Source: Chloroflexota bacterium (GTDB lineage Bacteria > Chloroflexota > Dormibacteria > CF-121). Taken from it: a stretch of 45,297 nucleotides of DNA. A program made the position numbers and the translations under genes. Positions 1-45,297 of this stretch are shown piece after piece. Where the stretch lies: assembly GCA_005882045.1 (NCBI GenBank), contig VBHO01000152.1:1-45297 (forward strand). The letters run 5' to 3'. The notes beneath the pieces were generated by a model that did not search any database, was not told the DNA's origin, and saw nothing but the letters and a program-made list of their open reading frames with translations. Numbering within the stretch: the stretch's first letter is position 1; every line of letters starts with the position of its first letter.

Positions 1-393
1 CGAGCCTCGTCGGCGTCACGATCCAGGGCCAGCCTGGTTTTGTGCTCAAGGCTCGACTCAAGCGCGTGACGACATCAGCAACGCCGCAGGTGCGCCTGCT
101 GCCCGCTTTCGATGCATATCTGCTCGGTTATCGACGGCGCGACCTGGCTGTGCCGCCGTCGCTACAGCGTCGATTACAGCGTGGCGGCGGTTGGCTGCAC
201 CCCGCGGTCGTGGTCAATGGCCGCGCGGTCGCGGCCTGGAGCCTGCGTAAGCGGCAGCCGAGGCCAGGTTCAGGTGGAAGCGTTTGAAAGGATCCCTCGT
301 GCCGTTCGCGCGGGGATCGAGGCGGAAGTCGCTGACATCGGCCGGTTCCTTGACCTGCACCTGATGGCTCACTTTGATCGCCTGCTGATCTAA
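1..393 (+). pseudogene. C-terminal part of winged-helix DNA-binding (HTH_42/AlkZ-like, PF06224-type) protein, truncated by window edge and frameshifted near 241-262
   Basis: Frame 3 reads VTIQGQPGFVLKARL...VRLLPAFDAYLLGYRRRDL...GGGWLHPAVVVNGRAVAAWSLRKR, then the family-like C-terminus GQVQVEAFERIPRAVRAGIEAEVADIGRFLDLH continues in a different frame to the stop at 393. Confidence 0.6.
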
Positions 394-432
394 ACTTGGT
401 GGCCCCGGCGTACCCCAGCAGAGGAGGGCAGC

Positions 433-3400
433 TTGAGACGCAGCATCGCCTGGTGCCTAGGCAACCGGCCGGTCGTCATTCTTTTCGGCGTTCTCTTCAT
501 GGCCGCTGGGATCGTCAGCATCTTCCGGCTCAACCAGGAGCTGCTTCCCTCCGTCGACTTTCCCAGCGTTTACGTCGTCACCAGCGACCCGGGCGCCAAC
601 CCGGCTGTCGCCGACCGAGACATCAGCGTTCCACTGTCGAGCGCGTTGAATGGGTTGCCGCATGCACTGCACGTCTTCGCGTCGTCAAGCCAGAACTTTT
701 CCGAGGTGGTGGTCCAGTTCACAGTCGATTCCAGCACCAAGGATGATCTCGACGCCGTCAACCAGCGCCTCGCCCAGGTTCAACTCGCGGCGGGCGCCGG
801 CAAGCCGTTGGCGCAGACATTCTCGTTCAGCGCCGCGCCCAGCATCATCTATTCGCTGGCCGCGGCCGACGGCAACCTGAGCCGAGCTACCCACGAGGCG
901 CAAACGGTGATCGCGCCCGCGCTCCAGGGGGCTACGGGCGCCGCACAGGTCAAGGTCGTGGGGGGCGAGCAAAACGCTATCACCATCACGCTCGACCCGG
1001 CAAAACTGGCCGCCCACGGACTGGCGCCGTTCCAGGTAGCGCAAGCACTGCAGGCCGACCAGGTCGACGTGCCCGCGGGCGAGTCGCTCAACGGCAACCT
1101 CGTCGTTCCTGTCGAAGTCGTGAGCACCGTGCACAACGCGGCTGATCTCCGCGCGGTGCCCGTGGGTACCGGGTCGCAGCTTTCCAGGTCCGCGCCGCCG
1201 TCGATCGTGACACTGGGAGACGTCGCCTCCGTGCAGGAGGCCCCGGCGCCGGTGAACGGCATTACGCGAACGGACGGGCTGCCCTCGCTCAGCATCCAGG
1301 TGATTCGCGACCCGAGCGGCAACGCCATCAGCCTGTCGAACGATATCCGTTCGAGGGTCGCCGCCCTGCGCCTCGACCCGAGTGACCGGCTGTCGCTGAT
1401 CGAGGACAGCGCCACCGGGATCCGGGCGTCCCTCAACGATCTACTGCTCGAAGGTCTACTGGGCGCGCTGTTCGCGATCCTCGCGATCTTCTTCTTCCTG
1501 CGCAGCCTCCGAGCGACGCTGGTTACCGCCGTTTCGCTGCCGACCAGCGTTCTGGTGGCCCTGCTCGGGACGGCCGTCGGCGGCTTCTCGCTCAATATCC
1601 TGACCCTGGCGGGCCTGACCATTGCCGTCGGCCGGATCATCGACGACGCGATCGTGGTGCTGGAGAACAGCTACCGGCATCTCCAAAAAGGCGAACCGCC
1701 CCGGCTGGCCGCGCTCAACGGCGCCAGCGAAGTCTCGAAAGCCGTGATCTCGAGCACCCTGACCACGGTCGCCGTCTTTCTGCCGATCGCGCTGGTGGGC
1801 GGCATCATCAGCAAGTTCTTTCTCCCGTTCTCGATCACGGTGACCATCTCGCTGCTCGCCTCTCTGCTTGTGGCGCTCACCCTGATCCCGGTGCTGGTCA
1901 GCTTCTTCCTGCAGCGGCGCGCCGCCCTCGCGGAGGGCAGGCGCGACTGGTCCCACCGGGTCTACGAGCCACTGCTGGGGTGGGCTCTCTCCTCCAGGCT
2001 GACGAAAACCATCGTGGTGGTCGCCGCGACCCTGCTCTTTGCGCTGGCCGTCGGACTGGTGGCTTCGCCGCTCGTGGCAAAGAACTTTTTCGACTTCGGG
2101 AGCACGGAGCAGTTGCAGGGTACGGTCAGTCTGCCGCCAGGAACGAGCAGCGACCAGACCATTGAACAGTTGAAGACGTTCGAGGACGCGGCCATGGCCG
2201 ACCCCGATGTGAAGCTTGTGCAGGTTACAGTCGCGAGCAGCGATTACGGTGGCTATACCGCAGGCTTCTCGACGAACCACGCACGACTGCTGCTGCTGAC
2301 CAGGGATAAGCGCCGATCGAGCGCGGTCGTCAACCGCCTCCAGCAGCGGCTCAACGTGCTCTACGGGATCGGCAACGCCCAACTGGCGATCGCGTCGTTC
2401 GGCCCAAGCTCGAACCGCTTCGAGGCACGGGCTAGCGGGCAGGATGAGCAGGCCCTCCGTGACGCATCCGATCTGATCGTGGCCAAGCTGCAGCAGGACT
2501 CGGAGCTGAGCGACATTCAGTCCGATCTGGCGGCGGCCAAGCCACAGCTCACGGTCGACGTCGATCCGGCGAAGGCGTCGGCCCGCGGGCTCAGCCCGCG
2601 GGTGGTGGCGCAGCTGGTCTCGCAGGCGCTGTCGGCCGTGCCGCTGGGCAACCTCGGTGGGAACGGGCCGCCGGTTAGTCTGCGGCTGGATCCGGCTTCG
2701 GTGACGGTCGATCGGCTGGGCGCCCTGCCGGTCGGACCAGGGGCGGCACTGAAAGACGTCGCCACCATCACGAACCAGGTGGCGCCCGACTCCATCAACC
2801 GGCGCGATGGAACCCGGCTGGTCGCGGTCAGCGCCGTCATCAACGGCGCGGATACCAACGGCATCTCGCAGCGCGCGACCGCGTCGGTGCAGTCGGTGCC
2901 ATTGCCGGCTGGGGTCAAGCTCGACACCGGAGGGACGAGCGAGGACATCAACCAGTCGTTCCAGTCGATGTTCCTGGCGATCGGCATCGCGGTCGCCATC
3001 GTCTTCATCATCCTGGTGATCTTCTTCCGATCGGTCGTCACGCCCTTCGTGATCCTGGTCAGCATGCCGCTCGCCCTGATCGGTGGCATCGCCGCCCTGC
3101 TCGTCACCCACAGCGCGCTCGGCCTGCCGGCCCTGCTCGGCGTGCTGATGGTGTTCGGCATCGTCGTCAGCAACGCGATCCTGTTGATCGATTTCGCCGA
3201 ACGCGCGCGGGAGACGCAGCCGACGCACGATGCGTTACTGCTGGCGGGAGCGACCCGGTTGCGGCCGATCCTGATGACGGCCGTCGCCACCGTGGTGGCC
3301 TTGCTCCCGGTGGCAGTCGGCCTCAGCACGAGCGGCGGTGGCGGACTGATCTCGCAGTCGCTGGCGGTCGTGGTCGTGGGGGGCCTGATCACCTCCACCG

Positions 3401-3519
3401 TCTTTACGCTGGTCGTGGTGCCGGTGGTGTACAGCCTGATTGCTCGGCGCGGACGCGTCGGAGCGGTCGCCGCCATCCGTGACCTCGATGTTGAGGCCCC
3501 GCGCGGTAAAGCCGTCTAG
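433..3519 (+). CDS. RND superfamily efflux transporter permease (AcrB/HAE1-like)
   Basis: 1028 aa; N-terminal TM then large periplasmic domain, GRIIDDAIVVLENSYRHLQKG motif, second half repeats the topology (FGIVVSNAILLIDFAERARE). Confidence 0.93.
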   Translation: MRRSIAWCLGNRPVVILFGVLFMAAGIVSIFRLNQELLPSVDFPSVYVVTSDPGANPAVADRDISVPLSSALNGLPHALHVFASSSQNFSEVVVQFTVDSSTKDDLDAVNQRLAQVQLAAGAGKPLAQTFSFSAAPSIIYSLAAADGNLSRATHEAQTVIAPALQGATGAAQVKVVGGEQNAITITLDPAKLAAHGLAPFQVAQALQADQVDVPAGESLNGNLVVPVEVVSTVHNAADLRAVPVGTGSQLSRSAPPSIVTLGDVASVQEAPAPVNGITRTDGLPSLSIQVIRDPSGNAISLSNDIRSRVAALRLDPSDRLSLIEDSATGIRASLNDLLLEGLLGALFAILAIFFFLRSLRATLVTAVSLPTSVLVALLGTAVGGFSLNILTLAGLTIAVGRIIDDAIVVLENSYRHLQKGEPPRLAALNGASEVSKAVISSTLTTVAVFLPIALVGGIISKFFLPFSITVTISLLASLLVALTLIPVLVSFFLQRRAALAEGRRDWSHRVYEPLLGWALSSRLTKTIVVVAATLLFALAVGLVASPLVAKNFFDFGSTEQLQGTVSLPPGTSSDQTIEQLKTFEDAAMADPDVKLVQVTVASSDYGGYTAGFSTNHARLLLLTRDKRRSSAVVNRLQQRLNVLYGIGNAQLAIASFGPSSNRFEARASGQDEQALRDASDLIVAKLQQDSELSDIQSDLAAAKPQLTVDVDPAKASARGLSPRVVAQLVSQALSAVPLGNLGGNGPPVSLRLDPASVTVDRLGALPVGPGAALKDVATITNQVAPDSINRRDGTRLVAVSAVINGADTNGISQRATASVQSVPLPAGVKLDTGGTSEDINQSFQSMFLAIGIAVAIVFIILVIFFRSVVTPFVILVSMPLALIGGIAALLVTHSALGLPALLGVLMVFGIVVSNAILLIDFAERARETQPTHDALLLAGATRLRPILMTAVATVVALLPVAVGLSTSGGGGLISQSLAVVVVGGLITSTVFTLVVVPVVYSLIARRGRVGAVAAIRDLDVEAPRGKAV

Positions 3520-4178
3520 CTGTCGGCCTCGATCAGACCTTTTCGAATCGCGTACTTCACCAGCTCGGTGCGGTCGTGCATACGCAGCTTCTTCATGATG
3601 TGATCGCGGTGTGTCTGGACGGTCTTGATGCTCAGGAAGAGCGTGTCGGCGATCTGCCGATTCGTCTTGCCTTCGGCGACTAATCGCAGGACCTCGCGCT
3701 CGCGATCGCTGAGCGGCTCGAAGGTTTCCCGTTCTGGCGCGCGCTGCAAGTAGTCCGAGACCAGCAAGCGCGCCACGGAGGGATACAGATATGGCTCGCC
3801 CTGGCTGGCTGCCTCGATGGCGGCGATCAGGTCCGAGGCCGCTGCTTTCTTGAGGACGTAACCTACGGCGCCCGCTTTCAGGGTTTGGAAGAAATATTCT
3901 TCGTTGTCGTGCGCGGTAAGTATCAGCACCTGGGTCTGCGGGCACAGGCGACGAATTTCGCGCGTGACCTCGATACCCGACATGTTCGGCATCGCCACGT
4001 CGACCACCGCCACGTCGGGACAGTTGGCTCGTGCCAATCGGATCGCCTCGCGGCCCTCGGTGGCTTCGGCAATCACCTGGATGTCACTCTGTCCATCGAT
4101 CACGGCGCGGATGCCGGCGCGCACGAGGTTGTGATCCTCGACCAGCATCACCTTGATCGTCTTGCGCTCAACCGGCAT
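3516..4178 (-). CDS. NarL/FixJ (LuxR-type) response regulator
   Basis: MPVERKTIKVMLVEDHNLVRAGIRAVID...VAVVDVAMPNMSG...LSDREREVLRLVAEGKTNRQIADTLFLSIKTVQTHRDHIMKKL; start chosen at internal Met of the longer ORF. Confidence 0.95.
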   Translation of the reverse strand: MPVERKTIKVMLVEDHNLVRAGIRAVIDGQSDIQVIAEATEGREAIRLARANCPDVAVVDVAMPNMSGIEVTREIRRLCPQTQVLILTAHDNEEYFFQTLKAGAVGYVLKKAAASDLIAAIEAASQGEPYLYPSVARLLVSDYLQRAPERETFEPLSDREREVLRLVAEGKTNRQIADTLFLSIKTVQTHRDHIMKKLRMHDRTELVKYAIRKGLIEADS

Positions 4179-5190
4179 GGTTGTCCTCCAGCGGCAGTTT
4201 GGCGATGACCTCGGTGCCTTTGAGCGGCGCCGAGTGGATTTCGAGCGTCCCGCGCAGCAGCGTAGCGCGCTCGCGCATCCCGAAGATCCCGAGCCCCGCA
4301 CGTCCCGGTTCTTCTCGCTCCGGGATGCTACCGGGATCGAAACCGACGCCGTCGTCGCGGACTCGCAGCCGGACGTGGCCGTCGAGGCAGCGCAGGTCGA
4401 TGTTGACGTGTGAGGCCTTCGCGTACTTGTTGGCGTTGGTCAGGGCTTCCTGGGCGATGCGGTACAGGGCCGTCTCGATCGGGGCCGGCAGGCGGTCGCG
4501 TAGCCCGTCGACCTGGAGCGCGACCAGGGCACCCGAGGGCTGCTTGGCCAGCGTCCGCAGCGCAGGGACCAGGCCGAGGTCGTCGAGCACCGAGGGACGC
4601 AGGTCCTGGGACATGCGGTGCACTTCCTCGAGCGTTTCCTCGAGCGTGTGCTTGACGGCCTCGAGTTGCTGGCGCGCCTTAACGTCGCCGGTCCGTTCCA
4701 GCAGTAAGTCAAGACTGATGATCTCGTGGGTCAGCGCCTGGCCGGTCTGATCGTGGAGCTCGCGCGCGACGCGTTGCCGTTCTCGCTCCTGTGCCTGCAG
4801 GACTCGTTGCGCGCTCACGTGGCGCTCGTGCTCGAGCCGGTCGAGCATCGAGTTGAAAACCGTCGCGATGCGTCGTAGATCCGGGTCGGAGAAGTTGGCG
4901 TGGACTCTTGGTTCATCGACCCCGGGCTGCACCGAACTCATGGTGGTCTCGAGTTCACGCATCGGCTTGAACGCGAGTCTCAAGATCAGAAAATTGGCCA
5001 CCAGGATAGCGACCAACCCGATCGCCAGCAGTCCGACCAAGAAGGGCAGTCGGGTGCGACCGGAGAAATTCAAGGTGATCAGCGGGCCGGTGATCGCACC
5101 GGCAGCGATGATGGCGCTGTTGGCCACCACCACCTTCTGAAATGTGGTGAGGTTCCGGTGCCACCACCGAGGGTCCAAAGAGGGTCTCAC
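4168..5190 (-). CDS. Two-component sensor histidine kinase (HAMP, HisKA_3, HATPase_c)
   Basis: Two N-terminal TMs, VARELHDQTGQALTHEIISLDLLLER (HisKA_3), VRLRVRDDGVGFDPGS...GLGIFGMRERATLLRGTLEI; overlaps the response regulator; GTG start. Confidence 0.94.
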   Translation of the reverse strand: MRPSLDPRWWHRNLTTFQKVVVANSAIIAAGAITGPLITLNFSGRTRLPFLVGLLAIGLVAILVANFLILRLAFKPMRELETTMSSVQPGVDEPRVHANFSDPDLRRIATVFNSMLDRLEHERHVSAQRVLQAQERERQRVARELHDQTGQALTHEIISLDLLLERTGDVKARQQLEAVKHTLEETLEEVHRMSQDLRPSVLDDLGLVPALRTLAKQPSGALVALQVDGLRDRLPAPIETALYRIAQEALTNANKYAKASHVNIDLRCLDGHVRLRVRDDGVGFDPGSIPEREEPGRAGLGIFGMRERATLLRGTLEIHSAPLKGTEVIAKLPLEDNHAG

Positions 5191-5211
5191 ACCTCATTCT
5201 AGGCACGCTTC

Positions 5212-5368
5212 TGAGGCAGGTTTTGAGGCGGCCTGCCAATCGGTTTGGAGCCATTACGCATTCAGGTCTTCGCCTGATGCGCAGCACGTTAGCCGGCGCC
5301 CAGACTGGGTACAGACATAGCCCCTCCCCTCTTTTAGCGGGCCGCTCCCCCAGCGGCCCGCATTTTTT
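5212..5368 (+). ncRNA. Candidate structured RNA (leader/attenuator or independent sRNA) ending in the terminator
   Basis: Consecutive hairpins: GGCAGG(5215-5220)/CCTGCC(5232-5237); CGCAT-t-CAGG(5257-5266)/CCTGATGCG(5273-5281); CCCAgacTGGG near 5300-5310; then terminator. No ORF of note on this stretch. Confidence 0.4.
5337..5368 (+). terminator. Rho-independent terminator (plus-strand)
   Basis: Perfect 10-bp stem GCGGGCCGCT (5337-5346) / AGCGGCCCGC (5352-5361), 5-nt loop, followed by ATTTTTTAT. Confidence 0.85.
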
Positions 5369-5412
5369 ATCCGGTCGCCCGGCACTCAAACGGGGTACGG
5401 GACAATAGAGCG

Positions 5413-5904
5413 ATGGCGTCGGAAAGTTTTGACTTCGACGAAGTGACCCGAGTGACCACCGGGGCCCTCGGTGAGCCGGGCAAGCGCGCCTTCTACCTCC
5501 AGGTGCGCACCGCGGCCGAGCTGGTCAGCCTCGCCATCGAGAAGGATCAGCTGCGGGCGCTGACCGAACGCTTGCAGGAAGTCTTCTCCCGGGTGCCGGT
5601 CCCGCCCGCGGGCAAGTTGCCGGACATGGCCCTCGAAGAACCGATCGCGCCCATCTGGCGGGTCGGCTTCATGACCCTCACCTACAGCCAGGATGAGAAG
5701 GCGTTCGAAGTCTCGCTGGTGGAGCTCGTCGACGAAGGTGATCAGCCGGCGACGGGTCACTTCCAGGCGAGCCTCGCCCAAATGCAAGCGCTCGCCGCTC
5801 ACGCCGCCGTCCTGATCAGCGCCGGCCGCCCGCCGTGCCCGATGTGCGGCGGACCCATCGATCACGATGGCGGCGTCTGTCCGCGGCTCAACGGACATCA
5901 CTAG
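5413..5904 (+). CDS. DUF3090 family protein with C-terminal zinc-ribbon-like motif
   Basis: FDFDEVTRVTTGALGEPGKRAFYLQV...CPMCGGPIDHDGGVCPRLNGHH. Confidence 0.85.
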   Translation: MASESFDFDEVTRVTTGALGEPGKRAFYLQVRTAAELVSLAIEKDQLRALTERLQEVFSRVPVPPAGKLPDMALEEPIAPIWRVGFMTLTYSQDEKAFEVSLVELVDEGDQPATGHFQASLAQMQALAAHAAVLISAGRPPCPMCGGPIDHDGGVCPRLNGHH

Positions 5905-5906
5905 TC

Positions 5907-6710
5907 ATGGCGCAAGCCACACCGTCTCTGGATGGCGACGCGCAGGAGCGGCTGCTGCGCGAGGGCCGCATCAAGGCACGCGGCCTGATGCCCGATTGCT
6001 CGAACTACACGTACCTCGCGCACGTTCGCGGCGCGGAAGGCGCGGAGACGCTCGGCGTCTATAAACCGGCGCAGGGTGAGACGCCGCTCGATGATTTCCC
6101 CGATGGCACGCTGGGTAAGCGGGAGGTGGCCGCCTACCTGGTGAGCGCCGCGCTCGATTGGCAGGTCGTGCCTCTCACGGTCTATCGGACGCAGGGTCCG
6201 CTGGGACCTGGGTCTCTACAGCAGTTTATCGTCGCCGACATCAGCGAGCATTACTTCACGCTGATGCCCGAGCGCGCGGCCGACTTTCGAACGATGGCGG
6301 CCTTCGACGTCATCGTCAACAACGCCGACCGTAAGAGCGGCCATTGCCTGCTCGACGGCGACGGTCACATCTGGGGCGTCGACAACGGCCTGACGTTCCA
6401 CCCCCTCCCAAAGCTGCGAACCGTCATCTGGGAGTTCGCCGGCGAGGAGGTTGCGGCAACGCTGCGCCGCGATGCGCAACGTCTCGCGGACGAGCTCGTC
6501 GCCGGCGAGGGGTGTGCGGCAACGCTGCGCCGCGATGCGCAACGGCTCGCGGACGAGCTCGTCGCCGGCGAGGGGTGGGTGAAGAGCCTGCTGCAGCTGA
6601 TCTCGGGGGCCGAGGTTCGCGCGCTCGCGCAGCGCGCGCGGCGCCTGGCCGATGAGGGACGCTACCCGGAGCCCAGCTCGCGCTGGGCTTACCCGTGGCC
6701 CCTGATTTGA
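5907..6710 (+). CDS. SCO1664-family protein (PI3/4-kinase-like fold)
   Basis: MAQATPSLDGDAQERLLREGRIKARGLMPDCSNYTYLA...YKPAQGETPLDDFPDGTLGKREVAAYLVS...FDVIVNNADRKSGHCLLDGDGHIWGVDNGLTFH. Confidence 0.85.
   Translation: MAQATPSLDGDAQERLLREGRIKARGLMPDCSNYTYLAHVRGAEGAETLGVYKPAQGETPLDDFPDGTLGKREVAAYLVSAALDWQVVPLTVYRTQGPLGPGSLQQFIVADISEHYFTLMPERAADFRTMAAFDVIVNNADRKSGHCLLDGDGHIWGVDNGLTFHPLPKLRTVIWEFAGEEVAATLRRDAQRLADELVAGEGCAATLRRDAQRLADELVAGEGWVKSLLQLISGAEVRALAQRARRLADEGRYPEPSSRWAYPWPLI
6452..6577 (+). repeat. 63-nt perfect-period tandem duplication inside the SCO1664-family CDS (2 copies, 21 aa each)
   Basis: Copy 1 from 6452, copy 2 from 6515; one mismatch seen (caacGTctc vs caacGGctc); protein repeat (C)AATLRRDAQRLADELVAGEG x2. 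Confidence 0.95.
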
Positions 6711-7423
6711 GTTGGGGTCGGAACCGGTAGGCGGAGACGTCCGGCCTCGGCGGGCAGCTCGTCGTCGAGCCGCTCGAGCCAGGCGGGGGCCCCGGGTGGA
6801 AGATCGCCGCGCTGGGCCGCCCGGTCGTCACGATCCGGCGGCTCGGGCTGCGGGGTGAGCAGTCGCCAGAGGATCACGAAGGTGCCGGTGATGAGCGCGA
6901 ATTTCGCCGTGCCGAAGAGCAGCAGGCCGGCGACCTGCTGATCCTCGAGTGAGCCAAAAGCCTGATAGAAGACGTGATGCGATAGCGCCAGCGTCAGGCC
7001 CGGGATCGTGGGCGGTACCCCGGCGACCATCAAGCAGCCAATCTTCGCAATGGCGCTCAGACCATTGCGACTCACGATCGGCGACCAAAAGAGGAATCCG
7101 CCAAGGATGAAGATCGCCTGGGTCGCCTCGCGGAACGCCGCATTCTTCACCGCGAAGTCGACGACAGCCGGGTATTGCGACCCGAAGAGCACCAGGTTGA
7201 GAGCCGCGATGCCCGCGACCGGGTGCATCCAGGATCCAGCGCGGTCGGGCAGTAACGGACTCGCGCCATAGGCCAGCAGCGGGATGACCAGGGCCAGGAG
7301 CAGCATCTCCTCGAGCATGTGCAGGCTCAGTCGCTGGTCGGCCAGCCGGCTCAGGGGTGGCAAGAGGGCCGCAAGCGACAGCAGCGATCCGGCGTAAAGG
7401 GCCGCGCGTTGACGCCCCGCCAT
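6689..7423 (-). CDS. Cytochrome c oxidase assembly protein, CtaG/caa3-type membrane protein
   Basis: MAGRQRAALYAGSLLSLAALLPPLSRLADQRLSLHMLEEMLLLALVIPLLAYGASP...HHVFYQAFGSLEDQQVAGLLLFGTAK; polytopic. Confidence 0.75.
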   Translation of the reverse strand: MAGRQRAALYAGSLLSLAALLPPLSRLADQRLSLHMLEEMLLLALVIPLLAYGASPLLPDRAGSWMHPVAGIAALNLVLFGSQYPAVVDFAVKNAAFREATQAIFILGGFLFWSPIVSRNGLSAIAKIGCLMVAGVPPTIPGLTLALSHHVFYQAFGSLEDQQVAGLLLFGTAKFALITGTFVILWRLLTPQPEPPDRDDRAAQRGDLPPGAPAWLERLDDELPAEAGRLRLPVPTPTQIRGHG

Positions 7424-7428
7424 GGTTC

Positions 7429-8511
7429 CTATTTTGCCGCAGCGGCCGGGGTCCTTGCGTAGCGCGCGAAGACCGCGTCCACGAATTCGACAAACCGGTC
7501 CGCCAGCGGTGCACTGTCGAGCGTCAGCAGGTTTTCCGCATTGTCCTCACCGGCATGGGACAGGTTGTAGCTGCCGGTGAAGACGGTGTTATCGACCACC
7601 GTGATCTTGGCGTGCATGAAGTCGTGCACGCTGGTCGGCGTGTAGGGCGTGGTGACCTTGGAGGCGAAGGGGAAGGCGGTGCTCACCGCCTGGAAGGCTG
7701 GTCCCTTCCAGGTCGCGTGCGGGTCGACCCGCCACTGGCCGAGCACTTCCGCCATCTGCGTGCGGTCATAGACACCCTTGAAGTCGGGATGCGGTCTTTT
7801 CGCCAGGTCGCCCAGCGTCCCCAGGATTACCCCGGCCGTGATCACCGGCGAACAGACGCGGATGCGGCGGCTTGCATGCGCGATCCTATTGGCGATGACA
7901 TGCGCCATCTGGCGTCCGCGGCCGGGCGCAAAGTAGACGTGCGCCTTGACCGCGCCGTCCTGGTAGGCAACGGGGACGCCGGCGAGATCGTACTTCCCGC
8001 TGCCATCGATGCGGCCCGTTTGCCAGAGCTCGCCGAAGTTCCTCGCGTACTCAGCCGCCAATGCCGTGGACGGGATCTTGAGGATCACGTTTTCCTCGCG
8101 CGTCCACGAATCGTTCGTCCAGTTCATGGAGCCGGTCCACACCGTTGCCGCATCCGTCGCCGCATCACGCACGATGTACTTGTGGTGCATCAGGTCGGGA
8201 ATGCCGGAGACGGGTTTGGTCGACACGCCCAGGCTGGCGATGAACGCCGTGTCGGCCTGCGAAGGCGGCGGCACCGGGATCGGGTTGGGGAAGTCCACGT
8301 TGTAGAGCAGGCGGATCGCGACGCCGCGACCGGCGGCGGCCATCACCGCGGCCCGCACCTGGTCAGCCGGTGAGCCGCTCAGATTCAGATCGTAAATCGC
8401 GATGTCAAGCGTGCGTTGCGCGGCGCCGAGGAAGGCGGCGAGTTCTGCGGCCACCTGCTCAGCCGGCTGGGCGCCGTCCTGCAGGAAGGTCACCTCGAGC
8501 GATGCCGTCAC
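7429..8511 (-). CDS. Phospholipase D-like domain protein
   Basis: Two HKD motifs: HHKYIVRDAATDAATVWTGSMNWTND and HAKITVVDNTVFTGSYNLSHAGEDNAEN. Confidence 0.92.
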   Translation of the reverse strand: MTASLEVTFLQDGAQPAEQVAAELAAFLGAAQRTLDIAIYDLNLSGSPADQVRAAVMAAAGRGVAIRLLYNVDFPNPIPVPPPSQADTAFIASLGVSTKPVSGIPDLMHHKYIVRDAATDAATVWTGSMNWTNDSWTREENVILKIPSTALAAEYARNFGELWQTGRIDGSGKYDLAGVPVAYQDGAVKAHVYFAPGRGRQMAHVIANRIAHASRRIRVCSPVITAGVILGTLGDLAKRPHPDFKGVYDRTQMAEVLGQWRVDPHATWKGPAFQAVSTAFPFASKVTTPYTPTSVHDFMHAKITVVDNTVFTGSYNLSHAGEDNAENLLTLDSAPLADRFVEFVDAVFARYARTPAAAAK

Positions 8512-9296
8512 TGGGCGTCGCTCTTCTTCGGTTCCGCCCGGTCCTTCGGCTGGGCTTCCAACACCTTCCGCTGGTAGTACTGCTGCACGATATCGGCGGC
8601 TTCCTGGATGTCGTCCGTGACGACCATCAGGTCGAGGTCCTCGGCTGAGATCTTGCCCTCAGCCAGCACACGCTCTCGAATCCACTGTTGCAGCCCGGCC
8701 CAGTAGGCCGAGCCGAACATGATCACCGGGAAGTGGACGATTTTCCCCGTTTGAATCAGCGTCAATGCCTCGAACAGCTCGTCCATGGTGCCGAAGCCGC
8801 CCGGGAAGATGACGAAGGCCTCGGCGTACTTGACGAACATCGTTTTGCGCACGAAGAAGTAGTGGAACTCGATGCCGAGGTTCACGTACTCGTTGAGACC
8901 CTGCTCGAACGGCAGTTCGATGTTGAGGCCGACAGAGAGCCCACGACCTTCACGCGCGCCCATATTCGCCGCCTCCATCGTGCCCGGCCCGCCGCCGGTG
9001 ATGATGGCGAAACCCCGGCGGGCAAGCTCGCCGGCAAGGGCGCGCGCGGCATCGTACATCGGATCGGGCGGACGGACGCGGGCCGAGCCAAAGAAGGTAA
9101 CCGCGGGACCGACGGTGGCCAGCGCATCGAATCCGGCCACGAACTCGGCCTGGATGCGCAGCACGCGCCAGGGGTCGCTTTCGAGGAACTCTGGAGCGTT
9201 CTCGGGACGCTCCAGCAGCTGACGGTCTTCGATCTTCCGCTCCACGCCACGCCGGACGATGCCTCCGGTGCGCTGCTCTCCGGGTTCCTTCGCCAT
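8508..9296 (-). CDS. LOG/TIGR00730 family Rossmann-fold protein
   Basis: FFGSARV...IITGGGPGTMEAANMGA...VIFPGGFGTMDELFEALTLIQTGK; start at internal Met. Confidence 0.93.
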   Translation of the reverse strand: MAKEPGEQRTGGIVRRGVERKIEDRQLLERPENAPEFLESDPWRVLRIQAEFVAGFDALATVGPAVTFFGSARVRPPDPMYDAARALAGELARRGFAIITGGGPGTMEAANMGAREGRGLSVGLNIELPFEQGLNEYVNLGIEFHYFFVRKTMFVKYAEAFVIFPGGFGTMDELFEALTLIQTGKIVHFPVIMFGSAYWAGLQQWIRERVLAEGKISAEDLDLMVVTDDIQEAADIVQQYYQRKVLEAQPKDRAEPKKSDAQ

Positions 9297-9345
9297 GGCC
9301 TCGCTTACTCTAACCCGTTGCCTTTTGCGCCAGACTTGTGGCGTG

Positions 9346-10491
9346 ATGAGACGCGACCAACTCGAAGAGATCGTCGTTGCGGTGGCCGCGCTGGTTCTCC
9401 CGGCGGTGCTGACCGCCATCCTGCTGCAGACGCACTCGCCGCAGCGGGAATACGTCTTCATCTATATGGGGGTGGTCGCCGTGATCGCGGTGGCCCGCGG
9501 GCTCTGGCCCGCGCTGCTGGCGGCGGCGGTCAGCTTCTTGCTGGTCGATTACTACTTTGTCCCGCCGATGCACACCCTGACGGTCGCCGATGAACAGGAC
9601 CTCGTCAACCTGGCCATCTTCTTCGGAACGGCGGGCGTCGTCGGCTTCACGGCCGGGCGGCGCCGCCAGGCGCAGATCCGGGCGCAGGCACTCGCCGGGG
9701 AGCTTCGCAACGTGAACGCCGAGCTGGTGCGGCTCAACCGCGACCAGGCCGCCGCTGCCCAGGCGGCCGTCCGGCTGGCGCGGACCGAGCAGCAAGTGCA
9801 GCTGCTGCAGCAGGCGGAGCAGGATCTGCGCGACCTGCTCGCGACCCTCTCCCACGAGCTGCGTACGCCGATCGGCACCATCCTGACCGACAGCACCAAC
9901 ATGCTGCGGACGCAGGACATGAACACCTCGGTCCGCTACCGCATCGAGGGGATCGCCGCCGAGGCGCGCCGACTGAATCGGTTACTGGCCGACATGCTCA
10001 GCCTGGGGCGTATCGAAAGCGGCGCCCTCCACCTGACGCTTGAGCCGGTGCAGGTCGGCGACGCCGTTGCGGCGGCCGCCGAGCGCCTGAAGCGGACGGC
10101 GCCGGATCGCACGGTCACCTGGGACCAAAAGGAAGCCGGCGTTAGCGCGCTGGCCGATTGGGACAGCCTGGGCCAGATTTTTGACAACCTGCTCGACAAC
10201 GCCAATCGCTTCGCGCCTCCCGGAACGCCGATCAGCGTGCGCGTCAGCCAGGAGAATCCGGGCCAGGTCACCATCCGCGTACTCGACCACGGTCCCGGCG
10301 TGCCGGCCGCCATGCGCGACCGGCTGTTCAACCGCTTCGTGAAAGGCCCGTCCGACGATGGTGACGGGTCCGGCCTCGGGCTGGCGATCACCCGCGGACT
10401 GGTGGAGGCACACGCCGGGAGCATCGCGTTGGAAGACGGCGAGCCCGGCGAGACGACGTTTCGCTTTACGATCCCGAAGTCGGAGTCATAG
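9346..10491 (+). CDS. DUF4118 membrane sensor histidine kinase (KdpD C-terminal-half-like)
   Basis: Four-TM DUF4118 region (YVFIYMGVVAVIAVARGLWPALLAAAVSFLLVDYYFVPPMHTLTVAD), LLATLSHELRTPIGTILTDS, HATPase DHGPGVP...GSGLGLAITRGLVEAHAG. Confidence 0.92.
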   Translation: MRRDQLEEIVVAVAALVLPAVLTAILLQTHSPQREYVFIYMGVVAVIAVARGLWPALLAAAVSFLLVDYYFVPPMHTLTVADEQDLVNLAIFFGTAGVVGFTAGRRRQAQIRAQALAGELRNVNAELVRLNRDQAAAAQAAVRLARTEQQVQLLQQAEQDLRDLLATLSHELRTPIGTILTDSTNMLRTQDMNTSVRYRIEGIAAEARRLNRLLADMLSLGRIESGALHLTLEPVQVGDAVAAAAERLKRTAPDRTVTWDQKEAGVSALADWDSLGQIFDNLLDNANRFAPPGTPISVRVSQENPGQVTIRVLDHGPGVPAAMRDRLFNRFVKGPSDDGDGSGLGLAITRGLVEAHAGSIALEDGEPGETTFRFTIPKSES

Positions 10492-12649
10492 CCGCTTTCG
10501 CCGGTGGCACGGGCTGCTCCCGCCGCAGGATGTGCACGTCGATGTCCTCGAGCAAGCGTACCAACGTCGACGTCGTTCGCCACGGCCGCCAACGGTGGTG
10601 CGGGCGCCCCAGCACGACCTCGGTATTGAGCGTTTTGCGCAGGTAGCCGGCGAGCGTCGCCGCCACGTTTCGCCCGTAGAGGCTGACGAACTCGCCCTGG
10701 TCGCGGTGCACCAGGGCGGCGTACTCGCCGAGCCAGCGGCGCTGCGGCTCCGAGAGTCGCGGCGGACGAACGCTGACCACCGTGAACTGGCCGGATGTGC
10801 GCGAGGCGAAGCTTGCCATCCGCTGGATGATCGGCTCCATCCCCGGCCGCGGCGGGATGCAGGCGACCAGGCGCGGTCGGGCTTCCCACGGCTCCTCGAT
10901 CTTGCGCTCGCGCATGTATGCGACCAGGCGGCGGTCGGTGTGCTCGGCGATCAGTCGGAACGCCATCTCCCGCAGGGCCGACAGGATCTGCGGGCGGAAC
11001 TCGGCCTGCAGCGCCCGCGCAGCGTCGGCCGGGGTCATGATCTCGCCCCGGCGCAACCGTTCGAGTAAAACGGCCGGGGTGACGTCGACGATCTCCAGCT
11101 CGTCGATGCGGGTCAAGACATCATCCGACAGGACGGAGCCTGGGGCGCGCTCCTTGAGCAGCGGCGCATAGCTCCCGCGGACGCTGGCCAGGTCGAGCAG
11201 GTGGAGCGTGCCCAGCACCGTGATGCCGGCGTCGACCAGCCTGGCAAGGGACTCAGCCCGGACGCGTCCCTGCGTATCGAGGCCGTTGAGCTCATCGATG
11301 ACCGCCACCTCGGGATTCCGGCTCAGCAACGCCTCGACGTTGAGGCGGTCGTGCGCGGCAGGGGCATCTGGTCCGCCCAGGACTTCGAGGGTGGCCAGCC
11401 CGCTCGCCGGAACCCGCGCATTGATGGCGCCGACGACCACGTCGGCGCCACGCGACCGGCGCCGCCGCGCCTCATCGAGCATGGCGGTGGTCGTGCCCGA
11501 GCCATCGGCGTAACCGAGATAGACCCGGACGTCCGCACTCCGCCGGCCGGCACGCTGCTCAGCACGAAGCAGCTCCTCGGGCAGGCGGCGCTCCGGCCCG
11601 ACGTCGGACGGCGGCGTCACATGCTCAGGGGCGATGACGTGCAGGTCGATGTCCGCGAGCGAATCGACCAGCTGATCAGCCAGCGTTTTGCGCCAGCGAG
11701 ACCACAGACCAGCCTGGCGCGACTCTCCGATGAAAAGGTGGCGCACATTCGCCAGCTGGGCGGCCTCGATGATCCCTTTCGCGATGTCGGACCCGCCGAG
11801 CGACACGAATGAGCAACCCAGCTGGGCCGCGAGCCGCTGATAGCCCTCCATCTTCACGGCCCCGGCGGAGCCGACGATCACGACCATGCACAGCCCACCG
11901 AGGCGCCGGGCCAGCCGAGTGGCGCGGCGGATCAACGGCTCGGATTTGGCCGAGCCAGAAATCGCCACCAGCACGTCCTCAGCCGGGGCCAGCACCGCTC
12001 GCGAGGTTGCCATCGACTGGGCGACCAGTCGCAACGCGATCTCCCGCAGCGCCGCGAGGTTGCCGGGTCGGAAGAAGTTGGCCAGCGCGGTTTCGACCTT
12101 GTCCGGGCCGTAGATGTTGCCGTGCCGCATCCGCTTGCGCAGCGCCTCCGGTGAGATGTCGATGAACTGGATCTCGTCGGCGAGGTCCAGGACCCGGTCG
12201 GGCAAGGTTTCCCGCTGCACGATGCCCGTGATCTTCTCGACGACGTCGTTGACGCTTTCGACATGTTGCACGTTCAGCGTCGAGATGACGTCGATGCCGC
12301 CGTCACGCAGCCGCTCGACATCCTGCCAGCGTTTTTCATTTGTGGAGCCAGGCGCGTTGGTGTGGGCGAGCTCGTCGACCAGCGCGATTTTGGGCCGTCG
12401 CTTGAGCACTGCATCGAGATCCATCTCCTCGAGCACCGTTCCGCGATAGGGGACGCGCTTGCGCGGGATCAGCTCGAGGCCGGCGAGAAGCTCCTCGGTG
12501 CGGGCACGGCCATAGGTCTCGACGTAGGCGATAGCGACGTCCTCGCCGCGCTGCTTTCGCTCACGCGCCTCCCGGAGCATGGAAAACGTCTTGCCGGCGC
12601 CGGGCGTCGCGCCCAGGTAGACCTTGAGACGCCCGCGCGCCGATGCCAC
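10466..12649 (-). CDS. KdpD-type sensor N-terminal domain + USP domain, duplicated in tandem; no TM or kinase domain
   Basis: First half: VYLGATPGAGKTFSMLREARERKQRGEDVAIAYVETYGRARTEELLAGLE...ALVDELAHTNAPGSTNEKRWQDV, USP LVAISGSAKSEPLIRRATRLARRL; second half restarts at about aa 370: VRVYLGYADGSGTTTAMLDEARRRRSRGADVVVG...AVIDELNGLD. Confidence 0.92.
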   Translation of the reverse strand: MASARGRLKVYLGATPGAGKTFSMLREARERKQRGEDVAIAYVETYGRARTEELLAGLELIPRKRVPYRGTVLEEMDLDAVLKRRPKIALVDELAHTNAPGSTNEKRWQDVERLRDGGIDVISTLNVQHVESVNDVVEKITGIVQRETLPDRVLDLADEIQFIDISPEALRKRMRHGNIYGPDKVETALANFFRPGNLAALREIALRLVAQSMATSRAVLAPAEDVLVAISGSAKSEPLIRRATRLARRLGGLCMVVIVGSAGAVKMEGYQRLAAQLGCSFVSLGGSDIAKGIIEAAQLANVRHLFIGESRQAGLWSRWRKTLADQLVDSLADIDLHVIAPEHVTPPSDVGPERRLPEELLRAEQRAGRRSADVRVYLGYADGSGTTTAMLDEARRRRSRGADVVVGAINARVPASGLATLEVLGGPDAPAAHDRLNVEALLSRNPEVAVIDELNGLDTQGRVRAESLARLVDAGITVLGTLHLLDLASVRGSYAPLLKERAPGSVLSDDVLTRIDELEIVDVTPAVLLERLRRGEIMTPADAARALQAEFRPQILSALREMAFRLIAEHTDRRLVAYMRERKIEEPWEARPRLVACIPPRPGMEPIIQRMASFASRTSGQFTVVSVRPPRLSEPQRRWLGEYAALVHRDQGEFVSLYGRNVAATLAGYLRKTLNTEVVLGRPHHRWRPWRTTSTLVRLLEDIDVHILRREQPVPPAKAAMTPTSGS

Positions 12650-12678
12650 TATCGATTCATGTTAGGGCGAGATTTCTC

Positions 12679-12807
12679 TTAGCCGGCTTCGCCCGCGTCC
12701 AGGGCCATGTTGAGCGCCAGCACGTTCACGTGCGGTTCGCCGAGGACTCCGAGGATACGACCCTGGAGCAAGCCGAGCATCCAAACATCGAGCGGCACGA
12801 TTTGAGC
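12679..12807 (-). pseudogene. kdpC: Relic of the KdpC C-terminus (about 42 codons)
   Basis: Minus-strand translation after an in-frame TAG: AQIVPLDVWMLGLLQGRILGVLGEPHVNVLALNMALDAGEAG*, matching the KdpC C-terminal signature GRxLGxLGEPxVNVLxLNxALD; not in the supplied ORF track. Confidence 0.75.
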
Positions 12808-12872
12808 CTATGCCCGGCTACGTCAACGCTGCATCAACAATCGCGGCTTGCGCCTACGGACTCTGAGACCGG

Positions 12873-13565
12873 TCAGCGTTTGATCGCCGGGCCGAAGCGA
12901 TAGCCGCGGCCCGGCACCGTCTGGATCACTTCCGGATGCGCCGGATCATGCTCCAGCTTGAGCCGCAACCGCTGGATGAAGACGCGGAGGTAGTGCCGTT
13001 CGTCGCCGTAGGCCGGCCCCCAGACGCGGTGGAGGAGCGTGCGGTAGTCCATCACCTCGTGCTGGTGACGGGCGAGCTCGGCTAACAGGAGATATTCGGT
13101 GGCCGAGAGCCGTACTTCTTGATCGCCGCGTAAGACCGAATGGCTTTGCAGGTCGACGGTGACATCTAGGTCCCGGACGACCAGGGGCTGCTGGGTCGGA
13201 GGTTGGGCACGGCGCAGCACGGCGCGGATGCGGGCCAGCAGCTCGTCCGAGCCGAACGGCTTGGCCAGGTAATCATCTGCTCCCATGTCAAGCGCCCGCA
13301 CCTTGTCCGCCTGGTCGCCGCGGGCGCTGATCATGATCACCGACGGGACCCGCCGACCCTCGAGGCTGGAGAGCACGTGCCAGCCGTCGACGAATGGCAG
13401 TCCGATGTCGAGCAGGACGATGTCGAACGTCTTGGCTCTCAATGCCTGGACGCCGGTGGACCCGTCTGCCGCCTGCTCGACCTCGAAACCGCCCGATTGG
13501 AGCGCTCCGACTAACACGGTCCTCAACGCACGGTCGTCCTCGACGACCAGAATGCGCCCGGCCAC
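12873..13565 (-). CDS. kdpE: OmpR/KdpE-type response regulator
   Basis: RILVVEDDRALRTVLVGALQ...VLLDIGLPFVDGW...GADDYLAKPFGSDELLARIRAVLRR...RVWGPAYGDERHYLRVFIQRLRLKLEHDPAHPEVIQTVPGRGYRF (KdpE-like C-terminus). Confidence 0.88.
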   Translation of the reverse strand: MAGRILVVEDDRALRTVLVGALQSGGFEVEQAADGSTGVQALRAKTFDIVLLDIGLPFVDGWHVLSSLEGRRVPSVIMISARGDQADKVRALDMGADDYLAKPFGSDELLARIRAVLRRAQPPTQQPLVVRDLDVTVDLQSHSVLRGDQEVRLSATEYLLLAELARHQHEVMDYRTLLHRVWGPAYGDERHYLRVFIQRLRLKLEHDPAHPEVIQTVPGRGYRFGPAIKR

Positions 13566-13573
13566 CGGCCGCC

Positions 13574-14230
13574 CTACCTCGAGGCCACGACGTAGAAGCT
13601 CGGGCTGTCGCGAAGCTCAGCATCCGGCTGTCCGAACATCCGCTGGAGCCGAAGGCCGGCGGCCGTCAGCCAGTTGTCCATCTCCTCCGGCCAGACGATG
13701 GCGACCTCGGCGTGCTGCGTGATGGTCCGTCCGTTGGGAAGCCGGTAATCGACCTCGAGGCGCGCCCCATTTCCATCGAACGCCCGCACCCTGACCCCAT
13801 CGCCGCCGCCCGCCCGCAGCCAGTGGGGGTTGGCGAGCTCGAAGGCGAGGGTCCCGCCATCGGCGAGGTGATCGGCAGCTCGGCGCAACCGCTCGACCAG
13901 GTAGAGGATGTTGGAGGGCGCGATGACGAGGTCGAAGCGCCGGCCGAGCTTGAGGTCCTCGATCCGCGATTGGATCAACTCGGTCCGCGCGAGCCGGTCC
14001 CGCAGTCGTTCGAGCATGCCAGGATGGCTATCGACCCCAACCAGCTCGATGCCGGCCGCGCTCAGGGGCACCGCGACCCGCCCAGTGCCGACGCCGAGAT
14101 AGAGCACTGGCGGGGTGGCGCCTTGAGCCAGCTCGAGCCAGGGCCACAGATCGGTCTCGTCGGGGAGCTGCGCGTACAGCTCGGCGAAACCGGCGTCGGG
14201 CTGCGACGGGTCGTCGCGCACGCTGGCCAT
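13574..14230 (-). CDS. Class I SAM-dependent methyltransferase
   Basis: MASVRDDPSQPDAGFAELYAQLPDETDLWPWLE...VLYLGVGTGRVAVPLSAAGIELVGVDSHPGML. Confidence 0.85.
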   Translation of the reverse strand: MASVRDDPSQPDAGFAELYAQLPDETDLWPWLELAQGATPPVLYLGVGTGRVAVPLSAAGIELVGVDSHPGMLERLRDRLARTELIQSRIEDLKLGRRFDLVIAPSNILYLVERLRRAADHLADGGTLAFELANPHWLRAGGGDGVRVRAFDGNGARLEVDYRLPNGRTITQHAEVAIVWPEEMDNWLTAAGLRLQRMFGQPDAELRDSPSFYVVASR

Positions 14231-14243
14231 GGGCCGGCCTCGG

Positions 14244-15584
14244 CTAGGCGATGGCCTCGTCGGCGATGTCGAGCGCCTTGTCGATGATGGCAAAGCCCTC
14301 GGCCAGCTCGCCCTCGTTGATGCATAGGGGCGGGTTGGTCATGATCGTGTGCCAGCGGACGAAGGTATAGAGGCCGTGCTCGCGGAGGTACTTCCCGACC
14401 GCCTTCATCGGCTCCGATGTCCCGTTGAAAGGCGCTAGCGGCTCCATCGTCTTGCGGTCTTTGACCAACTCCAGGATGCCGAACAGGCCGATGCCGCGTG
14501 CCAACCCGACCGATGGGTGTTTCCGCTTGAGCTCCTGGTGGTGGCGGGTCATCACCTCGCCCATCCGGCGCGCGTTGCCGATCATGTCGTCTTCCTCATA
14601 GGCCTGGATGGTGCCCAACGCCGTGGCGCAAGCCAGCGGGTGACTGTTGTAGGTGAGGCCGCCGTAGAAAACGTTCTTGTCGAAATACTCGGCGATCTTG
14701 GGTCGCATTCCCACGGCACCAAGCGGGACATAGCTGCTCGTCAATCCCTTGGCCATGGTCATGATGTCGGGGACCACGTTCCAGTGGTTGACCGCGAACC
14801 ACTCGCCGGTCCGGCCAAAGCCCGACATGATCTCGTCGCAGACCATCAGGATGCCGTAGCGATCGCAGAGCGCGCGCACGCCCTGGAGATAGCCATCGGG
14901 CGGGATCAGGACGCCGTTGGTGCCGGTGACCGTTTCCAGGAAGAAGGCGGCGATCGTCTTGGGGCCCTCGAGCTCGATCGTCTCTTCGAGGTATTCCAGG
15001 GATTTTTCTGCGCTGTCGTCCTCGCGTTGCGGGCCGTGATAAGGGTCGAGGACGTGCACCACGCCCGACGTGCCCAGGTCGTTGGCCCACCGCCTCGGGT
15101 CGCCGGTCAACGCCATCGCGCCCGCGGTTGCCCCGTGGTAGGAACGGTATCGAGCGATGATCTTGTGGCGGCCGGTCACCGTCCGGGCCAGCTTGATCGC
15201 GTTCTCATTTGCCTCCGCACCCCCGAGCGTGAAGAACACCTTGTCGAGGTCGCCGGGCATCAGCTCGGCCAGCTTCTTGCCCAATAGTGCTCGCGGCTCG
15301 TGCGCCATGAAGGGGTTGGCGTATGCAAGCTTTTCCGCCTGGCGCTTGATCGCGTCGATGATGCGCGGGTCACCGTGCCCGGCGTTGACGCTCATCAACT
15401 GGCTGTTGAAGTCGATGTATCGCTTGCCCTCGGGGGTGTAGAAGTAGACCCCCTTGGCATGGTCGACCGCGATCGGATCGACCGCCGATTGCGCCGTCCA
15501 TTCGTAGAGCGTGTACTGGCGGCAGAGGGCGACGATCTCCTCGCCGCTCAGCACATGCGGGCGCGCGCTCGTCTCTAAAGCCAC
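14244..15584 (-). CDS. Class III (PLP) aminotransferase, probably beta-alanine/omega-amino acid transaminase
   Basis: FTLGGAEANENAIKLARTVTGRHKIIARYRSYHGATAGAMALTGDPRR...VCDEIMSGFGRTGEWFAVN...TMAKGLTSSYVPLGAVGM; operon context with dihydropyrimidinase. Confidence 0.9.
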   Translation of the reverse strand: MALETSARPHVLSGEEIVALCRQYTLYEWTAQSAVDPIAVDHAKGVYFYTPEGKRYIDFNSQLMSVNAGHGDPRIIDAIKRQAEKLAYANPFMAHEPRALLGKKLAELMPGDLDKVFFTLGGAEANENAIKLARTVTGRHKIIARYRSYHGATAGAMALTGDPRRWANDLGTSGVVHVLDPYHGPQREDDSAEKSLEYLEETIELEGPKTIAAFFLETVTGTNGVLIPPDGYLQGVRALCDRYGILMVCDEIMSGFGRTGEWFAVNHWNVVPDIMTMAKGLTSSYVPLGAVGMRPKIAEYFDKNVFYGGLTYNSHPLACATALGTIQAYEEDDMIGNARRMGEVMTRHHQELKRKHPSVGLARGIGLFGILELVKDRKTMEPLAPFNGTSEPMKAVGKYLREHGLYTFVRWHTIMTNPPLCINEGELAEGFAIIDKALDIADEAIA

Positions 15585-17023
15585 CGAGTGGTCACGACTT
15601 TATGTCGGGTGTAGAAGCGGATGCTGTCCTGACCGGTGGCATGGAGGTCGCCGAAGAACGAATTCTTCCAGCCGGTGAAGGGGAGGAAAGCCATCGGCGC
15701 CGCGACGCCGATGTTGACGCCCAGCATGCCGGCCTGCGCCCGGCGCTTGAATTCCCTGGCGTACTTGCCCGAGCCGGTAAAAATCGAGGCCATGTTGCCG
15801 TACGTACTGGAGTTGAGCACCTTGAGGGCTTCATCGATGTCCGAGGCCCGAACCACGGACAGCACCGGTCCGAAGAGCTCGTCCTTCCAGATCTTCATGT
15901 TGGGCGTGACGCGATCAAAGATCGTCGGCCCAAGGAAGAAGCCATCCTTCTGATCCACCTCGCGACCATCGGAAATGAGTTGCGCCCCCTCCGCCTCGGC
16001 CCCATCGATGTACTCGATCAGCTTCTGCTTGCGCTCGCCTCGGATCACCGGCCCGAGCGTGGTCTTGGGATCGGTGCCGGGGCCGACTTTGAGTTTCGCC
16101 GCATCGTTGGCCAGCTCGCGCACCAGGGCATCGCCGATCTTGCCAACGCCGACCGCGACGCTCCCCGCCAGGCAGCGCTGGCCGGCATTCCCGAACGCCG
16201 ACGAGATGACATGCGGCGCGGAGAGCTCGAGGTCGGCATCGTCCATGACCAGGATGTGGTTCTTGGCGCCGCCGAGTGCCTGGACCCGCTTACCGTTGGC
16301 CGCAGCTGTCGCATAGATATAGGCGGCCACCGTCGCCGAGCCGACGAAGGAGATCGCCGAAATGTCCGGGTGCTTCAGCAGCTGATTGACGGCGTCGTTG
16401 GCACCATGCACCACGTTGAAGACGCCCTCGGGCAGGCCGGCCTCATCGAGCAGCTCCGCGATGCGCATGGCGGAAAGCGGCGTCAGCTGAGACGGCTTCA
16501 GAACGAAGGTGTTGCCGGTCACGATCGCGACCGGGATCATCCACATCGGCACCATGTTGGGGAAGTTGAAGGGCGTGATGCCGGCGACGACACCTACCGG
16601 AAATCGGGTCAACTCCTCATCGATGCCTCTGGCGATCTGATCGAGGTTGTGGCCCATCATCAGGGTTGGGGCACCGCAGGCGAAGTCGATCACCTCGATG
16701 GCGCGCTTGACCTCGCCGCGCGACTCGTCGAGCGTCTTGCCGTTCTCCTGGGTGACGATGGCGGAGAGCTCATCGATGTGCTTGTCGAAGAGCGCCTTGA
16801 AGCGGAACATAACCTGCGCACGTTCCGGCACCGGGGTTTCGCTCCAGGTGGGGAAGGCCTTCTTGGCCGCGGCGACCGCCTCGTCGATTTCTTCGCGCGT
16901 CGAGTGCGGAAGGCTGGCGATCGTCTGGCCGGTCGCCGGGTTCGGGATCGGGTCGACCTTCTGCGCGCTGGAGTCCCGGAACTTCCCGCCGATAAAGCTC
17001 TGAACGTTCTTGGTGGCAATCAT
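15575..17023 (-). CDS. mmsA: CoA-acylating (methyl)malonate-semialdehyde dehydrogenase
   Basis: VQSFIGGKFRDSSAQKVDPIPNPATGQTIASLP...VTQENGKTLDESRGEV...GNAGQRCLAGSVAV...FFGDLHATGQDSIRFYTRHKVVTTRW. Confidence 0.93.
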   Translation of the reverse strand: MIATKNVQSFIGGKFRDSSAQKVDPIPNPATGQTIASLPHSTREEIDEAVAAAKKAFPTWSETPVPERAQVMFRFKALFDKHIDELSAIVTQENGKTLDESRGEVKRAIEVIDFACGAPTLMMGHNLDQIARGIDEELTRFPVGVVAGITPFNFPNMVPMWMIPVAIVTGNTFVLKPSQLTPLSAMRIAELLDEAGLPEGVFNVVHGANDAVNQLLKHPDISAISFVGSATVAAYIYATAAANGKRVQALGGAKNHILVMDDADLELSAPHVISSAFGNAGQRCLAGSVAVGVGKIGDALVRELANDAAKLKVGPGTDPKTTLGPVIRGERKQKLIEYIDGAEAEGAQLISDGREVDQKDGFFLGPTIFDRVTPNMKIWKDELFGPVLSVVRASDIDEALKVLNSSTYGNMASIFTGSGKYAREFKRRAQAGMLGVNIGVAAPMAFLPFTGWKNSFFGDLHATGQDSIRFYTRHKVVTTRWL

Positions 17024-18438
17024 GATCTGGCTCCTACCGGGCTTGGCTCACTGGTCGGGACCTTGTGGAATGGCGAACGTCGCAGGAACTGGCCGGCGCC
17101 CTTTGTCCCCTGGAACTTTCCGTCACGAACCAGCACGTTGCCACGCTGCATCACGACCTCCGGCAGGCCCTTGACCGTCATGCCCTCGTAGCAACTGTAG
17201 TCCACGTTCATGTGATGGGTCTTCGCCGAGAGCGTCCGTTCCACCCTCGGGTTGAAGATGACGATGTCGGCGTCACTCCCCGGGGCGATAGTGCCCTTAC
17301 GAGGGAAGAGCCCGAACATCTTGGCGGGCGCGGTCGCGACCAGTTCGACGAACCGGTTGAGCGTGATCCGGCCGGAATTCACCCCGCCATGGAAGATCAG
17401 CGTAAAGCGGTCTTCCACGCCGGGCAGGCCGTTGGGGATCTTCGAGAAGTCGCCACGCCCCAGCTCCTTCTGGCCCTTGAAATGGAACGGACAGTGGTCG
17501 GTCGCGACCAGCTGCAGGTCGTCCTGGAGAAGACCCTTCCAGAGCTCGTCGTGATGCGACGGCAGCCGCAGCGGCGGTGAGCAGACGTACTTCGCGCCCT
17601 CGAAGCCAGGTCGGCCCAGGTCGGCCAGGCTCAAGTAGAGGTACTGCGGGCAGGTCTCGGCAAAGGTGGGGGCGCCATCATCGCGCGCCGCGCGGACGGC
17701 GTCGAGCGCATCTTTCGAGCTCAAGTGCACGATATAGACGGCGACCTCGGCGAGGCGCGACAGCGCGATCGCCCGGCTGGTGGCCTCCCCCTCCATCGTG
17801 GCCGGCCGGGTCAGGCCGTGGTTGATCGGATCACCTTTGCCTTCGGCGAGGTAGCGCTGCACCAGCACGTCGATCGCGCCGCCGTTCTCGGCGTGCATCA
17901 TGATCAGGCCGCCGTTCTCCGCCGTACGGCTCATCGCCTTGAAGATCGACGCGTCATCGAGCATGAAGACGCCCGGGTAGGCCATGAAAAGCTTGAAAGA
18001 AGGCACGCCCTCGGTCACAAGCGCATCCATCTCCTTGAGGATCGAATCATTGATCTCGCGCACGATCATGTGAAAGCCATAGTCGATATGCGCCTTGCCC
18101 TCGGCTTTCTTGTGCCACTGGTCGAGGCCCTGGCGCAGCGTCTGGCCGAAGGTCTGCACCGCGAAGTCGACGATGGTGGTCGTGCCGCCCCAGGCGGCAG
18201 CGGCCGTTCCGGTGGCGAAGTCGTCGGAGGCGAAGGTGCCACCGAAGGGCAACTCCATATGGGTGTGGACATCGATCGCCCCCGGCATCACGTAGCGATT
18301 TTCCGCATCGATCACCTGGTCGGCCTTGGCCTCGAGTCCGCTCCCCATCGCCACGACCTTCTCGCCCTCGATCAGCACGTCGGTCTTGTTGGTGTCGCTC
18401 GCGGTCACCACCGTGCCATTCTTGATCAGCGTCCTCAT
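17020..18438 (-). CDS. hydA: Dihydropyrimidinase (hydantoinase)
   Basis: MRTLIKNGTVVTASDTNKTDVLIEGEKVVAMG...VMPGAIDVHTHMELPFGG...SFKLFMAYPG...HAENGGAIDVL...VATDHCPFHFKGQKELGRGDFSKIPNGLPGVEDR. Confidence 0.95.
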   Translation of the reverse strand: MRTLIKNGTVVTASDTNKTDVLIEGEKVVAMGSGLEAKADQVIDAENRYVMPGAIDVHTHMELPFGGTFASDDFATGTAAAAWGGTTTIVDFAVQTFGQTLRQGLDQWHKKAEGKAHIDYGFHMIVREINDSILKEMDALVTEGVPSFKLFMAYPGVFMLDDASIFKAMSRTAENGGLIMMHAENGGAIDVLVQRYLAEGKGDPINHGLTRPATMEGEATSRAIALSRLAEVAVYIVHLSSKDALDAVRAARDDGAPTFAETCPQYLYLSLADLGRPGFEGAKYVCSPPLRLPSHHDELWKGLLQDDLQLVATDHCPFHFKGQKELGRGDFSKIPNGLPGVEDRFTLIFHGGVNSGRITLNRFVELVATAPAKMFGLFPRKGTIAPGSDADIVIFNPRVERTLSAKTHHMNVDYSCYEGMTVKGLPEVVMQRGNVLVRDGKFQGTKGAGQFLRRSPFHKVPTSEPSPVGARS

Positions 18439-19280
18439 GGCAGCTCTTTGACCAGATCCTCGTAGCTCTCCGGCCGGCGATCGCGCAGGAACTGCCAGGT
18501 GTTGCGCACCTGACGATTCATGTCGAGGTCGAGGTCGGCGACCAGGACTTCATCTTCCGTCTCGGACGCCTGGGCGATGATCTTGCCGCGCGGATCGCAG
18601 AAGTAGCTCGACCCGTAGAACTGTGCCTCGTTGAGCGGCTTCTCCACCCCGACCCGGTTGATGGCGCCGATCCAGTAGCCGTTGGCGACCGCGTGCGCGG
18701 GTTGCTCCAGCTCCCAGAGGTAGCGCGACAGCGATTTGACCGTGGCCGACGGGTTGAAGACCAGTTCGGCGCCCTTGAGTCCTAGCGCCCGGGCGGGCTC
18801 CGGGAAGTGACGGTCGTAGCAGATCAAGATGCCGACCCGGCCGACCGAGGTCTCCCACACCGGGTAGCCGAGGTTGCCCGGCTTGAAATAGAACTTCTCC
18901 CAAAAGCACGGACCGACGTGCGGGATATGCGTCTTGCGATATTTGCCGACCACCGTGCCGTCGTTCTCGATCACGACCGCGGTGTTGTAGTAGACGCCGG
19001 TCTGGGCCTCCTCGTAGAAGGGCACGACCAGGACCATCTTGTGTTTCTTCGCGAGCGCCTGCATCCGCTTGACGGTCGGCCCGTCGTCCCGCTCGGCGGT
19101 GTCGTACCACTTGGGATCCTGCTCGGCGCAGAAGTAGGGGCCGAAGAAGATCTCCTGCAGGCACGTCACCTGGGCGCCCTTGTCCGCCGCTTCGTCGATC
19201 AGCTTCTCGTGCTTTGCGACGGCTTCTTCCTTGGGCATGTTTGCGTGCGCCTGGATGAGCGCCGCCCTCACCTTCGCCAT
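18435..19280 (-). CDS. Carbon-nitrogen hydrolase, N-carbamoyl-beta-alanine amidohydrolase (beta-ureidopropionase)-like
   Basis: TCLQEIFFGPYFCAEQDPKWYDTAE...GKYRKTHIPHVGPCFWEKFYFKPGNLGYPVWET...GILICYDRHFPEPARALGLKGAELVFNPSAT. Confidence 0.93.
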   Translation of the reverse strand: MAKVRAALIQAHANMPKEEAVAKHEKLIDEAADKGAQVTCLQEIFFGPYFCAEQDPKWYDTAERDDGPTVKRMQALAKKHKMVLVVPFYEEAQTGVYYNTAVVIENDGTVVGKYRKTHIPHVGPCFWEKFYFKPGNLGYPVWETSVGRVGILICYDRHFPEPARALGLKGAELVFNPSATVKSLSRYLWELEQPAHAVANGYWIGAINRVGVEKPLNEAQFYGSSYFCDPRGKIIAQASETEDEVLVADLDLDMNRQVRNTWQFLRDRRPESYEDLVKELP

Positions 19281-19301
19281 GTGTATGTCGCCTCCTCCTC
19301 G

Positions 19302-20300
19302 CTAGCTGAATGCCGGAATGATGGCTTCGCCGTATTTCTTGATAACCGCATCGGGTTTCTCCACCATAAGGTAGAGGTTGAACTGGTCGACGCCGACGTC
19401 GATCAACTCCTCGATCCGTTGCTTGCTCTGCTCGACGGTGCCGATGACGCAAAACCGGTCGATCACGTCATCGGGGACGAAGTCGGCATGGGCCGCGCCC
19501 CGCTGGGCGTGCTCCGAGTAGTCATAGTGATCGCGCGCCTTGATGTAGTCGGTCAGTGCCTTGGGGAGGTCCTGCGCGTCGTATCGCTTCAAGAGATCGA
19601 CGACGTGGTTCGAAACCAGTGCCGGGAACCAGCGCACCTGCTCGCGGGCCGCCTCCATGTCATCGGAGATGAACGCGGGCGCGGCGGCCTGGACCAGGAT
19701 GTCGTCGAAGGACCGGCCCGCCTCCTCGGCGCCTTCGCGGACGAACTGGAGACACCACTTGATGATGGCGGGATCGGCGAGCTGGATGATGACGCCGTCG
19801 GCGACCCGGCCGGCGGCACGCAGGGCCTTCGGCCCGTAGCCGGCCACCCAGATGGGCAGCTCGTGCTCGGCCCATTTCAACCGGACCTTCACCCCGTCGT
19901 AGCTGACCTCGCGACCGGCGGCGAGGTCACGGATCAACCGGCAGTGGGCTTCCATCGTCTCGACCGTCACCGGCTTCTGCCCAAGAACACGACGAGCGCT
20001 GTCGCCCCGGCCGATGCCCATCACCATGCGGCCGCCCGAGATCTCGTTGAGGGTTGCGAGCGCGCTCGCGGTGACGGTGGGATCGCGCGTGCCCGGGTTG
20101 GTGACGCAGGGGCCGATCTTGATGGTCTTGGTGTTGGCCGCCATCAACGTGAAGATCGGATAGACCTCCTGCCAGAGCACGTGCGAGTCGAAGAGCCACG
20201 CGTACTCGAAGCCCTGGGCCTCGGCGAGCTTGGTCAGCTCCACCCACCGGGAGGGAGGCGGATCCGGAGCAAAGCAAACACCGAAGCTGAGTCGTGCCAT
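19302..20300 (-). CDS. LLM-class flavin/F420-dependent oxidoreductase (resembles TIGR03842 group)
   Basis: MARLSFGVCFAPDPPPSRWVELTKLAEAQGFEYAWLFDSHVLWQEVYPIFTLMAANTKTIKIGPCVTNPGTRDPTVTASALATLNEISGGRMVMGIGRGDSA. Confidence 0.9.
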   Translation of the reverse strand: MARLSFGVCFAPDPPPSRWVELTKLAEAQGFEYAWLFDSHVLWQEVYPIFTLMAANTKTIKIGPCVTNPGTRDPTVTASALATLNEISGGRMVMGIGRGDSARRVLGQKPVTVETMEAHCRLIRDLAAGREVSYDGVKVRLKWAEHELPIWVAGYGPKALRAAGRVADGVIIQLADPAIIKWCLQFVREGAEEAGRSFDDILVQAAAPAFISDDMEAAREQVRWFPALVSNHVVDLLKRYDAQDLPKALTDYIKARDHYDYSEHAQRGAAHADFVPDDVIDRFCVIGTVEQSKQRIEELIDVGVDQFNLYLMVEKPDAVIKKYGEAIIPAFS

Positions 20301-20311
20301 TCCTTTCAAAG

Positions 20312-20345
20312 GCTGGAGCCCCCGCCGCGAGGAAGGGGCTCCAGC
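20312..20345 (-). promoter_or_regulatory. Intercistronic stem-loop between the NCS1 permease and LLM oxidoreductase genes
   Basis: GCTGGAGCCCC (20312-20322) / GGGGCTCCAGC (20335-20345), 11-bp perfect inverted repeat, no T-run. Confidence 0.7.
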
Positions 20346-20362
20346 GCGATCGATCTACGAGT

Positions 20363-21949
20363 TTAGGTCGCCGCCACGGCCTGGGGGCGCCGCCGAGCGG
20401 CAGCCGCCGGGAAGAGCGCCGAGAGCGCCAGGTAGCAGAGGAACGCCGCCACCAGTCCGACGACCCAGCTGTAGTCGTAGACGTGGAATGGGAACCAGCT
20501 GTACAGCGGGCCGATGATCCCGCCCTGCGGGAAGGGTCCGTTGCCCGGCGTCGAGTAGGCGCCGCCCACGGCCAGGACACCACCGACCACCAGGCTAACC
20601 AGGCCTCGCCAGTTGAAGCCGCCCGAGTATCGGTACTCGCCGTTCACGCGATAAAGGTCGCCCAGCCTGAGGTTGGTGTTGCGCATGAACCAGTAGTCGG
20701 CGATCAGCACGCCGGCGATCGCACCCAGAGCGCCGCCGTAGAAGCCGAGCCAGGTGAAGATGTAGACGTTCGGGTTCGCCAGCAGATTCCAGGGCTGGAT
20801 GACGATGCCCAGGACGCCGGTGATCAGGCCGCCGGTGCGGAAGCTGATCAGCTTCGGGATCACGTTCGAGAAGTCGTAGGAAGGGCTCACGATGTTGGCC
20901 GCGACGTTGACCGAAAGCGTCGCCACCGCCAGCGTGAAGAGCGCGAAGACGACGACGACCGGGTTGTCGAACTTCGCTGCCAGGTCGACCGGGTTCCAGA
21001 TCGCCGTCTTATAGACCACCTGCGTGGCAGCGGTAATGAGCACCGCCACCAATGGAAACAAGGTCATCGTCGTGGGCAGCCCGAGGATCTGGCCCCACGC
21101 CTGCGCCCGCTGGCTCTTCCCGAAGCGGGTGAAGTCGGGCATGTTCAGCGAGAGCGTCGACCAGAACGCGATCATGCCCATCAGCGCCGGCGGGAAGAGG
21201 ACGAACCAGAAGTTGCCACCCCAGCCAACCTTGCCCGGATCACTGAGGATCGGGCCGAAGCCACCGGCTTTCGTTACCATCCAGGCGAGCAGGCCCAACG
21301 CGACCACGAGCACGAACGGCGCTGCCCAGTTCTCGAAGCGGCGTACCGCGTTCATCCCGCGCACGATGATCAGGATGTTGATCGCCCAGAAGATCGCGAA
21401 GCTCAGCCAGAGGGTCCAATGCTGGCCGGCGACCATCCCCGAGTTGGCCCAGCCGGAGCCGAAGAGTTTGCCGGCAAGCAGAAAAAGCGCGCCGCCACCG
21501 ATCCAGGTCTGGATACCGAACCAGCCGCAGGCCACCCCCGCCCGAAGCAGGGCGGCGACGTTGGCCCCGAAAACGCCGAAGGAAGCCCGGGCGAAGACCG
21601 GATACGGAATGCCGTACTTGGTGCCGGCGTGGCTGTTCGCCAGCATCGGGATCAGGACGATGATGTTGGCCAATGCGATCGTGAGGATCGCCTGGTACCA
21701 GGCCATGCCCAGGAGGACCAGACCGGACGCCAGCAGGTAGGTTGGGATGTTGTGTGCCATGCCGATCCACAGCGCCATGTAGTTGTAGGTGTTCCAGGTC
21801 CGCCTTTTGATCGGTACCGGAGCCAGGTCCAGGTTGTAGAGCGAACTGTTGCGGATCGCTGAATCGTCGGCCAGCTCGTGCCGGCCGTCCGGGTAGACGA
21901 GCTCCTCCCCCACCCGCTGCGCCGGAGGCGTTAAGGTCGCTACTCCCAT
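20363..21949 (-). CDS. NCS1-family nucleobase:cation symporter (uracil/hydantoin/allantoin-type permease)
   Basis: RRTWNTYNYMALWIGMAHNIPTYLLASGLVLLGMAWYQAILTIALANIIVLIPMLANSHAGTKYGIPYPVFARASFGVFGANVAALLRAGVACGWFGIQTWIGG. Confidence 0.95.
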   Translation of the reverse strand: MGVATLTPPAQRVGEELVYPDGRHELADDSAIRNSSLYNLDLAPVPIKRRTWNTYNYMALWIGMAHNIPTYLLASGLVLLGMAWYQAILTIALANIIVLIPMLANSHAGTKYGIPYPVFARASFGVFGANVAALLRAGVACGWFGIQTWIGGGALFLLAGKLFGSGWANSGMVAGQHWTLWLSFAIFWAINILIIVRGMNAVRRFENWAAPFVLVVALGLLAWMVTKAGGFGPILSDPGKVGWGGNFWFVLFPPALMGMIAFWSTLSLNMPDFTRFGKSQRAQAWGQILGLPTTMTLFPLVAVLITAATQVVYKTAIWNPVDLAAKFDNPVVVVFALFTLAVATLSVNVAANIVSPSYDFSNVIPKLISFRTGGLITGVLGIVIQPWNLLANPNVYIFTWLGFYGGALGAIAGVLIADYWFMRNTNLRLGDLYRVNGEYRYSGGFNWRGLVSLVVGGVLAVGGAYSTPGNGPFPQGGIIGPLYSWFPFHVYDYSWVVGLVAAFLCYLALSALFPAAAARRRPQAVAAT

Positions 21950-22052
21950 GCTTCCCCTCCAATTGAGTTCCGGATCGCCGTTTTGCGAGCTAAATGTACG
22001 TTCGGCAAACGCCTAAGTCAATGGCCGTCGGGCCCACCTAGACTACAGCCCG

Positions 22053-22832
22053 TTGCTCACCAGCCTGCTGCTCAAGGTGGTCGTCGCGCCGGTGCTGATC
22101 ACGGGCGCTACTCTGGCCGGGCGACGCTGGGGCGACCGCCTGGGCGGCTGGCTGGTGGGCTTGCCGCTGACCTCCGGGCCGGTCGTGTTCTTCCTGGCAA
22201 TCGACCAGGGCAGCCGGTTTGCGACCACGGCGGCGCTCGCGGTCCTGCTCGGCACCATCTCGCAGGCGGCCTTTGCGGTTGCCTACGCCCGTGTGGCCGT
22301 CCGAGCCGGCTGGCCGGTGGCCACGGCCGCCGGCTGTGCCGTGTTCGCGCTTTCAACGATTGGCTTCCAGCGGCTCAGCCTTCCGGCCTTGCCGGCCTTC
22401 GCCCTGGTGACGGCCTCGTTGATCCTCGCCACCATCCTCATGCCGAAAAGCCGGCCGGGCGATCGCCCTGTGTCGGCTTCCCACTGGGACATTCCGCTGC
22501 GGATCGTCGTGGCGACCGGCTTGGTGCTGCTATTGACCGGAATCGCCCCGGCGATCGGCGCCCACCTCACGGGACTGCTATCACCATTCCCCGTGTACGC
22601 GGGCGTGCTCGCGATCTTCGCCCACCGACAGAGTGGCGATGCCGCCGCCAACGTGCTCGCAGGTCTGCTGCTCGGACTGTTTTCGTTCGCCGCCTTCTTT
22701 GTGCTGCTGGCGCTCGGCCTCAACCGAATCGGCATCGGACTCTCATTCGCGCTCGCGACCGCAACGGCGCTCGTGATCCAGGGATTGACCCTTCGGGCGA
22801 TCCGCGGCGCCGGCGACAGCGGGCTACCCTAA
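22053..22832 (+). CDS. Multi-pass membrane protein of unknown function
   Basis: MLTSLLLKVVVAPVLITGATLAGRRWGDRLGGWLVGLPLTSGPVVFFLAIDQGSRFA...; repeated hydrophobic segments; TTG start. Confidence 0.7.
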   Translation: MLTSLLLKVVVAPVLITGATLAGRRWGDRLGGWLVGLPLTSGPVVFFLAIDQGSRFATTAALAVLLGTISQAAFAVAYARVAVRAGWPVATAAGCAVFALSTIGFQRLSLPALPAFALVTASLILATILMPKSRPGDRPVSASHWDIPLRIVVATGLVLLLTGIAPAIGAHLTGLLSPFPVYAGVLAIFAHRQSGDAAANVLAGLLLGLFSFAAFFVLLALGLNRIGIGLSFALATATALVIQGLTLRAIRGAGDSGLP

Positions 22833-23677
22833 AGGTCTCGCTTCGCGAAGCTCCAGTTGGCCAGTCCGACGATCGCGACCAGCCAGCCAACGACCCACGC
22901 GAGATAGATCCCGGGCAGAGGCGCATCGGCGAAGAAGGGGTTCCCGGCCCTCGCCCGCCCCGCGATCCGAGCCGCAGCGAGAACCTCAGACGGCTCCAGG
23001 TAGAAGATCGCCCCGTGCCAGAGCCCGTCGGTTGGGATCAGAAGCCGGCTGCCGATCCCGATATTCTTGATGGTTTCGTTGTCGAAGGTAATGCCGATGG
23101 CGAGGGCGATGCCCCCGATCCAGGCGACGAAGAAGAGCACCAGCGCGATCACGCCGCCCGTCATCGGCGCCAGCCGCGTACTGAGCAGGAGGGCCAGCGT
23201 CATCAGGATGATCCCCTCGGCCGCGACGAAGGCGATCGACGCGACCGGGTTGGGCGGCAGGTAATTGGTGCCGAGCCAGATGCCGAGTAATTCGAGCAGG
23301 CCGCTGCCGGCGGCGTAGAGCGTGACCAGGAGCGCGAGCCCCAGCCATTTGCCCATCAGGAGTTGGCTGCGTCGAATCGGCCGCGGCAGGATCGCCAGCG
23401 CGATCCCCGACTCGATATCGCTGGCGATGCTGGGCGCCGCCACCAGGGTCGACCCCAGGGCGAGCACGCCGCTGAACATGAACGCCATCAAGATCGTAAG
23501 CTGCGACGCCGCCAGCCGTACCTCGGCGGGCGTCACGTTGTTCATCGTCGGCAGCCGGCTGAAGCCCCAGCTGGTGAGGACGATGACGACGATGGTCAGG
23601 ATGCCGAGCGCGAGCAGCAGCTTGCGGCGCGAGGCCTCGAGGATGGTGAGCCGCGCAATGGTGAGGACCTGCGTCAT
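22829..23677 (-). CDS. ABC transporter permease (ABC-2 type)
   Basis: ARLTILEASRRKLLLALGILTIVVIVLTSWGFSRL...SIASDIESGIALAILPRPIRRSQLLMGKWLG. Confidence 0.88.
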   Translation of the reverse strand: MTQVLTIARLTILEASRRKLLLALGILTIVVIVLTSWGFSRLPTMNNVTPAEVRLAASQLTILMAFMFSGVLALGSTLVAAPSIASDIESGIALAILPRPIRRSQLLMGKWLGLALLVTLYAAGSGLLELLGIWLGTNYLPPNPVASIAFVAAEGIILMTLALLLSTRLAPMTGGVIALVLFFVAWIGGIALAIGITFDNETIKNIGIGSRLLIPTDGLWHGAIFYLEPSEVLAAARIAGRARAGNPFFADAPLPGIYLAWVVGWLVAIVGLANWSFAKRDL

Positions 23678-24600
23678 TGCTCCTGCTCCTTGAGCAGCTG
23701 CAGAAAGCGATCCTCGAGTGTCTCGTGCCGCGGCTCGACGGCATAGACGCGGCCGCCCTGGCGGACGATCTCACTGACCAGCTGTGGGACACGATCCGGG
23801 TTGAGACCGCGAAAGGTCAGCCACTCGCCTTCGGCCTCCAGCGTCCCGAACTCGCCGAGCGCGGCCCGGCTGCCGGCCGGCAGCCCGGTGACGCGGACGC
23901 GGACCGCGCCGTCCTGCCCCAGGATTTGCGACATGGTGCCGGTCGCGATCACCCGGCCGTGGTCGACGACCGCGAGCCGGTCGCAGATCTGTTCGACCTC
24001 GGTTAGCAGGTGGGAGTTGAGAAAGACAGCCGTACCACGCGCCTTCAGCTGACGGATGATCTCGCGGACGTCATGCCGCCCGACCGGGTCGAGCGCCGAC
24101 GTCGGCTCGTCGAGCAGGACAAGCTCAGGCCGGCCAAGCAGGGCCACGCCCAGCCCCAGCCGTTGCTGCATGCCTTTGGAGAAACCTTCGACCTTGTCGT
24201 CGGCGCGGTCGGCCAGCCCCACCATGTCGAGCGCGAGATCGATCTCCTTCGTCCACTCGGAGCGCGCCATGCCGGACAGCTTGCAGTGCAGCCCGAGCAC
24301 CTCGCGCGCCGTCATCCACCCCTGGTAGCGGAACAGCTCGGGCAGGTAGCCAAGACGTCGCCGGGTTTGCAGGTCGCCGATCGGTGCGCCCAGCACCCAT
24401 CCCTGGCCCGCCGTTGGCAGGGCGAGACCGACCAGGAGCTTTACCGCCGTGGTCTTGCCGGCACCGTTGGGTCCCAGGAAGCCAAAGACCTCGGCGCGGC
24501 GCACGCTCATCGTCAGGCCGCTGAGCGCGACCGTTTTGCCGTAGCGCTTGGCGAGGTCCTGGGTGTGGACGGCAAGAGAGGCGGCATCGGCCGCCTCCAT
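23674..24600 (-). CDS. ABC transporter ATP-binding protein
   Basis: FLGPNGAGKTTAVKLLVGLALPTAGQG...FSKGMQQRLGLGVALLGRPELVLLDEPTSALDPVGR; start at internal Met. Confidence 0.95.
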   Translation of the reverse strand: MEAADAASLAVHTQDLAKRYGKTVALSGLTMSVRRAEVFGFLGPNGAGKTTAVKLLVGLALPTAGQGWVLGAPIGDLQTRRRLGYLPELFRYQGWMTAREVLGLHCKLSGMARSEWTKEIDLALDMVGLADRADDKVEGFSKGMQQRLGLGVALLGRPELVLLDEPTSALDPVGRHDVREIIRQLKARGTAVFLNSHLLTEVEQICDRLAVVDHGRVIATGTMSQILGQDGAVRVRVTGLPAGSRAALGEFGTLEAEGEWLTFRGLNPDRVPQLVSEIVRQGGRVYAVEPRHETLEDRFLQLLKEQEQ

Positions 24601-24616
24601 CGGGTTCAGATTGCGA

Positions 24617-25729
24617 TTAGTGGAGGGACGTTGCAATGGCGAGCACCTGGTCGGGAGTGAGCTGGCCTCCGACGGCGTAGATTACGCCATTGCTCTGCCA
24701 GACCACACCCGCCCCGAGGACTGACTTGATGAGCAGCCCCGGCACGCCATTGACCTGCACCGGCTCCGTGGTCGCCAGCCCCTTCGGGATCGGTATCAGA
24801 AGGGTGCTCGACGGATCTTTGATCGCTTTGATCTGCGCCGCGATGTCGGGCGGCACCCCAGGTTGCGACAACAGGTAGTCCTCGAGCTCGGCGGCCGTGG
24901 CGCCGGTGGAATCGACCGTCGGCACGCGCGTCTGTCCGATCACGAGGGTCGGCATCTGGGTCTCGCTGGTGCTGGCTGATAGGCCCCAGGCTTCGACGAG
25001 GGCCGGACCGGCGTTGACGATCAGCTTGCTGCCATTGATGCTGGCTGGCATGGGGTTCACATGCACGCCTTTCTGCGCTGCCGACGCGCGCAGCCGCTCC
25101 GCGTCGAAGGTCAGCGATCCCGTGGCGTGCGACACGACACCAAAGCTCACCGGGCCCGAGACGCCCTTGGGCAACGAGGCGGGCATCAGCACCGGCATCC
25201 CCGACTCTGCCGCGGCCGCGGTGGCGTCGCTGAGCTGGTGCAGCGTCGGTGCGTCGGGTAGCCACTTCACCTCGCCGTAGTCGAGCAGCGCGCTGGTCGA
25301 AGCAAAGTCCGAAGACGAGACCTGCACCGGCGTGATGGTCTTCGGCTCGAAGACCCGCAACAGGGTCTGCGCCGCCCCAGTTGCCGTCACGCCGGTCAGG
25401 AGCGCGGCTGCCAGTAGGACGGCGATCGCCGGGGTGGCGATCGGCCGCCAGCGAGGCGACGTCCGCCCTAGCCACCGCTCGTACCACCGAGGCGGGCGTG
25501 CGGCTTCCTCGCGTCGAATCCGCACCTGGACCGACCGCAGTGCCGCCGCCGGTTCCGGCGTGAAGCCGGGCACACTCAGCAGTCCAGCGGTCGCCCGCGC
25601 GGTATTGCCGATCGACTCGAAGCGCGCCTTGCACTCGGCGCAGCTGTCGTAATGCGCCTGGTCGACCGACGTCAGCGCCAGGGGCTCGTCGTAGATTCGT
25701 CGAAGCGTTCCGTCACTCAGGTGTCGCAC
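24617..25729 (-). CDS. Probable anti-sigma factor with DUF4367-like extracytoplasmic domain
   Basis: VRHLSDGTLRRIYDEPLALTSVDQAHYDSCAECKARFE (H-x3-C-x2-C), single TM (IATPAIAVLLAAALLTGVTATGAA), C-terminal GVPGLLIKSVLGAGVVWQSNGVIYAVGG; overlaps the sigma gene. Confidence 0.75.
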   Translation of the reverse strand: MRHLSDGTLRRIYDEPLALTSVDQAHYDSCAECKARFESIGNTARATAGLLSVPGFTPEPAAALRSVQVRIRREEAARPPRWYERWLGRTSPRWRPIATPAIAVLLAAALLTGVTATGAAQTLLRVFEPKTITPVQVSSSDFASTSALLDYGEVKWLPDAPTLHQLSDATAAAAESGMPVLMPASLPKGVSGPVSFGVVSHATGSLTFDAERLRASAAQKGVHVNPMPASINGSKLIVNAGPALVEAWGLSASTSETQMPTLVIGQTRVPTVDSTGATAAELEDYLLSQPGVPPDIAAQIKAIKDPSSTLLIPIPKGLATTEPVQVNGVPGLLIKSVLGAGVVWQSNGVIYAVGGQLTPDQVLAIATSLH

Positions 25730-26276
25730 GATTGACCTCCTTGCGCAGGGCCTCTTCCGCCCGGCGCAGCAGCGTTCCCACGTTTCCAACTTTCATCCCC
25801 AGCGCGGTCGCAACCTCCGCGTAGCTCAGTCCGCTGTAACGCAACATCAGGAGCGCGGCGGTTCGCTGCGGCAACTTGCGCAGCGCTTGCCGGACCTCTT
25901 GCCTGACGGCGGCTTCCTCCACCAACCGCTCCGGGTTGGCAGCCGGTGTTTGCGCAGGGTCCAGGGCATGGGCGATCTCGCGCTGGGCCCGTCGCCGCTC
26001 GCCCCGTATCACGTTCAAAGCGGAGTGGACGGCGGCCGAATGTAACCACCCGGCCGCCCGCTCGGAGTCGGGGGAGAGACTCCGGTGGAATTTGATGAAG
26101 ACCTCCTGGGCGACGTCCTCCGCCGCCGAGCGATCGCCGAGTACCCGGTAGGCGATCGCCACGACCTTCGGATATTCCTCGAGGAACAGGCGCTCGAATG
26201 GATCTGGCACCAGCGGATTAACCGCCCTGGCCGGGGTCCGGGTTACGGTCGGGCGCCAGGCCTCGATCTGCAGCAT
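25713..26276 (-). CDS. ECF-type RNA polymerase sigma factor
   Basis: FERLFLEEYPKVVAIAYRVLGDRSAAEDVAQEVFIKFHRSL...RQALRKLPQRTAALLMLRYSGLSYAEVATALGMKVGNVGTLLRRAEEALRKE. Confidence 0.93.
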   Translation of the reverse strand: MLQIEAWRPTVTRTPARAVNPLVPDPFERLFLEEYPKVVAIAYRVLGDRSAAEDVAQEVFIKFHRSLSPDSERAAGWLHSAAVHSALNVIRGERRRAQREIAHALDPAQTPAANPERLVEEAAVRQEVRQALRKLPQRTAALLMLRYSGLSYAEVATALGMKVGNVGTLLRRAEEALRKEVNRATPE

Positions 26277-26340
26277 CTACATCACAGGCACCGCCGCCGA
26301 CCCTGGTATGACAGCCCGTCAAAAGTGACCCCCTCGAAAC

Positions 26341-26456
26341 GTGTGAATAAGTGGAAGTCCGGCGGGCCGTGTGACTCTGTGTGACCAACGATGCACCATT
26401 CCGGCTTGCCTGCTACGTGTGATTCCGGTATTCAGGAAACGTGTGGGAGCGTGTAT
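26341..26456. promoter_or_regulatory. Clustered GTGTGA direct repeats in the divergent sigma/mce promoter region
   Basis: GTGTGA at 26341, 26369, 26379, 26417; variants GTGTGG at 26441 and GTGTAT at 26451; adjacent -10-like TATACAAT at 26454-26461. Confidence 0.45.
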
Positions 26457-26510
26457 ACAATGATCTGGGATGGGTGACCAGCCACCCTCCGGGTGGCACT
26501 GGGGGTATTC

Positions 26511-27274
26511 GTGGGGGATCGGACCATAGTCGGGCGTGCCCGCCAGGCCGCGATCAACGTCGGCGAGCTCACGCTCCTCTTCCGAGCGGCGCTGCGAGGC
26601 GCCGTCCGACGACCCTTCTACTGGAAAGAATTCCTCGATCAGTGCCGCTTCATTCTCACCGCCAACTTCATTCCGCTGCTCCTCACCGGGGTGGGGTGGG
26701 GCATCATCGTTTCGCTGGAGGCGGGCCACTTCTTCAAGGCGGCGAGCAGCGAGTACCGGCTGGGCGGCTTCGCGGTAATGGCGAACATCCGCGAATTTTC
26801 GCCGGTCGCGACCGGCCTCATGATCGCGGCCGTCAGCGGTACCGCCATCGTCGCCGACCTGGGCGCGCGCCAGGTCCGCCAGGAGCTCGAGGCCTTGAGC
26901 GTGATGGGTCTTTCCAACGTCCTCTTCATCGTGGTGCCGCGTGCGCTGGCGCTGATGATCATGACGGCGCTCTACACGGCTTCTTCATCGCGGTTGCCGT
27001 GGTGGGCGTCAACCCGGGCGCCTTCGTGGCTAGCTTCTTCACGCAGGGCACGCTGGTCGACCTGTTCGGCGGCGAAATCAAGTGCATCCTGTTTGGCGCG
27101 CTCGTTGCCGCCATCTGCATATATAAAGGTATAAGCGCCAAGGGGGGCGCCGAGGGCGTGGCGCGCGCCGTCCACTCCGGGGTCGTGTGGTGCTTTGTCG
27201 GGATCCAGGCGCTCGAGTATCTCTACACCCCCACCGTTCTGGCGCTGTTCCACAGCCAGAACGTGCTGCGCTGA
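26511..27274 (+). pseudogene. YrbE/MlaE-family ABC permease (first of mce operon) interrupted by a -1 frameshift at about 26976-26980
   Basis: Frame 3: GDRTIVGRARQAAINVGELTLLFRAALRGAVRRPFYWKEFLDQCRFI...LALMIMTALYT; then frame 2: GFFIAVAVVGVNPGAFVASFFTQGTLVDLFGGEIKCILFGALVAAICIYKG...; one G short of ACGGGC. Confidence 0.85.
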
Positions 27275-28119
27275 TGGCGACCAGCACCACGATCCAGCCG
27301 CCGGCCCAGCAGTTCGGCCCGGTGCCACGCCGCTTCTGGGCACCGGGGCTGGACCTGTTCGAGGTGCTGGGCCAGATCGTTCTCTTTGCGGCGAGCGCGC
27401 TGCGCGCCATCCCGCGGGCGCTGGGTTATCGCCGAGAGATCTGGTGGTACGCGGCTTTTCTCGCCCTCGGGTCGACGCCGGTGGCGCTGGTCATGACCTA
27501 CTTCAGCGGGTCCGAGTGTTCGGTCGAGGCGTACTACTCGCTGCATCAGCTCGGCGGGGCCGAAAGCCTCGCCGGCGTCTTCAACGCGCTCTGCGACATG
27601 CGCGAGATCACACCGATCTTCTTTGGCTTCGCGATCGGCGCCAAGGTCGGCTGCGGGCTGGTCGCCGAGCTCGGAACCATGCGGATCAACGAGGAGATCG
27701 ACGCGCTCGAGACCATGGGCGTCCCCTCGGTTCCCTTCCTCGTCACCACCCGCATGGTGGCAGCACTGATCGTGCTTCCCGTGATGTACGTGCTGGCGCT
27801 GGCCACCAGCTTCTTCGCCAGCTGGGTGGTGCAGCGCTTTCAGATCGGGCTGGTCTCCAACGGGGTCTACTTCTCCTACTTCTGGCGCTTCACCAACCTG
27901 ACCGATTTCGGCTACTCGCTGATCAAGGCCGTCATCTTCGCCTTTCTCGTCATCTCCGTTGGCGTCTATTACGGCTACCACGTCAAAGGCGGCGCGGTCG
28001 GCATCGGTCGGGCCGTGGCCAAAACCATGGCGATCAGCCTGGTGATGATCGTGGTCGTCAACGCCATCCTCACCCAGATCTTCTGGGGCACCAACCCGAA
28101 TCTACCGATCCCGTCGTAG
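27274..28119 (+). CDS. YrbE/MlaE-family ABC permease (second)
   Basis: FFGFAIGAKVGCGLVAELGTMRINEEIDALETMGVPSVPFLVTTRMVAALIVLPVMYVLA...GYHVKGGAVGIGRAVAKTM. Confidence 0.95.
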   Translation: MATSTTIQPPAQQFGPVPRRFWAPGLDLFEVLGQIVLFAASALRAIPRALGYRREIWWYAAFLALGSTPVALVMTYFSGSECSVEAYYSLHQLGGAESLAGVFNALCDMREITPIFFGFAIGAKVGCGLVAELGTMRINEEIDALETMGVPSVPFLVTTRMVAALIVLPVMYVLALATSFFASWVVQRFQIGLVSNGVYFSYFWRFTNLTDFGYSLIKAVIFAFLVISVGVYYGYHVKGGAVGIGRAVAKTMAISLVMIVVVNAILTQIFWGTNPNLPIPS

Positions 28120-28129
28120 AGGTCTGAGC

Positions 28130-28924
28130 ATGTTGAGCAACGGCGAGCCGGTCGCGTCGAATAAGAACGGCGAGTACATGGTCGAGGTCAAGGACCTGCA
28201 CAAGGCCTTCGAGGGCAGGAGCGTCCTCGACGGGGTCACCTGCCAGATCCCCGCCGGAAAGATCTCGGTCGTAATGGGACCGTCGGGGACAGGCAAGAGC
28301 GTCTTGCTGCGTCACGTCGTCGGCTTGCTCTACCCCGATAGTGGCGACGTTACGGTAGCGGGCAAGAGCGTTCCCAACCTGAGCGAGGATGAGCTGCTCG
28401 AGCTGCGGCGCAACGTCGGCATGCTCTTCCAGGATGGCGCCCTGTTCAGCTCGATGAACCTCTACGACAACGTCGCCTTCCCCCTTCGCCAGCACACGAA
28501 GAAATCCGAGAGGGAGATCAAGGAGATCGTGATGCAGCGCCTGGAAGAGGTCGGACTGAGCGAATCCGTCAGCAAGATGCCGAACGAGCTGTCGGGCGGC
28601 ATGCGCAAGCGCGCCGGCTTCGCCAGGGCGCTGGTGCTCGAACCGGAGCTGCTGCTCTTCGACGAGCCGGACTCCGGGCTCGACCCGGTGCGAACCGCCC
28701 TGCTCTGCGATCTGATCAAACAGATCCAGCAAAAGTACAAGTCGACTGGCGTCGTGATCAGCCACGACATCAAATCCTGTTTCAACATCGGCGACCACAT
28801 CATCTTGTTGTACGGCGGCAAGGTCGTCGAGCAGGGCTCGAAGGAGGAGCTGCAGCGGTCGACGAAGCCATTCACTCAGCAGTTCATCACGGGGGCGGTC
28901 GAAGGGCCCCTCGGCATGGAGTAA
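28130..28924 (+). CDS. MlaF/MceG-type ABC ATPase
   Basis: MVEVKDLHKAFEGRSVLDGVTCQIPAGKISVVMGPSGTGKSVLLRHVVGLLYPDSG...LSGGMRKRAGFARALVLEPELLLFDEPDSGLDPVR. Confidence 0.95.
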   Translation: MLSNGEPVASNKNGEYMVEVKDLHKAFEGRSVLDGVTCQIPAGKISVVMGPSGTGKSVLLRHVVGLLYPDSGDVTVAGKSVPNLSEDELLELRRNVGMLFQDGALFSSMNLYDNVAFPLRQHTKKSEREIKEIVMQRLEEVGLSESVSKMPNELSGGMRKRAGFARALVLEPELLLFDEPDSGLDPVRTALLCDLIKQIQQKYKSTGVVISHDIKSCFNIGDHIILLYGGKVVEQGSKEELQRSTKPFTQQFITGAVEGPLGME

Positions 28925-30010
28925 GTGGGCGCGATCCGCACCTCACGACCGAGGTTTGGGCCGCTGCTGGTGATAGGGCTGGTGGTCGCCCTGGCGCTCG
29001 CCTCCTTCCGGATCGTCAATGGATTGACCGAGTACCGGCTCGTGGTCCCCCTGGATTCGGCCGACGGGCTCTATCCCGGGAGCGACGTGTTGATCGCCGG
29101 CGCCAAGGCCGGAACTGTCCGTGACATCAGCCTCGACGGCAGCCAGACGCTCGTCACCATCGCGCTCGACGATGCCTACGCGCCCGTGCACGCCGATGCC
29201 CGGCTCACGGTGCGGCCCAAGAGCCTGCTCGGTGAGAAGTACCTGGCGCTCGACCCCGGGTCGGCCGGCATGCTGCCCTCCGGGTCGCGGCTGTCGCAGC
29301 GACAGGTGGCCCGCTCGGTCGACCTGCAGGACGTCGTCAACAGCCTGGACCAGCCGACGCGTGAGAAGCTGCGCACGCTCGTGATCTCGCTCGGCGGCGG
29401 GCTCGCGGGCCGGGGCCTCGACACCAATCAAACACTCAGCAACGGCCGGCAGGACCTCGACCACCTGGCGGCCATCACCGATACGCTGGCGGCCCGCGAC
29501 CAGGAGCTGCAGCAGGTGATCAAAGGGCTCGACCAGGTGACAGCCGAGCTCGCCAGCAGCGATCGCCGCACCCAGCTGGGCGCCTTGATCGCGAACTCGG
29601 AGGCGCTGCTGCATTCACTGTCCAAGCAGGATGCCCAGATCAAGACCACGCTGACGGCGGCCAACGCGGCGCTCGGGCGCACCGACGCCTCGCTCTCGGG
29701 AACCGGCGCACAGCTCAACGACATCCTGACGCAGGCGCCCCGGACGGTTGGCCTCCTCAACGGGCTGACCGCGGCCCTCGCGACCAACACCGATCTGATC
29801 ACGCGAGATCCCGCCACCTTCGACGTCGGCATGAAGGACAGCACCAGCGTCTTCGGGGCGCAGGACGCGCAGGGCTATGCCACACGCATCAGCGTGGTGG
29901 TCGGCGCCTGCAGCCCCGGCGTGCCCTGTACCCTGCCGTCCGGCAACCTGCTCCAGGTCCCGAACGCCTTCGACGCGGTCGTGGGCGTGCTCCTCGGAGG
30001 CGGCCGATGA
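28925..30010 (+). CDS. Mce-family (MlaD domain) substrate-binding protein 1
   Basis: N-terminal TM; YRLVVPLDSADGLYPGSDVLIAGAKAGTVRDISL...RPKSLLGEKYLALDPG; GTG start directly after the ATPase stop. Confidence 0.93.
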   Translation: MGAIRTSRPRFGPLLVIGLVVALALASFRIVNGLTEYRLVVPLDSADGLYPGSDVLIAGAKAGTVRDISLDGSQTLVTIALDDAYAPVHADARLTVRPKSLLGEKYLALDPGSAGMLPSGSRLSQRQVARSVDLQDVVNSLDQPTREKLRTLVISLGGGLAGRGLDTNQTLSNGRQDLDHLAAITDTLAARDQELQQVIKGLDQVTAELASSDRRTQLGALIANSEALLHSLSKQDAQIKTTLTAANAALGRTDASLSGTGAQLNDILTQAPRTVGLLNGLTAALATNTDLITRDPATFDVGMKDSTSVFGAQDAQGYATRISVVVGACSPGVPCTLPSGNLLQVPNAFDAVVGVLLGGGR

Positions 30011-31044
30011 GGAGCCGCGCCAACCTCCCAATTTTCATCGCCTATGTCCTGCTGGGGCTGCTGGCGACAGGGTTTCTCGCGGCGCAAATGGGTGGCGAGT
30101 TCGTGCTCGGCGGCTACCGGGTCAACGCCATCTTCAAGACGGGCGCCGAGCTGGTGGCGGGCGACGACGTCACCATGTCCGGACTGCGGGTTGGCAAGGT
30201 CGAGACCATGACGCCGGTGGACGGCGCCACCCGGATCACCCTGCTGCTGCACCGTGACCTCACACCGGTGTTCAAGGACGCGCGCGCCGTCATACGCCAG
30301 AAAAATCTCCTCGGTGAAGCCTACGTGGAGGTGAACCGCGGATCGGCGCCGCAGGGCAGCATGGCGGATGGCGGCACCATCGGGTTGGACCACACCCTCG
30401 CACCGGTCGAGGTGGATCAGGTGCTCAACGCACTCGACCCCCAGGTGCGAGACCAGCTCAACCTGGTGATCAACACGCTGGGGCAGGCCACCGCCGGCCG
30501 CGGCAGCGACATGAACGCGTCGGCCGCGGACCTTTCGGCGGTCGCGCTCGACCTGCAGGTGCTGGCCCACACGCTGGCGAACAACTCCGATCACCTGGAC
30601 GCGCTCATCGCCGACCTTCGGAAGGTGATGGAGACGCTGGCCACCTGGCACGCAGACTTCCGCGCCCTGCTCGCCGACTGGGACCACGTGATGGCCACCC
30701 TGGCATCGCGCGAGCAGAACCTGACGGGCACCATCGTCGAACAGGACAAGGTGATGACGATCCTGGACCAGGCGTTGAGCGGCGGCGCCGCCCAGCAGCT
30801 GCACGCCACGATCGCCCAGGGTCCAGCGGCGATCGACAACGCCAATCACTACCTGGGCGGCGCCGCCACGGTGTTCGGCATCGTGCAGAGCGACACACCG
30901 GGGATCAAGCAGCTCTTTGAGGAGCTGGCCTCGGTGATGAGCGGTATCGGCCATCCCGATGAGTCGGGCAGCAACCCCAACGATTGGGTGCACATGTGGC
31001 GGGTCTACTGTGCCGGCCAGTGTTTCCAGCCGGGAACGCCGTGA
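30007..31044 (+). CDS. Mce-family protein 2
   Basis: YRVNAIFKTGAELVAGDDVTMSGLRVGKVETM...IRQKNLLGEAYVEVNRG; 4-nt overlap with previous gene. Confidence 0.93.
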   Translation: MRSRANLPIFIAYVLLGLLATGFLAAQMGGEFVLGGYRVNAIFKTGAELVAGDDVTMSGLRVGKVETMTPVDGATRITLLLHRDLTPVFKDARAVIRQKNLLGEAYVEVNRGSAPQGSMADGGTIGLDHTLAPVEVDQVLNALDPQVRDQLNLVINTLGQATAGRGSDMNASAADLSAVALDLQVLAHTLANNSDHLDALIADLRKVMETLATWHADFRALLADWDHVMATLASREQNLTGTIVEQDKVMTILDQALSGGAAQQLHATIAQGPAAIDNANHYLGGAATVFGIVQSDTPGIKQLFEELASVMSGIGHPDESGSNPNDWVHMWRVYCAGQCFQPGTP

Positions 31045-32189
31045 CGCGTCGAACCCTCGTCAGCCTGGCGATGGTGATCGGATTCGCCACCGTCTGCCTG
31101 ACCGGGCTGGGATTCATCGCGCTCAACATGGGCTTGCACGGCCCCTGGAGCAACGAGTTCGCCCTCGACGCGGAGTTTGCGAGCGCCAACGGCCTGGTGC
31201 CCCAGGCCGAGGTGCGCGTCAGCGGCGTGCACGTCGGTACCGTGTTAACGATCACCGATGCAAAGGATGGCGCCACCCTGGTGCGGATGGCGCTGCAGCC
31301 CGGCATCCACTTGCGGCAGGACACGCGCGCCGTGATCCGGCCGAAGACGCTGCTGGGCGAGAAGTTCGTCGAGTTGGTTCGAGCCCAGGGGAGTCGGCAA
31401 GCGTACCTCGCGAACGGCGCGACCATCCCTAAGGCCCAGACCGGGCAGGCGATCGAGATCGACGACATCCTCAACGCCATGGACGCGCCCACCCGAGCGG
31501 CGATGTCCGAATCCTTCCGGCAGCTCGGCATCGCCTTCGACTCGCGCCAGCAGGATGTCAGCGCCGCGCTCCCCCCACTCGACAGCACGCTGGCGAACCT
31601 TCGTCCGCTGGCGCGGGTGGGCGAAAGCCGTCAGCAGGAGCTCGATCGCATCCTGACCAACCTCAACACCATCATGCAGGCGCTGGCCGATGAACAGGAC
31701 CAGCTCGGCCACCTGGTCGACAGCGGGGACACGGTGATGAACGGCATCGCCTCCCGCGACCAGGCGCTGGCTGGCACCGTCCGCAACGGCGCGGCGGTGT
31801 TCGGATCGCTCGACCAGGCATTTTCGGGGGTGACGGCGGCAGATCGTGCCTCCCTGCAAAAGAGTCCGGCGACCATCGCGGGCGGACGCCGGACCCTCGC
31901 TCTCACCAACCCGCAGGTCGATCAGCTGCTGCCGGAGCTGCTGCTCGGCCAGATCGGGTATCCGAACGACCAGCTGAACATCAGCAACACCGAGTCGCTG
32001 ACGCTGGCGACCGAATGGATCTCGGCCTTCTCGCACCAGGAGGCGACCGGCTATCACTCGCTGCGCATCACCGGCCTGAACCCCTCGACCCAGCAGACCT
32101 CGGCGTCGGGACCGAGCGTTCCAGCCACGCCGACCGCGCCCCAGGATCTTTCCGATTTGCTGCTGCTGCTGGCAGGGAACGGCCGATGA
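31041..32189 (+). CDS. Mce-family protein 3
   Basis: FALDAEFASANGLVPQAEVRVSGVHVGTVLTI...IRPKTLLGEKFVELVRA; GTG start overlapping previous stop. Confidence 0.93.
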   Translation: MTRRTLVSLAMVIGFATVCLTGLGFIALNMGLHGPWSNEFALDAEFASANGLVPQAEVRVSGVHVGTVLTITDAKDGATLVRMALQPGIHLRQDTRAVIRPKTLLGEKFVELVRAQGSRQAYLANGATIPKAQTGQAIEIDDILNAMDAPTRAAMSESFRQLGIAFDSRQQDVSAALPPLDSTLANLRPLARVGESRQQELDRILTNLNTIMQALADEQDQLGHLVDSGDTVMNGIASRDQALAGTVRNGAAVFGSLDQAFSGVTAADRASLQKSPATIAGGRRTLALTNPQVDQLLPELLLGQIGYPNDQLNISNTESLTLATEWISAFSHQEATGYHSLRITGLNPSTQQTSASGPSVPATPTAPQDLSDLLLLLAGNGR

Positions 32190-33208
32190 AGCTCCTGCTC
32201 GCACTCCTCGCGGCGGGGGCGCTGGCGGCCGGACTGCTCGGCAACGTCTTCGGCGATCACGGTTACACGCTCACCGCCTACTTTCTGAGCGCCGAAGGAC
32301 TCACCCAGGAAAACGATGTCGTCATCAACGGAGCCCGCGTCGGTAAGGTCGTGTCGGTCAGCGTCGCCGCCGACAACGGGCCGAGCCAGGGCGGGGCCCA
32401 GGTCGTGATGGCGATCGATCGGGGATCCGCGACGCTGCACCGCGGCACCCGCGCCACCATTCGGCCGAAGGGCTTGCTCGGCAACCCCTTCGTCGAGCTG
32501 ACGGCAGGGCCGTCGAGCGGCGCCGCGATCCCGTCCGGCGGCACGCTCCCGCTGCAGGACACCGCCTCCCCGGTGGACCTCGACCAGGTGATGGATCTCT
32601 TCGACCCGCAGACGCGTGCGCGCATCCAGACGCTGACCAAGGAGGGAGGGATCGCCCTCGCCAATCGCGGCTCCGACCTCAATCTCTTCCTTGCGGCACT
32701 ACCCGAAATCACGCAGGACGCCTCCACGGTCACCGACCGGATCGCCTCGCAGGATCAGCAGCTGAGCGCGCTGGACGTCGAGTTCGACCGGATCGCGCAG
32801 ATGATGGCCGCCGAGGACCAGGCCTTCCGCGCCGATATCGCCAACGGCGCGAGCCTCCTCGACGTGACCGCGGCGCACGAGGCGCAGCTGACCGCGGAGC
32901 TGGTCTACGCGGACCGCGCGCTGGGTGAGCTGGCCGCCGGACTGAAGGGCCACGAGCGCGACCTGAACCAGATGCTCAAGGCGCTCCCCGCCGTGCTCGA
33001 TGAGCTGCAGAAACTATCCGACCACTCGGCCACCTCGCTGGCCATCCTCGACCCCTGCATGGCGGACATCATTCAGACACTGGCCGAGATGCGCAGCGCC
33101 ACCTCCTACACCGATGCCAACGGCAACTTGCTGCGCGTCCATCCCTACGCCTTCACCGGGACCGAACCGGTCAACCCGGCGCGGATCGCGTGCAGCGGAG
33201 CCCAGTGA
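32186..33208 (+). CDS. Mce-family protein 4
   Basis: YTLTAYFLSAEGLTQENDVVINGARVGKVVSV...IRPKGLLGNPFVELTAG; 4-nt overlap. Confidence 0.93.
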   Translation: MKLLLALLAAGALAAGLLGNVFGDHGYTLTAYFLSAEGLTQENDVVINGARVGKVVSVSVAADNGPSQGGAQVVMAIDRGSATLHRGTRATIRPKGLLGNPFVELTAGPSSGAAIPSGGTLPLQDTASPVDLDQVMDLFDPQTRARIQTLTKEGGIALANRGSDLNLFLAALPEITQDASTVTDRIASQDQQLSALDVEFDRIAQMMAAEDQAFRADIANGASLLDVTAAHEAQLTAELVYADRALGELAAGLKGHERDLNQMLKALPAVLDELQKLSDHSATSLAILDPCMADIIQTLAEMRSATSYTDANGNLLRVHPYAFTGTEPVNPARIACSGAQ

Positions 33209-34578
33209 TGAGACGGCGAATGCAGAACCCCCTTCGGACCGGGTGGCGGACGCTGGCAGGCGTCGCGATCGTGCTCCTGCTCGCGCTGGCGATCAACCTC
33301 AGTTTTGGTCTGCCGCTCAACCTCAGCCTCTTTCCGCCAGGACAGGACTACGCGGTCAACGCCGCCTTCACCGACGCCAACGGCGTGAACCGCGGCGCCG
33401 ACGTCGTGATCGCCGGACACACCGTCGGGCAGGTCACCGGGGTGCAGGCTTTCGGCCGCCGGGCGGTGGTCAGCATGCGGATTTCCCCGCGCTATGCGCC
33501 GCTGCACCAGCACACCACGGCCCGGATCCGCTACTCGACGCTGCTGGCGCAGAAGTACATCGAGATCACCCCCATCGACGGCGGCGCTGAGGTCAACAGC
33601 GGCGGCTCCATCGCGAGCGACAACACGGCGAGCCCGGTCGACTTCGACCAGTTTTTGAGCGCGCTCGACCCGCAGACCCGGGCTCGGTTGCAGACGCTGA
33701 TCCAGCAAGCGGGCGGAGGCCTCGATGGACAGCAGGCTGCCATCAACGACCTGTTGGCGCAGGCGAGCGGCCTCTCGCAGGAGTCACTCGCTCCGCTGAG
33801 CACTTTCCATCAGCACGACCCCGACCTCGACCGCATCGTGGCCAACCTGGCGATCGTGAGCGATCGACTGGGGCAGAGCCACCAACAGCTGGGTGAGCTG
33901 GTGCAGAGCATGAGTGACGTCACCGGGACGCTGGCGCGCAACGACCAGTCGCTCGCCGCCCTAATCTCTCACCTGGGCAATGTCATGGGCGACTTCGACG
34001 CCACGCTGAATGGCAACGAGCAGAATTTTCGGACCACCGTCGTCACCCTCGATCCGCTGCTGACCCAGCTCAACGGCACGCTTGCCATCGTCTACGCCGA
34101 CACGCAGTCGAGCATCGCCGCCATCAACACCAACAACCGGGTACTGCAGCCTGAGCTCGTCAGCGCCGTCTCCCAGACCGACGCCGCCGGCAACCACCTG
34201 CTCCGGCAGTACTTCGTCGTCAATCCCGCCTGCGACCAGGTGAACGCCACCCCCAACCCGCAATGTCAGAGCAGCACAGGCCAGGCGCCGTCCTCCATCG
34301 CCACGCCGGCCCTGCCCTCCCTGCCGTTGCCCAGGTGCATCCCGACCCCTTCGCCACCGGCGCTGCCGACCCCGACTCTCGTACCACTGCCCTGTCCCTC
34401 CATCTCGCCGACGCCCCTCCCGACCGTCCCCTGCATGCCGCCGACGCCGGCGCCTCCGAAGCTGCCCGTCCCCACCCCGAGTCCGTCGCTCTGTCCGTCC
34501 TTGCCCGGCGTCTCCCTGCCACCGCTCGGCCTGTTGCCCGACTGGCTCAGCCTGCTGCTCTCGTTGGGGTCGTCATGA
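33208..34578 (+). CDS. Mce-family protein 5 with long proline/cysteine-rich C-terminal tail
   Basis: YAVNAAFTDANGVNRGADVVIAGHTVGQVTGV...IRYSTLLAQKYIEITPI; tail LPRCIPTPSPPALPTPTLVPLPCPSISPTPLPTVPCMPPTPAPPKLPVPTPSPSLCPSLPG. Confidence 0.93.
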   Translation: MRRRMQNPLRTGWRTLAGVAIVLLLALAINLSFGLPLNLSLFPPGQDYAVNAAFTDANGVNRGADVVIAGHTVGQVTGVQAFGRRAVVSMRISPRYAPLHQHTTARIRYSTLLAQKYIEITPIDGGAEVNSGGSIASDNTASPVDFDQFLSALDPQTRARLQTLIQQAGGGLDGQQAAINDLLAQASGLSQESLAPLSTFHQHDPDLDRIVANLAIVSDRLGQSHQQLGELVQSMSDVTGTLARNDQSLAALISHLGNVMGDFDATLNGNEQNFRTTVVTLDPLLTQLNGTLAIVYADTQSSIAAINTNNRVLQPELVSAVSQTDAAGNHLLRQYFVVNPACDQVNATPNPQCQSSTGQAPSSIATPALPSLPLPRCIPTPSPPALPTPTLVPLPCPSISPTPLPTVPCMPPTPAPPKLPVPTPSPSLCPSLPGVSLPPLGLLPDWLSLLLSLGSS

Positions 34579-35608
34579 GGCCGCGGCAACACCTCAGGCG
34601 CGCGCGCGTCGTCGGCTTGCTCGTCACCGCGGCCGCCGTCGCCTTCGCCATCATCGTTTTCATCCCCTTCTCGCTCCCTTTCAGCCACCCGTTGCGCGTC
34701 CAGCTGCAGGCCGGCGCCTACGGCGAGATGAATCCCGGCGCCTGGGTGGAGCTGCGCGGCACCAAAGTAGGGTCGGTGGACCGCATCGATTTCAAGGACG
34801 GCTATTCGCTGGTCCACGTCGTCATCGACCCGCAATACGCCGGCCAGCTGCACGCGGACCTCACGGCCGCCGTCCGGCCGCACGGCTTGCTCGGCCCGAA
34901 ATACGTCGACCTGCAAGGCGGCACCAGCGGCCAGCTTCGCGATGGGACGACCAGCTCCAGCCTGACGTCCGTGCCAACCTCAAGACGATCTTCATCGAGC
35001 TGGGGCGGGCCGCCGACGGTCGGGGCGCGACCATGAACGCGGCCTTTCAGGCGCTCGGTCAGTCGTCGGCCGACGTCTCCGCGACCACCACAGTGTTGAG
35101 CCATCGGGCCGACGACCTCGCCGGTTTAATTGCCGCCAGCGAGAAGCTCGACCGCGACCTGCAGAATGCGCCCATCGACCGGCAGATCGCGGACACCGAC
35201 CTGGTCCTGAGCGGCCTGGTCAAGGTGGAAGATGCGATCGGCTCCGGCATCGATCAGACCAGCGCGGTCACCCAGGAGCTGGACACGGTGATGAGCGGAA
35301 ACGCCGGCAACCTGGCGCACATTCTGGCCGGCGGTCCGGCGACGGTAAACCAGTTGCGGGTGGTGGCGAGCGAGCTCGATGCTGTCATCGTCGGTGTCAA
35401 CCCGGCACTGCCGTGCCTGATGCAGGCCGTCCTCGAAACCCGGTCGGCCTTCAGCGGGCGCGATGCCAACGGGCATTATGTCCGGGTACAGATCGTGCCC
35501 ACCAACAACGGATCGCCGCCCCCGTCCTCGTGCAGCAGTGGCTCGCCAACCTCGCAGACGGCTCCCCTCCATGATCAAGACCTGATTGCGCTTCTCCTTG
35601 GCAACTAG
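34575..35608 (+). pseudogene. Mce-family protein 6, reading frame broken at about 34948-34953 by an apparent deletion of about 52 nt
   Basis: Frame 3: MRPRQHLRRARVVGLLVTAAAV...LRVQLQAGAYGEMNPGAWVELRGTKVGSVDRIDF...VRPHGLLGPKYVDLQGGTSGQLRDGTT; continues in frame 2: QLQPDVRANLKTIFIELGRAADGRGATMNAAFQALGQSS... Confidence 0.85.
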
Positions 35609-37982
35609 TCTTTCCGCCGCGCCCTCGCGCCGACCCTTCCTGCTCTTGATCGTCGCGCTGTTCCTGTCCGCCGGCGGCGTGTTCGGACTGGTGCGCCTTC
35701 ACCCCGACGCCCGCGTCGACCTGCTCGTCGACCCGAACGCCCGCGGCTATTCCGACCAGGCCCGATTCGCCGATTCCTTCGGCGCCGACCCGGTGGTGGT
35801 GATGGCGCGGCCGGCCGGCGGCGTGCCGTTGATCACTCCCGACCACATCGTCGGGCTGTCCCATCTCGAAGGGAAATTGCACCTCGCCGCCGGCGTCAAG
35901 AAGGTCTATGGACCGGGCACGCTGGTCAACACGCTGGCGATCAGCGCCACCACGGTCTTGCTCAATGCTTGCGCGCAGGAGGGGAAGACGGCGGAAGCCT
36001 CGGCCCGCCAGCAAGCGGTCGCGGCTGGTAAGTCCCAGGCGCAGCAGGACCAGGCGGGTCAGCAAGCCTTCCAGCAGGCGGTCAGCGCCTGCGCGCAGCG
36101 CTACGCGAAGGCGTTTCCGGCGCTGGGTGTGCCCGCCGTGAACAACCCGACCTTCATCCAGGGGGTGCTGCTCGAGCCCGACGGGCAGCACGTGCGGCCG
36201 TTCTGGAACTGGGCGCTACCCGACGGGCAGCACGCGATCATCACCGTCCGTCTCAACCGCGACGCATCCCTCGACCAGGTCCGCCAGGTGGTCCAAATCG
36301 TGCGCAGTGCCTCGAGCAGCAGCGCCCTCAAGGAATTGCATGACCTGCGCTTTGTCGTCTCCGGCTCGCCGACCGTCACCCTGTCGGTGGCTGATGCCGT
36401 GTTCAACGGGTTGCGGTTCCTCGTGCCGCTCGCGCTGCTGGCGGTGGTGATCGTCGGCTTGTTGGCGTTGGGAACCTCGATGCTGCTGACGATCCTCGTT
36501 GCCGCGCTCGCGGCGCTGTGGACGGCTGGCGTCGCCGGCTTCGTCGGCCTCCCGGTGACGCCAGGCACGCTGGTCGTCCTGCCGGTGGTGCTCGGGTTGG
36601 CCACCGACTACTTCATCCAATCCGTCAACCGGGTGATGGACACCGACGGCACGCTCGAGGAGCGCGTCGCGCTGGCGACACGCCGCGTCTTACCCTCGAC
36701 CGGATTGGCCGCGGCCGCGACCGCCGCCGGGATGCTGGCCTTCGTGGTCTCGGGTATCCCCCTGGTGCGGCAATTCGGGCTCTTCATGGCGATCGGCGTC
36801 GTGATGGCGTACCTCGCGAATTACCTGGTCGGCCTTCCGGCCCTGCTGTTGGTCGGCCGCCGATTCCCTCGCGTCCTGAGCGGCAGCGGCATCCGCGCCG
36901 CCGCCGGGCGTCGCATCGCCTCGATCGGAGCGCTTGCACCGGCGGCAGCGATCGCCATCGTCATCGTGGGGTTGTGGGGATGGGTGGCGCTGCCGGCCGT
37001 CAAGATCGAAACCGATCCCTCGCAGCTGGTGCCCGCCGGCGATGCCGCGCTCGCCGAGGCGGAACAGGTGCGACGGGAGGTGGGGCTCGCGGGGGAGATC
37101 GACCTGGTGCTCCAGGGCCGCGACGCGGCCTCCCCCGATGCGGTGAGCTGGCTCGACACGGCGACTCATCAGGCCGCCACGCAATCCGGCGGCGACCTCA
37201 AGCCGCTCGAGAGCCTCCCAGGATTTCTCGCCGGCTTCAATCAAGGCACCCTGCCCGACGCGAGCCGCACGACGTTGATCCTCGACCGCATCCCGGGCTA
37301 TTTCAGTGGCGCTGTGTACGACAGTCGCAATGGACTCTCGCTCTCGATCTTCGGCTTGACGCACGTCACCTCTGTCGAGCGTGATCGGGCACTCGTGACG
37401 CAAATGGGCACCGCCGCCGGCACGCCGCCGTCCGGCTACCGCGCGTTCCCCGCGGGCCTGGCGGTGGTCGCGGACCAGGCGCTCGGTGAACTCCAGGGAG
37501 ACCAGCTACGCCTGACGTTGCTGGCCATCGGGCTCATCCTTCTCGTCCTGCTGCTTGCCTACCGGCAGGTTCGGCCGGCCATCCTGGCCGTCCTGCCCAC
37601 GGTGGTCGCCGCCGGCGCCGCCACCGGACTGCTATTTCTCGTCGGGGCATTGCTCAACCAGCGATCGAGTCCCATCACCATCCTCCTCGGCGGTGTGGTG
37701 GTGGCCTTCGCCACCGAGTTCTCAGTGCTGTGGCTGGCGCGCTATCGCGGCGAGCGGGCGCAGGGGATCGACGCCGTCGAGGCGGCGCACGTGGCCTCGA
37801 CGAGAGTCGGCCCGGCGATCGCCGCGTCGGCGCTCGCCCTGACCGCGGGCTTCGCCGTGCTCGCCATCAGCCCGGTCCCGACCGTGCGCGACTTCGGGAT
37901 CTGGAGCGCCTTCGACCTGCTGCTGGCGACCGCCGCCGTGTTGGCGCTGCTACCTCCGCTGGCGCGACGGTGGTATCGCTGA
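35586..37982 (+). CDS. MMPL/RND-family lipid transporter-like membrane protein (SSD-like)
   Basis: 798 aa; two TM bundles (LVVLPVVLGLATDYFIQSVNRVMD; ITILLGGVVVAFATEFSVLWLARYRGER); TTG start overlapping Mce6 end. Confidence 0.9.
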   Translation: MRFSLATSLSAAPSRRPFLLLIVALFLSAGGVFGLVRLHPDARVDLLVDPNARGYSDQARFADSFGADPVVVMARPAGGVPLITPDHIVGLSHLEGKLHLAAGVKKVYGPGTLVNTLAISATTVLLNACAQEGKTAEASARQQAVAAGKSQAQQDQAGQQAFQQAVSACAQRYAKAFPALGVPAVNNPTFIQGVLLEPDGQHVRPFWNWALPDGQHAIITVRLNRDASLDQVRQVVQIVRSASSSSALKELHDLRFVVSGSPTVTLSVADAVFNGLRFLVPLALLAVVIVGLLALGTSMLLTILVAALAALWTAGVAGFVGLPVTPGTLVVLPVVLGLATDYFIQSVNRVMDTDGTLEERVALATRRVLPSTGLAAAATAAGMLAFVVSGIPLVRQFGLFMAIGVVMAYLANYLVGLPALLLVGRRFPRVLSGSGIRAAAGRRIASIGALAPAAAIAIVIVGLWGWVALPAVKIETDPSQLVPAGDAALAEAEQVRREVGLAGEIDLVLQGRDAASPDAVSWLDTATHQAATQSGGDLKPLESLPGFLAGFNQGTLPDASRTTLILDRIPGYFSGAVYDSRNGLSLSIFGLTHVTSVERDRALVTQMGTAAGTPPSGYRAFPAGLAVVADQALGELQGDQLRLTLLAIGLILLVLLLAYRQVRPAILAVLPTVVAAGAATGLLFLVGALLNQRSSPITILLGGVVVAFATEFSVLWLARYRGERAQGIDAVEAAHVASTRVGPAIAASALALTAGFAVLAISPVPTVRDFGIWSAFDLLLATAAVLALLPPLARRWYR

Positions 37983-38005
37983 CCCTCCGTCCTAAGATCC
38001 CGCCG

Positions 38006-38803
38006 CTACTCGCCCTTGAAGTTGGGCTTGCGCTTCTCGGCGAAGGCGCTCAGGCCCTCTTTGGCGTCGGCGGTCTCGAACAGCCGGAAGATCCCGCCCC
38101 GCTCCAGCGCCAGCGCGCTTTCCAGTGGCATCTCCAAACCCTGCTTGGCGACCAGCTTGATCTCCCCGATGGCGACCGTTGGGCCGGCGGCCAAGGTCGC
38201 GGCGAAAGCGATCGCTTCGGGCAGCAACCGGTCCGGCGCAACCAGGCGGTCGACGACCCCCAGCGCCGCGGCAGTCTTGGGGTCCAACGGTTTGCCGGTC
38301 ACGAGCAATTCCATCGCCTTCTGCCGGCCGATCAGTCTCGGAAGGCGCTGGGTGCCCCCGTTCCCCGGCAAGAGGCCGAGCGTGACTTCGGGGACACCGA
38401 GCCGGTACTCGCCCTCGGCGGCAAACCGGAAATCGGTGGCGAGCGCGATCTCGAGACCGCCGCCCAGGCAATGGCCGCCGATGGCGGCGATGATGACTTT
38501 CGGCGTGTGCTCCATCTTGAGCAGCACCTCGTGCATGTGGAGGATGGTCATCGCCCGCGCCTTGGAGCTGACCGTCCGAAACATGTTGATGTCTGCCCCG
38601 GCGCTGAAGAACTTCGGGAGATCCGACATCAGGACGGCGACGCCGATGGATTCGTCGAACCGGATCTCGTCGATCGCGGCGTTGAGGTCGTCGATCAGGC
38701 CGCGGTCATAGGAATTGGCGGGTGGACGGTTGAGATGAATCAACGCGACGCCATTCCCCTCGCGCGTGACCGACACAACCTTCGAGGTGGTCGCTTGCTC
38801 CAT
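38006..38803 (-). CDS. Enoyl-CoA hydratase/isomerase family protein
   Basis: VALIHLNRPPANSYDRGLIDDLNAAI...VLMSDLPKFFSAGADINMF...AAIGGHCLGGGLEIALATDFRFAAEGEYRLGVPEVTLGLLPGNGGTQRLPRLIG. Confidence 0.94.
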   Translation of the reverse strand: MEQATTSKVVSVTREGNGVALIHLNRPPANSYDRGLIDDLNAAIDEIRFDESIGVAVLMSDLPKFFSAGADINMFRTVSSKARAMTILHMHEVLLKMEHTPKVIIAAIGGHCLGGGLEIALATDFRFAAEGEYRLGVPEVTLGLLPGNGGTQRLPRLIGRQKAMELLVTGKPLDPKTAAALGVVDRLVAPDRLLPEAIAFAATLAAGPTVAIGEIKLVAKQGLEMPLESALALERGGIFRLFETADAKEGLSAFAEKRKPNFKGE

Positions 38804-38904
38804 CGATCCCTCCTTTGTGTACCCTGAAGTCTAGTTCGCTCGCCAATAGGGGCCCCGCTCCGACGTGAAAAAGCGGGGAGACAATTTGGAGGAATGCCAA
38901 GCAG

Positions 38905-40347
38905 ATGAGCACGATGGTGATTGACGGCAAGCCGGCGTCGGCCCGGTCGGGCGCGACGGTGGAGATCCACGACCCGGCGACCGGCGAGCTGGTCGACAAG
39001 GTCCCGCAGGCCGGCGTCGAAGAGACGCGCCAGGCGATCGATGCGGCGCATGCGGCCTTCCGCGGCTGGGCGGACACCGTGCCCCAGAAGCGGGCGCAGA
39101 TCCTGATGAAGGGCGCGGCGCTCGCCCGCCAGCACCTGGACGAGGTCGCCACGCTGCTGACCCGCGAGCAGGGCAAGCCGCTACGCGACTCGAAGATCGA
39201 GGCGGAGCGCTTCGTGGAGAACATCGAGTACTACGCCATGCTTTCCGCGTCGGGCGCCATCCGCGGCAAACACGTCCAGCTCTCGGTGCCGGGCGCCTTT
39301 GGGCTGGTCGTGCGGCGCCCGCTCGGCGTGGTCGGCGCCATCATCCCCTGGAACTTTCCGCTGACCCTGCTCGCCAACAAGATCGCCCCGGCGCTGGCGG
39401 TCGGCAATACCGTGGTCGCCAAGCCGGCCAGCACCACCCCGCTGTCCACCATCCGCCTCGTCGAGCTGATGAACGAGGGCGGTCTGCCGCCGGGCGTGCT
39501 CAACGTCGTCGTCGGCCCCGGGGCCGTGGTCGGCCAGGAGTTGATCAAGAACCCGAAAGTGCGCAAGATCGGGTTCACCGGGGAAACCCAGACCGGCAAG
39601 CAGGTGATGGCCGAGGCAGCCTCCGACCTGAAGCACGTTACCCTCGAGCTGGGCGGGAGTGATCCCGCGATCGTGTGCGATGACGCCGACCTGGAGCAGG
39701 CAAGCAAGGCGATCGCCATCGGCCGCTTCTTCAACGCCGGTCAGGCGTGCCTGGCCGTCAAACGCGTCTACGTCTTCGAGTCAGTCGCGGACCAGCTGAT
39801 CGAGAAGCTCGCGGCGCGGGCGAAGAAGCTGAAGGTCGCGCCCGGGAGCGACGCCGCTTCCCAGATGGGTCCGATGCACACGGCGGGCGGCCGCGAGGGC
39901 ATCGAAGCGCAGTTGAAGGATGCGCTCGATCGCGGGGCGCGCCTGGTAGCCGGCGGCAAGCGGTTGAGCGGTGCGCCCTACGATGGCGGCTTCTTCTTCG
40001 AGCCGACCATCGTCACCGACGTCCCCTGGGAGGCGCGGGTGTGGCGCGAGGAGACCTTCGGCCCCCTGCTGCCGATTGCGCGAGTGAAGGACCTCGACGA
40101 AGCCTTCGAGCGGGCCAACGACTCGGAATTCGGCCTCGGGTCGTCGATCTTCACCCGCGACCTCAAGCGCGCCCAGCTCGGGATCGACCGGCTCGATGCC
40201 GGCTACACCTGGGTCAATACCATCCAGGTGGCGTACGACGAACTTCCCTTCGGCGGCACCAAGCACAGCGGCTTCGGTAAAGAACACGGCGTCGAGGTGC
40301 TCGACTTCTACACCGAGCAGAAGAGCGCCGTGGTGGCGGGCGTCTAG
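38905..40347 (+). CDS. NAD(P)-dependent aldehyde dehydrogenase (succinate-semialdehyde dehydrogenase-like)
   Basis: IIPWNFPLTLLANKIAPALAVGNTVVAKPASTTP...HVTLELGGSDPAIVCDDADLEQASKAIAIGRFFNAGQACLAVKRVYVFE. Confidence 0.95.
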   Translation: MSTMVIDGKPASARSGATVEIHDPATGELVDKVPQAGVEETRQAIDAAHAAFRGWADTVPQKRAQILMKGAALARQHLDEVATLLTREQGKPLRDSKIEAERFVENIEYYAMLSASGAIRGKHVQLSVPGAFGLVVRRPLGVVGAIIPWNFPLTLLANKIAPALAVGNTVVAKPASTTPLSTIRLVELMNEGGLPPGVLNVVVGPGAVVGQELIKNPKVRKIGFTGETQTGKQVMAEAASDLKHVTLELGGSDPAIVCDDADLEQASKAIAIGRFFNAGQACLAVKRVYVFESVADQLIEKLAARAKKLKVAPGSDAASQMGPMHTAGGREGIEAQLKDALDRGARLVAGGKRLSGAPYDGGFFFEPTIVTDVPWEARVWREETFGPLLPIARVKDLDEAFERANDSEFGLGSSIFTRDLKRAQLGIDRLDAGYTWVNTIQVAYDELPFGGTKHSGFGKEHGVEVLDFYTEQKSAVVAGV

Positions 40348-40994
40348 CGGATCACGAGCTCGTCGAGAGCCGGGACGGTCGTGTCCTCACCCTCCGACTG
40401 AACCAGCCGGAGGTCAAAAATGCGCTGAGTCCGGCGATGGTGCGGGCGCTGCACGCCGCCCTGGCTCGAGCCGGTGACGACGACGCGGTCGGCGCGGTCA
40501 TCATCCTCGGCAGCCGTGACGCCTTCAGCGCCGGGGCCGACTTGAAGACCTTTCTTTCCGCGGACCCGCCGCTGTCCCAGGCGCTGGTGCGGCGCGAGCT
40601 TGGCGCCCTGTTCTTGCTGATCGAGGCCTACCGCAAACCGCTGGTGGCCGCGGTCAACGGCGACGCGCTCGGGGCCGGCTTTGGGCTGGTGGCCGCGGCA
40701 CACCTGGCGGTGGCGGTCGAGACGGCCCGCTTTGGGCTCCCCGGGGTGCGGCTCGGGATCATGCCGATGACGATCATGCCGGCGGTCTTTCGGACCCTGC
40801 CGCGCAAGCTCGGCCTGGAGCTGATGCTGACCGGCCGGCTGATGGATGCGCCCGAGGCGCTCGAGCGCGGCTTCATCAACGCGATTGCCCCGGCCGATGG
40901 ACTGGTCGAGGCCGCGGTCCGGCTCGCCCGCGAGGCGTCTAACACGGCTCTAACAATTGAGGGGTCTAACAGGCCTTTAACAATTGGGGTGTAG
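40347..40994 (+). pseudogene. Enoyl-CoA hydratase/isomerase family fragment (no good start codon, C-terminus replaced by tandem repeat)
   Basis: Open frame ADHELVESRDGRVLTLRLNQPEVKNALSPAMVRALHAAL...SAGADLKTFLS...AAVNGDALGAGFGLVAAAHLAVAVETARFGLPGVRLGIMP; first ATG at 40437 lies inside the conserved N-terminus; ends ASNTALTIEGSNRPLTIGV*. Confidence 0.6.
40938..40991. repeat. 27-bp imperfect tandem repeat (2 copies) with four TAACA motifs
   Basis: TCTAACACGGCTCTAACAATTGAGGGG / TCTAACAGGCCTTTAACAATTGGGGTG; TAACA at 40940, 40951, 40967, 40978. Confidence 0.85.
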
Positions 40995-41048
40995 TGATAT
41001 TTGCTACTGTTTGAACGTCGATTTCGACGAAAGGAAGGGAGGTAACGT

Positions 41049-42701
41049 ATGACCCAACGAACTGGGTGGAAAGCACTGTCCGGGACGGTGCTGGTGACAT
41101 TGCTCTTGGCGGCCTGCGGCACCGGAAGCACCAGCAGCTCAGAAAACCTGGCAGCCGATCAAACGATTCGGTTTCCCATCAACGATGATATCGGGACCTT
41201 CGACCCGGCGCACCAGTCCGCGCTGGTCGACTTCGACTTTGCGCAGAACGTTTTTCAGGGGCCGGTCAAATTCGACAACGCCGGCAAGATCGTGCCTGAC
41301 CTGGCCACCAAATTGCCCGATGTCTCATCTGATGGCCTGACCTACACGTTCCATCTGAAGCAGAACATCAAGTTCTCCAATGGGGACCCGGTCAAAGCCG
41401 ACGACCTCATCTACAGCTGGAACCGGGCGGCCTTAGCCGGGGACGCCTACGCCGCCAACTTCTCGCCGGTCGTCGGGTACGACGCCATTTCGGCCACGCC
41501 ACCGACAGCCAAGACGCTGTCGGGGCTCACCAAGACCGATGACTACACGGTCGTCGCCAAGCTCTCGGCACCGGCCGGCTGGTGGCTCTCCGCCCTGGCA
41601 CTGGGCGGCGTCTCGTGGGTTATCGACCAGAAAGTCGTGACCGCCAAGGGTGAGGACACCTGGTGGACCACTCCGGACGGGCTTATCGCCACCGGTCCAT
41701 TCAAGATGACGGCTCGCGTCCCGAAGGCCAGCCTCGACTTCGCCCCGGTCGCGAACTGGTGGGGTGGTTCCACCGGCGCGATCAAGCACATCCACGTGGA
41801 CGTGATCGCCGACCAGGCCTCCTGGGTGACCAAGTACGAACAGGGTGGCTACGAGATCATCGGCTACGCGAACATGTCGCCCACGGCCGAGGACATCCTG
41901 CGCTACCAGGCCGGAACCCACAAAGCCGAGCTGACGCTGAATCCCTCGGTCCGCTCGAGCTGGGTTGGCTTCAGCTTCGTCAAGGGACCGTTCGCCGGCG
42001 ACGCCGGTAAGGATGGTCGCACGGCGTTTACCATGGCCATCGACCGCGCGCAGCTGGTTGACGTCGCCTGCGCCAAGGGCGCGCAATGCACCCCGGCCAC
42101 GGGCGGCCTGATTGCCAAAGGCCTCAAGGGGTACCTGGGCGACGGCCAGGATCCGACCTCGAAGTTCGACGCCGCGGCGGCCAAGGCCCTCTATACGAAG
42201 TGGGATCCGACCGGCTCCAAGGTGAAGGGGCTCAAGTACACCTACAACGCCACTGCTACGAACAAGCTGGTGGCCGAGAACCTGCAGGCGCAGTGGAAGC
42301 AGAACCTGGGTGTCACGGTTGCCCTCGAAGCCCTCGACCGGCAGACCTTCTTCAGCAATCGCGACAAGAAGACCTACGTGCTCTTCCGGCACAGCTGGTC
42401 CGCCGACTATGACCACCCGCAAGACTGGTTCGACAACCTGTTTACCTGCAGCGCCGGCAGCAGCGGCAGCGGCTACTGCAACAAGACGATGGACGACCTG
42501 GTGACCAAGGCCGACCAGAAGCCCATCGACCAGTCGCTCAACGATTACATCTCGGCGCAGAAGATGATGATCGCCGACGTCGTCGGCGCGCCCCTCTTCT
42601 ACTCGATTCAGCCGTACCTGGTCAAGCCCTACGTCAAGGGCGCCGGCGGTAACGCCTTCTTCGACTACTACTGGACCGCGCTGAGGGTCCTCCAGCACTA
42701 G
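41049..42701 (+). CDS. ABC transporter substrate-binding lipoprotein (OppA/DppA, SBP_bac_5)
   Basis: Lipobox LLLAACGTGS; FPINDDIGTFDPAHQSALVDFDFAQNVFQGPVKFD...LPDVSSDGLTYTFHLKQNIKFSNGDPVKADDLIYSWNRA. Confidence 0.95.
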   Translation: MTQRTGWKALSGTVLVTLLLAACGTGSTSSSENLAADQTIRFPINDDIGTFDPAHQSALVDFDFAQNVFQGPVKFDNAGKIVPDLATKLPDVSSDGLTYTFHLKQNIKFSNGDPVKADDLIYSWNRAALAGDAYAANFSPVVGYDAISATPPTAKTLSGLTKTDDYTVVAKLSAPAGWWLSALALGGVSWVIDQKVVTAKGEDTWWTTPDGLIATGPFKMTARVPKASLDFAPVANWWGGSTGAIKHIHVDVIADQASWVTKYEQGGYEIIGYANMSPTAEDILRYQAGTHKAELTLNPSVRSSWVGFSFVKGPFAGDAGKDGRTAFTMAIDRAQLVDVACAKGAQCTPATGGLIAKGLKGYLGDGQDPTSKFDAAAAKALYTKWDPTGSKVKGLKYTYNATATNKLVAENLQAQWKQNLGVTVALEALDRQTFFSNRDKKTYVLFRHSWSADYDHPQDWFDNLFTCSAGSSGSGYCNKTMDDLVTKADQKPIDQSLNDYISAQKMMIADVVGAPLFYSIQPYLVKPYVKGAGGNAFFDYYWTALRVLQH

Positions 42702-42723
42702 ACCGGTTTAACGGCACAGGAAA

Positions 42724-42755
42724 TGGAAGGGCTCGCCGCCATGCGAGCCCTTCCA
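42724..42755 (+). promoter_or_regulatory. Intercistronic stem-loop between SBP and permease genes
   Basis: TGGAAGGGCTCGC (42724-42736) / GCGAGCCCTTCCA (42743-42755), 13-bp perfect inverted repeat, 6-nt loop, no T-run. Confidence 0.8.
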
Positions 42756-42781
42756 CCGTCTAAAGAGGTACCGTTGACAGC

Positions 42782-43729
42782 ATGACCCGCGGGACGCTCA
42801 TCTACATCGTCCAGCGCCTCCTGCTCATCAGCTTTACCGCGGTCGCGATTTCATCCATCGTCTTCATCGGTGAGCATGCCCTCCTCCCCGGGGATGCGTT
42901 CGTCTCGGAGCGGCCGCATAACCCCCGCGAGCTCGCCCTGCTGCTCCATCACTTCAACCTCGACCTGCCGCTGCCGCAGCAATACCAGTTGTGGGTCACC
43001 GGCGTCCTGCACGGCGACCTGGGCGAATCGCTGGTCAACCGGGGGGTCCAGATCACGCCCCTGCTTCTTCGGGAGCTCGGCACCAGCCTGGAGCTGGGCG
43101 CGGCCGCCCTGATCTTCACGGTCGGCGTCGGCCTGACGCTGGGGTTGTTCGCCGCGCTCAAACAGAACACCTGGATCGACTATGTGGCGAGCTCTACCGC
43201 CGTCGTCGGCTACAGCATGCCCAGCTTCGTGATCGCCACGCTCCTTGTCCTTGTCACGGGCAAGCTGTTCTATATCTGGACCAACGGTGCCTTCTACTAT
43301 GAGATCGGCTGGGGCAAACCGACCCAGATCCTGGTACCCGCCATCGCGCTGGGCTTTCCCTATGCCAGCATCGTCGCCCGCCTCACCCGGGCCAGCATGC
43401 TGGAGGTGATCCGGCAAGACTATGTTCGAACCGCGTGGGCCAAAGGGCTGCGCCCGCGTATCGTGATCATCCGGCACGCGCTGCGCAACGCCCTGATTCC
43501 CGTGATCACCATCCTCGGGCCGCTGGCCACCGGCATTCTCACCGGCGTCGTGGTCATCGAGAACATCTTCGGCATCCCGGGCCTGGGCAAGGAGTTCATT
43601 GATAGCATCCTCAACCGGGACTACAACATCGTGATCGGGGTCTTCACCTTCTATGCCGCGCTCGTCGGGCTGGTCAACCTCGGGGTTGACCTTCTCTACC
43701 CGGTTCTCGATCCGAGGATCCGGTACTGA
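42782..43729 (+). CDS. ABC transporter permease (OppB/DppB)
   Basis: YIVQRLLLISFTAVAISSIVFIGEHALLPGDAF...RLTRASMLEVIRQDYVRTAWAKGLRPRIVIIRHALRNALIPVITILGP. Confidence 0.95.
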   Translation: MTRGTLIYIVQRLLLISFTAVAISSIVFIGEHALLPGDAFVSERPHNPRELALLLHHFNLDLPLPQQYQLWVTGVLHGDLGESLVNRGVQITPLLLRELGTSLELGAAALIFTVGVGLTLGLFAALKQNTWIDYVASSTAVVGYSMPSFVIATLLVLVTGKLFYIWTNGAFYYEIGWGKPTQILVPAIALGFPYASIVARLTRASMLEVIRQDYVRTAWAKGLRPRIVIIRHALRNALIPVITILGPLATGILTGVVVIENIFGIPGLGKEFIDSILNRDYNIVIGVFTFYAALVGLVNLGVDLLYPVLDPRIRY

Positions 43730-44637
43730 TGGCCTCTCTTCCAGGCGTCGCCCTCCCCGAGGAGTACGTCAGCGACGTCTACGAGATGCCGGAGCAGGTC
43801 ACGCTCTGGCAGGACGCCTGGCGGCGGGTCCGGCGCAATAAGCTGGCGCTGGCCGGCGTCACCATCATCGGCATCCTGGTCCTGATGGCGGTCGTCTCCG
43901 TCTTCTGGACGCCCTACCCGATCTGGAAGCAGGCGGTCGGTCCCACCTACGCGGGCATCAGCGCGCAGCACTGGCTCGGCCTCGATGCCTCCGGCCGCGA
44001 CATCTTCAGCCGGATCATGGGCGGGGCCCTGATCTCGCTCCAGGTGGGGGTTGGGACGATGCTGATCGTGTCGGCGATCGGGATTGTGATGGGCCTGCTG
44101 GCGGGCTTCTATCGAGGCGCCCTCGATGCCGCGATCTCGCTCGCGATCAACATCTGGTATGGCATTCCGGACTTGCTGGTCGTCATTCTGCTGGTTCTGC
44201 TCTTCGGGCGCAGCCTGGCCAACATCGCGTTCGCGATTGCGATCACTCGATGGATGGACATGGCCCGCCTGGTGCGCGGCCAAACCTTCGCGCTTCGGGA
44301 GCGTGAGTTCGTCGAGGCGGCGCGCTCTACCGGGACGCGCAACCTCGTCATCATCTTCCGCCACATCTTTCCCAATGCCCTCGGACCGATCCTGGTGCAG
44401 GCCACCTATGCCGTGCCGCAGGCAATCCTGTTCGAGGCCTTCTTGAGCTACCTCGGCCTGGGCGTGCCACCCCCGACGCCCTCGTGGGGCGCCATGGCAG
44501 CCGACGGTTTTCACGCCCTCGAGCTGGCTCCCCACATCGTGCTGGCCCCGGCGATCGCCCTGTCGCTGACGCTGATGGCCTTCAACTTCGTCGGCGACGG
44601 GCTGCGCGACGCGCTGGACCCCCGGATGAGGAGGTAG
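43729..44637 (+). CDS. ABC transporter permease (OppC/DppC)
   Basis: WLGLDASGRDIFSRIMGGALISLQVGVGTMLI...VRGQTFALREREFVEAARSTGTRNLVIIFRHIFPNALGPILVQ. Confidence 0.95.
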   Translation: MASLPGVALPEEYVSDVYEMPEQVTLWQDAWRRVRRNKLALAGVTIIGILVLMAVVSVFWTPYPIWKQAVGPTYAGISAQHWLGLDASGRDIFSRIMGGALISLQVGVGTMLIVSAIGIVMGLLAGFYRGALDAAISLAINIWYGIPDLLVVILLVLLFGRSLANIAFAIAITRWMDMARLVRGQTFALREREFVEAARSTGTRNLVIIFRHIFPNALGPILVQATYAVPQAILFEAFLSYLGLGVPPPTPSWGAMAADGFHALELAPHIVLAPAIALSLTLMAFNFVGDGLRDALDPRMRR

Positions 44638-44638
44638 G

Positions 44639-45297
44639 GTCTCGACCAGTCTGCTGCGCGTTGAAAACCTGAAAACCCAGTTCTTCACCTCGACCGGACT
44701 GGTCAAGGCTGTCGACGGCGTCAGCTTCGAGGTGTCAGAGGGCGAGACCGTCGGGATCGTGGGCGAGTCCGGCTCGGGAAAGTCGGTGACCGCCCTGTCG
44801 CTGCTGCGGCTGGTGCCGGAGCCGGGTCGGGTGGTGGACGGGCGCGTCATGTTCCGTTCGGCGGACGTGCTCAAGATGGACCACGAAGAGCTCCGGGAGT
44901 TTCGCGGCAGCGACGTCGCCATGATCTTCCAGGACCCGATGTCGTCGATGAATCCGGTCCTCCGGGTTGGCTTCCAGATCGAGGAAGCGATGGACGCGCA
45001 CCAGCGCTTCACCCATGAACAAGCGAAGCAACGCATCGTCCCGATGCTGGACACGGTGCGCATACCCGCCGCCCGCCAACGCGCCAAAGACTACCCACAC
45101 CAGTTCAGCGGTGGCATGCGCCAGCGGGCCATGATCGCCATGGGACTGTCGAATGAGCCCTCGCTCCTGATCGCCGACGAGCCGACCACCGCGCTCGACG
45201 TTACGGTCCAGGCCTCGATCATCGAGCTGCTGCGCGATCTCAACCGCGAGCGGGGGATGGCGATCATCCTGATCACCCACAACCTCGCGGTGGTCGC
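44639..45297 (+). CDS. ABC transporter ATP-binding protein (OppD/DppD), truncated by window end; start codon unclear
   Basis: LLRVENLKTQFFTSTGLVKAVDGVSFEVSEGETVGIVGESGSGKSVTALSLLRL...MIFQDPMSSMNPV...QFSGGMRQRAMIAMGLSNEPSLLIADEPTTALDVTVQ; only GTC/CTG-type codons at the expected start. Confidence 0.92.

Follow-up and report, generated by a model that had tools for sequence, protein, structure and literature searches.

Probable deletion of kdpFABC from a Dormibacterota kdp locus, leaving an in-frame kdpC remnant between intact regulator genes

The KdpE site of Escherichia coli is a direct repeat, TTTATA-N5-TTTACA (PMC3264566). KdpD/Usp chains lacking a histidine-kinase domain have been reported to phosphorylate KdpB (PMC11018627), and in Deinococcus, the KdpD-N and histidine-kinase parts of KdpD are encoded by separate genes (PMC5716572). 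In the open-licence literature, we found no description of kdpDE without kdpFABC or of kdp in Dormibacterota. Here, we analyzed a 45,297-nt stretch of a Dormibacterota genome (assembly G000; the whole stretch is referred to as the window), in which the regulator genes of a kdp locus are separated by a short remnant of kdpC. The locus is a well-documented gene-loss relic and not a new kind of system.

The remnant lies between kdpE (12873-13565, minus strand) and a KdpD-domain gene (10466-12649, minus strand). Directly downstream of an in-frame stop, the minus strand at 12807-12679 translates to AQIVPLDVWMLGLLQGRILGVLGEPHVNVLALNMALDAGEAG*, which the first-pass annotation had read as a KdpC C-terminus left behind when a kdpFABC operon was deleted. 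In the window, QGRILGVLGEPHVNVLALNMALD aligned with positions 159-181/182 of the Pfam KdpC family PF02669 (model length, 182; E 6e-6), and its score of 26.6 bits was above the family cut-off of 24.1 bits; on the E-value scale of the whole-assembly search, the tail scored 22.7 bits (E 1.5e-4), slightly below that cut-off. Several NCBIfam KdpC models also matched the tail (best E, 7e-7), and a tblastn search of the window with residues 182-210 of the intact KdpC of G014, a member of the same genus, gave 83% identity (E 1e-9), 24 of the 28 tail residues being identical. When solved structures were searched with the 42-residue segment by phmmer, the matches were at chance level. The family-model and tblastn matches confirmed the KdpC assignment, with a narrower extent than the 42 codons, or the relic of 30-40 kdpC codons, originally proposed: kdpC accounts for the last 28 codons and the stop (12765-12679, minus strand; QGRILGVLGEPHVNVLALNMALDAGEAG*), and the codons in frame ahead of them belong to a different gene. 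The conserved C-terminal segment of KdpC is present and the remainder is missing, and 12765-12679 is a remnant of KdpC, not a KdpC. Other KdpC matches of 13-18 bits in the window genome and its relatives aligned with different regions of the profile and are probably due to chance.

The origin of the segment became apparent from G014, in which the genes flanking the site on either side run in the same order, at approximately 82% nucleotide identity. There, a 29-codon micro-ORF, kdpF, kdpA, kdpB, and an intact kdpC fill the interval between kdpE and kdpD, and other Dormibacterota show the same gene order with an intact pump. The two halves of the window segment correspond to the start of the G014 micro-ORF and the end of its kdpC. 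The first half (12798-12766, minus strand) comprises 11 micro-ORF codons, VPLDVWMLGLL, with a GTG start, and is identical to the G014 micro-ORF at 29 of 33 bases. The junction falls at 12765/12766, and 4,484 bp lie between the equivalent points in G014, covering the rest of the micro-ORF, kdpF, kdpA, kdpB, and most of kdpC. Because the gap ends at micro-ORF codon 11 on one side and 28 codons before the kdpC stop on the other, the result is an in-frame chimera of 39 codons, in which VPLDVWMLGLL is followed immediately by QGRILGVLGEPHVNVLALNMALDAGEAG. As read from the sequence, the scar is thus more than a kdpC remnant: it joins the two ends of the deleted stretch in frame.

These data make it very probable that a single in-frame deletion of approximately 4.5 kb in this lineage removed the pump from an ordinary Dormibacterota kdp locus and fused the ends into the chimera. 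The ancestral locus would have consisted of kdpE, an operator-promoter region, the micro-ORF-kdpF-kdpA-kdpB-kdpC-kdpD series, and a convergent histidine-kinase gene. One deletion would have taken out everything from within the micro-ORF to within kdpC, leaving the operator, start codon, kdpC stop, and kdpD spacer in place. The former kdp promoter would then drive kdpD with the 39-codon frame alone in between, and the fused peptide would have no function of its own.

The pump was not found elsewhere in the genome. A KdpA search of the whole assembly returned nothing at E values up to 10, and no KdpC was present besides the tail; TrkH and Kup likewise had no match in the assembly. Since the absence of the pump was judged by KdpA and KdpC searches of a 91%-complete assembly, kdpFABC may lie in unassembled sequence. 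Of the checks named in the first-pass annotation, the KdpC HMM alignment and the synteny comparison favored its reading, and the check for kdpFABC elsewhere found none, within this completeness. The junction is known from one assembled contig of a draft MAG (269 contigs), and no other genome sharing it was found; a contig joining the two ends of an intact locus, with kdpFABC still in the genome, would also produce such a sequence. We consider this artefact highly improbable, given the KdpA and KdpC results and the absence of the cassette at the very same site in ten congeners. Moreover, a mis-join is made less likely by the mid-contig position of the junction and by the two ends having no common repeat on visual inspection.

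We then compared this site across the genus. In the ten congeners (G001-G009 and G013), the methyltransferase and LOG-family genes adjoin and the whole cassette is absent, the gap or overlap between the two genes having been read out for most of these genomes. The G011 contig stops within the LOG gene, which leaves the site unreadable there, and G010 and G012 gave no LOG match. Tandem KdpD was present in 2 of the 15 genomes of the genus, namely the window genome and G014. The empty congeners include the nearest, G002. Alleles of three kinds, full, partial, and empty, thus occur in the genus, and loss at this site is common in it. In a tree of nine flanking proteins, several inner branches of which had low support, the window genome grouped with the empty G002 (support, 100), and G014 was placed elsewhere. 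Synonymous divergence between the window genome and G014 was similar in magnitude for the cassette and its flanks. This similarity is compatible with vertical inheritance and several later losses; transfer between relatives may be an alternative.

Two other KdpC matches were considered. At locus L116 (G023:C126), a KdpC tail (positions 161-181) occurs upstream of a KdpD gene as part of an 81-aa frame and may be a second relic or an assembly error; it is not counted as a second fossil, as the frame continues past the end of a 5.4-kb contig containing repeated stretches and unread (X) bases. The KdpC of G095, located at a contig edge, is truncated by the edge.

Next, we examined the genes that remained. 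The intact kdpE encodes an OmpR-family response regulator (Response_reg, E 1.3e-27; Trans_reg_C, E 3.4e-21) with 86% amino-acid identity to the G014 KdpE at the same place. The kdpD-type gene encodes 727 aa with two tandem KdpD-N units (PF02702, E 6.5e-133, in two stretches), a Usp match that is weak and below the cut-off, and 85% amino-acid identity to G014. Its first unit carries GATPGAGKT (Walker A) and VDELAHTNAPG (Walker B, VDEL), aligned with the KdpD-N structure 2r8r. The gene described earlier as a kdpD-like sensor thus comprises two tandem KdpD-N/Usp units and has no histidine-kinase domain on the chain; the kinase is a separate convergent gene (9259-10491, plus strand) with DUF4118-HisKA-HATPase_c architecture and 85% amino-acid identity to G014. 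The domain composition of the two genes indicates that this kinase is the other half of a split KdpD. Their 3' ends overlap by 26 bp (10466-10491).

The dN/dS values of kdpE, kdpD, and the histidine-kinase gene against G014 were within the range of neighboring genes. In Tajima-type relative-rate counts with three outgroups, kdpD was not faster in the window genome than in G014, and kdpE and the histidine-kinase gene differed little between the two genomes. The regulators are kept as sequence, with intact frames, as had been claimed; their continued use is a separate claim, and the lack of acceleration fits continued use and a young deletion alike.

The region upstream of the scar was also retained. 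Dormibacterota kdp loci carry a direct repeat, TTGAYG-N5-TTGAYG, approximately 220-230 bp before kdpA, and the window has a predicted KdpE-type operator of this pattern, TTGATG-CAGCG-TTGACG (6+5+6), at 12837-12821 on the minus strand. Among nine further Dormibacterota kdp loci, seven had the predicted operator at the same place with 0-1 mismatch; the G014 copy has 2 mismatches and L015 has no clear copy. The consensus TTGAYGNNNYGTTGAYG was drawn up by eye from these kdp loci, the window copy included, which makes the perfect match in the window partly a matter of construction. More informative are the counts across the assembly, namely no other perfect match and 13 one-mismatch copies, as compared with 2 for a reversed-pattern control. 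A putative -10 element, TAGGCT (12805-12810, minus strand), was read from the sequence 6 nt ahead of the GTG codon; G014 has an identical hexamer at almost the same position. At this spacing, the element would give a near-leaderless message.

One of the 13 one-mismatch boxes lies 28 nt upstream of the start of an APC-type permease gene in the window genome and was chosen after viewing the neighbors of all 13. This raises the possibility, which we regard as doubtful, that the retained regulators are still used and that KdpE acts on other targets such as this gene. The permease ortholog of G011 has the same box, and a homologous permease of G001 has a perfect box and, as its neighbors, a KdpE homolog (62.6%) and a DUF4118 histidine kinase; the lack of acceleration in kdpD would agree with continued use. 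In contrast, the permease resembles amino-acid transporters, the box is short, with the excess of one-mismatch copies given above, and a young deletion by itself would also leave the regulators unaccelerated. In congeners besides G011, the best permease matches were without the box, except for the G001 permease. Furthermore, G011 and G001 yielded no KdpD-family gene, and another regulator may therefore read the box there. The arrangement in G001 (L168; G001:C167) consists of the APC permease with the perfect box upstream, followed by the KdpE homolog and the convergent DUF4118 histidine kinase. The APC permease is thus at most a weak lead as a putative KdpE target. A more elaborate proposal, in which the deletion rewired the locus so that the kdp promoter and KdpE operator drive the histidine-kinase-less serine-kinase KdpD almost directly in a self-regulated, pumpless KdpE/kinase circuit, possibly acting on the APC permease instead, appears unlikely.

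The micro-ORF that contributed the first half of the scar is hydrophobic, 28-29 codons long, and conserved ahead of kdpF in Dormibacterota kdp loci (G014, L011:5656-5742; L015, L017, L018, and L020-L024). None of the tested micro-ORFs matched a Pfam family or reached an NCBIfam cut-off, and pN was lower than pS in every pairwise comparison made. The KdpE-type operator and the leading micro-ORF are thus widespread in Dormibacterota kdp loci.

To estimate the age of the deletion, we compared the tail with other KdpC C-termini; a pattern search of kdp loci gave six distinct tails, including that of the window. Relative to the other five, the F-to-L change in GVLGEP was the sole one looking derived in the window tail. 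G014 departs at three places, with S, F, and N, from residues that the others share with the window or among themselves. The 28-codon tail is free of stops and frameshifts. One clear derived residue and no stop suggest that the deletion is probably young. The same paucity of changes, together with the retention of the start codon, frame, kdpC stop, and short spacer to kdpD, and a tail pN of 0.124 versus a pS of 0.40 against G014, could be taken to mean that selection maintains the 39-codon frame as a functional small gene, such as a kdpD-coupling leader or a membrane peptide. However, the sites are few, most of the divergence from G014 may be older than the deletion, one-third of deletions would be expected to join in frame by chance, and the frame is seen in one genome. 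We therefore consider a functional gene very unlikely and retain the reading of a fused peptide probably devoid of its own function.

The window presents a transporter loss resolved to the base with the regulators left behind, in a genus with three states at one site. It thereby offers a natural test of the role played after pump loss by a KdpE/KdpD system in which the serine kinase has KdpB as its reported substrate.

Compared with the kdpE-kdpFABC-kdpD locus of Dormibacterota (G014 and L013-L024), the window has the same kdpE, operator, micro-ORF start, tandem KdpD, and separate histidine kinase, and the same flanking genes as G014, but lacks kdpF, kdpA, kdpB, and most of the micro-ORF and kdpC. 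The predicted operator shares the direct-repeat architecture of the E. coli KdpE site (PMC3264566). The kdpD product resembles the KdpD/Usp serine kinase (PMC11018627) in the Walker A/B sequences of its first unit and in having no histidine-kinase domain on the chain; it differs in that KdpB, the substrate reported for such chains, is deleted from the window locus. As in the split KdpD of Deinococcus (PMC5716572), the KdpD-N part and the histidine-kinase part are separate genes, whereas the Deinococcus KdpD-N gene comes after an intact kdpBAC and the window has a tandem fusion of two KdpD-N units and no pump.
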